The notes under the pieces: generated by a model
The model's input: the letters and a program-made list of their open reading frames with translations, nothing else
Databases searched by the model: none
Told to the model about the DNA's origin: nothing
Program-made: the position numbers and the translations under genes
Assembly: GCF_006265115.1 (NCBI RefSeq)
Contig: NZ_SMDR01000002.1
Location: 371,743-435,742, forward strand
Source: Arenimonas terrae
GTDB lineage: Bacteria > Pseudomonadota > Gammaproteobacteria > Xanthomonadales > Xanthomonadaceae
Length of the DNA: 64,000 bases
Direction: 5' to 3'
Shown here: piece by piece, positions 1-64,000 of the stretch
How positions within the stretch are numbered: the stretch's first letter is position 1
Layout: the number at the start of each line of letters is the position of its first letter

Positions 1-894
1 GCGCGCCACATCCAGACTGTTGGCGGTCGATGTCTTGACGATGCCCAGGCCGACGTTGGGCTGGCCGTTGCCGCGGAAATAGGCGCGGCGTTCGGCCGAG
101 GCGCGCTCGACGGTGGCGACATCGCCCAGGCGCACCAGATAACCGTCCTCGCCCTTGACCAGGGTGAGCTGGGCGAAATCCTCGGCTTTCTGGTAGCCGC
201 GCATCACCCGCAGGGTGAAGTCGCGGTCCTGCGATTCCAGGCTGCCGGCGGGCAGCTCGACGTTTTCACGGCGCAGTGCGTTCTCGACGTCGTTGACGGT
301 GAGCCCGCGCGCGGCCAGCGCCTCGCGGTCGAGCCAGATGCGCATGGAATAACGCTGCTGGCCGCCGACCCGCACCTGGGCGACGCCGTCGATGCTCGAC
401 AGGCGGTCGACCACGTAGCGTTCGGCGTAGTCGCTCAGGCCCAGGGTATCCAGGCGTGAGGAGTTCATGTTCAGCCAGAGGATGACCTCGGCGTCGGATT
501 CGACCTTTTCGATCTCCGGCGGGTCGGCTTCTTCCGGCATGCGGTCCATGATCCGGCTGATGGCGTCGCGCACGTCGTTGGCCGCGGCCTCGATGTCGCG
601 GGTGAGCGAGAACTCGATGGTGACCGCCGCCTCGCCGTTGCGGCTGCGCGATTCCACGGTTTCGATGCCTTCGATGCCGGCGACGGCGTCTTCGAGGATC
701 TGGGTGATCCGCGTCTCCACCACGGCCGCCGAGGCCCCCGGGTAGGCCACCGACACCGAGACGATCGGCGGATCGATGTTGGGCAGTTCGCGCAGCGTCA
801 GCCGGGTGAAGGCGATCACGCCCAGCACCACCAGCAGCAGGCTCATCACGGTCGCGAAGACCGGGCGCTTGATCGAAAGATCGGACAGGACCAT
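1..894 (-). CDS. RND efflux transporter permease, N-terminal part (truncated by window edge)
   Basis: This is the inner-membrane pump of a tripartite RND efflux system, which exports drugs or other amphiphiles using the proton gradient. Only the first 298 codons are in the window; the reading frame is open to base 1. The protein begins MVLSDLSIKRPVFATVMS, followed by the first membrane helix and then a periplasmic porter region with YPGASAAVVETRI and LRELPNIDPPIVSVS, which is typical of the hydrophobe/amphiphile (AcrB/MexF-type) family. It lies 21 nt downstream of the adaptor gene on the same strand, so the two are surely one operon. The substrate cannot be read from this fragment. Confidence 0.95.
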   Translation of the reverse strand, partial: MVLSDLSIKRPVFATVMSLLLVVLGVIAFTRLTLRELPNIDPPIVSVSVAYPGASAAVVETRITQILEDAVAGIEGIETVESRSRNGEAAVTIEFSLTRDIEAAANDVRDAISRIMDRMPEEADPPEIEKVESDAEVILWLNMNSSRLDTLGLSDYAERYVVDRLSSIDGVAQVRVGGQQRYSMRIWLDREALAARGLTVNDVENALRRENVELPAGSLESQDRDFTLRVMRGYQKAEDFAQLTLVKGEDGYLVRLGDVATVERASAERRAYFRGNGQPNVGLGIVKTSTANSLDVAR

Positions 895-915
895 GGCGGT
901 TCCCCCGGCGCGCCC

Positions 916-1980
916 TCAGGCGCCCTTCTGTTCGGCGGCGGGTTCCGCGGCGGCCGCTTCGACCACACGCGCGCCGTTGCGCAGCTTCACCGTGCCGTCG
1001 ACGACGATGCGGTCGCCGGCGGCCAGGCCCTCCACCACCTCGACTTCGCCGCCACGGCGCTGGCCGAGCTTGACGTCCACCTGCTCGACGGTGTCGTCGG
1101 CCTTGACCCGGAACACGTGCGCGTCCTGCGCGACCTGGATCACCGAGATCTCGGGAATGACCAGGGCCTGGCGCTCGGGCTGGAACACCCGCAGGGTCAG
1201 CAGCATGCCGGGGCGCAGTTCGCGCTCGGGGTTGGGAATCTCGGCGCGCAGGGTCACCGCGCGCGTCACCGGGTCGACGCGCGAGTCGATGGTGCGAACG
1301 GTGCCGGTGAATTCGCGTCCGGGCCAGGCAGCGCTGCGCGCGGACACGGTCTGGCCGACGGCGAGCGCGGCGAGAAAGGATTCGGGCACGGCGAAGTCGA
1401 GCTTGATCACCGAAATGTCGTCGAGGCTGGCGATGGTGGTGCCGGGCGTGACCAGGGTGCCGGGGCTGACCTGGCGGAAGCCGAGCACGCCGGCGAACGG
1501 CGCGGTGATGACGCGGTCCGACAGCCGGGCCCGGGTCGCGTCCAGGCGCGCGCGGGTGGCTTCGAGCGTGCCGCGCTGGGCGTCGAGCTGGCTGGTCGGG
1601 ATGAGCTTCTGCGCGGTCAGCTGCTGCAGCCGCTGGTACTGCTTCTGCGCCTCGCGGTAGGCCGCCGCGGCTTCCTCGAGCCCGGCCACTTCGGCGCGGC
1701 CCGACAGGTCCACCAGCACGTCGCCGGCCTCGACCAGGTCGCCGTCCTCGAAGTTCACCCGCACCACGGTCTCGGTGACCTTGGCGGTGACCAGCACCGA
1801 TTCGTTGGCGCGGGCGGTGCCCAGGGCCTCGATGGCGTCGCTCCAGGGTTTGCTGGCCACGGCCGCGGTGGTGACCGTCGCGGCAGGCGCCTGGGGGCGG
1901 TCCGGTTCGGCGTCGCTGCAGGCGGACAGGGCCAGCAGCAGGGCCAGCAGCGGCGGAAGCTTGTGCAGGGTCGACGTCAT
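916..1980 (-). CDS. RND efflux periplasmic adaptor lipoprotein (membrane fusion protein)
   Basis: This 354-residue adaptor would link the RND pump to an outer-membrane channel. The start at 1980 gives a short hydrophobic signal with a lipobox (LSAC, lipidated Cys21). An upstream in-frame codon at 2052 would destroy that signal, so it was not used. A biotinyl-lipoyl-like segment (VLVTAKVTETVVRVNFEDGD) is followed by an alpha-helical hairpin (about residues 110-155, rich in Q, L and R) and the beta-barrel region with ITAPFAGVLGFRQVSPGTLV, all diagnostic of the HlyD/AcrA family. It is the first gene of the operon with the pump. The leader upstream contains two GC hairpins. Confidence 0.93.
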   Translation of the reverse strand: MTSTLHKLPPLLALLLALSACSDAEPDRPQAPAATVTTAAVASKPWSDAIEALGTARANESVLVTAKVTETVVRVNFEDGDLVEAGDVLVDLSGRAEVAGLEEAAAAYREAQKQYQRLQQLTAQKLIPTSQLDAQRGTLEATRARLDATRARLSDRVITAPFAGVLGFRQVSPGTLVTPGTTIASLDDISVIKLDFAVPESFLAALAVGQTVSARSAAWPGREFTGTVRTIDSRVDPVTRAVTLRAEIPNPERELRPGMLLTLRVFQPERQALVIPEISVIQVAQDAHVFRVKADDTVEQVDVKLGQRRGGEVEVVEGLAAGDRIVVDGTVKLRNGARVVEAAAAEPAAEQKGA

Positions 1981-2239
1981 GTCAGGCGGGTTCCTTGATC
2001 CTGGAAAGGCGGCCGTCGAGGGACGGCCGCACGGCGGTGCGCTTGCGGCCACACCGCCGGAGGGATTGCTCCGGGTACTGACCCACGGGCCCGGGGAAAG
2101 TTCGCTGTCCCCGGGGCCGATTGTACGGCCCGCCCGTCACGTCGGCGTGCAGGGCGGATCGCGGCCATCCGGGCTGGAACGCAGCGGCGGGCCGGGCGTT
2201 GACGTGCCCGCACGCCGGTTTTCGCGGCTCCGGAAAGCA
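1981..2239. other. Structured intergenic region upstream of the RND operon
   Basis: This stretch holds no credible gene. A minus-strand -10 candidate TACAAT lies at 2120-2125. Just after it in the transcribed leader is an inverted repeat (CCCGGGG at 2090-2096 with its complement near 2109-2116), and closer to the adaptor start a perfect 9-bp stem (2009-2017 with 2022-2030, loop GAGG). The leader of the efflux operon would therefore be about 130 nt and highly structured. No clear -35 was found. Confidence 0.5.
2120..2125 (-). promoter_or_regulatory. Putative -10 element of the RND efflux operon
   Basis: The minus strand reads TACAAT (5 of 6 matches to the sigma70 -10) about 140 nt before the adaptor start. 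A convincing -35 is missing, so this is a weak prediction. Confidence 0.35.
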
Positions 2240-2264
2240 GAACGCCGGCACGGGGCCGGCGTTC
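2240..2264 (-). terminator. Intrinsic terminator downstream of fda
   Basis: A perfect 10-bp stem (GAACGCCGGC at 2240-2249, complement at 2255-2264) with a 5-nt loop lies about 30 nt after the fda stop codon. The minus strand continues with TGCTTTCC, a weak T-rich tract. Confidence 0.7.
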
Positions 2265-2294
2265 CTTGTCACATGGCGCGGCGGTGGCCGGCGC

Positions 2295-3296
2295 TTATTT
2301 CCACTTGCCCAGGGCGGCCAGGCCGTTGTCCTTGGCGCGGGCGTACACGGTCTGCTGCGCGGCGGCGAGGTTGCCCACCAGGTCCTTGGACCAGAGCTTG
2401 AGCGCAGCCGACTGCATCGCGCGGCCGTAGCTGAAGCTCAGCGGCCAGGGCTTGGCGCCCATCTGGTTCATGGCGTTGAGGTGCGCGGTGGCGGCTTCGT
2501 CGCTCTGTCCGCCGGACAGGAACACGATGCCCGGCAGGGTCGCCGGCACCGAGGCCTTGAGGCAGCGCAGGGTCATCTCGGCCACTTCCTCGACGCTGGC
2601 CTGGTCCGGGCAGTCCTTGCCCGACACGACCATGGACGCCTTCAGGATGGTGCCTTCGAGCATCACGTTGTGCTCGTACAGGGCGCCGAACAGCGAGCGC
2701 AGGGTGACTTCGGTGATCTCGTAGCAGGTGTCGATGTCGTGTTCGCCGTCCATCAGGACTTCGGGCTCGACCATGGGCACGATGCCGGCTTCCTGGCACA
2801 GGGCGGCATAGCGGGCCAGGGCGTGGCAGTTGGCCTCGATGCAGGTGCCCGACGGCATGTCTTCGCCGATGGTGATCACGGCGCGCCACTTGGCGAACTT
2901 GGCGCCCAGCTTGGCGTATTCCTTCAGGCGGTCGCGCAGGCCGTCGAGGCCCTCGGTGACCAGTTCGCCCGGGAAGCCGGCCAGGGGCATGGCGCCCTTG
3001 TCGACCTTGATGCCCGGCAGGATGCCGTTGTCCATCATGACCTTGGTGAAGGGCACGCCGGCCTTGGTGCTCTGGCGCAGGGTCTCGTCGTACAGGATGG
3101 CGCCGGAGATGTAGTCGCCCAGTTTCGGGGTGGTCAGCAGCATCTCGCGGTAGGCGCGGCGGTTCTCTTCGGTGCACTCGATGCCGACGCTGTCGAAGCG
3201 CTTCTTGATGGTGGCGGTGGACTCATCGATGGCGATGATGCCCTTGCCCGGGGCCACCATGGCCTGGGCGATGTCGGCGAGCTGGTCGATGCTCAT
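2295..3296 (-). CDS. fda: Class I fructose-bisphosphate aldolase
   Basis: This 333-residue cytoplasmic enzyme cleaves fructose 1,6-bisphosphate to dihydroxyacetone phosphate and glyceraldehyde 3-phosphate. It is the class I (Schiff-base) type: IAIDEST near residue 21-27, FAKWRAV with the conserved Lys136, VEPEV at 176-180 and the Schiff-base lysine Lys219 in GTILKAS. LSGGQSDEAA follows toward the C-terminus. The metal-binding motifs of class II enzymes are absent. It is the last of a run of same-strand glycolytic genes (tkt, gap, pgk, pyk, fda), but a 629-bp gap and the pyk terminator mean it has its own promoter (-10 TATAAT at 3331-3336). Confidence 0.97.
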   Translation of the reverse strand: MSIDQLADIAQAMVAPGKGIIAIDESTATIKKRFDSVGIECTEENRRAYREMLLTTPKLGDYISGAILYDETLRQSTKAGVPFTKVMMDNGILPGIKVDKGAMPLAGFPGELVTEGLDGLRDRLKEYAKLGAKFAKWRAVITIGEDMPSGTCIEANCHALARYAALCQEAGIVPMVEPEVLMDGEHDIDTCYEITEVTLRSLFGALYEHNVMLEGTILKASMVVSGKDCPDQASVEEVAEMTLRCLKASVPATLPGIVFLSGGQSDEAATAHLNAMNQMGAKPWPLSFSYGRAMQSAALKLWSKDLVGNLAAAQQTVYARAKDNGLAALGKWK

Positions 3297-3330
3297 GTCG
3301 GGTGTCCCGGTGGTTGCTGGAAAGCCCGGG

Positions 3331-3336
3331 ATTATA
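3331..3336 (-). promoter_or_regulatory. -10 element of the fda promoter
   Basis: The minus strand shows a perfect TATAAT 34 nt upstream of the fda start. The -35 region is GC-rich and not recognisable. Confidence 0.55.
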
Positions 3337-3443
3337 GCCCAAGCCTCTGTCCCGGGCCTGTCCCGCCCCCTGCCCCCGTCCTGCGCCGTATGGCGCAGGC
3401 AGGTCCCCTGCTCGTGGGCGGCGGATCCGGCGTGCGCCGCCGC

Positions 3444-3550
3444 AGACCAGAGGGGGTACCTGCCCGCTCGGGCGTGAGCGGCATCCTGCCCAACTCACTC
3501 GCGGCCGTTGCGGGCATCCTGCCCTCCACTTCAGATACCCCCTCTGGTCT
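3444..3550. repeat. Inverted-repeat element with 15-bp arms and internal GCATCCTGCCC repeats
   Basis: The arms AGACCAGAGGGGGTA (3444-3458) and its exact complement (3536-3550) enclose 77 nt. Inside are two direct copies of GCATCCTGCCC (3481-3491 and 3514-3524). This has the look of a dispersed intergenic repeat or a structured RNA. No other copy is in this window. Confidence 0.75.
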
Positions 3551-3753
3551 ACGGCGTCGCCACGAAGCCGTGTCGCGAGCCGAAGGGACTAGCGCGTGCC
3601 CTCAGAAGGCACGGAAGCTCGCAGGGTGGACGGAACCGGCTCCAAGGGCGGATCTGGACGAACTGCAGCTCAAAGGCAGAAATGCCAAAGGCTTCGCCGA
3701 AGCGAGCTTCACAGATTCGAAAGCCCGGCCCGGATGGTCCGCAGGCCGTCGTG

Positions 3754-3845
3754 CGTGAGGGCTCTTTCCGCGGCTTCGAAAACATGGACGTTTTCGAAGA
3801 GCCTCCAGGGATGGATTCACGGCGTCCGCGGAAAGAGCCCTCACG
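3754..3845. repeat. Nested double inverted repeat (20-bp outer and 10-bp inner stems)
   Basis: A perfect 20-bp outer stem (3754-3773 with 3826-3845) encloses a second perfect 10-bp stem, CTTCGAAAAC (3774-3783) with GTTTTCGAAG (3790-3799), directly abutting the outer arm. The inner loop is ATGGAC. An unpaired 26-nt segment (3800-3825) sits on one side only. Such a fold would be very stable in RNA. Confidence 0.85.
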
Positions 3846-3885
3846 TACGGCGGACTACCGCCAAGGACGATCCCGGCACCGAACC

Positions 3886-3938
3886 AAAAAAACGGCGAGC
3901 ACGCGACCTGCTTGCGCAGCAAGCGCTACAGCTCGCCG
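3886..3938 (-). terminator. Intrinsic terminator of pyk overlapping its stop codon
   Basis: On the minus strand a stem (CGGCGAGC, arms 3931-3938 and 3893-3900) encloses a smaller hairpin (3910-3915 with 3919-3924) and is followed immediately by seven T residues (3886-3892). The pyk stop codon (3926-3928) is inside the hairpin. Confidence 0.85.
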
Positions 3939-5392
3939 AGGCCCTCGGCGCGGCCGCCCGGGCCGACCTTGAGCAGGCGCAGCGTGTTGGTGGCGCCGTG
4001 CAGCTCCATGTGGTCGCCGCTGGTGATGATGACGCTGTCGCCCTCGGCCAGCAGCTCGAGCTCGAACAGATGGCGGATCGCGCAGCGGGCCGCTTCGCGC
4101 GTGGGCATGCCCTGGCTGTTGAAATTGATCGGGAACACGTCGCGGATCATGGCCATGCGCCGGCGCGCGCTGTCGTGCCGCGACAGGCCGTAGATCGGCA
4201 CCGCCGAACGGAAGCGCGACAGATAGCGGGCCGTGCCGCCGGATTCGGTCAGCGCGATGATGGCGCGCACCTGGATATGTTCGGCCAGGAACATGCTGGC
4301 CATGGCGATGGCCTGGTCGGCGGCCTGCAGGTTGCGCGGCGCCTTCTCGAAATCGGTGTCGTGGTCGAACTGGCGCTCGGCGCCCAGGCAGATGCGCACC
4401 ATCGCCTCGACCGACTTCACCGGGTAGTTGCCCGAAGCGGTTTCGGCCGACAGCATCACCGCGTCGGTGCCGTCGATGACCGAGTTGGCGACGTCCAGCA
4501 CCTCGGCGCGGGTCGGGATCGGGTTGTCGACCATGGACTGCAGCATCTGCGTGGCGGTGATCACCACGCGGTTGTGCTCGAGCGCCGTGCGGATGATCTT
4601 CTTCTGCAGGCCGGGCAGCTCGGCATCGCCGATCTCCACGCCCAGGTCGCCGCGCGCCACCATCACCACGTCGGAGGCGATGGTGATCTCGACCAGGTTC
4701 TCGATCGCCTCGGCGCGCTCGATCTTGGCGACCAGGAAAGCGTCGGAACCGGCGGCGCGGGCCAGCGCGCGGGCTTCGTCCATGTCGGCGGCGGATCGGC
4801 AGAACGACACCGCCAGGAAATCCACGCCCAGGCCGGCGGCGATGCGGATGTGCTCCTTGTCCTGATCGGTCAGGGCGCCCAGCGACAGGCCGCCGCCGAG
4901 CCGGTTGAGGCCCTTGCGGTTGGACAGGAAGCCGTCGGTGAGGACCTCGGTGCGGATGTTCGCGCCTTCGACCGCCAGCACCTTGACCGCCATCAGGCCG
5001 TCGTCGAGCAGCAGGGTGTCGCCGGCGTGCACGTCGTCCACCAGGCCCAGGTAGCTGACGCCGACCTGGGTGGTGTCGCCCGGGGGCGCGTCGGCGCGGC
5101 AGACCAGGGTGAAGGCCTGGCCGGACTTGAGCTCGACCTTGCCGGCGGCGAACTTCTCGATGCGGATCTTCGGGCCCTGCAGGTCGGCCAGGATGCCGAC
5201 CTCGCGGCCCTGGCGCTGCGCGGCCTCGCGCACGGCGGCGACACGCGCCGCGTGCTGGTCGGGCGTGCCGTGCGAGAAGTTCATGCGCACCACGTTCACG
5301 CCGGCGCGCACCAGGTCGTCGAGCACCCCGGGCGCGTCGGTGGCCGGTCCGAGGGTGGCGAGGATCTTGGTGCGGCGCAGGGCGTGGCTCAT
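3926..5392 (-). CDS. pyk: Pyruvate kinase
   Basis: This 488-residue enzyme makes pyruvate and ATP from phosphoenolpyruvate and ADP, the last step of glycolysis. It opens with RRTKILATLGPATD, followed by MNFSHG (38-42), LADLQGPKIR (68-77), KIERAEA with catalytic Lys223, and the signature MVARGDLGVE at 244-253. The C-terminal domain carries ALTESGGTARYLSRFR, an effector-domain hallmark. The length matches the usual 470-490 residues. It lies on the same strand as pgk and fda. It ends in its own strong terminator, so it is not read through into fda. The start follows from alignment to the family N-terminus. Confidence 0.97.
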   Translation of the reverse strand: MSHALRRTKILATLGPATDAPGVLDDLVRAGVNVVRMNFSHGTPDQHAARVAAVREAAQRQGREVGILADLQGPKIRIEKFAAGKVELKSGQAFTLVCRADAPPGDTTQVGVSYLGLVDDVHAGDTLLLDDGLMAVKVLAVEGANIRTEVLTDGFLSNRKGLNRLGGGLSLGALTDQDKEHIRIAAGLGVDFLAVSFCRSAADMDEARALARAAGSDAFLVAKIERAEAIENLVEITIASDVVMVARGDLGVEIGDAELPGLQKKIIRTALEHNRVVITATQMLQSMVDNPIPTRAEVLDVANSVIDGTDAVMLSAETASGNYPVKSVEAMVRICLGAERQFDHDTDFEKAPRNLQAADQAIAMASMFLAEHIQVRAIIALTESGGTARYLSRFRSAVPIYGLSRHDSARRRMAMIRDVFPINFNSQGMPTREAARCAIRHLFELELLAEGDSVIITSGDHMELHGATNTLRLLKVGPGGRAEGLGEL

Positions 5393-5460
5393 GGGGTCGC
5401 TTCGCGGGGTGATGCTGTCAAAGCTAACACAGGTTTTTTGCCGGCAAACAGCGCGATTCC

Positions 5461-5478
5461 GCTGTCCCCGGGGACAGC
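5461..5478. repeat. 18-bp perfect palindrome between pyk and the HAD phosphatase gene
   Basis: GCTGTCCCCGGGGACAGC is fully self-complementary. Its left part (GCTGTCCCCGGGG) also occurs at 2104-2116. Such GGGGACAG palindromes resemble REP-type intergenic repeats seen in related bacteria, but an operator role is also possible. Confidence 0.6.
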
Positions 5479-5488
5479 GCGGCGCGGC

Positions 5489-6127
5489 TCAGGCCGCGAA
5501 CAGTTCCCGCAGCTCGCGCGGGTCGCGCACCAGGCGATGGGCGCCGGCGGCGCGCAGCTCCGCTTCGCCGCCGAAGCCCCACAGCACGCCGACGCCCTGC
5601 ATGCCGTGGTGGCGGGCGCCCTCGATGTCCATGCGCCGGTCGCCGATCATGCTGATGCCGTCGGCGGGCAGATCGAAGCGGCGCAAGGCTTCGCCGATCA
5701 GTTCGGGCTTGTGGCTCAGCCGGCCGTCCAGGGTGGCGCCGATCACGTCCTGGAAATGATGGCCGAACGGCAGGTGGTCGATGATGCGGCGGGCGTGCGG
5801 TTCGTTCTTGGCGGTGACGATGGCCAGGCGGTGGCCGGCCTGCGCCAGCGCAGCGACGGTGTCGCCGATGCCTTCGTAGACTTCGTGCTCGCGCCAGCCA
5901 TGCGTCTCGAAACGCTCGCGGTAGTGCAGCACCGCCTGTTCGGTGCGCTCCGCGTCCTGCAGCAGCGGTCCGAAGCTGTCGCGCAGTGCCGGCCCGATCC
6001 AGCGCCGCAGCTCGGCCTCCGGCGGCACCGGTTCGCCCAGCCGTTCCAGGGCGTGGGCGACGCAGCGGGTGATGCCGACGGCCGAATCGATCAGGGTGCC
6101 GTCGAGGTCGAAGAAGAGCGTCGCCAC
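5489..6127 (-). CDS. HAD-superfamily phosphatase, phosphoglycolate phosphatase-like
   Basis: This 212-residue soluble protein is a haloacid dehalogenase-type hydrolase. Motif I is DLDGTLIDS with the nucleophile Asp7 and Asp9, motif II the AIVTAKN segment, motif III the Lys in SHKPELI, and motif IV is MIGDRRMDIEGA. A helical cap lies between motifs I and II. These features match the Gph/PpaX-like group, but the true substrate (phosphoglycolate, pyrophosphate or a sugar phosphate) cannot be told from sequence. The start codon is GTG, 3 nt after the stop of the Sel1-repeat gene, so the two are probably cotranscribed. Confidence 0.9.
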   Translation of the reverse strand: MATLFFDLDGTLIDSAVGITRCVAHALERLGEPVPPEAELRRWIGPALRDSFGPLLQDAERTEQAVLHYRERFETHGWREHEVYEGIGDTVAALAQAGHRLAIVTAKNEPHARRIIDHLPFGHHFQDVIGATLDGRLSHKPELIGEALRRFDLPADGISMIGDRRMDIEGARHHGMQGVGVLWGFGGEAELRAAGAHRLVRDPRELRELFAA

Positions 6128-6130
6128 GCC

Positions 6131-8389
6131 TCAGGGATCCCCGGTTTCAACATAGGGCTTGCCGCTGCGGTAGAGCGCCAGCCGGGCGCGCATCCCTTCC
6201 AGGCTGTCATCGTCCGGAGCGAACCGGACGAGGTCGGCGATGGCTTCCTCCTGTTTCGCGACCGCCTCGGCGAACCGGCCGTTGGCAGCATGGCAGGCCG
6301 CCAGCGTGTCGACCTGGCCGGACGGAAGGAAGTCCTCTTCCCCGAGCCGGCGCGCCACGCGCCCGCCTTCCTCGCGATCGGCGACGTCCGCGTGCGGCGT
6401 CGTGCACAGCACCCAGGCCAGATTGTTGAGCACGAGCGCGTTGTCCTTGGCGTCCAAGGCACTCCGCCACATCTGGACCGCGCGGGCACGGCCTGCGTTC
6501 TCGCCGACCTCGTAGAAGTAGTAGAACGCCAGGCCGTCGATCGCGTCGACGTAACCGGCGTCGATCGCCTTCTGGACCCAGGCCTCGCCCGCCTCGGGCT
6601 CGGGGTCGCCGAAATCGCCGCGCATCATGCCCAGGCCCAGCAGTGTCTGCGACTCCCGGTCGCCGTCCTGTGCGTCCTTGAGGTAATACGTCCGCGCTTT
6701 TTCCGGATCCTTGTCGACGCCGACGCCGCGGAGGTGGAAGTCGGCCAGGTAGCGGCGCGCCTTGGCCCCGTTCTCGGTGTCCTCGAGGCTTTTGAGTATC
6801 TCGATCGCCCGGGCGGCGCCGAACCGCATGCCCTCGAGCCCTTCGGAATACAGCTCGACCAGTTCGAACATCGCCTGCTGGCTGCCGTACATCACCGCGC
6901 TGATCAGCCAGCGCTCCGCTTCCGGACCCTTGCGGGCCGCCCAGGCATCCCAGCCCAGGCGCGTCATCGCGTCCACGTCGCCGCCGGCGGCCGCCTGGCG
7001 GCGCCAATGGGCCGCGGCGTCCGGATCCGCCTTGACGCCGTCGCCATCCGCGAGACGGGTCGAATACACGTCCTGCGAGTAGGGATCGCCCAGATGCGCG
7101 GCCTTGACCAGCCACTCCAGCGCCTGCGCATCGTCGGCACGGTCGTGCAGCTGCTGCGCCAGGGCGATCGTCGCGGCGACCGAGCCGCCCCGGGCCGCGA
7201 CCTGGACGGCCTCGCGGTCGGCATCGGTCCAGTCCGAGGTCTTGGCGTCTTCGCGCGCCAACGCCAGAAGCACCGTCGCCGCCGGCAGGTCGCGCCGCGC
7301 CGCCTTGTCCAGACGTTCGAGCAGCGCGGCGCTGAACGGCTGCTTCATGCCCAGCTGGTAGCGGGCGAAATCGAGGCTGGCGCGTCCCGGGCCCATGGCC
7401 CGGTCGGCGGCATCGAGCAGGGCGAGGCTGGCGCGCTCGTCCTTGTCGACGCCGATGCCATGGGCATAGGCCAACGACAGCAGGACCGTCGGCGTGCCGT
7501 GGCCCTTCTCGACGAAGGGCAGCAGCGCATCCACCAGGCCCTCGCCACAGCCGGCGAACGGCTCGCGGTGGCAGGTGAGCAACCAGACATGGGCGGCGTG
7601 GACGCCGCCGATCTCGGCGATCGGGCGCAGCAGCGTCACCTTTTCGGCCGGGTCCTCGCTCGCGCTGGCGCGTCGGGCCGCGTCGAGGTCCAGGCCCATG
7701 ATCTGCTTCTGGTCCACGAAATGCCGGACCACGTTGTCCTGATAGGCCTTGCGGAACGCCGGGTAAACCGCATTCGCATCGTCGCGCGACAGCTGTACGT
7801 ACGTGTCGGTGAAGTCGAAAAGCAGGTGCCGTTCGCGCTTGTCCTCGGGATCCCAGGCCGCGACCTGGATGATCAGGTAGCGCTCCTGCGGCTGCGTTTC
7901 CAGCGACTGGTAGCGGAACTCCAGGCCGGATGCCTCGAGCAGGGCGTAGATGTCGCGTCCGACGACCACCCGGATCGGCGGCGAACTCCAGTCTGCCGGC
8001 GCCGACGCCAGCGCGTGCCGGGCCAGCGCGCCGAACCAGGCCAGATGCCGCTCCGCCCCGGACTCGTCCCCCAGCAGATCGGCGCAGCGGTAGGCCAGGT
8101 AGTGGATGGACAGGCCGACCGGCACCGTGGCCACGGCCCGCTCCAGCGCATCGGCGTGCTCGCGGCAGCCCTGGGCCGACGGTTTCTGGTCGTCGTCCTC
8201 GGCCTTGAATGCCTCCGAATAGGCGTCGTAGACGGCTTCGGCGTCCGCCTCGGCGAGAAACTTCTTCCACGCCGCATCGACGGCAGCGGGCGAGACATCG
8301 GGATCCTTGGCGAACACCGGCGCCGTGGCCAGGAGGAACGCCGGAACCAGGAGCCAGGACCATCCGCCGCCGCGCTTACTCTTCGTCAT
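6131..8389 (-). CDS. Exported Sel1-repeat (TPR-like) protein
   Basis: This 752-residue protein starts with a clear signal peptide (basic TKSKRGGG, then a hydrophobic run ending VFA) and so is periplasmic or beyond. The body has multiple Sel1-like helical repeats, seen as recurring G-x-G-V-x-K/D-x3-A-x4 patterns such as GIGVDKDERASLALLDAA and GVGVDKDPEKARTYYL. These repeats mediate protein-protein contacts. Its start overlaps the end of the upstream DUF3857 gene by 14 nt, and the HAD phosphatase gene follows by 3 nt, so the three form one operon. The partner and pathway are unknown. Confidence 0.88.
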   Translation of the reverse strand: MTKSKRGGGWSWLLVPAFLLATAPVFAKDPDVSPAAVDAAWKKFLAEADAEAVYDAYSEAFKAEDDDQKPSAQGCREHADALERAVATVPVGLSIHYLAYRCADLLGDESGAERHLAWFGALARHALASAPADWSSPPIRVVVGRDIYALLEASGLEFRYQSLETQPQERYLIIQVAAWDPEDKRERHLLFDFTDTYVQLSRDDANAVYPAFRKAYQDNVVRHFVDQKQIMGLDLDAARRASASEDPAEKVTLLRPIAEIGGVHAAHVWLLTCHREPFAGCGEGLVDALLPFVEKGHGTPTVLLSLAYAHGIGVDKDERASLALLDAADRAMGPGRASLDFARYQLGMKQPFSAALLERLDKAARRDLPAATVLLALAREDAKTSDWTDADREAVQVAARGGSVAATIALAQQLHDRADDAQALEWLVKAAHLGDPYSQDVYSTRLADGDGVKADPDAAAHWRRQAAAGGDVDAMTRLGWDAWAARKGPEAERWLISAVMYGSQQAMFELVELYSEGLEGMRFGAARAIEILKSLEDTENGAKARRYLADFHLRGVGVDKDPEKARTYYLKDAQDGDRESQTLLGLGMMRGDFGDPEPEAGEAWVQKAIDAGYVDAIDGLAFYYFYEVGENAGRARAVQMWRSALDAKDNALVLNNLAWVLCTTPHADVADREEGGRVARRLGEEDFLPSGQVDTLAACHAANGRFAEAVAKQEEAIADLVRFAPDDDSLEGMRARLALYRSGKPYVETGDP

Positions 8390-10403
8390 TGTCTGCCTCC
8401 TGCATGGCGCCGCGCAGCAACGCCTTCAGGCGGCGGTCGCGGTCGCGGCTTTCGATCGGGGTGGGCATGCCGAAACTCAGGTTGATGCCCATGTGGTCGC
8501 GGATGTCGCGGATGGCGCCGATGTAGTCGGCGATCTCGCCTTCGGTGACATGGTCTCGTGACCATTTCAGTTCGTGCACCACCGAAACGGTGCCGCCGTC
8601 CTGACCGATCTTTCGGCGGTAGGACGCCGGGCCGGCCGTGGCCCGGGTCTCGCCCGGCAGCGTCGACAGGACCCAGCCCGGCGGCAGGTCCACCCGGACC
8701 TCGTGCCGCAGCCTGGCGGGACGATCCAGCTCCAGCGGCGCCGTCCGGTCCATCGCACCCGGCAGCTCGGCATCGGCGGACAGCGTTTCCGCGAAGGATT
8801 CGAGGTAACGCCGGTCGCCGTCGCGCTGCACCGGTGCGGCCAGCCGGTAATGCTCTTCCACCACCAGGCGGTTGGCGTCCTCGTCCTGGCTGACCTGCGT
8901 CGGGCTGGCCACGGTCAGGTCGCCATACCGCTTCCGGTAGTAGTTGCTGAAGTCCTCGGACATGCGCTCGAGCGTCTGGCTCTGCAGACGGAGCCGGGCC
9001 CGCTCGGCGCGCGCGCCGCGGTACTGGGTGCGGACCCGCAGTTCGGCCGTGCCCTTGTCGGCGTCGAGAACGAAGTGTTCGACCACCTCGACGCCGTTGT
9101 CGACCTTTTCCGGCGCCGACATTTCCACCAGCCGGTCCGAACCGCGGGCGACCGGCAGGGCCAATCCGGTCGTACCCAGGTCCATCTGCCGCAGGTCGCC
9201 GCGCTGCCCGGTGCGGGTCGCGTCGAGCCAGAAGTCCTGGCCATCGATACGGGCGCGCGCAATGACGTGGTTGAACGCAGAGGCGGCGGGCAGTTCGTCC
9301 GCCAGGCCGCGGCTGGTCGACACCAGGGCCGGGACCGCCTCGATGTCGAGTTCGCGCAGCAGCGCCACCAGCAGCTGGGTCTTGTCCTTGCAATCACCGT
9401 AGCGCCGCTGCCAGGTCACCGCCGGGGCATGCGGCTTGTGGGTGTTGTCGCCCATCTCGACGCCGAAGTAGCGGACCTCTTCCTGCACCAGCTTCAGCGC
9501 GGCAGCGGCGCGCTCGTGAGCGCTGCCGAGCTTCCGCCACTGCGCGACACGGAGCTGGAGTTCGGCCGGAATCGCCGCGTCGGCGGGGTAGAGCCTCAGG
9601 GCCCAGTCGACGATGTCGGACCAGCGCCGCTGCTCCGAAATCTGGAGGCGCGGATAGGGATTGAACCAGTTCGGGTAGCCCCCGAGATCGCGGATGGCCT
9701 CGATATCGAGCAACCGGAACGAAAGTTCCAGCGCGTCCGGGCGCTGGGCCCGCTCGGGTGCCGGCGCCGTGCCCTGACGCAGCACTTCGACCCGGGTACC
9801 GGGATCGAACAGGATGCGGCCCGTGCGCAGCGCGATCGGCGCGGACCAGGCCAGCAGGAATCCATCCGCCGTGTTGCCCTCGAGGATGGGGTTGCTTCCG
9901 TCGATGGTGTAGGCGATCCGGATCACGTCGCCGACACGCACGTCCTCGAGCACGATCAATGCGGTGACGCTGCCGTCGGAGAGGTCTTCCTCGAAACCCG
10001 CCTCGCGACGGGCCAGCGAGATCTGCTCCGGCACCAGGCGGTCCAGCCAGCGGCCGTCGCGGCGCAGTTCGACCCGGTGGATGGTCAGGGTCTGGAACTG
10101 CGGGCTGAAGTTGACACTGAAGCGTGCCGCGCTTCCGAGCGTGGCGGTGGAGCGGGCCTCGTAGGCGAAGACCTCATGGTCGAGGTGCCGCCCGCCGCGG
10201 CGGTCGACCTGGCGATCAAGCAGCCAGTAGCGCCACGGCGCCTCGACGCCCTCATCCTTCCAGGTGTCGGGAACCGCCACCGGCACCACGAAGCCAGGCT
10301 CCGGGGCAACGGTGAAACGGTATTCGCCGCGTTCGTGCACCACTTCCCCGGCCCAGGCCGGCAGGACGGCCATCGCCAGGACCAACCACCACAGTCGACG
10401 CAT
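8376..10403 (-). CDS. DUF3857 domain / transglutaminase-like secreted protein
   Basis: This 675-residue protein begins with a signal peptide (MRRLWWLVLAMAVLPAWA). Residues about 50-230 fit a DUF3857 domain and about 290-400 a transglutaminase-like (cysteine protease fold) domain. The catalytic triad looks intact: Cys338 in YGDCKDKT, His379 in FNHVIA and Asp394 in FWLDAT. The remaining 270 residues form a beta-rich C-terminal region. Such proteins occur widely in Gram-negatives, and their reaction is not known. It is the first gene of a three-gene operon with the Sel1 protein (14-nt overlap) and the HAD phosphatase, inserted between pgk and pyk. Confidence 0.88.
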   Translation of the reverse strand: MRRLWWLVLAMAVLPAWAGEVVHERGEYRFTVAPEPGFVVPVAVPDTWKDEGVEAPWRYWLLDRQVDRRGGRHLDHEVFAYEARSTATLGSAARFSVNFSPQFQTLTIHRVELRRDGRWLDRLVPEQISLARREAGFEEDLSDGSVTALIVLEDVRVGDVIRIAYTIDGSNPILEGNTADGFLLAWSAPIALRTGRILFDPGTRVEVLRQGTAPAPERAQRPDALELSFRLLDIEAIRDLGGYPNWFNPYPRLQISEQRRWSDIVDWALRLYPADAAIPAELQLRVAQWRKLGSAHERAAAALKLVQEEVRYFGVEMGDNTHKPHAPAVTWQRRYGDCKDKTQLLVALLRELDIEAVPALVSTSRGLADELPAASAFNHVIARARIDGQDFWLDATRTGQRGDLRQMDLGTTGLALPVARGSDRLVEMSAPEKVDNGVEVVEHFVLDADKGTAELRVRTQYRGARAERARLRLQSQTLERMSEDFSNYYRKRYGDLTVASPTQVSQDEDANRLVVEEHYRLAAPVQRDGDRRYLESFAETLSADAELPGAMDRTAPLELDRPARLRHEVRVDLPPGWVLSTLPGETRATAGPASYRRKIGQDGGTVSVVHELKWSRDHVTEGEIADYIGAIRDIRDHMGINLSFGMPTPIESRDRDRRLKALLRGAMQEADNDEE

Positions 10404-10425
10404 ACCGTTCTCTCGGACCGGAAGT

Positions 10426-11598
10426 TCAGTGCCGTGACTTTAGCGCAGTCACGGCCGGCAGTTCCTTGCCCTCGCAGAACTCCAGGAAGGCGCCGCCGCC
10501 GGTGCTGATGTAGCCGATGCCGGCCTCGACGCCGTACTTGTCCACCGCGGCCAGGGTGTCGCCGCCACCGGCGATCGAAAAGGCCGGGGAATCGGCGATG
10601 GCCTGGGCCAGCACCTGGGTGCCCTTGCCGAAGGCGTCGAACTCGAACACGCCGACCGGGCCGTTCCAGACCACGGTGCCGGCCTTCTTGATCATTTCCG
10701 CATAGCGCGCGGCGGTTTCCGGACCGATGTCCAGGATCATGTCGTCGGCACCGACTTCGTTGACCTTCTTCACCGTCGCCGGCGCGTCGGCCGCGAAGGC
10801 CGGGGCCACGACCACGTCGGTCGGAATCGGGATGTCGGCGCCGCGCGCCCTGGCGTCGGCGATGATCTGGCGCGCGGTGTCGAGCAGATCGTTCTCGCAC
10901 AGCGACTTGCCGACCGGGTGGCCGACGGCGGCGATGAAGGTATTGGCGATGCCGCCGCCGACGATCAGCTGGTCGACCTTGGACACCAGGTTCGACAGCA
11001 GCTCGAGCTTGGTGCTGACCTTGCTGCCGGCGACGATGGCGATCAGCGGGCGTGCCGGCGCTTCGAGCGCCTTGGCCAGCGCGTCGAGCTCCGCCATCAG
11101 CAGCGGGCCGCCGCAGGCGACCTTGGCGAAGCGGATCGCGCCGTGCGTCGAGGCCTGGGCGCGGTGCGCGGTGCCGAAGGCGTCCATGACGTAGACGTCG
11201 CAGAGTGCGGCGTACTTCTTCGACAGCGTCTCGTCGTCCTTGCCCTCGCCGACGTTCATGCGGCAGTTCTCGAGCAGCACCAGCTGGCCCGGCTTGACGT
11301 CGACGCCGTCGGTCCAGTCCTTCCGCAGCGGCACCTCGCGGCCGAGCAGCTCGGACAGGCGCGCGGCAACCGGGGCGAGCGAATCCTCCTGGGTCCAGAC
11401 GCCCTCCTTCGGCCGGCCCAGGTGCGAGGTCACCATCACCGCAGCCCCCTTCTCCAGCGCCAACCGGATCGTCGGCAGGGCGGCCGTGATGCGCTGTTCG
11501 GACGTGATGCGCCCGTCCTTGACCGGCACGTTCAGGTCTTCGCGGATCAGCACGCGCTTGCCGGCCAGGTCGAGGTCGGCCATGCGGAGGATGGTCAT
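10426..11598 (-). CDS. pgk: Phosphoglycerate kinase
   Basis: This 390-residue enzyme transfers phosphate from 1,3-bisphosphoglycerate to ADP. The N-terminal signature [12 protein letters not shown], then TSHLGRP, and the C-terminal nucleotide site GPVGVFEFD and [11 protein letters not shown] are all present. The start at 11598 ([15 protein letters not shown]) has a GGAG upstream and aligns with homologues; the longer in-frame start at 11637 would add 13 unlikely residues. It lies 22 nt upstream of the DUF3857 gene on the same strand, so the DUF3857/Sel1/HAD genes may be read through from pgk. Confidence 0.97.
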
Positions 11599-11693
11599 GA
11601 GGGGCTCCGGGGAGGGGTGTGCGGGGAAGAACCGCATTTTCCCCCGCGGAGGCGGGCCGGGGCAAACCGCGGGGCCGCATGGGAGAATGCGCC

Positions 11694-12254
11694 ATGGCCA
11701 TCGAACCGATCGACCCGCCCGTGCTCGAAAGCGACCGCGTGCGCCTGCGCCCGCTGCGCACGGCCGACGCGGCCGATGTGTTCGCGCTCTACAGCGACCC
11801 CGAGGTCTGCCGCTACTGGAGCTTCGCGCCCTGGACCGAGCTGGCCCAGGCCCAGGCCTGGCTGGCCGAACGCATGCCGATGCGGCCTCCGTCCGTCTAC
11901 GGCTGGGCCCTGACCGAGCCCGGCGAGGACCGCTTCATCGGCACCACCGCGCTGTTTTCGCTGAGCGGCCCGAACCAGCGCGCCGAACTCGGCTATTCCC
12001 TGCTGCCGGCGCGCCAGGGCCGCGGCCTCGCGCGCGAGGCGGTGCGCCTGGCGCTGGACCACGCCTTCGGGCCGCTGGGCCTGGAGCGGGTCGAGGCCGA
12101 CGTGGATCCGCGCAACGAACCCTCCTGGCGCCTGCTCGAGCATTTCGGCTTCCAGCGCGAAGGCCTGCTGCGCAACCGCTGGCGGGTGGGCGGCGAGTTC
12201 GCCGATTCGTGGATCTACGGCCTGCTTCGGCCCGACTACCGGAGGGCCGCATGA
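11694..12254 (+). CDS. GNAT-family N-acetyltransferase (RimJ/RimL type)
   Basis: This 186-residue protein belongs to the Acetyltransf_3 group, which acetylates the amino group of proteins or small molecules using acetyl-CoA. The N-terminal [21 protein letters not shown] is typical, the acetyl-CoA loop is [15 protein letters not shown], and [20 protein letters not shown] is the classic C-terminal signature. The ATG at 11694 follows GGGAGA at a good distance. The stop overlaps the next start by 4 nt (ATGA), so it is translationally coupled to the Sua5 gene. The physiological substrate is not known; a ribosomal-protein or tRNA-related role would suit the neighbour but is inference. Confidence 0.9.
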
Positions 12255-13219
12255 GCTTCGGCATCGCCGACGCCGTCGCCGCCCTGCGTCGGGGCGAGGC
12301 CATCGGCCTGCCCACCGAGACGGTGTACGGGCTGGCCGCCGATGCCTCGCGGCCCGAGGCGGTGCGCCGGATCTTCGAACTCAAGGGCCGGCCGGCGGAC
12401 CATCCGCTGATCGTGCACATCGCCGGCGCTTCGCGACTGGACGCCTGGGCCACCGACATTCCCGCCGCGGCGCGCACGCTGGCCTCCGCCTTCTGGCCCG
12501 GCCCGCTGACCCTGATCCTGCGCAAGCAGGCGCACGTTCCGGACGAAGTCACCGGCGGCCAAGCCACCGTCGGCCTGCGCTGCCCCGCCCACCCGATCGC
12601 GCTGGACGTGCTGCGCGCCTTCGGCGGCGGCCTGGCCGCACCTTCGGCCAACCGCTTCGGCCGCATCAGCCCGACCACCGCCGCGCACGTGCGCGAGGAA
12701 TTCGGCGACGCGGTGCCGGTGGTGCTCAATGGCGGCGAGTGCACGATCGGCATCGAAAGCACGATCCTGGACCTGTCCTCGGACACGCCGCGCATCCTGC
12801 GGCCCGGCATGATCAGCCGCGCGCAGATCGAAGCGGTGATCGGACCGGTCGCGGACGGTGTCGCCGGCGACAGCCCGCGCGCCTCCGGCACGCTCGAGGC
12901 GCACTACGCGCCGCGCACGCCGCTGCTGCTGCTGCCGCGCCCCGCGCTGCTGGACGAAGCCCGCCAGCAGTCGGCGTTCGGAAAGCGCATCGCCGTGCTG
13001 GCGCTCGACACCCTTCCGGACGGACTCGATGGCCTGGCCCTGCCCGCGGCCGCGGATGCCTATGCGCATGGCCTGTACGCCGCGCTGCGCACGCTCGACG
13101 CGCGCGGCGTCAACCTGCTGCTGGCCGAACGCCCGCCCGAAGACGGCGCCTGGCTGGCCGTGCACGACCGCCTGCGCCGCTCCGCGGCCGGCGCCGGCGC
13201 GGGCGACGACGCCCCATGA
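12251..13219 (+). CDS. L-threonylcarbamoyladenylate synthase (Sua5/YciO/YrdC family)
   Basis: This 322-residue protein makes threonylcarbamoyl-AMP from threonine, bicarbonate and ATP for the t6A modification of tRNAs. The YrdC-like domain (about 1-200) has GLPTETVYGLAADA, the RNA/ATP site KGRPADHPLIVH, and APSANRFGRISPTTA. A separate C-terminal Sua5 domain follows (from about residue 215, starting GTLEAHYAPRTPLLLL), so it is of the long Sua5 type rather than the short TsaC type. It overlaps its neighbours by 4 nt on both sides, being the middle gene of a three-gene operon. Confidence 0.95.
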   Translation: MSFGIADAVAALRRGEAIGLPTETVYGLAADASRPEAVRRIFELKGRPADHPLIVHIAGASRLDAWATDIPAAARTLASAFWPGPLTLILRKQAHVPDEVTGGQATVGLRCPAHPIALDVLRAFGGGLAAPSANRFGRISPTTAAHVREEFGDAVPVVLNGGECTIGIESTILDLSSDTPRILRPGMISRAQIEAVIGPVADGVAGDSPRASGTLEAHYAPRTPLLLLPRPALLDEARQQSAFGKRIAVLALDTLPDGLDGLALPAAADAYAHGLYAALRTLDARGVNLLLAERPPEDGAWLAVHDRLRRSAAGAGAGDDAP

Positions 13220-13863
13220 AGGCCGCGCCGCGCTTCAGTGCCTGGGCCGCCGTTCCCGACGGCATCACGGCGCTGATGTTCGCGGTGGTGTGGTGCTTTC
13301 CCTTCGCGTTCGGCGCGCTGTCGGTGAAGACGGCTATGCTGACGATGCTGGTGGAGTTCTTCCTGATCCACGCCACCGGATTTTTCACGGCGCTGGACGG
13401 CAATTCGCGCGTACCGGCGCGGCTGCGGATCGGTAGCCTGGCCGGCCTGAGCCTGTTCTACGTGTTGATGATCGGCGCCTTCGCCTGGGCCTTCGGCGAA
13501 TGGTGGCCGTTGCTGGCGTTCGCCTGGCTGGTGGTCGGCAAGGTGCTGTGGGCGCGCGGCGACGAAGCCGGAGACGACGCGACGATGTGGAAGATGGCGG
13601 CCTGGGCCGGCTCCGTGGCCGCCTACCTGTTCGCCGTGGCCGTGACCTCGATCGTGCCGCTGCCGCGACTGGGCATGCGCGAGGAACTGCAACCGCGTTT
13701 CGGCTTCGGCGACAGCATGAGCGGCGCCTGGGTAGAACAGCCGCAGTCCGTGGTGGCGATGGGCGTGCTGTACTTCGGCCTGCTGTGCGCGGCCAAGGTG
13801 CTGGCGGCACGCTGGCAGGCAAAGCGCACGGCACGGGCCGCGGCGGCACCGACGGCGTCCTGA
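13216..13863 (+). CDS. Integral membrane protein of unknown function
   Basis: This 215-residue protein has about five hydrophobic segments, at roughly 15-35, 40-58, 73-95, 98-108 and 125-145, with another near 180-197. A loop with EELQPRFGFGDSMSGAW sits between the last two. I recognise no family motif. The ATG overlaps the Sua5 stop by 4 nt, so it is the last gene of the GNAT-Sua5 operon. It is followed by a strong bidirectional terminator. It could be a small transporter or a membrane-anchored accessory protein, but nothing in the sequence decides this. Confidence 0.85.
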   Translation: MKAAPRFSAWAAVPDGITALMFAVVWCFPFAFGALSVKTAMLTMLVEFFLIHATGFFTALDGNSRVPARLRIGSLAGLSLFYVLMIGAFAWAFGEWWPLLAFAWLVVGKVLWARGDEAGDDATMWKMAAWAGSVAAYLFAVAVTSIVPLPRLGMREELQPRFGFGDSMSGAWVEQPQSVVAMGVLYFGLLCAAKVLAARWQAKRTARAAAAPTAS

Positions 13864-13868
13864 AAACA

Positions 13869-13895
13869 GGAAGCCCCGGCCAGGCCGGGGCTTCC
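13869..13895. terminator. Bidirectional intrinsic terminator between convergent genes
   Basis: A perfect 12-bp stem (GGAAGCCCCGGC at 13869-13880, complement at 13884-13895) with a 3-nt loop lies between the membrane protein gene and gap. The minus-strand side is followed by CTGTTTTCA, giving a T-tract for gap. Confidence 0.85.
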
Positions 13896-13915
13896 ATGAA
13901 GCGATGCCGCCGGAG

Positions 13916-14929
13916 TTACTTCGCGGCCATCAGCGCCAGCGTCGTGTCGAGCATGCGGTTGGAGAAACCCCACTCGTTGTCGTACCAGGCGCCGACCTTC
14001 ACCAGCGTGCCGCCCATGACCTGGGTCAGCGTGCTGTCGTAGACCGAACTGCGCGGATCGTGGTTGAAGTCGACCGAGACCAGCGGCTGCGTGTTGAAGC
14101 CCAGCACGCCCTTGAGCTCGCCCTCGCTGGCGGCCTTCACGGCAGCGTCGATCTCTTCCTTGGTGGTGTCGCGCTTGGCGACGAAGGACAGGTCGACGAA
14201 GGATACGTTGATGGTCGGCACGCGCATCGAGAAGCCGGTCAGCTTGCCGTTGAGCTCCGGCAGCACCAGGCCGACCGCGGCGGCGGCGCCGGTCTTGGTC
14301 GGGATCTGCGACATGGTCGCGCTGCGGGCGCGGCGCAGGTCGCTGTGGTAGACGTCGGTCAGCACCTGGTCGTTGGTGTAGGCGTGGATGGTGGTCATCA
14401 GGCCGTGCACGATGCCGATCTTCTCGTTCAGCACCTTGGCCAGCGGCGCCAGGCAGTTGGTGGTGCAGGATGCGTTCGAGATGACGGTGTCGGACGCCTT
14501 CAGCGTGCCGTGGTTGACGCCGAACACGACGGTGTTGTCGACGTCGTTGCCGCCCGGGGCCGAGATGACCACCTTCTTGGCGCCGGCGGCGAGATGCGCG
14601 CCGGCCTTGGCCTTCGAGGTGAACAGGCCGGTGCACTCGAACACGACATCCACGCCCAGCTCGGCCCAGGGCAGCTTGGCCGGATCGCGCTCGGCGCAGA
14701 CGCGGATGCGGTCGCCGTTGACGACCATGTGGTTGCCGTCCACCGACACGTCGGCGTTGAAGCGGCCGTGCGCGGTGTCGAAACGGGTCAGGTGCGCATT
14801 GGTCTCGGCGTCGCCCAGGTCGTTGATGGCCACGATCTGGATCTCGTGGGTGCGCTTGGATTCGTAAAGCGCGCGGAGGATGTTGCGACCGATGCGGCCG
14901 TAGCCGTTGATGGCGACCTTGATGGACAT
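13916..14929 (-). CDS. gap: Glyceraldehyde-3-phosphate dehydrogenase, type I
   Basis: This 337-residue enzyme oxidises glyceraldehyde 3-phosphate to 1,3-bisphosphoglycerate with NAD. The protein starts [20 protein letters not shown] (Rossmann fold), contains the active-site segment [13 protein letters not shown] with the catalytic cysteine, and ends [12 protein letters not shown]. The chosen ATG at 14929 is preceded by AGGAG; longer in-frame starts add non-homologous sequence. It has its own promoter (-10 TAAAAT at 14980-14985) and a strong terminator. Confidence 0.97.
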
Positions 14930-14979
14930 GACGTCTCCTGGGAACCGCCAGACGGGCGGGTGGGGGTGGAAAGCCCGGC

Positions 14980-14985
14980 ATTTTA
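14980..14985 (-). promoter_or_regulatory. Putative -10 element of the gap promoter
   Basis: The minus strand reads TAAAAT (5 of 6) about 50 nt upstream of the gap start. The -35 is GC-rich and weak. Confidence 0.4.
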
Positions 14986-15092
14986 GCAACCCCGGGGCCC
15001 CGGTCCCAGCATCGGCGGATTTGACCATCCTCAAGGCGGCACCCCGAGACCGGGCGGACACTGGCGCCATTCACCCACCGGAGCTCGTCCCC

Positions 15093-15713
15093 ATGCACCT
15101 TTCCAAGCTGATCGCCCCCCTCGCCTGCGCCTGTGCGCTGGCCCTGACCGCCCCCGCCCAGGCCCAGGAGGCCGGGGACTGGACCTTCTCGGTGGGCGCC
15201 CACACGGTTGCCCCGAAGTCCGGCAACGGCCGCCTGGCGGGAGGCGCCCTGGCGGCCGACGTCGGCAACGACTGGCGCCCGACCGTCACCGCCGAATACT
15301 TCTTCAGCCCGAACTGGGGCCTGGAAGTGCTGGCCGCCCTGCCCTTCGAGCACGACATCCGGGTCAACGGCGTGGGCGCCGGTTCGACCAAGCACCTGCC
15401 GCCGACCGTGAGCCTGCAGTACCACTTCCAGGGCGAGCGCGTGACGCCGTTCCTGGGCCTGGGCGTGAACTACACGGCCTTCTTCGACGAGCAGGTCCGC
15501 GGCCCGCTGGCCGGCGCCGACCTCGAGCTGGACGCGTCCTGGGGCCTGGCCGCGCACGGCGGCGTGGATATCGCCGTCGGCGACCACAAGTGGCTGCGCC
15601 TGGATGCCCGCTGGATCGACATCGACACCGACGTGAGCGTGAACGGCGCCGACGTCGGCACGGTGCAGATCGACCCCTGGGTCTACGGCGCGGCCTTCGT
15701 CTGGTCGTTCTGA
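15093..15713 (+). CDS. ompW: OmpW-family outer membrane protein
   Basis: This 206-residue protein has a signal peptide (MHLSKLIAPLACACALALTA followed by PAQAQ) and a mature part that matches the eight-stranded OmpW barrel: WTFSVGAHTVAPKS near the N-terminus, TVTAEYFFSPNWGLEVLAAL, LPPTVSLQYHF, and WLRLDARWIDIDTDV, ending VWSF with a terminal aromatic as outer membrane barrels do. OmpW forms a narrow hydrophobic channel in the outer membrane. GGAG lies 10 nt before the chosen ATG; an upstream frame start overlaps gap and was rejected. A lone -35-like TTGACC is at 15021-15026. Confidence 0.93.
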   Translation: MHLSKLIAPLACACALALTAPAQAQEAGDWTFSVGAHTVAPKSGNGRLAGGALAADVGNDWRPTVTAEYFFSPNWGLEVLAALPFEHDIRVNGVGAGSTKHLPPTVSLQYHFQGERVTPFLGLGVNYTAFFDEQVRGPLAGADLELDASWGLAAHGGVDIAVGDHKWLRLDARWIDIDTDVSVNGADVGTVQIDPWVYGAAFVWSF

Positions 15714-15759
15714 GCCCGCGATGGCGACGTTCATGGCCGCTGGCGTAAAGTCCGCGGCC

Positions 15760-16599
15760 ATGAAGACGTTCCTTTACTGCCTGCTGTTCGCCGCCACCAC
15801 CCTGCTGCCGGCCCCGGCCTCCGGCTGGAGCCGCCAGGGCCACCAGATCGTCGCGGAGCTGGCGGCGCAGGACCTGACGCCGCAGGCACGGCGCGAGGTC
15901 GCGGTCCTGCTGGCCGGCGAGCCCGACCCCACCCTGGCGGGCATCGCCACCTGGGCCGACGACATCCGCGCCGAAAGCCGCGTCGGCGAACACGCCCTGG
16001 GCAAGCGCAGCAGCCGTTGGCACTACGTCAACTTCCAGCGCGGCGCCGGCTGCGAATACGTGCCGGCCCGCGACTGCCCCGGCGGCAACTGCGTCATCGG
16101 TGCCATCAACGCCCAGCGCGCCATCCTGGCCGACCGCACGCGGCCGCTGGCCGAACGCCGCGACGCGCTGAAGTTCCTCGTGCACTTCGTCGGCGACGTG
16201 CACCAGCCGATGCACGCCGGGTATGCCGACGACCGCGGCGGCAACAACCACCAGCTCAACTACCGCGGCAAGGGCGCGCCCAAGGGCGAGGGCACCCAGC
16301 TGCACGGCGTCTGGGACTACTGGCTGCTGCAGAGCGCCGGGCTGGACAACCCCGCCTACGTGCAGCGCCTGCGGCAATCGCCGGTGCCGGCCGAACCCGG
16401 GCCGGCCAGCGACAACCCGCCCGTGGCCTGGGCCCTGGAGTCCTGCCGGCTGATGCAGGCCGAGGGTGTCTATCCACCGCGGCGCCGGATCGGCGACGAC
16501 TATCTCGACCGCTTCCGCCCGGTGGCCGAGACACGCCTGCGGCTGGCCGGCGCGCGACTGGCCGCGCTGCTCAACGCCAGCCTGGCCCCCGCGCGCTGA
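15760..16599 (+). CDS. S1/P1-type zinc nuclease, secreted
   Basis: This 279-residue enzyme should cleave single-stranded nucleic acids or 3'-nucleotides outside the cytoplasm. A signal peptide ends PASG, leaving Trp as the new N-terminus in WSRQGHQIVAELAA, which is the first zinc ligand in this family. Further ligands are in TWADDIRA, HYVNF, and HFVGDVHQPMHAGYADDRGG. The length is usual. The ATG at 15760 follows a TAAAGT -10-like box by only 8 nt, so the mRNA may be leaderless. The gene ends 6 nt from the convergent M56 peptidase gene. Confidence 0.94.
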   Translation: MKTFLYCLLFAATTLLPAPASGWSRQGHQIVAELAAQDLTPQARREVAVLLAGEPDPTLAGIATWADDIRAESRVGEHALGKRSSRWHYVNFQRGAGCEYVPARDCPGGNCVIGAINAQRAILADRTRPLAERRDALKFLVHFVGDVHQPMHAGYADDRGGNNHQLNYRGKGAPKGEGTQLHGVWDYWLLQSAGLDNPAYVQRLRQSPVPAEPGPASDNPPVAWALESCRLMQAEGVYPPRRRIGDDYLDRFRPVAETRLRLAGARLAALLNASLAPAR

Positions 16600-16605
16600 T
16601 CGGCA

Positions 16606-18129
16606 TCAGGTGCCGGCGGCTGGTTTGCCCGGTTCGAACTTCACCGGCACCGCCACCCAGGCTTCGACCGGCTTGCCGTCCTTGGTCTGGGCGGTGAAGG
16701 TCCACTTCAAACTGGTCTCGCGCGCCGACGCCACCAGCGGCGAATCGGACGGCACGGTGCTGCCCTGCGGCTCGAACTCGCTGCGCACCGCGCGCCCATC
16801 CTTGCCCACCAGCACCCGCAGCATCACCGTGCCGCCCTCGCCCGCCGCCACCTGTGCCGCGGGATAGGCAGGCACCGGGCCGCTGAGACCCTCCGTCAGC
16901 TCGACGGGCTGGCCGACCTGCCCGCCGCCCGTCACCAGCATCTCGATCCGGATCCCCTCGAAACGATCCGGGAACTGTTCGCCGATACCGATGGCCGCCG
17001 GCGTGCCCAACTTGGTGATCAGGCGCGGCGAACCCTGGCTGGCGCCATCTCGAAGGATCTCGGCGGCGATGTGGACCTGGCCTTCGTCCATCGGCTTCAG
17101 CGTCAGCGTCATGTCCCAGCGCTGGCCGTCCTGGCTGTAGGTGAAGGCTTTCGGCTGGCCCGGCCGCATCGTTGCCGTCTCGACGCGTTCACCGCCGCCG
17201 TTCAGGGTCAGCGTCATCTGCAGCTGCAACTCCTCGGCCGAAGGCGCGGCGGGCTGCGCCGCCCAGACGGTCCAGCCCGCCGCCAGCGACAGCAGGGCCG
17301 CGAGGACCAGGCCGGTGAAACCGCGGAGCCGATGGGGCGAGTGGTGTTTGAGCATGGCAATGCGCTCCTTCAGGGGATGGGAGCCGAACCAGTGGCAGCC
17401 AAGGGGCAGCGGCCGGTCGGCGAGTTGGGTCTTGAGCAGGGCATCGCCGTAAGCGCGACGCGACTGCGGGTGACGGCGCAGCACGGCCGCGTCGCAGGCC
17501 AGTTCCTGGTCGTGACGGAACCGGGCCGCGCCGTAGTGCAGCAATGGGTTGAACCAGAACAGACAGCGCAGCGCAGCGACCAGCGCGCCGGCATAAAGGT
17601 CGCCGCGGCTCCGGTGCACGCCTTCGTGGCAAAGCACGAGCTGACGTTCGAGGCTGTCGTAGCGCTGCTCGAAATCCCGGGGCAACACGATCTGCGAGCG
17701 CCAGCCGATCACTGCCGGCAGCCCGGCGACCGATTCGCTCTCCAGCAGTCCGTCGGCGCGACGATGCAACGCGCCCAGTCCGCGCAGGAAACTGCGCTGC
17801 TGCCGCACCAGCAGCCACCAGGTGATCAGCAGGCCGAGGCCCCAGAGCGACAATGCCCAGGCCCGATAGTCGACTTGCGGCGTCGTGACCATGGCCGGCA
17901 TGCCGGCGACTCCCGCGGCCACCACGGCGACCATTCGCGGTGCCGTCGGCACGACGGCCGCGGGCAGCATGCTGGCCAGCAGCACCGCCGGAACCAGCCC
18001 CCAGGCGGCATAGGCCGCACCCGCGCCAAAAGCGGCGCGCAACGGACGGCGCAGCAGCAGTACCAGCAGGATCGCCGCCGCAACGGCGAGCGTGGCTTCG
18101 GCCAGCCAGGCGCTGAGTTCACCGACCAT
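16606..18129 (-). CDS. BlaR1-like M56 membrane metallopeptidase with TonB-like C-terminal domain
   Basis: This 507-residue protein has four predicted membrane helices (about 10-30, 40-60, 90-108 and 275-292). Its cytoplasm-facing M56 peptidase core carries the zinc motif HEGVH (168-172) and the third ligand Glu209 in HDQELACDAAV. Instead of a penicillin-binding sensor, the C-terminal portion outside the membrane ends with a TonB-like domain (VPAYPAAQVAAGEGGTVMLR and later SLKWTFTAQ). It overlaps the BlaI-like repressor gene by 11 nt. By analogy to BlaR1 it should trigger inactivation of that repressor, but the signal sensed is unknown. Confidence 0.9.
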   Translation of the reverse strand: MVGELSAWLAEATLAVAAAILLVLLLRRPLRAAFGAGAAYAAWGLVPAVLLASMLPAAVVPTAPRMVAVVAAGVAGMPAMVTTPQVDYRAWALSLWGLGLLITWWLLVRQQRSFLRGLGALHRRADGLLESESVAGLPAVIGWRSQIVLPRDFEQRYDSLERQLVLCHEGVHRSRGDLYAGALVAALRCLFWFNPLLHYGAARFRHDQELACDAAVLRRHPQSRRAYGDALLKTQLADRPLPLGCHWFGSHPLKERIAMLKHHSPHRLRGFTGLVLAALLSLAAGWTVWAAQPAAPSAEELQLQMTLTLNGGGERVETATMRPGQPKAFTYSQDGQRWDMTLTLKPMDEGQVHIAAEILRDGASQGSPRLITKLGTPAAIGIGEQFPDRFEGIRIEMLVTGGGQVGQPVELTEGLSGPVPAYPAAQVAAGEGGTVMLRVLVGKDGRAVRSEFEPQGSTVPSDSPLVASARETSLKWTFTAQTKDGKPVEAWVAVPVKFEPGKPAAGT

Positions 18130-18487
18130 CGTCGAGCTCCTGGATCAGCTTCTTCAGCTCGGCGATGTCCTTCTTCGAAAGTTTCCGGTGCTCGGAGAAA
18201 TGCGCGACCATCGGCGCCAGTCGGCCGCCGAACAGGCGATCGAGCAGTCCTTTGCTCTCCTGCTGCAGCCAGTCCTCGCGGCGCAGCACCGGGGCGTAGA
18301 GATAACGGCGGCCCTCGCGTTCGACGCTGACGGCGCCCTTGTTCAGCAGCCGATTGAGCAGGGTCTTCACGGTTGCCTCCTGCCAATCCTGGCGGTCGCC
18401 CAAGGCAGCGAACACCTCAGCGGCCCCCAGGGGGCCGTCCTTCCAGAGCACTTGCATGACGACGGATTCGGCTTCGCTGATGGGCAT
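18119..18487 (-). CDS. BlaI/MecI/CopY-family transcriptional repressor
   Basis: This 122-residue protein has a winged-helix DNA-binding domain (MPISEAESVVMQVLWKDGP, then the recognition helix in WQEATVKTLLNRLLNKGAV) and a C-terminal dimerisation helix pair (LSKKDIAELKKLIQELD). It should repress its own operon and be inactivated by the coupled M56 peptidase, whose start it overlaps by 11 nt. Two copies of a 12-bp site lie directly upstream of the start. No beta-lactamase is present nearby, so resistance is not implied. Confidence 0.93.
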   Translation of the reverse strand: MPISEAESVVMQVLWKDGPLGAAEVFAALGDRQDWQEATVKTLLNRLLNKGAVSVEREGRRYLYAPVLRREDWLQQESKGLLDRLFGGRLAPMVAHFSEHRKLSKKDIAELKKLIQELDDGR

Positions 18488-18492
18488 GATGA

Positions 18493-18529
18493 TTACGCCT
18501 GTAATTTGACGATAAATCTACACTTGTAA
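18493..18529. promoter_or_regulatory. Two BlaI-type operators upstream of the repressor gene
   Basis: TTACGCCTGTAA (18493-18504) and CTACACTTGTAA (18518-18529) share nine of twelve bases in direct orientation, with centres 25 bp apart. Each has the TAC...GTA dyad expected of BlaI/MecI sites. They lie within 42 nt of the repressor start and between it and the divergent acyl-CoA gene. Confidence 0.6.
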
Positions 18530-18593
18530 TCGAAGCTGTCAAGCCCTCCCGGCACCGATGCCATACTGGCCCCGTCCCCAGACGACCCAGGCC

Positions 18594-20546
18594 ATGGACC
18601 GACCGCAGACCCTCGACTCGCTCGACGCCGCCGTGGACCGGCTGCTGCAGCACGCCGGCACCACCGTGGTGCTGGCCGCGCCGCTGGGCCTGGGCAAGCC
18701 GCATCGCCTGCTCAACGCCATCACCCGCCGCATCGCCGCCGAGCCGACGCGTTCGCTGCACCTGCTCACCGCGCTGTCGTTGACGCCACCCGCCGCCGGC
18801 GCGGGCCTGCAGAAGCGCTTCCTCGGGCCCTTCCTGGAACGGCAGTTCGGCGCCGATTTCCCGGTGCTCGACTACGCGCTGGCGATGCGCGCCGGCACGC
18901 TGCCGGCGAACATCCGGGTCGAGGAGTTCTACATGCAGTCGGGCGCGATGCTGCGCGCCGACCGCGCCCAGCGCGACTACGTCAGCCTCAACTACACCCA
19001 CGTCGCCCGCGCGGTCGCCGAGCGCGGCGCCAATGCGCTGGTGCAGAAAGTGGCGCGCGAACCCGGCGGCACGCGCCTGAGCCTGAGCTGCAATCCGGAT
19101 CTGACGTTCGACCTGCTCGACGAGATGGTGCGGCTCGGCAAGCCGCGGCCGCTGCTGATCGCCGAAGTGGATCCGCATCTTCCGTGGCTGGACGGCCCCT
19201 GCGCGGTGGCCGCGGACTTTTTCGACGTCGTTCTCGACCTGCCCGGCCCGGCGCCGCGGCTGTTCGCCCTGCCACGCGAGCCGGTGAACGAGGTGGACTA
19301 CGCCATCGGCCTGTATGCCAGCACCCTGGTGCGCGACGGCGGCACGCTGCAGATCGGCATCGGTTCGCTGTCCGATGCGCTCTGCCATGCGCTGGTGCTG
19401 CGGCATACGCGCAACGACGATTACCTGGCGGCGCTCGAGGCGCTGTCGCCCGGACTGGCCGACTCGCCGCTGGTGCGGGCCACCGGCGGCACCGCGCCGT
19501 TCCGGCAGGGCCTGTACGGCGCCAGCGAAATGGTCAACGACGGCTTCCGCCGCCTGGCCGAGGCCGGCGTGCTGACGCGGCGCGTGGTGGACGACGCCGC
19601 GGCCATGGCGCGCATCAACCGCGGCCAGGCGACCAGCGCCGACCGCGCCCTGCTCGAGCGCGAGGGCCGCTGGCTCGACGGCGCCTTCTACCTCGGCTCC
19701 AGCGACCTCTACCGCTGGCTGCGCGAGCTGCCGCCGGAACAGGCGCGCGGCATCGGCATGACCCGCGTTTCCCACATCAACGAGCTGTACGGCAACAACG
19801 AGGCGCTGGAACGCGAACAGCGCCGCGACGCCCGCTTCTTCAACACCTGCATGATGATGACTGCGCTGGGCGCGGCCGTGTCGGATGCGCTGGCCGACGG
19901 CCGCGTGGTGTCCGGCGTCGGCGGCCAGTACAACTTCGTGGCGATGGCGCATGCGCTGCACGACGCCCGCTCCGTGCTGATGCTGCGCGCCACGCGTGCG
20001 GCGGACGGCACGGCGGCGTCGAACATTCTCTGGAACTACGGCCACACCACCATCCCGCGCCACCTGCGCGACCTGGTCATCACCGAATACGGAATCGCCG
20101 ACCTGCGCGGCCGCAGCGACGGCGACTGCGCGGCGGCAATGCTGGCGGTGACCGATGCCGCCCACCAGGCCGCGCTGGCCCGCGACGCGATCGCCGCGGG
20201 CAAGCTGCCGGCGGATTTTTCGCTGCCGCCGCGCCTGGCGGGCCATCGTCGCGACCAGCTTGCGGAGCGCCTGCGGCCGCTGCGCCAGCGCGGCGTGCTG
20301 CCCGACTACCCCATGGGCAGCGACTTCACGGCGGTGGAGCAGCGGCTGGCGCGCGCGCTGGGATGGCTGAAGGCGCAGACCCAGACAGCCCCGGGACGCC
20401 TGCGTGTGCTGGCGGCGGCTCTGCCGTCCGCTGCCGCTGACGATGCCGAGGCGATGCAGCGCATGGACCTGTCGACGCCGAAGGGTTGGCGGGCGCGGCT
20501 GGATGCCCGCCTGCTCGCGTACGCCTTGCGGCGTACGTCGACCTAG
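18594..20546 (+). CDS. Acetyl-CoA hydrolase/transferase family protein
   Basis: This 650-residue protein resembles enzymes that transfer CoA between acyl groups or hydrolyse acetyl-CoA. The C-terminal domain has GIGMTRVSHINELYGNNEAL, GGQYNFVAMAHAL and VITEYGIADLRGRSD, which are strong signatures of the AcetylCoA_hyd_C family. The N-terminal half is divergent and longer than in the roughly 500-residue bacterial CoA transferases, so the reaction is not certain. The start at 18594 was preferred over the in-frame ATG at 18558, because CATACT at 18560s looks like a -10. The stop shares the CTAG palindrome with the convergent DUF442 gene. Confidence 0.85.
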   Translation: MDRPQTLDSLDAAVDRLLQHAGTTVVLAAPLGLGKPHRLLNAITRRIAAEPTRSLHLLTALSLTPPAAGAGLQKRFLGPFLERQFGADFPVLDYALAMRAGTLPANIRVEEFYMQSGAMLRADRAQRDYVSLNYTHVARAVAERGANALVQKVAREPGGTRLSLSCNPDLTFDLLDEMVRLGKPRPLLIAEVDPHLPWLDGPCAVAADFFDVVLDLPGPAPRLFALPREPVNEVDYAIGLYASTLVRDGGTLQIGIGSLSDALCHALVLRHTRNDDYLAALEALSPGLADSPLVRATGGTAPFRQGLYGASEMVNDGFRRLAEAGVLTRRVVDDAAAMARINRGQATSADRALLEREGRWLDGAFYLGSSDLYRWLRELPPEQARGIGMTRVSHINELYGNNEALEREQRRDARFFNTCMMMTALGAAVSDALADGRVVSGVGGQYNFVAMAHALHDARSVLMLRATRAADGTAASNILWNYGHTTIPRHLRDLVITEYGIADLRGRSDGDCAAAMLAVTDAAHQAALARDAIAAGKLPADFSLPPRLAGHRRDQLAERLRPLRQRGVLPDYPMGSDFTAVEQRLARALGWLKAQTQTAPGRLRVLAAALPSAAADDAEAMQRMDLSTPKGWRARLDARLLAYALRRTST

Positions 20547-21001
20547 TCCGCCTCGGGCAAGCCGAGCAGTCGCCGCACCTGCGGCTCCAGGCTGTTGAGG
20601 CCCGCGCTGCGTCCCCTTGAAAGGGCGGTCCGTGCATCGGCACCGTTGAACCAGGCCTCGCGCAATGCGACCAGGGCACCTACGCGATTGCCGCTGGCGC
20701 AGTGCACCAGCAGCGGTGCAGGCAACTCCCGCAGTGCTCGGTCCAGCGCTGCCGCCGACTTCCGCCCCAGCGCGCTTGCATCGGCGATCGGCACCGCGGC
20801 GTAGATCAGGCCCGCAGCGGCGACTTCATGCGACTCGTTGCGTGCAGGCAGTTCGGCCGCGGGCCGCAGGTTGAGCACGCTGCGCAGCCCCGCCTCGCCC
20901 AGCGCCGACCAATGCTGCGGCTCCGGCTGGCCGGCCGAATACACGCCGTCCGCAACCTGGCGCCAACCGGGGATCACGAGCGGGGAAACATCGGGATTCA
21001 C
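20543..21001 (-). CDS. DUF442 / TIGR01244-type phosphatase-sulfurtransferase family protein
   Basis: This 152-residue cytoplasmic protein has the dual-specificity-phosphatase-like fold of the DUF442 family: QVADGVYSAGQPEPQHW near the N-terminus, GLRSVLNLRPAAE, and the active loop VHCASGNRVGA with Cys101 and Arg106. The loop has four residues between Cys and Arg, as in rhodaneses and DUF442 rather than classic tyrosine phosphatases (five), which suits a persulfide substrate. The gene starts 4 nt after the ArsR-family gene, and in other bacteria such proteins accompany persulfide dioxygenases. A sulfur-transfer role is inferred from this context. Confidence 0.88.
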   Translation of the reverse strand: MNPDVSPLVIPGWRQVADGVYSAGQPEPQHWSALGEAGLRSVLNLRPAAELPARNESHEVAAAGLIYAAVPIADASALGRKSAAALDRALRELPAPLLVHCASGNRVGALVALREAWFNGADARTALSRGRSAGLNSLEPQVRRLLGLPEAD

Positions 21002-21005
21002 GGCA

Positions 21006-21332
21006 TTAGTCCGGACAGTAGAGCGCGTGCAGTGTCGCCATCAGGCTCCGGACCGGCCCGTCCGACAGCGAGTAGTGGATGACCTGGCCTTCGCGGCGGG
21101 TCTCGACCAGGTTCCCCTCGCGCAGTTTGGCTAGATGCTGCGATAGCGCCGACTGGCTCAGCTCGAGGCGCTGCAGCAGGGCGCCGACGCTTAGCTCGCC
21201 TTCGGCCAGATGGCAGAGGATGAGCAGGCGCTGGTCGTTGCCCAGCCGGCGCAGGAGCGCGGCCGCTTCGGCGGCGGCGGCCGGCATGGCGCGCAGATCG
21301 CGGGGATTTTTGATGGTGGCTGGCCTGGGCAT
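21006..21332 (-). CDS. bigR: ArsR-family, BigR/SqrR-like persulfide-responsive repressor
   Basis: This 108-residue winged-helix repressor has the recognition helix in LELSQSALSQHLAKLREGNL and the wing RREGQVIHYSL. Metal-binding Cys motifs of ArsR are missing. Two cysteines remain, Cys40 (LLILCHL) and Cys106 (LYCPD), at the positions that form a di- or tetrasulfide in BigR and SqrR when reactive sulfur is present. It lies back to back with the persulfide dioxygenase gene and 4 nt before the DUF442 gene. A perfect TATAAT ends 6 nt before the ATG, so the transcript is probably leaderless. It should repress both divergent operons. Confidence 0.92.
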   Translation of the reverse strand: MPRPATIKNPRDLRAMPAAAAEAAALLRRLGNDQRLLILCHLAEGELSVGALLQRLELSQSALSQHLAKLREGNLVETRREGQVIHYSLSDGPVRSLMATLHALYCPD

Positions 21333-21338
21333 GCGGCG

Positions 21339-21374
21339 ATTATATTGTTGCTTTCTAATTTAGCAAGTGCTAAT
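21339..21374. promoter_or_regulatory. Overlapping divergent promoters with BigR-type palindromic operator
   Basis: Minus strand: -35 TTGCTA (21361-21366), 16-bp spacer, -10 TATAAT (21339-21344). Plus strand: -35 TTGTTG (21345-21350), 18-bp spacer, -10 GCTAAT (21369-21374). The palindrome TTAGCA-AG-TGCTAA (21360-21373) overlies the minus -35 and the plus -10, so one bound repressor would block both. Confidence 0.7.
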
Positions 21375-21399
21375 TTGCAGCCAGCCGAGGAGACCCGAC

Positions 21400-22263
21400 A
21401 TGAGCCGCCCGAACGTCCAAGCCTTCCACCACGCCGAAACCGGCACCTGGAGCTATGTGGTCAGCGACCCGGCCGGCGACGCGGCCGCGATCATCGACCC
21501 GGTGCTCGATTACGACCCCAAGTCCGGCCGCACCGGCACCACGGCCGCAGCGCAGCTCGTCGCCCATGTGCGCGGCCAAGGCTTGCGCGTGGAATGGATC
21601 CTGGAAACCCACGCGCACGCCGACCACCTGAGCGCCGCGCCCTGGCTGCAGCGGCAGGTGGGCGGCCGCATCGCCATCGGCGCCGGCATCCGCGAGGTGC
21701 AGGCGACGTTCAAGCCGATCTTCAACCTCGAGCAGGAGTTCGCCACCGACGGTTCGCAGTTCGATCATCTTTTCGCCGACGGCGAAGCGTTTGCGCTGGG
21801 CGCCATCACCGCGCGCGTGATCGCCACTCCGGGCCACACCAACGACAGCGTGAGCTACCTGGTCGGCGATGCGCTGTTCACCGGCGACAGTCTGTTCATG
21901 CCCGATGGCGGCACGGCGCGCTGCGATTTCCCGGGGGGCGACGCGGGCAAGCTTTTCCAGTCGATCCAGCGCCTATACCTGCTGCCCGACGACACGCGGG
22001 TTTTCGTCTGCCACGACTACGCGCCCGGCGGCCGCCCGGTCGCCTGCGAGACCACGATCGGCGAACAGAAGCGCAGCAACATCCACGTGCGCAGCGGCGT
22101 GCACGAGATCGATTACGTGAAGACCCGCCGCGCACGTGACGCCACGCTGGCCATGCCGGTGCTGATGCTGCCGTCGGTGCAGGTGAACATCCGCGCCGGC
22201 CAGCTTCCGCCGGCCGAGGACAACGGCACCCGCTTCCTGAAGATCCCGCTGGACAAACTCTGA
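21400..22263 (+). CDS. blh: Persulfide dioxygenase / metallo-beta-lactamase-fold protein (Blh/ETHE1-like)
   Basis: This 287-residue enzyme belongs to the ETHE1-like group that oxidises glutathione persulfide to sulfite using a single iron. The metal motif is THAHADHL (70-77), followed by TPGHTNDS, FTGDSLFMPDGGTARCDFPGG, and VCHDYAPGG supplying the other ligands. The ATG at 21400 has AGGAGA 8 nt upstream. The gene heads an operon with the YeeE/YedE-like membrane proteins (1-nt overlap) and is divergent from the BigR-like repressor. The arrangement is the known bigR-blh sulfur detoxification cluster. Confidence 0.94.
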   Translation: MSRPNVQAFHHAETGTWSYVVSDPAGDAAAIIDPVLDYDPKSGRTGTTAAAQLVAHVRGQGLRVEWILETHAHADHLSAAPWLQRQVGGRIAIGAGIREVQATFKPIFNLEQEFATDGSQFDHLFADGEAFALGAITARVIATPGHTNDSVSYLVGDALFTGDSLFMPDGGTARCDFPGGDAGKLFQSIQRLYLLPDDTRVFVCHDYAPGGRPVACETTIGEQKRSNIHVRSGVHEIDYVKTRRARDATLAMPVLMLPSVQVNIRAGQLPPAEDNGTRFLKIPLDKL

Positions 22264-22688
22264 TGGTGACCGAATCTACCCCCCTTGCTTCCCTGGCCGG
22301 CGGCGCGCTCATCGGCCTCTCGGCCACCGCCCTGCTCTGGCTCAACGGCCGGATTGCCGGCATCAGCGGCATCGCCTGGAGCGCGCTGCGCGAAACGGGC
22401 GGAGAGCGCCGCTGGCGCCTGATGTTCCTTGCCGGCCTCATCGCCGGCGCGGGCCTCTGGTTCGCGTTCGCGCCGGGCATTGCCGCACCGCGCGAGGGCT
22501 TCGCGCTACCGCTGCTTCTGGCCGGCGCGCTGCTCGTCGGTGTCGGCACGCGCCTGGGCAGCGGCTGCACCAGCGGTCACGGCATCTGCGGGCTGGCGCG
22601 CCTGTCGCCGCGTTCGCTGGCGGCGGTGGTCGTGTTCATGGCGGTGGCGATCGCGACGACGACGGGGGTGCGCCATGTCTTCGCCTAG
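22263..22688 (+). CDS. YeeE/YedE-family membrane protein, N-terminal type (PmpA-like)
   Basis: This 141-residue protein has four membrane helices and the family motif RLGSGCTSGHGICGLARLS, with the conserved Cys pair thought to carry sulfur-containing anions. It is one half of the transporter; the other half is encoded by the next gene. It starts one base before the dioxygenase stop ends (TGATG), so the two are translationally coupled. The pair is expected to move thiosulfate or a related sulfur species across the inner membrane. Confidence 0.9.
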   Translation: MVTESTPLASLAGGALIGLSATALLWLNGRIAGISGIAWSALRETGGERRWRLMFLAGLIAGAGLWFAFAPGIAAPREGFALPLLLAGALLVGVGTRLGSGCTSGHGICGLARLSPRSLAAVVVFMAVAIATTTGVRHVFA

Positions 22689-23091
22689 GCCCGCGCTTTT
22701 CGCCGCGCTTTCTGGCCTGCTCTTTGGCCTCGGCCTGGCCGTGTCGGGCATGGCCGACCCGGACAAGGTGCTGAACTTCCTCGACCCGCTCGGCGACTGG
22801 GACCCCAGCCTGGCCCTGGTGATGGCCGGGGCGCTGATGGTGGCCCTGCCCGGCTTCGCCTGGGTGCGCCGCCGCGGCGCCGCCGTCTGCGGCCCGCTGC
22901 AGCTGCCCACCCACACGCGCGTGGACCGCGACCTGCTTCTGGGCGCGGCGATCTTCGGAATCGGCTGGGGACTGGCGGGCTATTGCCCGGGCCCGGCCCT
23001 GGCCGGGCTGGGGCGACTGGCGCCGGAATCGCTGTGGGTCGTGCCGGCGATGTTCGCCGGCTTCTGGATCGCGGACCGCCTGAAACGTTGA
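22675..23091 (+). CDS. YeeE/YedE-family membrane protein, C-terminal type (PmpB-like, DUF6691)
   Basis: This 138-residue protein carries the second half of the YeeE/YedE architecture: GLLFGLGLAVSGMADPDKVL, LPTHTRVDRDLLLGAA, and GIGWGLAGYCPGPALAGLG with the second conserved Cys. The ATG at 22675 overlaps the upstream gene by 14 nt. It ends one base before the convergent transketolase gene. Together with its partner it forms a split sulfur transporter under BigR control. Confidence 0.9.
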   Translation: MSSPRPALFAALSGLLFGLGLAVSGMADPDKVLNFLDPLGDWDPSLALVMAGALMVALPGFAWVRRRGAAVCGPLQLPTHTRVDRDLLLGAAIFGIGWGLAGYCPGPALAGLGRLAPESLWVVPAMFAGFWIADRLKR

Positions 23092-23092
23092 C

Positions 23093-25096
23093 TCAGCGCA
23101 GCGACTTCGCCGCCGCCACCACGGCTTCGACGGTGATGCCGAAGTGCGAGTACAGGTGTTCGGCCGGCGCAGACGCGCCGAAGCTGTCGATGCCGACCAC
23201 GGCGCCGTCCAGCCCCACGTACTTGCGCCAGTAGTCGGTGACGCCGGCTTCCACCGCGACGCGCTTGCGGCACCAGGCCGGCAGCACGGCCTCACGCCAT
23301 TCGAGCGGCTGACGGTCGAACACGTCGGTGCTGGGCATGGACACCACGCGGGCCTTGATGCCCTCGGCCGCGAGACGGCGCATGGCCTCCATCGCCAGTT
23401 CGGTTTCCGAGCCGGTGCCGATCAGGATCAGGTCGAATTTCGCCTCGCCCGGATCGGACAGCACGTAGCCGCCGCGGGCGATGTCGGCGACCTGCTGCGC
23501 ATCGCGCGCCTGGTGGGCCAGGTTCTGGCGGCTGAAGACGAGGCAACTCGGACCGTCCTTGCGTTCGATCGCAGCCTGCCAGCTCACGGCCGACTCGACC
23601 GCGTCGCAGGGGCGCCAGACGTCGTTGTTCGGGATGTAGCGCAGGGCCGCCAGGTGTTCGACCGGCTGGTGGGTCGGGCCGTCTTCGCCCAGGCCGATCG
23701 AGTCGTGGGTGAACACGTGGATGGCGCGGGTCGGGATCAGGGCCGACATGCGCAGTGCGTTGCGCGAATAGTCGGAGAACACCAGGAAGGTGGCGTCGTA
23801 GGGGATGAAGCCGCCGTGCAGCGCGATGCCGTTGCTGATCGCGCTCATGCCGAACTCGCGCACGCCGTAGTGCACGTAGTTGGCGCTGGCGTCGTTCGTG
23901 GTTACCGACTTGCTGCCCTTCCACAGCGTGAGGTTGGAATGCGCCAGGTCGGCCGAGCCGCCGATCAGCTCTGGCAGCAGCGGGCCGAAGGCGTCCAGCG
24001 CCATCTGCGACGCCTTGCGCGAGGCGACCATCGGGCCGTCCTGCTGCAGCTTGGCGGCATAGGCCTTGGCGGCCTCGGCGAAACCGTCCGGCAGTTCGGC
24101 GTGCGAACGGCGCACCAGCTCGGCGGCCAGTTCCGGATGGGCCTTGGCGTAGGCGTCGAACAGGCGGTTCCACTGCTCCTCGCGCACCAGACCGGCATTG
24201 CCGGCGCGCCAGCCGTCGGCGATCGCCTGTGGGATCTCGAAGGGCGCATGCGGCCAGTTCAGCGCCGTGCGGGTGGCGGCGATCTCGTCCTTGCCCAGCG
24301 GCGCGCCGTGGCTGGATTCCTTGCCGGCCTTGCCGGGCGAGCCGAAGCCGATCGTGGTACGGCAGCAGATCAGGGTCGGCTTGCCGGTTTCGGCCTGCGC
24401 GGTCCGGATCGCCTGGGTGATTTCCTGCGGATCGTGGCCGTCGACCTTGCGGATCACCTGCCAGCCGTAGGCCTCGAAACGCGCGGCGGTGTCGTCGGTG
24501 AACCAGCCGTCGGTATTGCCGTCGATCGAGATCTTGTTGTCGTCCCAGAAGGCGATCAGCTTGCCCAGGCCCCAGGTGCCGGCAAGCGACGCGGCTTCGT
24601 GCGAGATGCCTTCCATCAGGCAGCCGTCGCCCATGAAGACCCAGGTGTAATGGTCGACGACGTCGAACTCGGGGCGGTTGAAGCGCTGGGCCAGCAGCTT
24701 CTCGGCGAGCGCCATGCCGACGGCGTTGGCCAGGCCCTGGCCGAGCGGGCCGGTGGTGGTCTCGACGCCCGGGGTGTGGCCGAATTCGGGATGGCCGGCG
24801 GTCTTGCTGTGCAGCTGGCGGAACTTCCTGAGCTGTTCGATCGGCAGGTCGTAGCCGCTCAGATGCAGCAGCGCGTAGACCAGCATCGAGCCGTGGCCGT
24901 TGGACAGCACGAAGCGGTCGCGGTTGAACCACTTCGGATTCTGCGGGCTGTGGCGCAGGAAGTCGTTCCAGAGCACTTCGGCGATGTCGGCCATGCCCAT
25001 GGGCATGCCCGGATGACCGGACTTGGCCGCCTCGACGGCATCCATGGCCAGGAAACGGATGGCGTTGGCGAGGTCGCGGCGGGTCGGCGTGGTCAT
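23093..25096 (-). CDS. tkt: Transketolase
   Basis: This 667-residue thiamin diphosphate enzyme exchanges two-carbon units between sugar phosphates in the pentose phosphate pathway. The substrate histidines and the loop SGHPGMPMG are at the N-terminus, [18 protein letters not shown] begins the thiamin site that ends [11 protein letters not shown], and the central [16 protein letters not shown] is typical. The start [17 protein letters not shown] at 25096 agrees with homologues; an in-frame start at 25147 adds 17 residues of non-coding character. It shares its strand with gap, pgk, pyk and fda, and is the first in direction of transcription. Confidence 0.96.
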
Positions 25097-25204
25097 GGAA
25101 GGCTTCGGAGGCGGCTCCCGCGGGGTGCGGGCGCCGTATTCTCCCATCCTCCCGCCACGGTGTCGCGGTTGCGGCCCGGGCCGGGCGCTGCTAGGTCGCC
25201 GCGG

Positions 25205-26518
25205 TCAGGCCTGCTCCACGGCCCCCGCGGGTTCGGCCGGCCGGTGCGACTCGCCCTGGGATACCAGGGTGGCGATGGCCAGGTCGCCGGTGACGTTCAC
25301 CGTGGTGCGGCACATGTCCAGGAAGTGGTTCACGCCGAGCACCAGGCCGATGCCTTCGGCCGGCACGCCCACCATCGCGCAGATCAGTGCCACCACCGGC
25401 AGCGAGCCCGAGGGCACGCCGGCGGTGCCGATGCCGCCCAGGATGCAGACCAGCATCACCAGGAACTGCTGGCCCAGGCTCAGGTCGACGCCGAAGAACT
25501 GGGCCAGGAAGATCACCGTCACGCCCTCGAACAGCGCCGTGCCGTTCTGGTTGGCGGTGGCGCCGATGGTCAGCACGAAGCGCGAGACGTGGCGCGGCAG
25601 GCCGAGCTTCTCGTCGGCCACGCGCAGCGCGGTCGGCAGGGTGGCATTGCTCGACGCGGTGCTGAAGGCCATCAGCATGGCCTCCTGCACGCCGCGGAAG
25701 AACTTCGCGGGCGAATAGCCGCCCAGGAACTTCAGCGCCGCCGGGTAGACCAGGAACAGATGGATCGCCAGCGCCCCGACCACGACGAGCACGTAGGTGC
25801 CCAGGCGGATCAGCAGGTCCCAGCCGAACAGCACCGCCAGGTTGAACATGAAGCAGAAGACGGCATAGGGCGCCAGCCGGATCACCAGACCGATCAGGGT
25901 CATCGAGACCTCGAACAGCCCCTCGATGCCGCGCTTGAGCGCCGCCAGCGCCGGCGTCGCCGGGCTCAGGACAATGCCGATGCCGAACATCAGCGAGAAG
26001 AACATCAGCGCCAGGATGGTGCCGTTGTCGGAAGCCGCGCGCACCGCATTCTGCGGCACGATCGACAGCAGCATGTCGATGCCGCTGGCCTGCGACTGGC
26101 TGTCGCGCACGATCGCCTGCGCGCGCTCGGCGCTTTCGGAAAGCAGCTGTTGCGCCAGCACCGGGTCGACGCCGGCGCCGGGCCGCACCAGTCCGACCAG
26201 CACCAGGCCGATCAGCACGGCGGTGCCCGACATCAGCACCGTGTAGGCCAGCGTGCGCCAGCCGATGCGGCCGAGCGAACGCACGTCGCCCATCTCGGAC
26301 ACGCCGACCACCAGGGCCGAGAACAGCAGCGGCACGATCAGCATGAAGATCAGGCTGAGGAACAGGGTCGAGAACGGCTGCGTGACGTAGCCGATCACCG
26401 ACTTCACCCAGGCGGCGTCGCTACCGGCCGAATAGTGGACGCTCAGGCCGATCACGAGGCCAGCGAGAAAACCGATGGCGATCTTCCAGTGCAGCGGCAG
26501 GGGCTTGCGGGTGCTCAT
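25205..26518 (-). CDS. Dicarboxylate/amino acid:cation symporter (DAACS family)
   Basis: This 437-residue inner-membrane protein is related to GltP and DctA and brings in C4-dicarboxylates or glutamate/aspartate with cations. It has about eight membrane helices and two re-entrant loops: the serine-rich hairpin AFSTASSNATLPTAL and the TIGATANQNGTALFEG segment with the cation-binding NMDGT-like motif. The C-terminus has GVPAEGIGLVLGVNHFLDMCRT, where Asp and Arg/Thr residues contact the substrate. Its ATG overlaps the stop of the upstream alanine symporter gene by 4 nt. The exact substrate is uncertain. Confidence 0.93.
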   Translation of the reverse strand: MSTRKPLPLHWKIAIGFLAGLVIGLSVHYSAGSDAAWVKSVIGYVTQPFSTLFLSLIFMLIVPLLFSALVVGVSEMGDVRSLGRIGWRTLAYTVLMSGTAVLIGLVLVGLVRPGAGVDPVLAQQLLSESAERAQAIVRDSQSQASGIDMLLSIVPQNAVRAASDNGTILALMFFSLMFGIGIVLSPATPALAALKRGIEGLFEVSMTLIGLVIRLAPYAVFCFMFNLAVLFGWDLLIRLGTYVLVVVGALAIHLFLVYPAALKFLGGYSPAKFFRGVQEAMLMAFSTASSNATLPTALRVADEKLGLPRHVSRFVLTIGATANQNGTALFEGVTVIFLAQFFGVDLSLGQQFLVMLVCILGGIGTAGVPSGSLPVVALICAMVGVPAEGIGLVLGVNHFLDMCRTTVNVTGDLAIATLVSQGESHRPAEPAGAVEQA

Positions 26519-28062
26519 CGCGGGGACTCCGTGGCGGGACGGACGCGGTTCGAACGGATCTCACCGGACTTGAGCCGGGCCAGATAGCTGTCGAGTTCGC
26601 GCCTGACGACCGGCATCAGCAGGTAGACGCCGATCAGGTTGGGGATGGACATCAGCAGCAGCATCGCGTCGGCGATGCCGACGATGCTGCCGAGCTGCAT
26701 CGAGCAGCCGACCACGGTCATCGCAAGGAAGACCGCCTTGAACAGGTTCATCGCCAGCACCGATTCGCCGGTGAGGAAACCCACCGCCTTGGTGCCGTAG
26801 TAGCCCCAGGTGATCATGGTCGAGTAGGCGAACAGGAACACCGCCACCGTCAGCACGTACGGAAACCACGGCAACACGGTGGCGAAGGCCTGCGAGGTCA
26901 GCGCCACGCCGTCGTGCCCCTGCTGCAGGTACTGCCCGGAGACGATGATGATCAGCGCCGTCATGGTGCAGATCACTACGGTATCGATGAACGGCTCCCA
27001 GAGCGCGACGAAGCCTTCGGTGAGCGGCTCGCGCGTGCGCACCGCCGAATGGGCGATCGCCGCCGAGCCCAGGCCCGCCTCGTTCGAGAAGGCCGCTCGC
27101 CGGAAACCGACGATCAGGGCGCCGAGTACGCCGCCGTAAGCCGCCTCGCCGCTGAACGCGCCGTGCAGGATCGCCGCGACGGCCGTCGGGATCCTGTCGG
27201 CATTCACCGCCAGCACGACCGCGCCCGCCAGCAGGTAGACCGCCGCCATCGCCGGCACCAGCCGTGCCGTGACCTTGCCGATGCGCGAAATGCCGCCCAC
27301 CACCACGATGCCGGTGAGCACCGCCAGCCCGATGCCGAACAGCCAGCCGCGCCCGGCCAGTGGCCCTTCGGCGCCACCGGTCACGGCGAATACCTGGGCG
27401 AAGGTCTGGTTGGCCTGGAACAGCGCGCCCGACCCCGCCGCGCCGCCGACGATGCAGGCGGCGTAGAACACGGCAAGACCCTTGCCCAGACCGGCCAGCT
27501 TCGGGTGGTTGGCGGCGATGCCCTGCTGCAGGTAGTACATCGGCCCGCCGGAGACACTGCCGTCAGCGTTCTGGCGCCGATACATCACGCCCAGGGTGCA
27601 TTCCACGAACTTCGAGGACATGCCCAGCAGGCCGGCCACGATCATCCAGAAGGTGGCGCCGGGGCCGCCGACCGTGATTGCCACGGCGACACCGGCGATA
27701 TTGCCCAGCCCGACCGTGCCCGAAACCGCGGCGGTCAGCGCCTGGAAATGGCTGACCTCGCCCGGACCGGTCGGATCGGCGTAGTCGCCGCGGATCACCC
27801 GGAAGCCGTGCGCGAAGCCGCGCAGGTTCACGAAGCGGAAGTAGACGGTGAAGACGCAGGCCGCGACCGCCAGCCAGACCACGATGGCCGAAGCGCTCAG
27901 ACCGCCAGGCAGCGGCAGTTCGACGAATACGGCGGCCGAAAGCCAGTCGGCGATCGGCCCGAAGATCGCCTGGATGCGGGCATCGATGCCCGTGGCGGCC
28001 TGGGCAGGGCCGACGGCGAGGGCAAGGGCGGCGCCGGTCAGGCGCGACAGGGTCTGGGTCAC
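26515..28062 (-). CDS. Alanine or glycine:cation symporter (AGCS family)
   Basis: This 515-residue inner-membrane protein has about eleven membrane helices. It shows the AGCS signatures: VSGTVGLGNIAGVAVAIT, GMSSKFVECTLGVMYR, GGPMYYLQQG, and NEAGLGSAAIAHSAVRT. AGCS proteins import alanine or glycine with sodium. The start codon is GTG at 28062. It overlaps the following dicarboxylate symporter gene by 4 nt, so both transporters are made from one message, which suggests joint uptake of small amino acids and acidic substrates. Confidence 0.93.
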   Translation of the reverse strand: MTQTLSRLTGAALALAVGPAQAATGIDARIQAIFGPIADWLSAAVFVELPLPGGLSASAIVVWLAVAACVFTVYFRFVNLRGFAHGFRVIRGDYADPTGPGEVSHFQALTAAVSGTVGLGNIAGVAVAITVGGPGATFWMIVAGLLGMSSKFVECTLGVMYRRQNADGSVSGGPMYYLQQGIAANHPKLAGLGKGLAVFYAACIVGGAAGSGALFQANQTFAQVFAVTGGAEGPLAGRGWLFGIGLAVLTGIVVVGGISRIGKVTARLVPAMAAVYLLAGAVVLAVNADRIPTAVAAILHGAFSGEAAYGGVLGALIVGFRRAAFSNEAGLGSAAIAHSAVRTREPLTEGFVALWEPFIDTVVICTMTALIIIVSGQYLQQGHDGVALTSQAFATVLPWFPYVLTVAVFLFAYSTMITWGYYGTKAVGFLTGESVLAMNLFKAVFLAMTVVGCSMQLGSIVGIADAMLLLMSIPNLIGVYLLMPVVRRELDSYLARLKSGEIRSNRVRPATESPR

Positions 28063-28114
28063 CAGGCGGTCCAGGAATGGAAACCCGGGCAGCTTACCAG
28101 CCGCGGCCGGCCTG

Positions 28115-29269
28115 TCAGCCCGAGGCGAGCAGCACGTCCAGGCGCTGCGGCCGGCCGATCAGATAGCCCTGCGCGTACTGGCAGCCCAGGCGACGCAGGG
28201 CCTCGAGCTGTTCCGGCGTCTCGATGCCCTCGACCACGATGTCGGCCGACAGGGCGTGGCCCAGGCGCACGATGGTCTCGACGATGGCCATCGAACGGAC
28301 ATCGTCGAGCATGCTCCGCGAGAAGGACTGGTCCACTTTGATGGTGTCGAAGGGCAGCCTGTGCAGGTGGCAAAGGTGCGAGTAGCCGGTGCCGAAGTCG
28401 TCCAGGGCGACCTTGATGCCGTGGCCATGGCAGACGTCGATGATGCCGGCGACCAGGGTGTAGTCCAGCACTTGGCTTTCGGTGATCTCGATCTTGAGGC
28501 TGCCGCGCGGCAGGCGGGCGGCGTCCACCCGCGCGACGATGCGCTCGATCAGGCCGGGATGCGCCAGCTGGCGCGCCGATACGTTCACGGCGACGAAAGG
28601 AGCGCGGCAGGTGCCGGCCGCGATCAGGCGGCCGACGGCGTCGCAGGCGGTGTCGATCACGTACTCGCCCACCGGCACGATCAGCGACGTTTCCTCGGCG
28701 AGCGCGACGAATTCGCCAGGGGAGATCCAGCCGCGCTCGGGATGGTTCCAGCGCACCAGCGCCTCGAAGCCGGCGACCCGGTCTTCGGCCACCGACAGCA
28801 ACGGCTGGTAGCTGAGCTCGAGGTGGCGGTTGGCCAAGGCCTCGCGCAGCTGCGCCTCGAGGCGGATCCGGCCCGTGCCCAGGCGTTCCGAAGGCGTCGG
28901 CGTATCGGGCATGGGCTGCTTGCCCTGCAGCGCGGCCAGGGCACCGCGATAGCGCTTCAGCTGGCCTTCCAGCAGCGAGCGCACGATCGGGTCGGTGGCC
29001 GCCAGCCGGTCGGCGATCTGCTGGCGGTCGAGCGGGAACAGCACGGCGGCACTGACGGCAGTCGCCGTGGCGGTGCGCGGGGCGTCGTCGATGACCGCCA
29101 TCTCGCCGACCAGATCCCCCGGACCGAGCAGGCTGAGGACCACTTCGTCGCCGCGCTGGTGGGTCTTGACCTCGATGGTGCCCGATTCGATCAGGAACGC
29201 GGCGCCGGGCTCGTCGCCCTCCCGGAACAGGAGATCGCCGGCTTCCAGCTGCACCCTCAACGGACTCAT
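28115..29269 (-). CDS. Cyclic nucleotide-binding domain / EAL phosphodiesterase
   Basis: This 384-residue soluble protein fuses an N-terminal cNMP-binding beta-barrel (about 1-115) to an EAL domain (about 140-384). The phosphate-binding cassette GEMAVIDDAPRTATATA has the Glu, Arg and Thr expected to hold cAMP. The EAL domain looks catalytically complete: FEALVRW, the Asn in AVNVSA, EITES, DDFGTGYS, KVDQSF and EGIET. It should hydrolyse cyclic-di-GMP under control of a cyclic nucleotide or similar ligand. AGGAGAAGGG precedes the ATG at 29269. It lies downstream of the pil operon on the same strand but behind a terminator. Confidence 0.92.
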   Translation of the reverse strand: MSPLRVQLEAGDLLFREGDEPGAAFLIESGTIEVKTHQRGDEVVLSLLGPGDLVGEMAVIDDAPRTATATAVSAAVLFPLDRQQIADRLAATDPIVRSLLEGQLKRYRGALAALQGKQPMPDTPTPSERLGTGRIRLEAQLREALANRHLELSYQPLLSVAEDRVAGFEALVRWNHPERGWISPGEFVALAEETSLIVPVGEYVIDTACDAVGRLIAAGTCRAPFVAVNVSARQLAHPGLIERIVARVDAARLPRGSLKIEITESQVLDYTLVAGIIDVCHGHGIKVALDDFGTGYSHLCHLHRLPFDTIKVDQSFSRSMLDDVRSMAIVETIVRLGHALSADIVVEGIETPEQLEALRRLGCQYAQGYLIGRPQRLDVLLASG

Positions 29270-29310
29270 CCCTTCTCCTCGCGCCCCGTGGTTCATGAGT
29301 CCATAAACGG

Positions 29311-29336
29311 CACAGGGCCGCTTTCGCGGCCCTGTG
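29311..29336 (-). terminator. Terminator of the pilMNOPQ operon
   Basis: A perfect 11-bp stem (CACAGGGCCGC at 29311-29321, complement at 29326-29336) with a 4-nt loop lies 25 nt after the pilQ stop. The following minus-strand sequence CCGTTTATGG is a weak T-tract. Confidence 0.7.
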
Positions 29337-29360
29337 GCGGTGAAACGATGGCTTGCTGGA

Positions 29361-31523
29361 TCAGGGCTTGCCGGCAACCTGCAGGATGCGCGGCGTCACG
29401 AAGATGAGCAGCTCGGCCTTCTCGGTGGAGCGGCCCTTGTTCCGGAACAGGTTGCCGAGCACCGGCACGTCGCCCAGGAACGGAACCTTGCGCAGGTCTT
29501 CGCGGTTCTTGAACTCGTACACGCCGCCGACGACGACCGTCTGGCCGTTGTCGATCAGCACCGCGGTGCTCACCTCGCGGCGGGCGATCTGCGGCACGAA
29601 ACCACCGGCCGGGTTGGTCACCAGGTCGCTGACCTCGTCCTTCTTCACCATCAGGTTCAGGTAGACGCGGCCGTCCTGGGTGATGGTCGGGGTGACCTTG
29701 AGCTCAAGCAGCACTTCCTTGAACTCGACCGTCGCGGTGGCGACGGCACCCGGGGTGGTGGCCGGCTGGATCGTCAGGTAACCGACCTCGTCGCCCTGGC
29801 GGATGATCGCCTCGCGCTGGTTGGCGGTGATCACGCGCGGGTTGGACACCACTTCGCCACGACCCTCTTCTTCCAGGGCCGAAAGTTCGAGGTCCAGGGA
29901 GATGTCGCTGCGCAGGATGCTGAGGTTCAGCACGCCGGCGGCGGCATCGACCGGGAGGCCGACGAGGAAGCCGGAATCGCTGGTGCTCTCGCCGGCGGCA
30001 GCGGCCGCAGGCAGGGTGCCCACGCGGTCCTGGACGCCGAAGATCACGCCCAGCTCGCGGGCGAACAGCTCGGTCGCGACGACAATGCGGGCCTCGATCA
30101 GCACCTGGTCCACCGGCCGGTCGAGCGTGGCCAGCAGGGCGCGTACTTCGGCGATCTTCTTCGGGATGTCGATCAGCAGCAGAGTATTGGTGCGATTGTC
30201 GAAGCTGACGCTGCCGCGCGGAGACAGGAAGCCCTTGGACGCACCGGCGCCCGCACCACCGGCACCGCCGCCGCTGTTCTTGCTGTCCTCGGTCAGCAGC
30301 TTCGCAATCTCCTCGGCGTTGCCGTAGTTGACCGGGATGTACTCGGTGACCAGCTCCTCGCGCTCCTCGAGGGCGATGCGCGCATCGGCACGCGCCTTCT
30401 CGAAGTCGGCGATCTCCTTCTGCGGCGCGACCCAGATGACATTGCCGTCGCGGCGCTTGTCGAGCTGCTTGGCGCGCAGCACGATCTCCATGGCCTGGTC
30501 CCAGGGCACGTTGATCAGGCGCAGGGTCACGTTGCCCTGGACGGTATCGGAAGCCACCACGTTGAGGTTGGATTCCTCGGCGATCAGCTGCAGCACCGTG
30601 CGCACCGGCACGTCCTGGAAGTTGAAGGTCACCGCGCGGCCGGTATAGGCCTGGGTCTGCGAACCTTCGGCAACCGCACCCGCGGCCCGGGCCGCCGGCG
30701 CCGCCGCGATCACCGCACCGCGCTTGGGCGCGATCTCGATCACGTACTCGTTGCCGGTCTGGTAGGCCATCGAATCGAAGGCGCCATTGGTGTTGATCAC
30801 AAGCCGGGTGCTGCCAGCGTTCGCGTTCGGCTCCAGGCTCTGGACCGGAGTGGCGAAGTCGGTGACGTCCAGGCGGCGGCGCAGGTTCTCGGGGATCGAG
30901 GCGTTGGCCACGTCCACGACGACCTTCGAACCTTCGTTGCGCATGTCGGCTGCCGCGCCATCACCGCTGAAGCGCAGGATGACCCGGCCGGCGCCGTTTT
31001 CGCCGCGACGGAAGTCGATGTTGGCGACCTGGATGTCGGAGGCGACCTTCTTGGTCGGATCCGAGGAGCTGGCCATCGCATTGGCGGCGTTGCTCTGCAC
31101 CGCGCCAGCGTCCACCGTCAGCACGAGTAGGTTGCCGGCGCTGCGGGTGGTATAGCTGGCGGGCCTGAACAGGTCCACCACGACCCGGGTCCGGCCACCG
31201 GCCTCGACCGCGGAGACCGCGGACGTCGCGCCGCTGCCGATCACCACGCGGCGCTGGCTCAGGCCGTTGCTGGTGTCGGGAATATCCACCGCGATGCGCG
31301 GCGGCGTGTCCGTGGTGAAGGCCTGGACGTCGCCCACCGGCTCCGCGAACTGCAGGGTGATGTCGACCTTGCCCCCAGGGGCCGAGGCGTAACGCACGTC
31401 CTGCAGGACATTCGCGGCCATGGCAGACAGCGACGTCGTCAGGCCGACGGCGAGCGCTCCCATGGCCAGCAACCAAGCGCGCTTGGTGCCCATCCCCTCG
31501 CCGATCGTCTTATTAGCGGTCAT
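29361..31523 (-). CDS. pilQ: Type IV pilus secretin PilQ
   Basis: This 720-residue protein forms the outer-membrane gate through which the type IV pilus passes. After a signal peptide (ending SAMAA) come two AMIN domains that bind peptidoglycan (about 40-130 and 160-265), an STN/N0 domain (VTFNFQDVPVRTVLQLIAEE), an N1/KH-like domain (ITVYI-type EYIPVNYGNAEEIAKLL), and the secretin pore (about 470-715). A Gly/Ala loop interrupts the N1 region. It is the last gene of pilMNOPQ. GGGGGA precedes the ATG at 31523; the longer frame opens with TTG and was not used. Confidence 0.96.
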   Translation of the reverse strand: MTANKTIGEGMGTKRAWLLAMGALAVGLTTSLSAMAANVLQDVRYASAPGGKVDITLQFAEPVGDVQAFTTDTPPRIAVDIPDTSNGLSQRRVVIGSGATSAVSAVEAGGRTRVVVDLFRPASYTTRSAGNLLVLTVDAGAVQSNAANAMASSSDPTKKVASDIQVANIDFRRGENGAGRVILRFSGDGAAADMRNEGSKVVVDVANASIPENLRRRLDVTDFATPVQSLEPNANAGSTRLVINTNGAFDSMAYQTGNEYVIEIAPKRGAVIAAAPAARAAGAVAEGSQTQAYTGRAVTFNFQDVPVRTVLQLIAEESNLNVVASDTVQGNVTLRLINVPWDQAMEIVLRAKQLDKRRDGNVIWVAPQKEIADFEKARADARIALEEREELVTEYIPVNYGNAEEIAKLLTEDSKNSGGGAGGAGAGASKGFLSPRGSVSFDNRTNTLLLIDIPKKIAEVRALLATLDRPVDQVLIEARIVVATELFARELGVIFGVQDRVGTLPAAAAAGESTSDSGFLVGLPVDAAAGVLNLSILRSDISLDLELSALEEEGRGEVVSNPRVITANQREAIIRQGDEVGYLTIQPATTPGAVATATVEFKEVLLELKVTPTITQDGRVYLNLMVKKDEVSDLVTNPAGGFVPQIARREVSTAVLIDNGQTVVVGGVYEFKNREDLRKVPFLGDVPVLGNLFRNKGRSTEKAELLIFVTPRILQVAGKP

Positions 31524-31538
31524 CGTGCATTCCCCCAA

Positions 31539-32063
31539 TCAATTGTCTTCAAGGGCGATCTTGGCTTGACGCTCAAGCCAACCACCGGCCCCATCAGGTA
31601 CGAGTTCGACCATTTCGATACGGTCCTCGAAGACCGCGGTGATGCGACCGTCGCTGAGCCCCATGTAGTTCCCCGGACGAACCCGGTAGGTCACCTTGTC
31701 CGGCCCCATCACCAGACCGACGACGCCTTCACCGGCGCCGATCGTGCCGACCATGTCGAGGCTGTCCAGCGGGAAGGCCTCGAGGACCTCCTTGCGCCGG
31801 TTCGGATCAGGCCGCAGCGCGTTGCTGGAGTTGCTGTCCGGGGCCGGCTGGCTGAACGGATCGCGCAGGTTCTGGGCGGCGTATTCGAAGGTCTCGAACT
31901 GCTTCATCACCGGCAGCGGATCCAGCGGCGGCGCCGGGCGCGCCCGGACTTCCGCGACCCAGGCCTCAAGGTCGCCGCTGCCGCGCGTGCACGCCGGCAG
32001 AAGGACCACGGCGGCGGCGATCAGGATGCCGGAAACCGCCTTCCTGCTCATGGACGACGCCAT
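31539..32063 (-). CDS. pilP: Type IV pilus inner-membrane lipoprotein PilP
   Basis: This 174-residue lipoprotein links the PilMNO inner-membrane complex to the PilQ secretin. The signal carries a lipobox (VVLLPACTRG), and after a flexible linker with RDPFSQP comes the beta-sandwich with FPLDSLDMVGTIG and VRPGNYMGLSDGRI, hallmarks of PilP. The ATG at 32063 overlaps the pilO stop (TGATG). A second in-frame ATG at 32051 is possible. It sits in the usual order between pilO and pilQ. Confidence 0.94.
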   Translation of the reverse strand: MASSMSRKAVSGILIAAAVVLLPACTRGSGDLEAWVAEVRARPAPPLDPLPVMKQFETFEYAAQNLRDPFSQPAPDSNSSNALRPDPNRRKEVLEAFPLDSLDMVGTIGAGEGVVGLVMGPDKVTYRVRPGNYMGLSDGRITAVFEDRIEMVELVPDGAGGWLERQAKIALEDN

Positions 32064-32704
32064 CACTGGACACCCCCGGTGGTCGCCGCCGGCCCGGAAG
32101 CCGCGACTTCGTCTTCATCAAGGTAACGGTAGGTCTTCACCGTGCCTTCGAGCACCAGCGTGGTGTCGCCGGCGCCGCGGGGCTTCAGCGAGATGTCGTG
32201 CATGGTCATGATGACCACGCGCGGCAGCGAGGCAACACCGCTGACGAAGGCGCCGAACTGGTGGTAGGTGCCGACCATGCGCAGCGCGATCGGCTTCTCG
32301 GCGTAGAACTCGAGCATCGTCTCCGCACCCGGCTGGAACAGCTCGTTGTTGATGCCGCTGGCCAGGGCCGTCTGCGAGACGTCCACGATCAGGTCCGGCA
32401 TCTCGTTCTTGCTCGGCAGCTGGCGCAGCATCTGCTGCAGCATCACTTCCATCTGGGCGAGCTGCTGCTTGAGCGGTTCGAGGTTGGCGGCACGGCCCTG
32501 CTTGCCCTGGAACTCCTCGCGCAGCGTCGTTTCGGTGGCTTCTTCGGCCTGGAGCGTGATGCGCTGGTCGCTGACGAAGAAGTACCAGGTCAGGCCGACG
32601 ATCAGCAGGCCAAGCAGGACGCACGCGCCCACCTTCACCTGGAACGGCCATGCACCCGAGTTGTTGAAATCGAGGTTGCGCAGGTCGACTTTCTTGCTGC
32701 TCAC
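32063..32704 (-). CDS. pilO: Type IV pilus alignment protein PilO
   Basis: This 213-residue bitopic inner-membrane protein pairs with PilN. A short cytoplasmic tail (KVDLRNLDFNNSGAWP) precedes one membrane helix (about 24-45), then a coiled coil rich in Gln and Glu (about 50-105) and a ferredoxin-like periplasmic domain (YHQFGAFVSGVASLPRVV). The start is GTG, overlapping the pilN stop by 4 nt (GTGA). The ORF lacks an ATG in that position, so the GTG is well supported. Confidence 0.94.
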   Translation of the reverse strand: MSSKKVDLRNLDFNNSGAWPFQVKVGACVLLGLLIVGLTWYFFVSDQRITLQAEEATETTLREEFQGKQGRAANLEPLKQQLAQMEVMLQQMLRQLPSKNEMPDLIVDVSQTALASGINNELFQPGAETMLEFYAEKPIALRMVGTYHQFGAFVSGVASLPRVVIMTMHDISLKPRGAGDTTLVLEGTVKTYRYLDEDEVAASGPAATTGGVQ

Positions 32705-33323
32705 GGCGCACCTCCTGCGGCCACGGCGGGAGCGGCGGCGGCGGGCGCCGGCGCAGCCGGTTCAACGGCTTCTTCTTCGCTGCTCGGGCTCTTCAGCGTC
32801 ACCTTGAGCGAGAAGACGTTCGGCAGACCCTTGTCGGAGCCCTTGGCTTCGATGATCGAGAGGTCTGGGTTGGTCATCCACCCCGATTCCTCCAGATTGC
32901 GCATGTAGGAGCTGACACGCGCGTTCGACTGGGCCATGCCGTCGAGCGTCAGGACCTGGCCGCTCTGCTTGATCGAGCTCAGCCGGACCCCCTCGGGGAT
33001 GGTCCGCACCAGCTCGTCGAACAGGTGCACCATCTGCGAACGGCTGGCCTGCAGCTGTTCGATCACCTGTTTGCGGGCGAGCAGGTTGGCCTTCTTCTTG
33101 TCCAGCTCTTCGATTTCCTTGATCTGCTGGTCCACCAGCACGATCTGGTCACGGAGATACTGGTTCCGGGCCATCTGGCCCTCGATCTGGCCGTTGTAGT
33201 ACATGACGATCAGGAAGCTGAGGACGAGCGCGACGCCCGCCGCCAGGCCGAGCATGGTCATGAATTCCTTCTGACGCAGCTTCCGCCGCTCGGAGCGCCA
33301 GGGAAGTAGATTGATTCTGGCCA

Positions 33324-33324
<1 letters not shown>
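32701..33324 (-). CDS. pilN: Type IV pilus assembly protein PilN
   Basis: This 207-residue inner-membrane protein begins MARINLLPWRSERRKLRQ, where the INLLPWR segment inserts into a groove on PilM. One membrane helix (about 24-44), a coiled coil (55-95) and a ferredoxin-like periplasmic fold (LVRTIPEGVRLSSIKQSG) follow. An Ala/Pro-rich C-terminal tail is unusual but is likely disordered. The ATG at 33324 overlaps the pilM stop (TGATG); a longer frame start was rejected because INLLPWR must be close to the N-terminus. Confidence 0.95.
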
Positions 33325-34409
<1,085 letters not shown>

Positions 34410-34434
34410 TTACAAGCGATTGGTGCGCCGTTAC

Positions 34435-34464
34435 ATTAAATAACGAAAAATTCCCAAATGGCAA
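34435..34464 (-). promoter_or_regulatory. Promoter of the pilMNOPQ operon
   Basis: On the minus strand -35 TTGCCA (34459-34464) and -10 TTTAAT (34435-34440), each 5 of 6, are separated by 18 bp. The stretch is strikingly A+T rich against its surroundings. The leader to the GTG would be about 45 nt. Confidence 0.6.
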
Positions 34465-34584
34465 TGCCCCCCCCTATCGGGGTCCATTTCCACCGGTCGG
34501 CCTCCCCCTTCGCGCTCCCCTAATAGACGCATTCGACCCCGGAATCCGGCCGCCCCCACGGCAACTCCGGGTCATGGCACGTTC

Positions 34585-34590
34585 TATACT
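34585..34590 (+). promoter_or_regulatory. Putative -10 element of ponA
   Basis: TATACT (5 of 6) lies 40 nt upstream of the ponA start. The -35 region is not recognisable. Confidence 0.4.
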
Positions 34591-34630
34591 CCCTGCCCCA
34601 CGTCGATGTAAACCTCGGGAGAGGCCCTGG

Positions 34631-37078
34631 ATGGCCCGATTCGCACGCCTGCTCCGCCGGGCACTGATCCTGTTCGCCGGACTGGCCCTGTTGGGCCTGA
34701 TCGCCCTGGGCGTCCTGTACTGGCTCATCGCCCCCCGCCTGCCGGACGTCCAGGAACTGCGCAATGTCGAGCTGCAGGTGCCCCTGAGCATCTACACCCG
34801 CGACGGCAAGCTGGTGGCCCTGATCGGCGAGACGCGCCGGTTCCCGATCCAGATCGAGCAGGTGCCCGGGCACGTCAAGGACGCCTTCATCGCCATCGAG
34901 GACGCCCGTTTCTACGAGCACCCCGGCGTCGACTGGCGCGGCATCAGCCGCGCGGTGTGGCTGCTGGCTACCACCGACGACCGCCGCGTGCCCGGCGGCA
35001 GCACCATCACCCAGCAGGTCGCCAAGCAGTTCTTCCTGAGCTCGGAGTACTCGTACACCCGCAAGATCACCGAGATTTTCCTTGCGCTGAAGATGGAGCG
35101 CGAGCTGAGCAAGGACGAAATCTTCGAGCTGTATCTGAACAAGAGTTTTTTCGGAAACCGCGCCTACGGCGTCGCGGCCGCCGCGGAGTTCTACTACGGG
35201 AAAAGCCTGGACCAGCTCACCCTGGCCGAAGCGGCGATGCTCGCTTCGATTCCGAAGTTTCCCTCCAGCGGCAACCCGATCATCAACCCGGAGCGCGCCC
35301 TCGTGCGCCGCAACTACGTGCTGCAGCGCATGCGCGAGGAAGGGCTGATCACGCCCGCACAGGAGCAGGTGGCGCTGGCCGAGCCGGTGAACGCGAGCCC
35401 GCATGAACCCAAGGTCGAATCGGACGCGCCCTACATCGCCGAAATGGTCCGGGCCGAGATGGAGCAGCGCTACGGCGCAGAGGCCACCACCAGCGGCCTG
35501 AAGGTCTACACGACGCTCGACAGCACCCACCAGGCCGCGGCTGCCCAGGCCGTCCAGGCCGGCCTGCTCGAGTACGACCGCCGCCACGGCTGGCGCGGTC
35601 CCGAGGCCGAACTGGCCCTGGACGATGCCGAAACCGCCGAAGCCATGCGCAAGCGCCTTCGGGCCTACCCCACCCTGGGCGGCCTGTCGGCGGTGCTGGT
35701 GACCGGCACGGCCACGGGCAAGGCCGACCTGCTCACCGCGGCCGGAACGGCCCTGCAGCTCGACGCCGAGGCCACCCAGTGGACCGGCAAGGCCCCGCAG
35801 CAGGTGCTCAAGCGCGGCGATGTGGTCCGGATCGGCCTGGACCCGGCCACCGGCAAGCTGCGCCTGGCCCAGATCCCGCTCGCCCAGGCCACCCTGGTTT
35901 CGCTGCAGCCCGAGGACGGCGCCATCCGCGCCCTGGTCGGCGGCTTCAGCTTCGGCCTGAACAAGTTCAACCGCGCGACCCAGGCCCAGCGCCTGCCGGG
36001 TTCGAGCTTCAAGCCCTTCGTGTACGCGGCGGCCTTCGAGCGCGGCTTCTCGCCGGCCAGCATCGTGCTCGATGCCCCGGTGGTGTTCCGCGACCGCGCC
36101 GGCAACGTCTGGCGGCCGCAGAACGACGCCGGCAACTTCGCCGGCCCGATGCGGCTGCGCGAGGCGATGGTGCAGTCGCGCAACCTGGTGTCGGTGCGCC
36201 TGCTCGACGCCATCGGCGTGGATTTCGCCAGCCGCTACATCACCCAGTTCGGCTTCAGCCAGGAAAGCCTGCCGCCGAACCTGTCGATGTCGCTCGGCAC
36301 TTCGTCCCTGACGCCGCTGTCGATCGCCCGCGGTTACGCCGTGTTCGCCAACGGCGGCTACCGCATCGACCCCTGGTTCATCGACAAGGTGCTCGACCGC
36401 AACGGCGTGGTGCTTTCCGAGGCCAATCCGGTGCGCGCCTGCCGCGCCTGCCCCGGCCGCGCCGCCGGCGAACAGCGCGCGACCTCGGTCGTGGACGGCT
36501 TCGATTTCAGCCCCGAGGGCGCGGCACCGCCGCCGGCGGAAACCGCCGCCGCGCCGGTCGAGCCCGCCGAAGAGGGTCCGCTGAACCTGGCTCCGCGCGC
36601 GATCGACGAGCGCACCGCCTTCCTGGTCAGTTCGCTGATGAAGGACGTGGTCAAGCGCGGCACCGCGACGGCCGCCAAGGTGCTGGAACGCGACGACATC
36701 GGCGGCAAGACCGGCTCGACCAACGACCACCGCGACGCCTGGTTCTCCGGCTTCGGCGGCGACCTGGTGACCACGGTCTGGGTCGGCAAGGACGACTTCT
36801 CCAGCCTCGGCCGGCGCGAATACGGCGGCAAGGCCGCGCTGCCGATCTGGATCAACTACATGCGCGTCGCCCTCAAGGACGTGCCGGTGGTCGAAGCCGT
36901 GCCGCCGCCGGGCATCGTCACGGCCGCCATCAGCCCGTCCACCGGCCGGCTGCTGCCGGAGGGCACGCCGGGCGCGCTGACCGAGTACTTCAAGCGCGAG
37001 GACTACGAGCGCATCACCACCAGCGGTTTCGACCTCGACCCCGAGCTGAGCAACGAAGAGGCTTTCGACATCTTCTGA
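34631..37078 (+). CDS. mrcA: Penicillin-binding protein 1A, bifunctional transglycosylase/transpeptidase
   Basis: This 815-residue inner-membrane enzyme polymerises and crosslinks peptidoglycan. A signal anchor (about 10-34) is followed by the GT51 domain with catalytic Glu90 in EDARFYEHPGVDWRG and GGSTITQQ (122-129), an OB-like region, and the transpeptidase domain with Ser458 (PGSSFKPF), SRN (516-518) and KTGS (693-696). A segment at about 603-655 with a Cys pair (CRACPG) and a Pro/Ala linker lies before the KTG box. The ATG at 34631 follows GGAGAGG; the long upstream frame covers the pilM promoter and is not coding. Confidence 0.96.
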   Translation: MARFARLLRRALILFAGLALLGLIALGVLYWLIAPRLPDVQELRNVELQVPLSIYTRDGKLVALIGETRRFPIQIEQVPGHVKDAFIAIEDARFYEHPGVDWRGISRAVWLLATTDDRRVPGGSTITQQVAKQFFLSSEYSYTRKITEIFLALKMERELSKDEIFELYLNKSFFGNRAYGVAAAAEFYYGKSLDQLTLAEAAMLASIPKFPSSGNPIINPERALVRRNYVLQRMREEGLITPAQEQVALAEPVNASPHEPKVESDAPYIAEMVRAEMEQRYGAEATTSGLKVYTTLDSTHQAAAAQAVQAGLLEYDRRHGWRGPEAELALDDAETAEAMRKRLRAYPTLGGLSAVLVTGTATGKADLLTAAGTALQLDAEATQWTGKAPQQVLKRGDVVRIGLDPATGKLRLAQIPLAQATLVSLQPEDGAIRALVGGFSFGLNKFNRATQAQRLPGSSFKPFVYAAAFERGFSPASIVLDAPVVFRDRAGNVWRPQNDAGNFAGPMRLREAMVQSRNLVSVRLLDAIGVDFASRYITQFGFSQESLPPNLSMSLGTSSLTPLSIARGYAVFANGGYRIDPWFIDKVLDRNGVVLSEANPVRACRACPGRAAGEQRATSVVDGFDFSPEGAAPPPAETAAAPVEPAEEGPLNLAPRAIDERTAFLVSSLMKDVVKRGTATAAKVLERDDIGGKTGSTNDHRDAWFSGFGGDLVTTVWVGKDDFSSLGRREYGGKAALPIWINYMRVALKDVPVVEAVPPPGIVTAAISPSTGRLLPEGTPGALTEYFKREDYERITTSGFDLDPELSNEEAFDIF

Positions 37079-37097
37079 TGCGGGGGAAAGCGCCGCC

Positions 37098-37718
37098 ATG
37101 AGCCCACGCCATCGCGAGGACCCCAGGCACCGCCACCAGCGCCTGCGGGTGGCCGAGGAAGCCGCCCGGCTGATCATCGAGGGCGGCCAGGGCGACCTCG
37201 AGGCCGCCCGGCGCAAGGCGGCGGCCCGGCTGGGCGTCCGCGGGGAGGCGCTGCTGCCCACCGGCGAAGAAATCCGTGAGGCCCTGCGCGGCCGCCAGCG
37301 CCTGTTCGCGCCCGGTCGCCCGTCCGAGCTGCGGCGGCTGCGCGAGGCAGCCCTGGAGGCGATGGGCTTCTTCGCGGCGTTCGAACCGCGCCTGGTCGGC
37401 CCGGTGCTCGACGGCGACGCCAGCCCCGGTTCGGTGGTCAGCCTGCACCTGCACGCCGACGACCCCGATGCGCTGGCGCTGCTGCTGCAGGAACGGGGAA
37501 TTCCGGCGCAGCCGCGACACCGGCGGCTGCGGCTCGAACGCGGCCGTGCCGCCGAGTTGCCCAGCTGGGAGTTCGCCGCCGACGGCGTCGGCTTCGAACT
37601 GGTGCTGCTTCCGGTCCAGGCGCTGCGGCAGCCGCCGCTGGACCCCCTGGAGGAGCGGCCGATGGCCCGGGCCTCGGCGGCGGCGCTGCGCCGCCTGCTG
37701 GACGATTCCGCAGACTGA
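37098..37718 (+). CDS. Conserved hypothetical protein downstream of ponA
   Basis: This 206-residue basic protein has no signal or membrane segment. The N-terminal half is helical and Arg/Glu-rich (HQRLRVAEEAARLIIEGG); the C-terminal half looks alpha/beta with GPVLDGDASPGSVVSLHLHA and LALLLQERGIPAQPRHRRLR. The latter recalls nucleotidyltransferase-like proteins of gammaproteobacteria that are sometimes misnamed as MurC ligases; no MurC ATP-binding motif is present. It follows ponA by 19 nt on the same strand and may be cotranscribed. The function is unknown. Confidence 0.8.
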   Translation: MSPRHREDPRHRHQRLRVAEEAARLIIEGGQGDLEAARRKAAARLGVRGEALLPTGEEIREALRGRQRLFAPGRPSELRRLREAALEAMGFFAAFEPRLVGPVLDGDASPGSVVSLHLHADDPDALALLLQERGIPAQPRHRRLRLERGRAAELPSWEFAADGVGFELVLLPVQALRQPPLDPLEERPMARASAAALRRLLDDSAD

Positions 37719-37741
37719 AGCTGGCCCGGTCCCGCAAAACA

Positions 37742-37766
37742 GAACGCCCCGCAGTGCGGGGCGTTC
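37742..37766. terminator. Bidirectional terminator between the hypothetical gene and gltA
   Basis: An 11-bp stem (GAACGCCCCGC at 37742-37752, complement at 37756-37766) with a 3-nt loop lies between convergent genes. The minus strand continues TGTTTTGC, giving a T-tract for gltA. Confidence 0.85.
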
Positions 37767-37785
37767 GGTCGTCAGCTTCGGGCGA

Positions 37786-39075
37786 TCAGCGCTTGTCGAA
37801 AGGGACGTAATCGCGGTTGGCGGCGCCGGTGTAGATCTGGCGCGGCCGGCCGATCTTGGCTTCCGGATCGGTCTGCTGCTCGAGCCAGTGGCTGACCCAG
37901 CCAGCGGTGCGCGCGATGGCGAACATCACGGTGAACATCTCGGTCGGGATGCCCAGCGCCTTGTAGATGATGCCCGAGTAGAAGTCGACGTTCGGATAGA
38001 GCTTGCGCTGGATGAAGTACTCGTCCTTGAGCGCCGCTTCTTCCAGGCGCATCGCCACTTCCAGCATCGGGTCGTTGACGCCCAGGTCGGCCAGCACCTT
38101 GTGGCACATCTCGCGGATGATGGTCGCGCGCGGGTCGAAGTTCTTGTACACGCGGTGGCCGAAGCCCATCAGGCGGAAACCGGAGTTCTTGTCCTTGGCG
38201 CGATCGACGGCCTTGGCGACATCCTCCGGACGGCCGATCTCGGCCAGCATCTTCAGCACCGCCTCGTTGGCGCCGCCGTGCGCCGGGCCCCACAGCGCGG
38301 CCACGCCGGCGGCGACGCAGGCGTAGGGATTGGCGCCGGTGGAACCGACCAGGCGCACGGTCGAGGTGGAGGCGTTCTGCTCGTGGTCGGCGTGCAGGAT
38401 GAACAGCAGGTCCAGGGCCTTGGCGGCGACCGGCTTGAGCATCAGCGGCTCGCTGGGCACCTCGAACATCATGTGCAGGAAGCGCTCGACGTACTCGAGG
38501 TTGTTGCGCGGGTAGCGCACCGGCCAGCCGATCGAATAGCGGTAGCAGGCCGCGGCGATCGTCGGCACCTTCGCCAGCAGGCGGATGGCGGCCATGCGGC
38601 GCTGCTCGGGGTCCTCGAGGTCGAGGTCGTGGTGGTAGAAGGCGGCCAGCGAGCCGATCATGCCGCAGAGCATCGCCATCGGATGCGCGTCGTGGCGGAA
38701 ACCGCCCAGGAAGCCCTTGAAGGCCTCGTGCATCATCGTGTGGTGGGTGACTTCGTGCTCGAAGTGGTTGAACTGGTCCTTGTTGGGCAGTTCGCCGTTC
38801 ATCAGCAGGTAGCTGACTTCGAGGAAGTTCGAGTGCTTGGCCAGCTGTTCGATCGGGTAGCCGCGGTAGAGCAGCACGCCTTCGTCGCCGTCGATGTAGG
38901 TCACCGCGCTGCGGCAGCTGGCGGTGGCGACGAAGCCCGGGTCGTAGGTGAAGAGGCCGGTCTCTTTCGGCAGCTTCGTGATGTCGACGCAGGGCGCGCC
39001 GAGGGTGCCGGTATGGACGGGAAGCTCGACGTTCTTGCCGGCGGCGTTGAGCACGACGCTCTTGTTGTCGGACAC
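37786..39075 (-). CDS. gltA: Citrate synthase
   Basis: This 429-residue enzyme condenses oxaloacetate and acetyl-CoA at the entry of the citric acid cycle. It is the type II (hexameric, NADH-sensitive) form by length and N-terminal domain. Key segments are [33 protein letters not shown] and [16 protein letters not shown] with the catalytic histidines, and [13 protein letters not shown]. The start is most likely GTG at 39075 (protein [10 protein letters not shown]), with AAGGAG 9 nt before; the ATG-like start at 39111 would add 12 residues not found in homologues. Confidence 0.96.
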
Positions 39076-39257
39076 GGGCTGACTCCTTGCAGGGGATGGC
39101 GCGATCCGCATCCACGAAGGCTCAGGCGCGGCGTTCGCAACATGAAATGAAGGCGCCGCCCGGGGGCGGTCACCATGCGCCGAAGTATCTCACAGGGCCC
39201 GCGGCCAAGTCAGTTACGAGGGCATGAACCTTGGTAGGGGGTCACAGAAACGCGAAA

Positions 39258-39277
39258 GGCCACCCGTTCGGGTGGCC
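39258..39277 (-). terminator. Terminator of rpmE2
   Basis: An 8-bp stem (GGCCACCC, complement GGGTGGCC) with a GTTC loop lies 35 nt past the stop of the L31 gene; the minus strand continues with TTTCGCGTTTC. Confidence 0.75.
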
Positions 39278-39312
39278 CTTCGTGGTCCGCGTCCCGGTCG
39301 CCCGGGCGGCGC

Positions 39313-39555
39313 TTACTTGGCGTAGCGCTGGCGGAAGCGGTCGATGCGGCCGCCGGTGTCCATGACCTTCTGCTTGCCCGTGTAGAACGGGTGCGAAGCC
39401 GAGGTGATGTCGACCTTGATAAGGGGATATTCGTTGCCGTCGGTCCACTTGACCTTCTCCTTGCTGGAGAGGGTCGAGCGGGTCAGGAACGCGAAGTCGG
39501 AGGACAGGTCCTGGAAGACGACTTCTTTGTAGTTCGGATGGATGTCGGCCTTCAT
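39313..39555 (-). CDS. rpmE2: 50S ribosomal protein L31 type B
   Basis: This 80-residue protein is the type B form of L31, which sits at the ribosome central protuberance. [38 protein letters not shown] and DRFRQRYAK are characteristic. The zinc-binding CXXC motif of type A L31 is absent. GGAG lies 10 nt before the ATG, and a perfect -10 TATAAT (39595-39600) lies 40 nt upstream, so it is a strongly expressed single-gene unit. Confidence 0.97.
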
Positions 39556-39594
39556 GGCAAAAGCTCCGCCGGGGTTGCGTTGGGAAAGACCGGG

Positions 39595-39600
39595 ATTATA
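39595..39600 (-). promoter_or_regulatory. -10 element of rpmE2
   Basis: The minus strand shows TATAAT, 18 bp downstream of TTGCGG (39619-39624) as a possible -35. Confidence 0.6.
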
Positions 39601-39638
39601 GGCCGGGCCGGAAGCCCGCCGCAAGCCCGACCCCCGCG

Positions 39639-40574
39639 TCAGGCCCCCAGGGCGGCCCGGATCTGGGCCTCGAACCGGGCCTGGTCGTAGTCCATCACGA
39701 TCCGGGCATTGGCCGGCCGGCCGCTGCGCTGCTGCCAGTCCACCACGGTGGCGCCCCGGCTCAGGCGGCCCTCCAGCTCGACGGCCAGGTACCGGTCCTC
39801 GGCTCGCCGCACCCCGTCCGGCTGCAGCGCCGCGGCCATGGCCAGGGCATCCGCGCTATGCCAGTGCTCGCCCCGGCGCCCGGCCGACCAGGCCCGGGTG
39901 AAGCGGGAAATGCCGTCGTAGAAGCGGGCCCGGCCGTCGCCCGCGGCCAGCCAGGCCTCGAAATCGCGGTGCGGAAAGCCGTGCCGCAGCACCGCCTCCC
40001 AGTCCGCCAGTTCGAAGCGCGGAAAGGCCCGGAACACCACCTCGGCCGCCTCGGGATCGAAGGCGATGTTGAACTCGGCCGGGATCGAGGTATTGCCCTG
40101 CCCGGTCACCGCCCCGCCCATCACCACCAGGCGACCGATGCGTCGGGGCAGGTCCGGGTCCAGGCGCACGGCCAGGGCCAGGTTGGTCAGCGGGCCGAGC
40201 ATCACCAGCAGCAGCCGGCCCTCGTGGGCCTTGGCCAGGCGGATGATCGCCAGGGCCGCGTGTTCGGCCTCGGGCGCACGCGCGGCGGGCGTGTAGCCGG
40301 TGTCGCCGAAACCGTCGTTACCGTGCACGTAGGCGGCGTCCTCGGCGGCGTGCACCAGCGGTACCGGGCAGCCGGCGTACACCGACACGTCCACCCCGGC
40401 GACCTCGCAGAGCTTGAGCGCATTGGCGACCGTATGGGCCAGGCCGACGTTGCCGGCGGTGATGGTCAGGCCCAGCAGCGCGTGGCGCGGGTCGTGGAAG
40501 GCCATCAGCAGGGCGAGCGCGTCGTCCACGCCCGGGTCGGTGTCGATCAGCAGCGGGATGCGTTCGTTCGTCAT
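39639..40574 (-). CDS. Nucleoside hydrolase (IunH family)
   Basis: This 311-residue cytoplasmic enzyme splits nucleosides into ribose and base. The calcium-binding signature [16 protein letters not shown] is at the N-terminus (11-26), followed by NDGFGDTG, the [10 protein letters not shown] segment and [11 protein letters not shown] with substrate-binding residues. The specificity (pyrimidine, inosine-uridine or ribosylpyrimidine) is not clear. TATAAT ends only 6 nt before the ATG and no ribosome binding site fits, so translation is probably from a leaderless mRNA. Confidence 0.94.
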
Positions 40575-40580
40575 GGCCCG

Positions 40581-40586
40581 ATTATA
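40581..40586 (-). promoter_or_regulatory. -10 element of the nucleoside hydrolase gene (leaderless)
   Basis: The minus strand shows a perfect TATAAT followed by six bases and then the ATG, placing the transcription start at or next to the start codon. The -35 region is weak and overlaps the recG stop. Confidence 0.6.
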
Positions 40587-40604
40587 GGGGCCGGACCCGC
40601 CGGC

Positions 40605-42710
40605 TCAGGCGCCGGCGAACCGCGCCGCGCCGCCGACCCAGCGCTCCACCACGCGGTCGGCGAGCCCGGGCGATTCGGCCAGCAGGGTCTCGGCGGCGCG
40701 GTGCACTTCCGGCAGCAGGTCCGCGTCGCGCACCAGGTCGGCGACCCGGAAGCTGGCCAGGCCGGTCTGGCGCGTGCCCAGCAGCTCGCCGGGGCCACGC
40801 AGCTCCAGGTCCTTCTCGGCGATCAGGAAACCGTCGGTGCTGGCGCGCATCACCTCCAGCCGTTCGCGCGCCATCTGCGACAGCGGCGGTTTGTACATCA
40901 GCACGCAGCTCGACGCCGCCGCGCCGCGACCCACGCGCCCGCGCAGCTGATGCAACTGGGCCAGGCCCAGGCGTTCGGCATTTTCGATGATCATCAGGCT
41001 GGCGTTGGGCACGTCCACGCCGACCTCGATCACGGTCGTGGCAACCAGCAGTTGCAGCTCGCCGGCCTTGAAGCGCGCCATCACCGCCTGCTTCTCCGCC
41101 GGCTTCATGCGGCCGTGCAGCAGGCCCAGGCGCAGGTCCGGCAGGGCCGCCGTCAGCTGTTCGTAGGTGGACTGGGCGGCCTGCGCCTCGACCTCCTCGC
41201 TGTCCTCGATCAGGGTGCAGACCCAGTAGGCCTGGCGCCCTTCGGCGCAGGCGGCGCGGATGCGCTCGACCACTTCGCCACGGCGGTCGCCGCTGACCGC
41301 GACCGTCGTCACCGGCGTGCGCCCGGGCGGCATCTCGTCGATCACGGACACGTCCAGGTCGGCGTAGGCCGACATCGCCAGCGTGCGTGGAATCGGCGTC
41401 GCCGTCATCACCAGCTGGTGCGGCGCCTGGCTGCCGTCCAGACCCTTGTCGCGCAGGGCCAGGCGCTGGTGCACGCCGAAGCGGTGCTGCTCGTCCACCA
41501 CCACCAGGGCCAGGCTGGCGAAGGCGACCTTGTCCTGCATCAGCGCATGCGTGCCGACCACGACCTGGGCCCGCCCGGACGCGATCTCCGTCAGCGCCGC
41601 CGTGCGCGCCTTGCCGGTGACCTTTCCCGCCAGCCAGGCCACCTGCACGCCCAGCGGCTCGAGCCAGGCGCGGAAGTTGGCGAGGTGCTGTTCGGCCAGC
41701 AGCTCGGTCGGCGCCATCAGCGCGACCTGGCGGCCGGCCTCGACCGCATTGGCGGCCGCCAGCGCCGCCACCACGGTCTTGCCGCTGCCGACGTCGCCCT
41801 GCACCAGGCGCAGCATCGGCTCCGGGCGCGCCATGTCGCGCGCCACTTCGTCCAATACGCGCTGCTGCGCGCCGGTGAGCTTGAACTTGAGCCGGCGGCC
41901 CAGCGAGGCCGCGAGTTTTCCCGGCGGCCGGACCGGCATCGCGCCGTGTGCGCGCAGGGCGATGCGCTGGCGGCGCAGGCTCAGGTGGTGCGCCAGCAAT
42001 TCTTCCAGGGCCAGGCGCCGCTGGGCCGGATGCACGCCGAGCGCGAACTGCGGCAGGTCGGCGTCCGGCGGCGGACGGTGCGCGGTGAGCAGGGCCTCGC
42101 GCAGGGTCGGCAGCTGGAGGCGTTCGCGCAGGCCGGCCGGCAGCAGTTCCAACTGCTCCGCCGGCGGCAGGCGCTTGAGTGCTTCGCCGATCAGCCGCAA
42201 CAGCGACTGCGGCCCCAGGCCCTCCACCGCCGGGTAGACCGGGTCGAGCCGGTCGCGCACGCCGGCTTCCGCATCGTCGGCCAGCATCCGGTAGCTCGGG
42301 TGCACCATCTCCAGCCCGTGCTGCCCGGGACGCGGCTCGCCGTAGGCGACCAGGCGCCGACCCGGCACGAACAGCGCCGCCTGCGCCCGGTTGAAGTGGA
42401 AAAAGCGCAGCACCACGGTCGCCTGCGAGGGATCCGACACCGCCACCTTCAGCACCGGCCGGTAGCGGAAGCCGCGCTCGACGGCCAGCACCTGCCCCAC
42501 CACCTGGGCCGGCGAGCCGGCGGCCAGCATTCCGATCGGGGTTACGCGCGTGCGGTCCTCGTAGCGCAGCGGCAGCAGGAACCACAGGTCCTGCACCTGG
42601 TGCAGGCCGCGCGCCGCCAGCTTGGCGGCGACCGCCGGCCCGACGCCGGGCAGCGTCGTGACCGATTGCGACAGGGGATCCACCGAGGGGGCGGGCGGGC
42701 GTTTGGGCAT
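40605..42710 (-). CDS. recG: ATP-dependent DNA helicase RecG
   Basis: This 701-residue superfamily 2 helicase remodels stalled forks and Holliday junctions. The N-terminal wedge/OB region (LPGVGPAVAAKL, then the beta-rich part near 60-150) binds branched DNA. The motor has Walker A GDVGSGKT (305-312), APTELLAEQH, DEQHRFGVHQR, TATPIPRTLAM, and a C-terminal RGRVGRG motif VI with a TRG-like helical hairpin after it. The length is usual. It starts 36 nt past the strong terminator of the upstream TonB receptor gene. The stop lies just before the nucleoside hydrolase promoter. Confidence 0.96.
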   Translation of the reverse strand: MPKRPPAPSVDPLSQSVTTLPGVGPAVAAKLAARGLHQVQDLWFLLPLRYEDRTRVTPIGMLAAGSPAQVVGQVLAVERGFRYRPVLKVAVSDPSQATVVLRFFHFNRAQAALFVPGRRLVAYGEPRPGQHGLEMVHPSYRMLADDAEAGVRDRLDPVYPAVEGLGPQSLLRLIGEALKRLPPAEQLELLPAGLRERLQLPTLREALLTAHRPPPDADLPQFALGVHPAQRRLALEELLAHHLSLRRQRIALRAHGAMPVRPPGKLAASLGRRLKFKLTGAQQRVLDEVARDMARPEPMLRLVQGDVGSGKTVVAALAAANAVEAGRQVALMAPTELLAEQHLANFRAWLEPLGVQVAWLAGKVTGKARTAALTEIASGRAQVVVGTHALMQDKVAFASLALVVVDEQHRFGVHQRLALRDKGLDGSQAPHQLVMTATPIPRTLAMSAYADLDVSVIDEMPPGRTPVTTVAVSGDRRGEVVERIRAACAEGRQAYWVCTLIEDSEEVEAQAAQSTYEQLTAALPDLRLGLLHGRMKPAEKQAVMARFKAGELQLLVATTVIEVGVDVPNASLMIIENAERLGLAQLHQLRGRVGRGAAASSCVLMYKPPLSQMARERLEVMRASTDGFLIAEKDLELRGPGELLGTRQTGLASFRVADLVRDADLLPEVHRAAETLLAESPGLADRVVERWVGGAARFAGA

Positions 42711-42745
42711 CCGGCAAGGATGCCGGCAACGCCCGCAAACAAAAA

Positions 42746-42768
42746 CCCCGGCGCACGGGGCGCCGGGG
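42746..42768 (-). terminator. Strong terminator of the TonB receptor operon
   Basis: A perfect 9-bp stem (CCCCGGCGC at 42746-42754, complement at 42760-42768) is followed on the minus strand by TTTTTGTTTG. It lies about 65 nt past the receptor stop. Confidence 0.9.
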
Positions 42769-42834
42769 TGGGGAAAACCCGTGCGTGATGGTGCGACCCC
42801 CCGCTGGGGATTCCGGCGGGCCGCGTCCGCGGGG

Positions 42835-45258
42835 TCAGAAATCCACGCTCATCTCCACGCCCCAGGTGCGCGGCTCGGTCAGCCGCGCGCCGACGGTGCC
42901 GAGCACCGTCTTGCCGTAGGTGCCAAGTGAACTGACGTACTGGTTGTCGAACACGTTGTTGCCATAGACCGCCAGGCCGAACCGGCCGCTGGCCGAATCC
43001 CAGCCCAGGCGCACGTCGGTGCGCTCCTGCGATTCGCCCAGGCGCAGCACGCCGCTGACGCCGCAGGTACCCTGGGCTTCCGACTCGGCGGTGCAGCGGG
43101 TCTTGCCACGGTAGGCATGGCGCAGCGACAGCCGCAGGTCGCCGGCGTCGCCCAGCATCCACTGGTAGCTGAAGCCGCCCGCGACCGACCATTCCGGCGT
43201 GCCGGTGGGCTGGCCGGACAGGTCGTCGCCTTCCGGCGTGACGTAGTCCTTGTAGGTCGAATCGATGTAGGCCGCGACCAGGTCCAGCGTCAGCCCGTCG
43301 GTCACCTGCCAGCGTGCGTCGAAGTCCAGGCCCCAGGCCTCGAGGTCGGAGGTGTCGACGACGTAGTGCGGGATGGCCGTGGTGGTGTCGAGGCGGATCG
43401 CCTGGCGGTCGTCGTAGGTGTAGTGGTAGGCGGAAAGGTTGTAGCGCAGCCGCTGCTCCGGCAGCGAGTGCTTGATGCCGATCTCGAAGTTCCAGACGTC
43501 CTCGTTGCCGAACTCGCTGCCGATCTGCAGCGAGTTGAAGCCGCCGGCCTTGTAGCCCTTGGCCAGCGAGGCGAAACCCATCAGGCGGTCGGTGAAGTGG
43601 TAGTCGGCGACCAGGCGCGGGCTGAAATCGTCCCAGGACTGGCTGGCGCCGTTGCGGACGCCCTTGTTCGCCATCGCCGGCGGATCGATGAAGGCGATGT
43701 CGAACACGAAGGCCTCGCGCGGCAGGCCGAGCACACCGAACAGGCCCAGGGCCTCCATCTGGTCCAGGGTCGCGTCCAGGGTCGGCGCGGTGCGCTGGCC
43801 GTTGAGCCAGGTGAAGTCCTTCTCGTCGTAGGTGTAGCGCAGGCCGAAGGTCAGGTTCAGGCGGTCGGTGGCGTGCCAGATCACGTCGCCGAACGCGGCG
43901 TACGCGGTGGTGTCCATGCCGTTGATGAACTTCTCGTTCCAGCGGTGGCCCAGCAGCGACAGCGGGATGCCGTTGGCCTGCATCACCTGGGTGACGTAGC
44001 CGAACAGCGTGCCGTCGGGCGTCGGCGCCATGCCGAGGTTGGCCAGGATGCTGTCCACCGAGTCGGTGAAGGCGTTGATCTCGCTGGTCTGGTCGGCCGA
44101 CTCCTTGAAGTAGCTGGCGCCGAACACCCAGTCGAAGCGATCGCTGCCGCCGCTGAACTTGAACTCCTGGTAGACGTTCGAGTTGGACTCGGTATTGGTC
44201 GAGTCGACGTAGAGGTAGAGCCGGTCGGTGCCGTCCTCCTCGACCCGGTTGAGCGAGTCGTAGTCGTGCCAGGCCGTGGTCGAAGTCAGCTCGCCCCAGG
44301 TGAAGGCGTGGTCGACGATCAGGGTGACGCCGTCGAAGCGGCGCGATTCCTCGTTGCCCTCGGCGTCCACCGTCGCCCGCGTGTTGAACGGGTCGAGGTA
44401 GGACGACTCGTCCACCGGCAGCGGGATGCGTCCCGGCGCCGGCGGCAGCGCGACGACGCCGATGGTGGCCTGGCCGAGCTGGTCGAGCTCTTCGTGGTCC
44501 CAGGAGATCCAGGCGCGCGTGTTCTCGCCGAAGCGGGTGCTGAAGGCGGCGCGCGCGGCCCAGGTGTCTTCCGGCGCGAGGTCCTGGCCGGTGTTGCCGT
44601 CCTGGATCCAGCCGTCGGCCTGGTTGGACAGGCCGACGAAGCGGAAGGCCGAGTCCTGGCCGACCGGCAGGTTGAGCATGCCGTGGACATACTGCTTGCC
44701 GTCCTCGCCGAAACGCGCGGTCGCGCGCGCGTCGAACTCGAGGTCCGGCCGGTGGGTGACGATGGACAGCGCGCCGGCCGCAGTGTTGCGGCCGAACAGC
44801 GTGCCCTGCGGCCCCTTCAGCACCTCGATGCGTTCGACGTCGGTGAAGGGCAGCAGCACGCCGCCGCCGCGTCCGGCGTAGACGCCGTCGACATAGACGC
44901 CGACGGCCGGATCGGTGCCGATGCCGAAGTCGGAGGTACTGATGCCGCGCAGCTCGATGCGCGGCTGGGTCGGCTGGCGGCTGTCGATGTCCAGGCCGGG
45001 CACGTAGGAATCGACGTCGCCGAGGCCTTCGGCCGCGAGGTCCTCGATCAGCTGTTCGTTGACCACCTGCATCGCGATCGGCACGTCCTGCACGTCCTGC
45101 TCGCGGCTCTGCGCGGTGACGGTGATCGTGTCGAGCACGGTCGGCTCGGCCGGCGGCGTGGCGTCCTGTGCGAACGCCAGGCCCGCGGCGCCAAACGCCA
45201 GCCCGCCCACCAGTGCCTGGCGCACGCGCACGCTCAGGCGATTCCTGCGAAGTGTCAT
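42835..45258 (-). CDS. TonB-dependent outer-membrane receptor
   Basis: This 807-residue protein has a signal peptide (ending AGLAFAQ), a TonB box-like TITVTAQ, a plug domain with DVPIAMQVVNEQLIEDL, GIGTDPAVGVYVDGVYAGR and VEVLKGPQG-type VERIEVLKGPQGTLFGRNT, and a beta-barrel ending in the aromatic terminal Phe (MSVDF). It is of the iron-complex/carbohydrate type with no STN domain. It is the last gene of an operon with the diheme cytochrome and beta-helix lipoproteins. GGGGAGGGG precedes the ATG at 45258, which overlaps the cytochrome gene by 4 nt. The ligand is unknown. Confidence 0.93.
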   Translation of the reverse strand: MTLRRNRLSVRVRQALVGGLAFGAAGLAFAQDATPPAEPTVLDTITVTAQSREQDVQDVPIAMQVVNEQLIEDLAAEGLGDVDSYVPGLDIDSRQPTQPRIELRGISTSDFGIGTDPAVGVYVDGVYAGRGGGVLLPFTDVERIEVLKGPQGTLFGRNTAAGALSIVTHRPDLEFDARATARFGEDGKQYVHGMLNLPVGQDSAFRFVGLSNQADGWIQDGNTGQDLAPEDTWAARAAFSTRFGENTRAWISWDHEELDQLGQATIGVVALPPAPGRIPLPVDESSYLDPFNTRATVDAEGNEESRRFDGVTLIVDHAFTWGELTSTTAWHDYDSLNRVEEDGTDRLYLYVDSTNTESNSNVYQEFKFSGGSDRFDWVFGASYFKESADQTSEINAFTDSVDSILANLGMAPTPDGTLFGYVTQVMQANGIPLSLLGHRWNEKFINGMDTTAYAAFGDVIWHATDRLNLTFGLRYTYDEKDFTWLNGQRTAPTLDATLDQMEALGLFGVLGLPREAFVFDIAFIDPPAMANKGVRNGASQSWDDFSPRLVADYHFTDRLMGFASLAKGYKAGGFNSLQIGSEFGNEDVWNFEIGIKHSLPEQRLRYNLSAYHYTYDDRQAIRLDTTTAIPHYVVDTSDLEAWGLDFDARWQVTDGLTLDLVAAYIDSTYKDYVTPEGDDLSGQPTGTPEWSVAGGFSYQWMLGDAGDLRLSLRHAYRGKTRCTAESEAQGTCGVSGVLRLGESQERTDVRLGWDSASGRFGLAVYGNNVFDNQYVSSLGTYGKTVLGTVGARLTEPRTWGVEMSVDF

Positions 45259-46497
45259 GGTCCCCTCCCCTGCTGATCGTTGTTGTTTTCGGCCACGTCC
45301 GTCCCGGACGGCTCGTCGCCGGTCCCGCATTCCCCCGTCTGCGCCGCGATCCATTCCCGGATCAGCGCCGCGCCCTCCCGGTGCACGACGCTGCGGCCGA
45401 GCTCGGGCATCATCACGCCCGGGTCCACGCTCTCGATCCGGAAGCTGAGGATCGACGCGTCCGGATCGCCGGGCACGTAACCGAAGCGCCGGTCGCCGGT
45501 GCCCTGGCCGGCCGCGATCGGCAGCTTGCAGCGGCCCAGCCGCAGCGGCTCGACGACGTCGCTGCCCAGCCACAGGCCCGAGGTGTTGCCGGGGCCGCGC
45601 GGGCTGTGGCAGTGCGCGCAGTTGCTGTCGAGGTAGGCGCGGGCGCGCGCGTCGAGCGAAGCGCCGGCGCTGTCGCGCCAGTCCGCCAAACGCGGCGCCG
45701 ACGCCGGTTCCGGCGCCCCCGTCAGCAGGCCGGCCTGCTGCCAGTGCGCGAGCTGGTTGCGGATGATTTCCCCGCCATCGTCGCCGCGATAGGCGAGGTC
45801 GCGGTTGAGGTTGCGCGCATTCGGGCCGATCGGGTGCAGCACGCGGCTGCGCAGGTCGCTGGCATGGCAGCCGGCGCACTGGTTCTGGTCGGGAACGGCG
45901 TAGGCGGCCGGCTCGCTCGCGCCGGTCGCATCCACCAGCTCCAGGCGGACCAGGGAGCCGCCGCGCATCAGCCGCGCCTCGGTCTGCGCCGCATTCCAGA
46001 CATAGGGCAAGGCGACCCAGCCGGCTTCGCGCCGCACCAGCAGCCGGGTTTCGACCAGGCGCACCTCGGCCAGCGCCAGGCGCCCGCCCGGGCGCGTGCC
46101 GGTGCGGTCATCGCTGCGCTGCACACGCGCGCCGTCCGCCGGTTCGCCGGCCAGCCGCGGGTAGTAGAAGGTCTTGCTGAGGATGGTGCCGACCGGGAAC
46201 TCGAACGTCTCGTCGGCGCGGTAGCCGGCGGCGGTGCCGGCCGGCATCCACACCGTGCGCAGCTTGTGCGCGTAGTCGGTGAACAGCGGCGTGTTGAGCT
46301 CGTAGGGCAACACGCCGTCATTGGGTGCCAGTTCGCCACCGCGCAGCTTGAACAGGTGCCAGGCCGACAGCGTCTCGGGCAGGCCCTCGGCGTGGAAGGC
46401 GACCGGCGGCGGCGCGCGCATGCAGCCGGCAAGCGATGCCAGCGCCAGCACCGCCATCGCCGCGGCCCACCGGAGCAGCGGCGGGTGGATCGATGGC

Positions 46498-46505
<8 letters not shown>
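45255..46505 (-). CDS. Diheme cytochrome c lipoprotein (SO2930/HNE_0200 type)
   Basis: This 416-residue lipoprotein has a lipobox LAGC (Cys28) and two haem sites, CAGCH (210-214) and CAHCH (296-300), with DPGVMMPELG near 361-370 as a likely axial methionine. The N-terminal 200 residues (LSAWHLFKL, LNTPLFTDYAHKLRTVWMP, SKTFYYPR) are the non-haem domain of the family I know as TIGR03806 (HNE_0200). It is found beside a parallel beta-helix protein, as here. It starts with GTG, overlapping the beta-helix gene by 8 nt. A periplasmic electron-transfer or oxidase role is inferred. Confidence 0.9.
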
Positions 46506-47742
<1,237 letters not shown>

Positions 47743-47790
47743 CCCGAATTCCTCCGCCCGGCGGACGGCCGGGTATGGGGATAGTCTCGG

Positions 47791-47811
47791 CGTGAACACA
47801 TTCCCTTCACG
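47791..47811. promoter_or_regulatory. Putative operator between the beta-helix operon and the araC-type gene
   Basis: CGTGAA (47791-47796) and TTCACG (47806-47811) form a 6-bp inverted repeat with a 9-nt centre in the divergent intergenic region. Its spacing of about one and a half helical turns suits a dimeric regulator. No experimental support. Confidence 0.4.
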
Positions 47812-47866
47812 AGGGCCGGGACGGCATAGTATGGGGGGCAAAACGGCCACCCCGGGGACCCGCTCG

Positions 47867-48910
47867 ATGCCATCGCCCGCCCTGCCCGACCTGACGTCCG
47901 CGACGCCGCTGAACATCAAGAACGGCATCGTCATCGGCCTGCTCGCCCGCGCCGACGAACTGGGCGTGGACAGCGGCCCCTGGTTCGAGGGCACCCGCCT
48001 GGATCGCCGCAACTTCCAGGCCGACGCGCCCGCCTACGTCTCCTACCGCCAGGCCTGCGACATCATCCAGCGCGCCCTCGACAGCCTGCCCGGCGAAGGC
48101 CATGGCCTGGAGATCGGCGCCCGCCAGGACGTCGGCAACTTCGGCCTGCTAGGCCTGGCGATGATGACCGCGCGCGATTTCGGCGAGGCACTGCGCCTGG
48201 GCATCGAGTTCGCGGCGATCACCGGCGCGATGCTCGAGATGCAGCTGGCGGAGGACCCGGCCAGCGGCGACGTCGCGGTGTCGGCCTGGATGCGCAACCG
48301 CACGCCGCGCATCGAGCCTTTCCTGTGCGAGGAGCTGTTCGCCAGCTGCCTGAAGCTGTGCCGCGGCCTGCTGGGCCCGGGCTTCAGTCCGCGCCGCGCC
48401 GAGCTGGCCTATGCGCCGCCGGCCCACGCCGACGACTACGCGCGCGTGCTCGGCTGCGAAGTGCGCTTCGGTGCGCCGGCCAACCGCGTGCTGATCGAAC
48501 GGCACTGGCTCGCCACGCCGATGGGTGCGCACAACCCGGTCAGCGCCCGGCACATGCTGACGCTCTGCCGGGAACAGATGCCGCGAGGCGCCTCCGGCAA
48601 CAACATCGTCGAAACCGTCGGCAACCTGCTGCGCCTGCAGCTGGCCGACTCGCCGCGCCTGGTCGACATCGCCACCGAACTGCACTTGGCCGAACGCACC
48701 CTGCGCCGGCAGCTGCACGGCGCCGGCACCAGCTGGCAGGAACTGCACGACCGGGTCCGCCGCGACGTCGCCGAACAGATGCTGCGCCGGCCCGGCATCC
48801 GCATCGCCGAGGTCGGCGCCGCCACCGGCTTCCAGGACGCGCGCGAGTTCCGCCGCGCCTTCCGGCGCTGGACCGGCCGCTCGCCCAGCGAGATCCGCAG
48901 CCGGCCCTGA
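47867..48910 (+). CDS. AraC-family transcriptional regulator with Arabinose_bd-type N-terminal domain
   Basis: This 347-residue protein has an N-terminal ligand-like domain (about 15-210; YRQACDIIQRALDSLPGEG, FGLLGLAMMTARDFGEALRL) of the PF12625 type found in OruR/ArgR-like and many uncharacterised regulators. The C-terminal AraC helix-turn-helix pair is clear: LVDIATELHLAERTLRRQLHG (bipartite) and IRIAEVGAATGFQDAREFRR, followed by WTGRSPSEIR. It is divergent from the beta-helix/cytochrome/receptor operon, which it probably activates in response to the operon substrate. An ATG at 47831 is an alternative start. Confidence 0.92.
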   Translation: MPSPALPDLTSATPLNIKNGIVIGLLARADELGVDSGPWFEGTRLDRRNFQADAPAYVSYRQACDIIQRALDSLPGEGHGLEIGARQDVGNFGLLGLAMMTARDFGEALRLGIEFAAITGAMLEMQLAEDPASGDVAVSAWMRNRTPRIEPFLCEELFASCLKLCRGLLGPGFSPRRAELAYAPPAHADDYARVLGCEVRFGAPANRVLIERHWLATPMGAHNPVSARHMLTLCREQMPRGASGNNIVETVGNLLRLQLADSPRLVDIATELHLAERTLRRQLHGAGTSWQELHDRVRRDVAEQMLRRPGIRIAEVGAATGFQDAREFRRAFRRWTGRSPSEIRSRP

Positions 48911-48916
48911 GCCGCC

Positions 48917-49300
48917 TCAGCCCAGGTGCATCACCGCATCGACCTCGACCCGGGCGCCGCGCGGCAGGCCGGCCACCTGGATGGTGGAACGCGCCGGGTA
49001 CGGCGCCTGGAAATACTCCGCCATCACCGCGTTCACCTGGGCGAAGTCGGCGAGGTCCATCACGTAGATGCCGACCCGCACCACGTGGTCGAGCGAACCG
49101 CCGGCGGCTTCGCAGACCGCGCGCAGGTTGTCGAACACGCGTCGCGTTTCGGTGGCGATGTCGGCCTGCACCAGCTGGCCGGTGGCGGGATCGAGCGGGA
49201 TCTGGCCGGACAAGTAGACGGTGCCGCCGGCGCGTACGGCCTGGGAATACGGGCCGATGGCGGCAGGCGCGCGTTCGGTGCTGATCGGTTGGCGGGACAT
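48917..49300 (-). CDS. ridA: RidA-family enamine/imine deaminase
   Basis: This 127-residue protein hydrolyses reactive enamine/imine intermediates such as 2-aminoacrylate. IGPYSQAVRAGGTVYLSGQIPLD, the VRVGIYVMDLADFAQVN segment and ARSTIQVAGLPRGARVEVDA with the active-site Arg are all present, matching the usual trimer-forming length. It is a single gene between the araC-type regulator and spoT; 67 nt separate it from the spoT 3' end. Confidence 0.95.
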   Translation of the reverse strand: MSRQPISTERAPAAIGPYSQAVRAGGTVYLSGQIPLDPATGQLVQADIATETRRVFDNLRAVCEAAGGSLDHVVRVGIYVMDLADFAQVNAVMAEYFQAPYPARSTIQVAGLPRGARVEVDAVMHLG

Positions 49301-49367
49301 GGCCTGGCCTCGGCGTGGGGACGGAACGGCGATTGTAGGAGCCGCGCGGCGCAGCGGCCAGCGCCGC

Positions 49368-51533
49368 TCAGAGCCGCTGCACCCCGTGCACCACGCCCAG
49401 GCGGCGGATGCGCCGGATGACGTCGGCCAGGTGCTTGCGGTTGCGCACTTCGATCGCGAACTCCATCACCGACACCGCGACGTCGCGCTCGCGGTACTCG
49501 ACCGCGTCGATGTTGGAGTTGCTCTCGGCGACCGCGGCGGCCACCTGGGCCAGCACGCCGGGCTTGTTCTCGACCTCGATGCGCAGGGCCACCCGGTAGT
49601 CGCCCTCGACGTTGCGGTCCCAGGCCATCGGGACGCAGCGTTCGGGGAACTTGCGGTATTCGGCCACGTTCGGGCAGTCGAGCCGGTGCACCACCACGCC
49701 CTTGCCGGCGCTGAGGTAACCCATGATCTCGTCGCCCGGGATCGGATGGCAGCACTGCGCGAAGCTGAGCACGCCGCGCTCGCTGCCGGTGATCATGATG
49801 CGTTCGGTCGGCGAGGCCGACAGCGGCGCCAGCGGCAGCTCTTCCTGCCCGTGCAGCATCAGCCGCGCGACCTGGGCCGGCATGCGGTTGCCCAGGGCGA
49901 TGTCGGCCAGCAACTCCTCCAGGCGGCGGTAGCGCAGGTCGGCCAGCAGCTGCTCGACGGTGTCGGCAGGGATGCGGTCGAGCGAGCTCTCCATGCCCTC
50001 GAGCGCGCGGTCGAGCATGCGGTGGCCCAGGTCCACGGCGTCCTCGTGTTCCAGGCGCTTGAGGAAATGCCGGATCGCGGTGCGGGCCTTGCTCGAGACC
50101 ACGAACTCCAGCCACTGGGGCCCCGGCGTCGCCGAAGGCGCGGTGATGATCTCGACGCTCTGGCCGCTGGCCAGCTTGGTGCGCAGCGGCACCAGCTTCT
50201 TGTCCACCCGCGCCGCGACCGCGTGGTTGCCGACGTCGGTATGCACCGCGTAGGCGAAGTCGAGCGCGGTGGCGTTGCGCGGCAGGGCCAGGATGTCGCC
50301 CTTGGGCGTGAACAGGTAGACCTCGTCCGGAAACAGGTCGACCTTGACGTTGTCGAGGAACTCCAGCGACGAGCCGGCGGCCTGCTGGCTGTCCATCAGG
50401 TTGCGCACCCAGTCCTGGGCCCGCGCCTGGGCGGCGCTGCCGCCGGTGCCGGCGCTCTTGTAGACCCAGTGCGCGGCGATGCCGCGTTCGGCCACCAGGT
50501 CCATGTCCTCGGTGCGGATCTGCACCTCCACCGGCGCGCCGTAGGGACCGAACAGCACCGTGTGCAGGCTCTGGTAGCCATTGGCCTTGGGGATCGCGAT
50601 GAAATCGCGGAAGCGCGCGTCCAGCGGCTTGTAGATCGAATGCACGGCGCCGAGCGCGTGGTAGCACTGCATCACCGTCGGCACGACGATGCGGAAGCCG
50701 AACACGTCCAGCACCTGTTCCAGCGATTTGTTCTCCTGGCGCATCTTCGTGTAGATGCTCCACGGCGACTTAACGCGGCTCACCAGGGTGTGGCGCAGGC
50801 CTTCCTGGGCCAGGCGCTGCGCCAGCTGGGCCTCGATGGTGGTCAGCGCCTCCCGCCGCATCACCGGCTGGCTGGCGATGCGCCGGGAGATCACCTGGTG
50901 GCGGATCGGATGCAGGGCGCGGAAACCCAGGTCCTGCAGCTCGGCCTTGATCTTGTTCATGCCCAGGCGCTGGGCGATCGGCGCGTAGATCTCCAGCGTC
51001 TCGCGGGCGATGCGCCGGCGCGATTCGGCGGCCATGGCGTCGAGCGTGCGCATGTTGTGCAGGCGGTCGGCGAGCTTGATCAGGATCACGCGCAGGTCGC
51101 GCGCCATCGCCAGCATCATCTTGCGGAAACTTTCCGCCGCCGCTTCCTGGCGGTCGCGGAACTGCAGCTTGTCGAGCTTGGTGACGCCGTCGACCAGCTC
51201 GGCCACCGCCGGGCTGAACTGCTTCTCGATGTCGGCGCGCGGCAGCGGTGTGTCCTCGAGCGCGTCGTGCAGGATCGCCGCGCACAGGGTCTCGGCGTCC
51301 AGGCGCAGCTCGGCCAGGATTCCGGCCACCGCGACCGGATGGGTGATGTAGGCCTCGCCGCTGCGGCGGGTCTGGCCCTCGTGGGCGCGGGCACCCATTT
51401 CGTAGGCCCGGCGGACCTGTTTCACCTGGTCCGGCGGAAGGTAGTCCGCCAGCCGCCGCTCGAGCGCGGAAACGGCTTCCGGACAGGGGTCCGGGCCGAC
51501 ATCGGCCAGCTGGGGCTTGGTGAAGGAAGACAT
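49368..51533 (-). CDS. spoT: Bifunctional (p)ppGpp synthetase/hydrolase SpoT
   Basis: This 721-residue enzyme makes and degrades the alarmone (p)ppGpp. The HD hydrolase motif is HDALED (89-94). The synthetase region holds KANGYQSLHT and VAERGIAAHWVYK. A TGS domain (VYLFTPKGDILALPRNATALDFAYA), a helical region and a C-terminal ACT domain (VALRIEVENKPGVLAQVAAA) follow. The intact HD motif marks it as a SpoT/Rel-type rather than a synthetase-only RelA. It follows rpoZ on the same strand, but a terminator lies in between, so it may have its own promoter. Confidence 0.95.
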   Translation of the reverse strand: MSSFTKPQLADVGPDPCPEAVSALERRLADYLPPDQVKQVRRAYEMGARAHEGQTRRSGEAYITHPVAVAGILAELRLDAETLCAAILHDALEDTPLPRADIEKQFSPAVAELVDGVTKLDKLQFRDRQEAAAESFRKMMLAMARDLRVILIKLADRLHNMRTLDAMAAESRRRIARETLEIYAPIAQRLGMNKIKAELQDLGFRALHPIRHQVISRRIASQPVMRREALTTIEAQLAQRLAQEGLRHTLVSRVKSPWSIYTKMRQENKSLEQVLDVFGFRIVVPTVMQCYHALGAVHSIYKPLDARFRDFIAIPKANGYQSLHTVLFGPYGAPVEVQIRTEDMDLVAERGIAAHWVYKSAGTGGSAAQARAQDWVRNLMDSQQAAGSSLEFLDNVKVDLFPDEVYLFTPKGDILALPRNATALDFAYAVHTDVGNHAVAARVDKKLVPLRTKLASGQSVEIITAPSATPGPQWLEFVVSSKARTAIRHFLKRLEHEDAVDLGHRMLDRALEGMESSLDRIPADTVEQLLADLRYRRLEELLADIALGNRMPAQVARLMLHGQEELPLAPLSASPTERIMITGSERGVLSFAQCCHPIPGDEIMGYLSAGKGVVVHRLDCPNVAEYRKFPERCVPMAWDRNVEGDYRVALRIEVENKPGVLAQVAAAVAESNSNIDAVEYRERDVAVSVMEFAIEVRNRKHLADVIRRIRRLGVVHGVQRL

Positions 51534-51611
51534 GGCCGCAGCCTACGCGGCCGGGCAAATGGCATCAATGCCAAGGGTTTGCGTGGTGCCGGCACGGTTC
51601 ATCGGAAACAG

Positions 51612-51635
51612 CACGGCCGCCCGGAGGCGGCCGTG
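51612..51635 (-). terminator. Terminator between rpoZ and spoT
   Basis: A perfect 10-bp stem (CACGGCCGCC at 51612-51621, complement at 51626-51635) with a 4-nt loop is followed on the minus strand by CTGTTTCC. Confidence 0.7.
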
Positions 51636-51690
51636 GGGACCCGCGCGATGCGGGCCGCCGTGCGGGGCCGGCGTGCGGCCCGCCCGGAAA

Positions 51691-51993
51691 TTACAGGTCG
51701 TCGCCGCCCTTGGACAGGTCGTCGTCGACCACTTCGGCGGCGGCCCACTCCAGGGCCTCGCGCTCGGCGCGCTCGCGCTCGGCCTTCTCGACCTCGTCGA
51801 TCAGCTTCTGGTCGATCTTGCGGGCGGCGATTTCGCGCAGGGCCAGCACGGTCGGCTTGTCCTGGTGCTCGCTGTTGTCCAGGGTCGGGTCCACGCCCTT
51901 GGCCAGCTGGCGGGCGCGCTTGGACGCCATCAGGACCAGCTCGAAGCGGTTGTCGACGACGGACAGGCAGTCTTCCACGGTGATGCGGGCCAT
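51691..51993 (-). CDS. rpoZ: RNA polymerase omega subunit
   Basis: This 100-residue protein assists assembly of RNA polymerase. [20 protein letters not shown] is the signature N-terminus, followed by KRARQLAKG and the [10 protein letters not shown] helix. The acidic C-terminal tail ([14 protein letters not shown]) is common in this group. AGGAG lies before the ATG at 51993; a longer in-frame start was rejected. It has its own -10 (TAGAAT at 52063-52068). Confidence 0.96.
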
Positions 51994-52062
51994 ACGGATC
52001 TCCTCATCGTGGGCACCCGGCCGGGGCACTCACGGAAAATCAAGGGGTTACGCGAACCGCGC

Positions 52063-52068
52063 ATTCTA
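52063..52068 (-). promoter_or_regulatory. Putative -10 of rpoZ
   Basis: The minus strand shows TAGAAT (5 of 6), 18 bp downstream of a TTGCGC -35-like hexamer; the leader would be about 65 nt. Confidence 0.5.
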
Positions 52069-52135
52069 CGCCCGGGGCGGGGGCCGGCGCAAATGGCGCA
52101 GCCCCGGAGGCGGGGGCGGGCCGGGCCCGCCGGGA

Positions 52136-52756
52136 TCAGGCCAGCAGGTGCCGGATCAGGGCCGAATGCCGCTCGGCCTGGGCCGCGCGCCGAAGCCGCT
52201 GGGCCACGAAGATCGCGCGCAGTTCGGCGGCGGCGGCATCGAAATGCTCGTTGACGATGACGTAGTCGAACTCGTTGTAATGCGACATCTCCTCCCGGGC
52301 TGCCGCCAGCCGCTGGGCGATCACCGCCTCGCTGTCCTGGCCGCGGTTGCGCATCCGGGTCTCGAGCGCATCCTTGGACGGCGGCAGGATGAAGACGCTG
52401 ATGCAGTCGGGCATCTTCTCGCGCACCTGGCGGGCGCCCTGCCAGTCGATCTCCAGCAGCACGTCCTTGCCCGCCGCCAGCTGCGGCTCCACCGACTGCC
52501 GGGCCGTGCCTTTGTAGTCGCCGTGCACCAGGGCGTGTTCGAAGAAATCGCCGGCGGCGATCATGCGCTCGAACTCTTCCTTGGACACGAAGTGGTAGTG
52601 CTGGGCGTGGCGCTCGCCCGGCCGCGGCGCGCGCGAGGTGAAGGAGATGGACAGGGCGATGCCCGGCTCCTTGGCCAGGGTCGCATTGACCAGGCTGGAT
52701 TTGCCGGCGCCCGACGGCGCGGCGACGATGTAGAGGGTGCCGCGGATCGTGTTCAT
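52136..52756 (-). CDS. gmk: Guanylate kinase
   Basis: This 206-residue enzyme phosphorylates GMP to GDP. The P-loop is APSGAGKSSL, followed by SISFTSRAPRPGE and HYHFVSKEEFERMI for GMP binding, and DVLLEIDWQGARQV. The ATG at 52756 overlaps the yicC stop by 4 nt, so gmk is coupled to yicC. A longer same-frame open stretch upstream is an out-of-frame reading of yicC and was ignored. Confidence 0.96.
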   Translation of the reverse strand: MNTIRGTLYIVAAPSGAGKSSLVNATLAKEPGIALSISFTSRAPRPGERHAQHYHFVSKEEFERMIAAGDFFEHALVHGDYKGTARQSVEPQLAAGKDVLLEIDWQGARQVREKMPDCISVFILPPSKDALETRMRNRGQDSEAVIAQRLAAAREEMSHYNEFDYVIVNEHFDAAAAELRAIFVAQRLRRAAQAERHSALIRHLLA

Positions 52757-53616
52757 TCGAGGTTCTGCACCTGTTCGCGCAGCTGTTCGATCAGGACCTT
52801 GAGCTCGACCGCAGCCTGGGTGGTGCGGCTGTCGACGGACTTCGAGCCCAGAGTGTTCGCTTCGCGGTTGAATTCCTGCATCAGGAAATCGAGCCGGCGG
52901 CCCACCGCCTCCGGCAGCCCCAGCACGCGCCGCGCTTCGGACACGTGGCTGGCGAGGCGGTCGAGCTCCTCGTCCACGTCGATCTTCTGCAGGTTCAGCA
53001 CCACTTCCTGCTCCAGGCGGCCGGGATCGAGCGGCAGCTTGAGGTCGGCGAGCTTCGCCTCGAGCTTGGCGCGCAGGGCGGCGCGGATCTCGGGCAGCCA
53101 TTCCCGCACCTGGGTGGTGATGCGCTCGATGCCGTCGATGCGTTCGCGCATCACCGCGGCCAGCTTGGCGCCCTCGCGCTCGCGCGAGGCGACGAACTCG
53201 GCCAGGGTGGTGTCGAGCAGGGCCAGGGCCTCGGACTGAAGGCCAGCCTGGTCCAGCGCGTCTTCCTCGACCACGCCGGGGAAACGCAGCAGTTCGATGA
53301 AGTCGGTGCGCAGGCCCGGGAAGCTGCCGTCGGCGTACTGCGCCAGGCTCGACAGCTGGGCCAGCAGCGGGTGGTTGACCTTCAGCTCGGCGCGGCCGCC
53401 GGCGTTCGGGCGGAAGCGCAGCACCAGGTCGACCTTGCCGCGCGAGACCTTCTGGGCCACGCGTTCGCGCAGGGCCGGTTCGATCGCCCGCAGCTCCTCC
53501 GGGGCCCGCACGCTCAGCTCGTGGAAGCGGTGGTTCACGGCGCGCAGCTCGCAGGCCAGGCTGCCGCCGGTGGCGGCGCGCTCGCAGGCGGCGAAGGCGG
53601 TCATGCTGCGGATCAT
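52753..53616 (-). CDS. yicC: YicC/YloC-family endoribonuclease
   Basis: This 287-residue protein belongs to a conserved family recently assigned endoribonuclease activity. [14 protein letters not shown] at the N-terminus, [16 protein letters not shown], and the C-terminal helical region with [18 protein letters not shown] and [20 protein letters not shown] are all strong signatures. It overlaps gmk by 4 nt and is divergent from rph, a conserved arrangement of RNA-metabolism genes. Confidence 0.95.
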
Positions 53617-53681
53617 GGGCGGGGCCGGGGTCTGGGAGGGCGAATGGTAATCTAGCCGGCCAGAGATTGCCGGATGTGCCC

Positions 53682-54410
<729 letters not shown>

Positions 54411-54413
54411 GCG

Positions 54414-55007
54414 ATGCGCCGGCTCGTCCTCGCCACCTCCAACCGCGGCAAGCTGGCCGAACTGCAGCCGCTGCTCGGCGACGCCGGCTTCGAACTGGTC
54501 ACCCAGGGCGAGCTGGGGGTTCAGGACGCCGTCGAGGACGGCCTGACCTTCGTCGAGAACGCCCTGATCAAGGCCCGCCACGCCTGCCGCGCCACCGGCC
54601 TGCCGGCGCTGGGCGACGATTCGGGCCTGGTGGTGGACGCGCTGGACGGCGCACCCGGCCTCTACAGCGCGCGCTACGCCGGCGAGCACGGCAACGCCGC
54701 CGCCAACATCGCCAAGCTGCTGCAGGAGATGCGCGGCTTCGGCGGCGAGCGGCGCCGCGCGCACTTCTACTGCGTGCTGGTCGCACTGCGCCATGCCGAC
54801 GACCCGCAGCCGCTGATCGTCGAAGGCGCCTGGCACGGCCAAGTGCTGGAGGCGCCGCGCGGCGACGGCGGCTTCGGCTACGACCCCGTGTTCCTGGACC
54901 CCGAGCGCGGCCTCAGCGCCGCGCAGATCGAGCCCGCGGTGAAGAACCGCATCAGCCACCGCGGCATCGCCCTCGCCCGCCTGCGCCAGCGCCTGACCGA
55001 ACTGTGA
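54414..55007 (+). CDS. rdgB: XTP/dITP diphosphatase (RdgB/HAM1 family)
   Basis: This 197-residue enzyme removes non-canonical purine nucleotides such as ITP and XTP. LATSNRGKLAELQPLL, TFVENALIKARHA, ALGDDSGLVVDALDGAPGLY, GDGGFGYDPVFLDP and ISHRGIALARL are the family signatures in order. It follows rph by 3 nt and overlaps hemW by 4 nt (GTGA), so rph-rdgB-hemW is one operon. Confidence 0.96.
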   Translation: MRRLVLATSNRGKLAELQPLLGDAGFELVTQGELGVQDAVEDGLTFVENALIKARHACRATGLPALGDDSGLVVDALDGAPGLYSARYAGEHGNAAANIAKLLQEMRGFGGERRRAHFYCVLVALRHADDPQPLIVEGAWHGQVLEAPRGDGGFGYDPVFLDPERGLSAAQIEPAVKNRISHRGIALARLRQRLTEL

Positions 55008-56161
55008 GCGCGCTGGTCCCGCCGCCGCTGTCGCTTTACATCCACATCCCCTGGTGCGTGAAGAAGTGCCCGTACTGCGACTTCAACTCGCACGGGCAGA
55101 GCGGCGCCCTGCCGGTCGACGACTACGTCGCGGCCCTGGTGCGCGACCTGGAGCAGGACCTGCCGCAGGTCTGGGGCCGGCCGGTGCACAGCGTGTTCTT
55201 CGGCGGTGGCACGCCCAGCCTGTTTCCGCCCGAAGCCATCGGCGCCATCCTCGACGCCTGCAGCGCGCGGCTGACCTTCCATCCCGGCGCCGAGATCACG
55301 ATGGAGTGCAATCCCGGCACCGCCGAACACGGGCGCTTCGAGGGCTACCGCGCCGCCGGCGTGAACCGCGTCAGCTTCGGCATCCAGAGCTTCGACGACG
55401 TCTGCCTGCAGCGCCTGGGCCGCATCCACGACAGCGCCGAAGCCGAGCGCGCGGTGAAGCTGGCCCAGGACGCCGGCCTGGACAACCTCAACCTCGACCT
55501 GATGTACGCCCTGCCCGGCCAGGACCTGGCGATGGCCCTGCACGACGTCGAGCGCGCGATCGCGCTGCAGCCCACGCACCTGTCGCACTACCAGCTGACG
55601 ATGGAGCCGAACACCCAGTTTTTCGCCCGGCCGCCGCAGGGACTGCCGGACGAGGACACGGCCTGGGACATCCAGGAACACTGCATCGAGGCCATGGCCG
55701 CCGCCGGCTACGCGCAATACGAGGTGAGCGCCTACGCCCGCCCCGGCCGGCAGTGCGCGCACAATCTCAACTATTGGCGCTTCGGCGACTACCTGGGCAT
55801 CGGCGCCGGCGCCCACGGCAAGATCAGCACCGGCGCCACCGGCGAGATCCGCCGCCGCTGGAAACCCAAGAACCCGCGCGACTACCTGGCCACCGCCGGC
55901 ACCGCGGCCGGCATCGGCGGCGACGACCCGATCGCGCCGGAAAACCGCCCTTTCGACTACATGCTCAACGCGCTGCGCCTGGTGGAGGGCTTTTCCCTGG
56001 CCGACTTCGAGGCTCGCACCGGCCTCGACCGCGCGGTGATCGCCGGCGAGCTGGCCGAGGCGGCGCGCCGCGGCTGGCTGGAGGCGGCAGGTGGACGGAT
56101 CGTGCCGACGGAGCTGGGGCGGCGGTTTACGAATGATGTGATCGGGTTGTTCCTGAAGTAG
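55004..56161 (+). CDS. hemW: Haem chaperone HemW, radical SAM protein
   Basis: This 385-residue protein resembles coproporphyrinogen III oxidase but is the HemW type. The radical SAM cysteines are Cys18, Cys22 and Cys25 (CVKKCPYC), with Phe rather than Cys next to the last one, and FFGGGTPSLF and ECNPGT bind S-adenosylmethionine. HNLNYW matches the HNXXYW haem-binding motif of HemW. The start is GTG at 55004, overlapping the rdgB stop; no ATG fits. Confidence 0.95.
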   Translation: MSALVPPPLSLYIHIPWCVKKCPYCDFNSHGQSGALPVDDYVAALVRDLEQDLPQVWGRPVHSVFFGGGTPSLFPPEAIGAILDACSARLTFHPGAEITMECNPGTAEHGRFEGYRAAGVNRVSFGIQSFDDVCLQRLGRIHDSAEAERAVKLAQDAGLDNLNLDLMYALPGQDLAMALHDVERAIALQPTHLSHYQLTMEPNTQFFARPPQGLPDEDTAWDIQEHCIEAMAAAGYAQYEVSAYARPGRQCAHNLNYWRFGDYLGIGAGAHGKISTGATGEIRRRWKPKNPRDYLATAGTAAGIGGDDPIAPENRPFDYMLNALRLVEGFSLADFEARTGLDRAVIAGELAEAARRGWLEAAGGRIVPTELGRRFTNDVIGLFLK

Positions 56162-56209
56162 GTCAGATTCCTCACGCGCCTCGAACCAGCCCCCGGGCAT
56201 TCTCCCCCC

Positions 56210-56395
56210 ATGCTCGACGCCATCCAGCTCACCTGCCCGCACTGCGGCGAACGCTTCGAGGCCCTGGCCGACGGCTCGGGCGGCGACGCCGAGTACGTCG
56301 AGGACTGCCCGGTCTGCTGCCGGCCGATCCGGCTGCGCCTGCAGGCCGGATTCGACGGCGAGACCCTGGGCCTGGACGCCGACCGAGACGACTGA
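56210..56395 (+). CDS. CPXCG-motif cysteine-rich small protein
   Basis: This 61-residue protein has two Cys pairs, CPHCGERF near the N-terminus and CPVCCRPI in the middle, which form a probable zinc ribbon of the CPXCG family. The remainder is acidic. Function unknown. It lies 48 nt past hemW and just before the B12 riboswitch. No good ribosome binding site is visible. Confidence 0.85.
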   Translation: MLDAIQLTCPHCGERFEALADGSGGDAEYVEDCPVCCRPIRLRLQAGFDGETLGLDADRDD

Positions 56396-56408
56396 GCCCC
56401 GCCTGGGC

Positions 56409-56414
56409 TAGAAT
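56409..56414 (+). promoter_or_regulatory. -10 element of the riboswitch-btuB transcript
   Basis: TAGAAT (5 of 6) lies 13 nt before the riboswitch aptamer begins, an ideal placement for its promoter. Confidence 0.6.
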
Positions 56415-56426
56415 CCGCCCCGCCCC

Positions 56427-56577
56427 AGGTGTTCGGGAAGCCGGTCAAAATCCGGCGCTGCCCCCGCAACGGTAGGCCAGCAAACCCTTCCAGCAAGCCA
56501 CTGTGCCCCCGGGCATGGGAAGGCGGAAGGCCGGCGCGAGTCCCTCGCACCGCTGGCAAGTCCGGAGACCGGCCTGG
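56427..56577 (+). promoter_or_regulatory. Cobalamin (B12) riboswitch
   Basis: The leader of btuB holds the canonical aptamer: the AGGTG...GGGAA start, GCTGCCCCCGCAACGGTA at 56457-56474, CCACTG near 56500, GGGAAGG near 56518-56525, and the B12 box AAGTCCGGAGACCGGCCTG (56558-56576). It should bind adenosylcobalamin or related forms and reduce expression of the outer-membrane B12 receptor when cobalamin is plentiful. Confidence 0.97.
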
Positions 56578-56583
56578 CGCACA

Positions 56584-56607
56584 GGCCGCACGGTTTTCCG
56601 TGCGGCC
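56584..56607 (+). promoter_or_regulatory. Hairpin directly after the B12 riboswitch
   Basis: A perfect 10-bp stem (GGCCGCACGG at 56584-56593, complement at 56598-56607) with a TTTT loop follows the B12 box by 7 nt. No T-tract follows, so it may be part of the expression platform rather than a full intrinsic terminator. A further 134 nt of untranslated leader separate it from btuB. Confidence 0.6.
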
Positions 56608-56741
56608 CCACGGCACGTTGCGGAGGGCGACGGGGCGGCGTTACGGCCGACGTTCCCGCGTTGCGCCCATGACGTTGTTCCCCTGCGTTCCCCGCCGCGC
56701 GCTCCATCGACCCGCGGGTGAGCGTTCCAGGAGGAAGTTCC

Positions 56742-58559
56742 ATGTACCCCGTTTTTCGCACCACCGCGCTGTGCGCGGCGATCTCGCTTTCCCTCGTCAC
56801 GGCCGTCCGCGCCGAGGACGCCACCACCCTGGACACCGTCCAGGTCACCGCCACCCGCATCGAACGCCCGCTGGATGAAGCGCTGGCGTCGGTCACCGTG
56901 CTCGAGCGCGCCGACATCGAGGCCAGCCAGGCCCCGGACCTGCTCGACCTGCTCGGCCGCCAGGTCGGCATCGACATCGCCCGCACCGGCGGCCCCGGCG
57001 GCGGCAGTGCGCTGTTCCTGCGCGGCGGCAATTCCAACCACGCCCTGATCCTGATCGACGGCATCCGCGTGGGCTCCACCGGCCAGGGCGTGTTCGACTT
57101 CGCGCACCTGCCGGTCGAGCAGATCGAGCGCATCGAGATCGTGCGCGGTCCGCGCGCGGCGCTGTGGGGCTCGGACGCCATCGGCGGCGTGGTGCACATC
57201 TTCACCCGCGACCCGTCCCGCGCCTCGGTCCGCGCCACGGCCGGCAGCTACGGCCGGGCCGGCGCCAGCGCCGGTGCCGGCTTCGGCGATGAACGCCAGG
57301 GCTTCGGCTTCACCGCCGGCTACCAGCGTCTGCGCGGCTTCTCGGCCACCAATCCGGACTCGGTGTTCTCCTACGACCCGGACGACGACGGCTACCGCAA
57401 CCGCAACCTCAGCCTGCGCGGCCGCACCACCCTGGGCAACCAGGTGCTGGCCTTCCAGGCGATCGGCACGAATGCCGACGTCGAGTTCGACCAGGGCACC
57501 ACCGAGGCCCGAAACAGCTCCGGCGGCATCACCCTGGCCGGCGCGCTCGGCGACCGCTGGAGCCACCAGCTGACCCTGGGCCACGCCCGCGAGGACCTGG
57601 ACACCGTCAGCGGCTTCAGCAACGCCTTCCAGAGCCGGCGCACGAGCCTGGACTGGATCAATACGCTGCAGGTCGGCGCCGATGCCCGCCTGAACCTGGG
57701 CGTGAACTGGCAGCAGGAAGACGGCGCCTCGAGCAACATCTTCGACGGCCGCATCTTCGACGAGCAGCGCATCAGCAAGGCCCTGTTCGCGGGCTACGGC
57801 GGCCGCTTCGGCGACCACGTGCTGGACTTCTCGCTGCGCCGTGACGACAGCAGCCAGTACGGCGGCGCGACCACCGGCAACGCCGCCTGGGGCTGGGACC
57901 TGAGCGAAGCGCTGCAGGTCCGGCTGTCGTGGGGCGAGGGCTTCCGCGCGCCGAACTTCAACGAGCTGTATTACCCGGACGGCGGCTTCGGTTTCGCCGG
58001 CAATCCCGACCTGCGCCCCGAATCCTCGCAGACCTGGGAAACCGGCCTGGAGTTCCGCCCCGCGGACGGCCATCGCATCGGCCTGTCGGCCTACCGCTCG
58101 CGGGTCCGCGACCTGATCGCGTTTGCCGCGCCGGGGACCAACAACGCCATCAACATCAACCGCGCCGAACTCGAGGGCGTCGAGCTGGAGTATCGCTTCG
58201 ACCGCGGCGGCTGGACCGCAGGCGGCAACCTCGCCTGGCAGGACGCGGTGGATGCACGCACCGACGCCCCGCTGCTGCGTCGTGCCAAGCGCAAGGCCCA
58301 TGCCGACGTCGGCTACCGTTTCGGCAACGGCCTGGAGCTGGGCCTGGACGGCGACTACGTCTCGGACCGGGCCGACTTCGGCGCGGACCTTGAGGCCTAT
58401 GCCCTGGCCCACCTGCGGCTGGCCTGGCAGTTCGACCCGTCCTGGCGGATCGAGGCCCGGATCGAAAACCTGACCGACCGGGAGTACACGATGGTCTACG
58501 GCTACAACACGCCGGGACGCAGCGGCCTGCTGAGCCTGGTCTGGAACGGCAAAGACTGA
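56742..58559 (+). CDS. btuB: Vitamin B12 outer-membrane receptor
   Basis: This 605-residue TonB-dependent receptor imports cobalamin across the outer membrane. After the signal (ending AVRAE) comes the TonB box DTVQVTATR (31-39), the plug with LFLRGGNSNHALILIDGIR and IVRGPRAALWGSDAIGG, and a 22-strand barrel ending VWNGKD. The upstream B12 riboswitch confirms the substrate. AGGAGG lies before the ATG at 56742. A strong hairpin (58567-58595) follows. Confidence 0.95.
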   Translation: MYPVFRTTALCAAISLSLVTAVRAEDATTLDTVQVTATRIERPLDEALASVTVLERADIEASQAPDLLDLLGRQVGIDIARTGGPGGGSALFLRGGNSNHALILIDGIRVGSTGQGVFDFAHLPVEQIERIEIVRGPRAALWGSDAIGGVVHIFTRDPSRASVRATAGSYGRAGASAGAGFGDERQGFGFTAGYQRLRGFSATNPDSVFSYDPDDDGYRNRNLSLRGRTTLGNQVLAFQAIGTNADVEFDQGTTEARNSSGGITLAGALGDRWSHQLTLGHAREDLDTVSGFSNAFQSRRTSLDWINTLQVGADARLNLGVNWQQEDGASSNIFDGRIFDEQRISKALFAGYGGRFGDHVLDFSLRRDDSSQYGGATTGNAAWGWDLSEALQVRLSWGEGFRAPNFNELYYPDGGFGFAGNPDLRPESSQTWETGLEFRPADGHRIGLSAYRSRVRDLIAFAAPGTNNAININRAELEGVELEYRFDRGGWTAGGNLAWQDAVDARTDAPLLRRAKRKAHADVGYRFGNGLELGLDGDYVSDRADFGADLEAYALAHLRLAWQFDPSWRIEARIENLTDREYTMVYGYNTPGRSGLLSLVWNGKD

Positions 58560-58566
58560 CGTCCGC

Positions 58567-58595
58567 GGCCAGGCCGGGAAACCCCCGGCCTGGCC
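58567..58595 (+). terminator. Hairpin terminator after btuB
   Basis: A perfect 12-bp stem (GGCCAGGCCGGG at 58567-58578, complement at 58584-58595) with a 5-nt loop follows the btuB stop by 7 nt. There is no T-tract, so efficiency is uncertain. Confidence 0.55.
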
Positions 58596-58628
58596 CTCCG
58601 GCCCTAGGCGGATGGGCGCGCCTGTGCC

Positions 58629-58634
58629 TAAAAT
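58629..58634 (+). promoter_or_regulatory. Putative -10 of the DUF1631-PilZ-apbE operon
   Basis: TAAAAT (5 of 6) lies 28 nt before the DUF1631 start; no clear -35. Confidence 0.45.
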
Positions 58635-58662
58635 CGGGCTGGGGAATCACACGGAGCGCCGC

Positions 58663-61143
58663 ATGTCCGCATCGGCCACACCTCCGCACGCGTCGGCGCC
58701 GACGCTGGCGTCGCGGCCTTTGCCTGATCGTGTGCGTGGGCTGCTCGGGGGCATCCTCGAATACGCCTCCGACGAGATCGAGCGCACGCTCGTCTCGATG
58801 CTCAACGAATTCGAGCAGCAGCTGTTCAAGTACGCCGAACAGGCGCGCAGCAACCTGGTCCAGACCCGGTGGCTGGAGGCGCAGCGCCTGGTCAAGCGCA
58901 CGCGGCCGGACCTCGTGCCGCGTTTTCTGATCGCGCTCGAGGCCGAACTGGCCTGCATCAAGGACCCGCCGGGCCCGAAGTCGATCATCGGCGGCCCGCG
59001 CATCAACCGCGGCGAACTGTCCCTGGTCGAGAACCTGGACCTGGACGAGACCACGGTGCTGTCGGAGATCGCCGGCCGCGCCGAAGTCCGCAACAGCCTG
59101 CCGCTGTACCTGCTCGGGCAGCGCTTCGGCGTGCTCGCGGGCAAACCCGCCTTCGACTCTGAAAACCTGCCGATCGGCCCGCAGGCCCTGTGCCGGATGA
59201 TCCGCCAGTCCTCGGACTGCCTGGAACTGAGCGGCGAACACCGGCAGCTGCTGTTCCGCACCTTCGAGCGGCATCTGATGCCGCTCTACGGCAGCTTCGT
59301 CGAATCGGTGAACACCTACCTGTCGCGCAATGGCGTGCTGCCGAACCTGCACTACGTGCCGGTACGCGCCCGCCCGACCTCGACCGCGCCGGCCCCGGAG
59401 CGCAAGCCCCGGCCGAACCCGGCCGGTGGCGCCGGAGAAGCGGGCGAATCGATGGGGCTGGGCGCAGGCTCGGGCAGTGGCTATTCCGGCGGTGCCGGCG
59501 GCGGGACGGGCTCCGGCGGAACTGGCGGCGCGACGGCAGCGTCCGAAGCCGGCAGTGGCTCGGGCCAACGCGGCACCGGTGCCCGCGGCGGTGGCGGCGG
59601 AGCGGCGGGCAGTGGCGGCAGCTTCGGCGGCGCCTCCGGCAGCCCGCAGGGCATGGCCGGCATGACGGCGCGTCAGGAAAACGCCGCCGAAGACGCCTTC
59701 CTGCAGATGCGCCACCTGCTGGCGGGCCGGCGTCAGCTGTTGGGCAAGCTGGTTGGCGGCAAGTCCGTCGGAAACGAATCGGGCCATCCGGTCACCACCG
59801 ACCAGGTCCAGAGCGTGCTCGGTGCCCTGCAGCACAAGACCACCCCGACCGTCATGGTCAACGGCAAGCCCACGCCGCGCACCATCACCCACCTCAAGCA
59901 GGACCTGCTGGCGCAGCTGCGCCAGGCCACGCCCGACAACAAGGCGCCGGCGCTGGCCGAAGAGGACGGCGACGCCATCGACCTGGTCGGCATGCTGTTC
60001 GACCACATCATGAAGGACGTGCGGCCCAACAGCCCGGCGTCCACCCTGCTGGCCAAGCTGCAGGTGCCGCTGCTGCGCGTGGCGCTGCAGGACAAGGCCT
60101 TCTTCACCCGCCAGCAGCACCCGGCCCGGCAGATGCTCAACACCATCGCCGAAACCGGCGCCTACTGGCTGAGCGAGGACGACGCCGACCAGCAGCTGGT
60201 CGGCAAGATGCAGGCCGTGGTCGACCGCACCGTGCGCGATTTCGACGGCGACCTGGGCCTGTTCAACAACCTGCTGGAAGATCTCAGCGGCCACCTGCAG
60301 ACCGTGTCGCGCAAGGCCGAAGTGGCCGAGAAGCGCCACGTCGAGGCCGCCCGCGGCAAGGAGAAGCTGGCGCTGGCGCGCGAGCGCGCCGCCTCCGTGG
60401 TCGAGGGCATGCTGAAGAAGCAGAACCTGCCGCGTTTCACCCACACCCTGCTCAGCCAGGCCTGGACCGATGTGATGGCGCTGACCTCGCTGCGGCACGG
60501 CGAGGATTCCGACGCCTGGAACCAGCACCTGGAAACCGCCGAGCGGCTGATCGCCGTCGCCAAGACGCCGCCCAGCGGCCCGCCCATCTCCAGCGAGGAC
60601 GCGCTGGGCCTGCGCCAGGAGATCCAGTCCTCGCTCACCCAGGTCGGCTACCACGCCGAGGAAGCGGCGGCCATCGCCCAGCGCCTGGTCGAGCCGCAGG
60701 CCAGCGCCGACGACGATTCGGCCGCCAGCCGCACCGAGCTGACCATGCGCCTGAAGGCGCGCGCCCGCCTCGGCGAGGACCTGCAGCAGAGCAAGAAGGC
60801 CAAGAAGGCGGTGCTCTCGCCGGAGGAACAGATGCGCCTCGAGCAGATCCGCCACCTGCCCTTCGGCACCTGGTTCGAGTTCTCGCTCAACCAGCAGGGC
60901 GAGAAGGTGCGCCGCCGCCTGTCCTGGTTCTCCACCGTCACCGGCCACGTGCTGTTCGTGAACCACCGCGGCCAGAAGGTCGGCGAGCACACGCTCGAGG
61001 GCCTGGCCAAGGCCATGGTCCAGGGGCAGGTGAAGGTGGTCGAGGAAGAAAAGGGCACCCTGATCGACCGCGCCTGGAACACGGTGATGAGCGCCCTGCG
61101 CTCCTTCGCCGGCCAGGCCCCAGCCGAGGCGCCGAGCCGATGA
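58663..61143 (+). CDS. DUF1631 family protein
   Basis: This 826-residue cytoplasmic protein belongs to the DUF1631 group of gammaproteobacteria, sometimes annotated as thymidine phosphorylase without support. It is mainly helical, with ANSFEQQLFKYAEQ-like helices (NEFEQQLFKYAEQARSNLVQ), SGEHRQLLFRTFERHLMP, and a C-terminal segment LPFGTWFEFSLNQQGEKVRRRLSWFS. A Gly/Ser-rich linker of about 75 residues (253-327) splits it in two. GGAG lies before the ATG at 58663. It overlaps the PilZ gene by 4 nt. The C-terminal segment resembles PilZ-related DUF domains; a c-di-GMP role is suggested only by the neighbour. Confidence 0.9.
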   Translation: MSASATPPHASAPTLASRPLPDRVRGLLGGILEYASDEIERTLVSMLNEFEQQLFKYAEQARSNLVQTRWLEAQRLVKRTRPDLVPRFLIALEAELACIKDPPGPKSIIGGPRINRGELSLVENLDLDETTVLSEIAGRAEVRNSLPLYLLGQRFGVLAGKPAFDSENLPIGPQALCRMIRQSSDCLELSGEHRQLLFRTFERHLMPLYGSFVESVNTYLSRNGVLPNLHYVPVRARPTSTAPAPERKPRPNPAGGAGEAGESMGLGAGSGSGYSGGAGGGTGSGGTGGATAASEAGSGSGQRGTGARGGGGGAAGSGGSFGGASGSPQGMAGMTARQENAAEDAFLQMRHLLAGRRQLLGKLVGGKSVGNESGHPVTTDQVQSVLGALQHKTTPTVMVNGKPTPRTITHLKQDLLAQLRQATPDNKAPALAEEDGDAIDLVGMLFDHIMKDVRPNSPASTLLAKLQVPLLRVALQDKAFFTRQQHPARQMLNTIAETGAYWLSEDDADQQLVGKMQAVVDRTVRDFDGDLGLFNNLLEDLSGHLQTVSRKAEVAEKRHVEAARGKEKLALARERAASVVEGMLKKQNLPRFTHTLLSQAWTDVMALTSLRHGEDSDAWNQHLETAERLIAVAKTPPSGPPISSEDALGLRQEIQSSLTQVGYHAEEAAAIAQRLVEPQASADDDSAASRTELTMRLKARARLGEDLQQSKKAKKAVLSPEEQMRLEQIRHLPFGTWFEFSLNQQGEKVRRRLSWFSTVTGHVLFVNHRGQKVGEHTLEGLAKAMVQGQVKVVEEEKGTLIDRAWNTVMSALRSFAGQAPAEAPSR

Positions 61144-61487
61144 GCGAGTACCGTCGCGCCAAGCGCCGCAAGGTCGGCAATGCCATCGATGTGGTCGACA
61201 CGATGACCGGCCAGTCCATCGGCAAGCTCAGCAACCTTTCCGAAACCGGCATGCTGCTGATCCTGAGCCAGGCCCTGGTCAGCGACGGGCTTTACCAGCT
61301 GCGGTTCGCATTGCCCAACGAAGGCGGCAGCAGCCGCAGCGTCGAGGTCGGGGCGCACGAACTGTGGTCGGACGAAGCCGCCGCACCGGGCCAGGTCTGG
61401 ACCGGCTTCCGCTTCATCGACGTCGCGCCCGAGGACGTGGCCTACATCCGCGAGTGGGTGGATGCCCCCGGCAGCCAGTACGTCTGA
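61140..61487 (+). CDS. PilZ-domain cyclic-di-GMP receptor
   Basis: This 115-residue protein is a single PilZ domain. The c-di-GMP motifs are intact: an RXXXR pair near residues 5-10 (RRAKRR) and NLSETG (32-37, the N/DXSXXG box). The beta-barrel ends with WTGFRFIDVAPEDVAYIREW. It overlaps DUF1631 by 4 nt and apbE by 26 nt, so the three are cotranscribed. It probably acts with the DUF1631 protein. Confidence 0.93.
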   Translation: MSEYRRAKRRKVGNAIDVVDTMTGQSIGKLSNLSETGMLLILSQALVSDGLYQLRFALPNEGGSSRSVEVGAHELWSDEAAAPGQVWTGFRFIDVAPEDVAYIREWVDAPGSQYV

Positions 61488-62559
61488 GCCGCTGCGCAAC
61501 CGGTTGCGACGCCCGGCCCTGCTGGTGCTGCTGCTGGCCGCAGCCTGCTCGCGCGGGCCCGAGCCGCGGCTGGAGACCTTGCACGTCTTCGGCACGGCCA
61601 CCGAGGTCGAGCTGCGCGGCGCCGAACCCGAGCGTGCCCAGGCCGCAATCGCCGAGATTTCCGCCCAGCTCAACCAGCGGCACAGCGAATGGCACGCCTG
61701 GGAGCCATCGGAACTGACCCGCATCAACGCCGCCTTCGCCGCCGGCGAATCGGCGCACGCGCCGGCGTCGGTGATCGACCTGGTGCGGCGCTCCAAACCC
61801 CTGTCCGACGCCAGCGAGGGGCTGTTCGACCCGGCCATCGGCGGCCTGATCCGAGACTGGGGCTTCCACACGTCGCAGTACCCGGTGCAGACGCCGCAGC
61901 CGCGCGCCGATGCGTTGGCCCGCTGGCGACAGGAGCGACCGCGCATCGGCGACGTCAGCATCGCCGGCGACCGCCTGAGCAGCCGCAACCCGCGCGTTCA
62001 GCTGGATTTCGGCGCGGTGGCCGAGGGCGTGGCGGGCGAGCTCATCCTCGACACATTGCGCCGGCACGGCATCGAACATGCCCTGGTCAGCCTCGGCGGC
62101 GACGTGGTCGCGCTTGGCGACGGCGACGGCCGGCCCTGGACCGTCGCGATCCGCGATCCCTTCGGCGGCGTGCTGGGCGGCGTCGAGCTGGGCGACGGCG
62201 AGGCCCTGTTCAGCACCGGAAACTACAACAAGTTCCGCGCGTCGCCGTCGGGCGCGCGCTGGGGCCACATCCTGGATCCGCGCACCGGCTATCCGGCGCG
62301 CGGCGCCGCCGCCGTGGTGGTCCTGCATCCCGACCCGGTGGTCGCCGATGCCAGCGCCACCGCGCTCTTCGTCGCCGGCCCGGCCGGTTTCGAACGCATC
62401 GCCCGGCGCATGGGCCTGGGCTGTGCGCTGATGGTCACCGAAGAGAACGAGATGCTGGTGACCGCCGCGATGAAGGCGCGGCTTCAGCTGCTGCGCGATC
62501 CGGTGCCGCTGGGCGACGCACTGGACCTGGGCGCGGACTGTGGGGCAAGGAACCAGTGA
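61462..62559 (+). CDS. apbE: FAD:protein FMN transferase ApbE
   Basis: This 365-residue periplasmic lipoprotein attaches FMN covalently to threonine residues of target flavoproteins. The signal ends in a lipobox (LAAACS, Cys29). HVFGTATEVELRG, the SELTRINAAFAAGE segment, GLFDPAIGGLIRDWGF, LDFGAVAEGVAGELI, LVSLGGDVVALG, HILDPRTGYPARG and VVADASATALFVAGP are all typical. The start overlaps the PilZ gene by 26 nt in another frame. The last codons (RNQ, stop) lie inside the left arm of an inverted repeat. Confidence 0.94.
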   Translation: MPPAASTSEPLRNRLRRPALLVLLLAAACSRGPEPRLETLHVFGTATEVELRGAEPERAQAAIAEISAQLNQRHSEWHAWEPSELTRINAAFAAGESAHAPASVIDLVRRSKPLSDASEGLFDPAIGGLIRDWGFHTSQYPVQTPQPRADALARWRQERPRIGDVSIAGDRLSSRNPRVQLDFGAVAEGVAGELILDTLRRHGIEHALVSLGGDVVALGDGDGRPWTVAIRDPFGGVLGGVELGDGEALFSTGNYNKFRASPSGARWGHILDPRTGYPARGAAAVVVLHPDPVVADASATALFVAGPAGFERIARRMGLGCALMVTEENEMLVTAAMKARLQLLRDPVPLGDALDLGADCGARNQ

Positions 62560-62652
62560 ATAGGAACTTGAAACCAGTAAGACGCGGTGGGCTTTCGCTC
62601 GCCTCACCCGGTCCCACTAGTTTCTAGTTCCTGTTTACTGTTTCCTGGTTCC
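62549..62652. repeat. Imperfect inverted repeat containing the stop codons of apbE and the GGDEF-EAL gene
   Basis: The left arm (62549-62578, starting GGAACCAG) and the complement of the right arm (62616-62652, starting GGAACCAGGAAACAG) align with the shared blocks GGAACCAG, AGGAACT and GAAAC. The A+T content is well above the surroundings. Both gene ends read Arg-Asn-Gln because they enter the same repeat from opposite sides. Confidence 0.75.
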
Positions 62653-64000
62653 GGAAGCACAACGCCGCCTCAGGCTTGTGGATCGCAAACCCCTGCGCAT
62701 AGTCCACGCTCAGTCCGCGCAGCAGGTCGCGGGCGCGGTCGTCGGCCACCCATTCGGCCACGACCTGCAGTCCCAGCTGGTGGCCGATGTCGGTCACCGC
62801 GCGCACGATCGAATAGCTCACCGGGTCGGTCTCGATGTTGCGGATGAAACTGCCGTCGATCTTGATGAAGTCCACCGGCAGGTTCTTCAGGTAGCCGAAC
62901 GAGGCCATGCCCGAGCCGAAGTCGTCGAGCGAGAACTTGCAGCCGGCGCTGCGCAGCCGCTGCATGAACTCCACCGCGCGCGCCATGTTGCTCACCGCCG
63001 CGGTCTCGGTGATTTCGAAGCAGATGCGCTGCGGCGACACCCCGTAGTCCTCGAGCCGCTGCAGTACGAAGTCGGCGAAGCTGTCGTCCTCGAAGGTCGG
63101 GCCGGACAGGTTGATCGCGCAGAGCTTCACCGGCTTTCCGGAGGGGTGCAGCCGGCTGAAGTTGGCCAGGGCCGTGTCCACCACCCAGCGGTCGAGCTGC
63201 GGCATCAGGCCGAAGCGCTCCGCGGCCGGGATGAAGGCGCCCGGAGACACCATGCCGCCGTTTTCGTCGCGCAAACGGATCAGCAGCTCCATGTGCACGC
63301 CCTCGGCCTGCTCGCCGTGCCAGAGCGGCACCAGTTCCTGGTAGTGCAGCAGGAAGCGGCCCTCGTTGATCGCCTCGCGGATGCGCCCGGCCCACTCCAT
63401 TTCGGAGCGGCGCTGGGTGGTCTCCGAATCGTCTTCCGAGAACAGGTGCACGCGGTTGCGGCCGCGCTCCTTGGCCATGTAGCAGGCGGTGTCGGCGTGC
63501 GCCAGCAGCGCGCGCTGGCTCAGGCCGGGGCCGTCGAGCATCACCACGCCCATGCTGGCGCTGACGGTGTAGTTGCGCTGCTCCCAGCCGAACACGTAAC
63601 CGTCGATCTCCAGCCGCACGCGCTCGGCCAGCGCCATCGCCCGGGCTTCGTCGGTGTTCTCGACCAGGATCGCGAACTCGTCGCCGCCCAGCCGCGCCAC
63701 CACGGCATCGGCGGGCAGGATCCCGGCGAACAGCGCCGCCAGCTGCGCCAGCAGCTGGTCGCCGGCAAAGTGGCCCGAGGTGTCGTTGATCAGTTTGAAC
63801 TGGTCCAGGTCCATGTACAGCAGCGCGCCCCTCGGGCCGCCGGCGTCGAGCGCGGCGATGGCGGCGTTGAGCCGGCGCTCGAACTCGCGCCGGTTGTACA
63901 GGCCGGTCAGCGAATCGTGGGTCGCCTGGTAGCTCAGCTCCTCGCTGAGCACGCGCAGCTCGGTGATGTCGTTGGCGACGGCCAGCAGGTGCGGATGGCC
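62624..64000 (-). CDS. PAS-GGDEF-EAL cyclic-di-GMP signalling protein (5' end outside window)
   Basis: The window holds 458 C-terminal codons; the frame is open to base 64000 and starts within the end of a PAS-like domain (LLAVANDITELR). The GGDEF domain is complete with YMDLDQFKLIND and RLGGDEFAI. The EAL domain has MELLIRL, CAINLSG, CFEITET, DDFGSGM and KIDGSF, but the usual EGVE-type motif reads EWVADD, lacking the last Glu. It may therefore be a diguanylate cyclase with a weakened phosphodiesterase domain. It is convergent with apbE. Confidence 0.93.
   Translation of the reverse strand, partial: GHPHLLAVANDITELRVLSEELSYQATHDSLTGLYNRREFERRLNAAIAALDAGGPRGALLYMDLDQFKLINDTSGHFAGDQLLAQLAALFAGILPADAVVARLGGDEFAILVENTDEARAMALAERVRLEIDGYVFGWEQRNYTVSASMGVVMLDGPGLSQRALLAHADTACYMAKERGRNRVHLFSEDDSETTQRRSEMEWAGRIREAINEGRFLLHYQELVPLWHGEQAEGVHMELLIRLRDENGGMVSPGAFIPAAERFGLMPQLDRWVVDTALANFSRLHPSGKPVKLCAINLSGPTFEDDSFADFVLQRLEDYGVSPQRICFEITETAAVSNMARAVEFMQRLRSAGCKFSLDDFGSGMASFGYLKNLPVDFIKIDGSFIRNIETDPVSYSIVRAVTDIGHQLGLQVVAEWVADDRARDLLRGLSVDYAQGFAIHKPEAALCFRNQETVNRN

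What the first reader, a model, noticed from the sequence alone, without database searches (positions are those of the whole stretch)
42835..48910. TonB receptor, diheme cytochrome and beta-helix lipoproteins with a divergent AraC regulator: a candidate undescribed uptake/oxidation system
Seen: a three-gene operon with 8- and 4-nt overlaps encodes a beta-helix lipoprotein (Cys25), a diheme lipoprotein (CXXCH at 210-214 and 296-300) and a TonB-dependent receptor, with its own strong terminator and a divergent AraC-type gene. Known, as I recall it: the beta-helix and cytochrome families (TIGR03805 and TIGR03806) recur as a two-gene pair of unknown function. Inference: the receptor imports a large or insoluble substrate, the beta-helix protein binds it, and the diheme protein oxidises it or accepts its electrons, under substrate-responsive control. 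An operon combining import and redox chemistry is unusual.
Basis: partly seen in the sequence, partly recalled or inferred. Interest (0 to 1): 0.72.

Follow-up and report, generated by a model that had tools for sequence, protein, structure and literature searches.

The report
Regulated uptake-and-oxidation operon, function unknown
Four bacterial genes (a switch protein, an outer-membrane importer and a two-protein heme partnership) travel together as one unit with a private control site; they probably import and oxidise some unknown compound, but what they act on has not been shown.

Summary
In detail: a lipoprotein beta-helix (TIGR03805), a diheme lipoprotein (TIGR03806) and a TonB receptor in one overlapping operon, with a divergent PF12625-type AraC gene and a terminator-like hairpin. 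In a sample of 198 same-family genomes the four occur in the same 44, at the thresholds used; one further genome has a weak AraC match only. Fourteen genus-mates have ridA and recG directly adjacent, so the block looks like a self-contained insert. New here: a 39-bp element with a 22-23-bp direct repeat between AraC and operon, in 44 of 44 carrier loci; its strict form occurs once per genome, only in carriers. The two-gene pair is the core: outside the order 64 of 71 loci lack this receptor type. The beta-helix is modelled on alginate epimerases but has lost their catalytic Asp and His. The cytochrome has one Met-ligated heme and one without an invariant Met/His sixth ligand, in a possibly P460-like domain. 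Neighbours (aldehyde dehydrogenase, FadL) and glucose-dehydrogenase fusions of paralogs suggest an oxidation, perhaps aldehyde-forming. 'Import plus redox' has precedents (MbnP/MbnH, RoxA). Mechanism and substrate remain inferred.

The parts
42835..45258 (-). TonB-dependent receptor (807 aa), third gene of the operon
   Evidence: PF00593 and PF07715; none of the 25 NCBIfam models listed is over its cut-off
45255..46505 (-). SO2930-family diheme c-type cytochrome lipoprotein (416 aa, GTG start)
   Evidence: TIGR03806 384 bits; CXXCH 210-214 and 296-300; Met366 119 of 119
46498..47742 (-). Parallel beta-helix lipoprotein (414 aa), first gene of the operon
   Evidence: TIGR03805 428 bits; model pLDDT 88; top fold match AlgE4 epimerase module
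47867..48910 (+). Divergent AraC-type regulator (PF12625 + HTH_18)
47811..47849 (-). Predicted operator: conserved 39-bp element with direct repeat of 22-23 bp period, between AraC and the operon
42745..42769 (-). Intrinsic terminator-like hairpin after the receptor gene
48917..49300 (-). ridA-like gene: flank of the insertion site, not part of the module
   Evidence: identity of the gene recalled from its sequence; no family scan made
40605..42710 (-). recG: other flank of the insertion site, not part of the module
   Evidence: identity of the gene recalled from its sequence; no family scan made

Best explanation
A self-contained, AraC-controlled uptake-and-oxidation module. Shown by sequence: four genes present or absent as one block in this family, with a private conserved element in front of the operon. 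Inferred: the substrate binds and activates AraC, which switches the operon on from the direct-repeat element. The TonB receptor brings the substrate into the periplasm. The beta-helix lipoprotein binds it in a groove derived from, but chemically different from, that of polyuronate epimerases. The diheme lipoprotein, its regular partner, oxidises it at heme 1 (no invariant Met/His sixth ligand) or takes its electrons, passing them through the His/Met heme 2 to the respiratory chain. The likely product type is an aldehyde, which a dehydrogenase encoded next door in some relatives turns into an acid. Substrate class (alcohol, aromatic, lipid-like or sugar) is open.
For: Co-occurrence of all four proteins in 44 of 198 sampled genomes, identical sets (compared). 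Filled and empty sites. Element in 44 of 44 carrier loci (43 by regex plus L077 by eye); strict 27-bp pattern with up to 2 mismatches in 29 of 198 genomes, once each, all carriers, each in the AraC/beta-helix gap; backward control pattern 1 hit. Pair fused into one protein in L104-L106 and L136-L138. In G417, G495 and G532 the best match to the window receptor is the one beside the pair (rank 1 of 24, 20 and 10 match rows). Aldehyde dehydrogenase directly after the receptor in 7 of 9 Rhodanobacteraceae loci and in L152, between receptor and beta-helix in L178; FadL within 7 kb in 6 loci. Four of four long cytochrome paralogs scanned (L139-L142) carry a glucose/sorbosone dehydrogenase domain over cut-off (124-148 bits).
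Against: No cofactor site other than the hemes is visible in either lipoprotein. Outside the order most loci lack this receptor, this regulator and an aldehyde dehydrogenase nearby. Among the family loci scanned only L152 has an aldehyde dehydrogenase beside the operon. The Rhodanobacteraceae loci are related, so 7 of 9 is about one event. Receptor distances follow SpoT (0.55) more than the pair (0.21, 0.31), so tight receptor-pair co-evolution is not seen. Heme 1 could be Lys-ligated (Lys81, Lys111 invariant) or, in most members, use His375 (106 of 119). The substrate is unknown and nothing was measured.
Confidence: 0.4

Rival explanations
1. Electron-transfer or redox-homeostasis pair: the cytochrome only relays electrons at the outer membrane and the beta-helix is its scaffold; in this order it was placed under an AraC gene beside a receptor that serves a separate role.
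For: The pair stands without this receptor or regulator in most loci outside the order; receptor distances do not follow the pair. SO_2930 and SO_2931 of Shewanella stand in the outer-membrane/extracellular column of a cytochrome table (PMC4837345 passage), and SO_2931 among outer-membrane cytochromes deleted in a strain with low cathodic current (PMC5829830 passage).
Against: Strict co-inheritance with receptor and regulator in 44 of 44 carriers, the same receptor type beside the pair in other classes, and invariant polar/aromatic residues on stacked strands of the beta-helix.
Confidence: 0.2
2. RoxA-like oxygenase: heme 1 binds O2 and cleaves C=C bonds of a hydrophobic compound into aldehydes; fragments enter through the receptor or FadL.
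For: Aldehyde dehydrogenase and FadL neighbours; two c-hemes with one invariant Met ligand; RoxA/RoxB are dihaem oxygenases whose product is an aldehyde, with TonB receptors and FadL discussed for import (PMC5979037 passages).
Against: No convincing match to the CCP/MauG family (4 of 23 members, best E 0.058); that RoxA belongs to that superfamily is recalled, and RoxA itself was not compared. Glucose-dehydrogenase fusions of paralogs point to dehydrogenase electron transfer instead.
Confidence: 0.15
3. Metal (copper) acquisition resembling MbnP/MbnH: the diheme protein oxidises an aromatic residue of the beta-helix (for example invariant Trp140) to make a metal site; the receptor imports a metal complex.
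For: Same gene logic of diheme plus partner plus TonB transporter (PMC3621798 passages); NosD-type beta-helix match; Trp140 84 of 84.
Against: TIGR04039 and TIGR04052 not listed for either protein at E<=0.001, and NosD model TIGR04247 28.5 of 300 bits; no His, Met or Cys among the beta-helix positions conserved at 95% or more.
Confidence: 0.12
4. P460/cytochrome c'-beta type chemistry on NO or hydroxylamine, with the rest of the operon serving detoxification.
For: Weak but repeated P460 signal: Pfam PF16694 in 11 of 23 members (best 5.3e-4), Foldseek rank 3 (E 0.23), hhalign 26-45% against at most 1% for column-shuffled controls.
Against: All below accepted thresholds; a TonB receptor and an aldehyde dehydrogenase do not fit NO detoxification.
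Confidence: 0.06

Closest known systems
TIGR03805/TIGR03806 (SO2930 family) two-gene pair
   Same: Both window proteins pass the curated cut-offs; pairing and fusion seen here
   Different: Here the pair sits with a TonB receptor, a divergent AraC gene and a private conserved element, which most pairs outside the order lack
MbnP/MbnH (TIGR04039/TIGR04052) with MbnT-type TonB transporters
   Same: Partner protein plus di-heme cytochrome, in cases beside a TonB-dependent transporter (PMC3621798 passages)
   Different: Different protein families: neither model is listed for the window proteins
RoxA/RoxB dihaem rubber oxygenases
   Same: Secreted two-heme c-type proteins proposed to work upstream of TonB/FadL import, with an aldehyde product (PMC5979037 passages)
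   Different: No beta-helix partner known to me (recalled); RoxA was not compared directly here
Mannuronan C5-epimerases (AlgE A-module)
   Same: Closest solved fold to the beta-helix model (Foldseek E 9e-10); the Tyr of the Y-x-x-D-x-H spacing kept as Y151
   Different: Asp152 and His154 of AlgE7 (PMC8824271 passages) correspond by spacing to Tyr154 and Val156, each 84 of 84
peg operon of Sphingopyxis (polyethylene glycol catabolism; recalled; search gave nothing relevant)
   Same: TonB receptor, AraC-type regulator, aldehyde dehydrogenase and a redox enzyme together
   Different: Its dehydrogenase is a flavoprotein (recalled), not a beta-helix/diheme pair

Membership tests
TIGR03805 beta-helix family | Score over curated cut-off 141.5 | tested here: met
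   428 bits
TIGR03806 SO2930 diheme cytochrome | Score over cut-off 313.3 and two CXXCH | tested here: met
   384 bits; motifs
TonB-dependent receptor | Plug and beta-barrel domains over cut-off | tested here: met
   PF07715 69.8 and PF00593 93.6 bits
Siderophore receptor TIGR01783 | Score over 223.5 | tested here: not met
   156.2 bits
AraC regulator with PF12625 sensor | Arabinose_bd and HTH_18 over cut-off | tested here: met
   138 and 66.6 bits
Mannuronan C5-epimerase / alginate lyase | Catalytic Tyr, Asp, His | tested here: not met
   Tyr kept, Asp to Tyr154 and His to Val156 by motif spacing, 84 of 84 (AlgE7 residues from PMC8824271 passages). No residue-level superposition was possible
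NosD copper family TIGR04247 | Score over 300 | tested here: not met
   28.5 bits
MbnP/MbnH | TIGR04039/TIGR04052 match | tested here: not met
   neither listed at E<=0.001
Cytochrome P460 | PF16694 over cut-off 27 | tested here: not met
   17.9 bits for the window protein; 11 of 23 members match weakly
Cytochrome P460 | Same fold of the heme-1 domain | tested here: inconclusive
   Foldseek rank 3, E 0.23, TM by query 0.19; hhalign 26%, 45%, 27%
CCP/MauG diheme peroxidases | PF03150 match | tested here: not met
   4 of 23 members, best E 0.058, not among the window protein's listed hits
Single transcription unit | Co-transcription of the three genes | not testable with these tools
   Overlaps and conservation only; no RNA data

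The most novel reading that the evidence does not exclude
The beta-helix/diheme pair is a new class of two-subunit heme oxidase or oxygenase: an epimerase-fold subunit whose catalytic residues were replaced by an invariant Tyr/Asp/Glu groove presents the substrate to a catalytic heme in a P460-like domain, with a second heme as electron outlet. In Lysobacterales it has been built into a relocatable, self-regulated import operon.
Probability: 0.25. Interest if true: 0.8.

Novelty: new variant of a known kind. Interest (0 to 1): 0.5.

Why it matters
A widespread pair known mainly by model number gets a testable context: a regulator with a single predicted target site (so the inducer can be screened with one reporter), a receptor of its own, and structural reasons to expect a heme-based oxidation. 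Finding the inducer would point at once to the substrate of a family found in several bacterial phyla.

Tried and rejected
Rejected: siderophore receptor model (TIGR01783 below cut-off); alginate epimerase or lyase (catalytic residues gone by spacing); MauG/CCP membership; MbnP/MbnH and NosD membership. Rejected as general: receptor and AraC as constant companions of the pair.

Led nowhere: papers for TIGR03806 (0), 'SO2930 family' and 'parallel beta-helix domain-containing protein' (0), a four-term combination (4 papers, listings only, none on this system by title and abstract start), the peg operon (5 listings, none relevant), 'Dyella japonica' with fitness terms (listings only). TIGR03805 is named in two papers, each time as a domain label in a table for another protein: Bcam1339 of a Burkholderia exopolysaccharide cluster (PMC3584217 passage) and a Streptococcus salivarius surface protein (PMC5847202 passage). 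PMC3219624 does not mention SO2930 or SO2931 in its main text. Sequence search of solved structures with the cytochrome gave nothing convincing. Most of the 20 neighbour proteins scanned beside pairs outside the order are unrelated to one another; one, in L120, is a TonB receptor of another type.

Weak or contrary results: the P460 link is below thresholds. The aldehyde dehydrogenases of L130, L131, L143 and L222 are of another kind (about 30% identical) than those of Rhodanobacteraceae, L152 and L178 (39-92%), so three lineages share one kind next to the pair; L181 and L183 have that kind 8-9 kb away. In some searches only 5, up to 10 and 2 candidates per genome were scored, so absences there rest on a first look. 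Distance correlations used 35 of 44 loci; nine were dropped because one of six genes was missing, split or below a score limit; RecG and SpoT, which are only neighbours, reach 0.65, so 0.77 for the pair is a modest excess. G417, G495 and G532 were chosen because a receptor lies beside their pair; they are three of seven such loci, the other four were not tested. Grouping of loci into families is mine, by name or flanking genes.
Full report
WHAT IS THERE. The window holds, between a ridA-like gene and recG, a three-gene operon on the minus strand and a divergent AraC gene. The order is beta-helix lipoprotein (46498-47742), diheme lipoprotein (45255-46505, GTG start) and TonB-dependent receptor (42835-45258), with AraC at 47867-48910(+). 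The families are TIGR03805 (428 bits, cut-off 141.5), TIGR03806 (384, cut-off 313.3), a generic TonB receptor, and PF12625 plus HTH_18. A terminator-like hairpin with a 10-bp stem follows the receptor. The scan's count of such sites (3) is not above its shuffles (2.4), and no sigma-70-like promoter was found. The stretch folds better than all but 3 of 200 shuffles.

WHERE IT COMES FROM. The sampled 'family' is Lysobacteraceae: contigs of G099, G072 and G191 have the lengths of named Luteimonas and Pseudoxanthomonas records and the same cytochrome DNA. The nearest named cytochrome is Arenimonas daejeonensis (74%). No call names the window's own species.

ONE UNIT. In a sample of 198 family genomes, TIGR03806 is over cut-off in 44 (50 at E<=0.001; the other six score 183 bits or less). 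TIGR03805 is over cut-off in 44 (72 at E<=0.001; the other 28 score 45.5 bits or less). The window receptor at E<=1e-100 is in 44, the AraC at E<=1e-50 in 45. The first three sets are identical; the AraC set adds only G134, at 1.8e-52, where the weakest carrier has 2.2e-82. The order AraC(divergent)-helix-cytochrome-receptor is kept in 44 of 44 carrier loci. Of these, 40 have ridA and recG on the two sides, L082 has ridA and then the contig ends, and 3 lie elsewhere (L066, L073, L088). In L093 the receptor is split into two frames.

Of 21 genomes of the genus, 19 gave a recG match. Two sites are filled: the window's own (L255), and L256, where a receptor precedes recG. Fourteen are empty, with ridA directly before recG. 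Three are undecidable at contig ends. Of the 14 empty genomes, G042, G076 and G103 were also searched and lack the set; G180 carries it elsewhere (L066); the other ten were not searched for it. By eye, presence and absence mix within five genera of the sample (g1, g11, g20, g29, g30), each time for all four genes.

The intergenic regions share an element that in the window runs from 47849 to 47811 on the minus strand. Gapped words of it occur in 14 of 15 genus groups, against at most 8 in five shuffles. It is in 44 of 44 carrier loci: 43 by a regular expression and L077 by eye; 20 shuffles of the 43 gave 0-2. Comparing its first 15 letters with later ones in 44 of 46 intergenic regions (two others did not match the expression), identity peaks at 0.54 for offsets 22 and 23, against at most 0.41 elsewhere from 12 to 31. 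That is a direct repeat about two helical turns apart, as AraC-type proteins often use (recalled). A strict 27-bp pattern with up to 2 mismatches hit 29 of 198 genomes, once each, all of them carriers, each time in the gap between AraC and the beta-helix gene. The pattern read backwards hit once. The other 15 carriers have a longer spacer or a diverged form, as in genus g16, so single occurrence is shown for 29. Among named Lysobacteraceae loci with the gap in view, seven match with 3 or fewer mismatches and L145 has the element with one base fewer. All ten Rhodanobacteraceae-type loci carry its first half: L116 and five others, L154, L156, L158 and L171 with 0-2 mismatches. L154 and L156 show the repeat again 22 bp on. 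No match was seen in the other loci scanned outside the order. So the regulator probably serves this operon alone.

THE PAIR IS THE CORE. Outside Lysobacterales, 92 loci were tallied; 71 have 5 kb or more on both sides. Of these 71, the beta-helix gene is present in 70, this receptor type (500 bits or more, within 6 kb) in 7, this AraC type (250 bits or more) in 1. Counting TonB receptors of other types found with nine seed proteins, 12 of 71 have one within 6 kb. In Rhodanobacteraceae loci with both flanks the receptor is present in 8 of 9 and AraC in 7 of 9. A Novosphingobium plasmid locus (L143) was not in the tally. The pair is fused into one protein in L104, L105, L106, L136, L137 and L138 (L104 and L138 also scanned with the curated models: both parts over cut-off in L104, the cytochrome part of L138 below it). 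Distances of the two proteins across 35 of 44 family loci correlate at 0.77. This is above RecG-SpoT (0.65) and above either with the receptor (0.21, 0.31) or AraC (0.40, 0.44); the receptor follows SpoT (0.55) better than the pair (related loci, no significance claimed).

The receptor is still a recurring partner. In G417, G495 and G532 (other classes or families, chosen because a receptor lies beside the pair) the best match to the window receptor in the whole genome is that neighbour (rank 1 of 24, 20 and 10 match rows). It lies upstream, downstream or divergent. In the 398-genome phylum sample, receptor matches at E<=1e-70 occur in 6 genomes, all pair carriers (only 2 candidates per genome were scored).

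STRUCTURE AND CONSERVATION. The beta-helix model (22 sequences, mean pLDDT 88) is closest to AlgE4 and AlgE6 mannuronan C5-epimerase modules (best Foldseek E 9e-10, TM 0.48-0.52). AlgE7 uses Tyr149, Asp152, His154 and Asp178 (PMC8824271, passages). In 84 dereplicated homologs the same spacing reads Tyr151, Tyr154, Val156, each 84 of 84: the Tyr stays, the Asp and the catalytic base are gone. Stacked strands about 22 residues apart carry further residues at 84 of 84: Asp173, Tyr177, Gln180, Glu199, Glu201, Asn202, Phe223. This looks like a conserved groove with new chemistry. The mapping to AlgE rests on motif spacing, not on a superposition.

The cytochrome model (23 sequences, mean pLDDT 84) has no good match in solved structures (none at E<=0.001). 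Weak signals agree on a cytochrome P460-like domain around heme 1. Foldseek rank 3 is P460 (E 0.23, TM by query 0.19). PF16694 matches 11 of 23 members (best 5.3e-4). hhalign gives 26%, 45% for the heme-1 half and 27% with a deeper alignment. Column-shuffled controls reach at most 0.2% (30 shuffles) and 1% (50 shuffles). Across 119 core homologs Met366 is invariant (heme 2 ligand, by position). Besides the two heme-binding His, no other Met or His is invariant: His298 inside the second CXXCH is 116 of 119, His375 106, Met365 93. Lys81 and Lys111 are 119 of 119, so heme 1 may be Lys-ligated rather than open.

CONTEXT CLUES. In 7 of 9 Rhodanobacteraceae loci with both flanks (L148, L149, L153, L155, L156, L158, L171) and in Stenotrophomonas nitritireducens L152, an aldehyde dehydrogenase follows the receptor directly. 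In L178 one lies between receptor and beta-helix. Their Cys motif I recall as typical of class-3 (coniferyl, fatty or benzaldehyde) enzymes; the best named model for L153 is MdlD, under its cut-off. FadL-type genes lie within 7 kb in 6 loci (5 Dyella or Rhodanobacter loci, and L136 directly upstream of a fused pair). A VolA-type phospholipase lies near L104 and L105. Long cytochrome paralogs (below the TIGR03806 cut-off) in L139-L142 all carry a glucose/sorbosone dehydrogenase domain over cut-off (4 of 4 scanned); L141 and L142 add starch-binding modules. So relatives of this cytochrome probably take electrons from a sugar-type dehydrogenase, and in the pair the beta-helix stands in its place. 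Together these suggest an oxidation, possibly giving an aldehyde. Against it: most pairs lack such neighbours, the related loci count as few events, and the hints (lipid-like against sugar) do not agree.

WHAT IS KNOWN. In the paper library TIGR03806 and 'SO2930 family' are not named; TIGR03805 appears in two papers as a table label for other proteins (passages). SO_2930 and SO_2931 stand in the outer-membrane/extracellular column of a table (PMC4837345 passage). [quoted passage not shown] also PMC5829830 and PMC10986466 passages). That these two tags are the tandem genes seen in L104/L105 is inference. MbnP/MbnH pairs beside TonB transporters (PMC3621798 passages) are the closest known logic. 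RoxA/RoxB with TonB and FadL import (PMC5979037 passages) is a known parallel in chemistry. The peg operon parallel is recalled.

VERDICT. Real, conserved, locally regulated, function unknown. Module status about 0.9 likely; the oxidation mechanism about 0.4; a new heme-enzyme class about 0.25. It is a new variant of a known kind (diheme-plus-partner pair beside a TonB receptor), not categorically new on present evidence.

Noticed in passing
L093 (G101), receptor gene beside the pair: The receptor is split into two adjacent reading frames (query 5-499 and 500-806), a frameshift or an assembly error.
   Followed up: no
L143:9789-13581 (Novosphingobium sp. EMRT-2 plasmid): An IS5 transposase gene lies between two pieces annotated as TonB receptor, just upstream of a beta-helix/cytochrome pair; aldehyde dehydrogenases, PQQ alcohol dehydrogenase and methylamine dehydrogenase genes lie nearby.
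   Followed up: partly
L100-L103: Stand-alone relatives of the diheme protein (160-183 bits, below the TIGR03806 cut-off) without a beta-helix match in the stretch of about 19 kb, including one in the window's genus.
   Followed up: no
L139-L142: Very long proteins joining a cytochrome of this type to a glucose/sorbosone dehydrogenase domain (4 of 4 over cut-off); L141 and L142 also carry starch-binding and PSD-type domains.
   Followed up: partly
L120, L127, L135, L198, L208: TonB receptors of other types than the window's lie within 6 kb of the pair; L120 and L135 confirmed by Pfam.
   Followed up: partly
L180, L124: A TetR-type regulator gene follows the cytochrome gene; L180 also has another AraC-type gene upstream of the pair.
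   Followed up: no
L104, L105: A fused beta-helix/cytochrome protein is followed by a second cytochrome copy and an AraC-type gene (in L104 with a weak PF12625 match), near a VolA-type phospholipase.
   Followed up: partly
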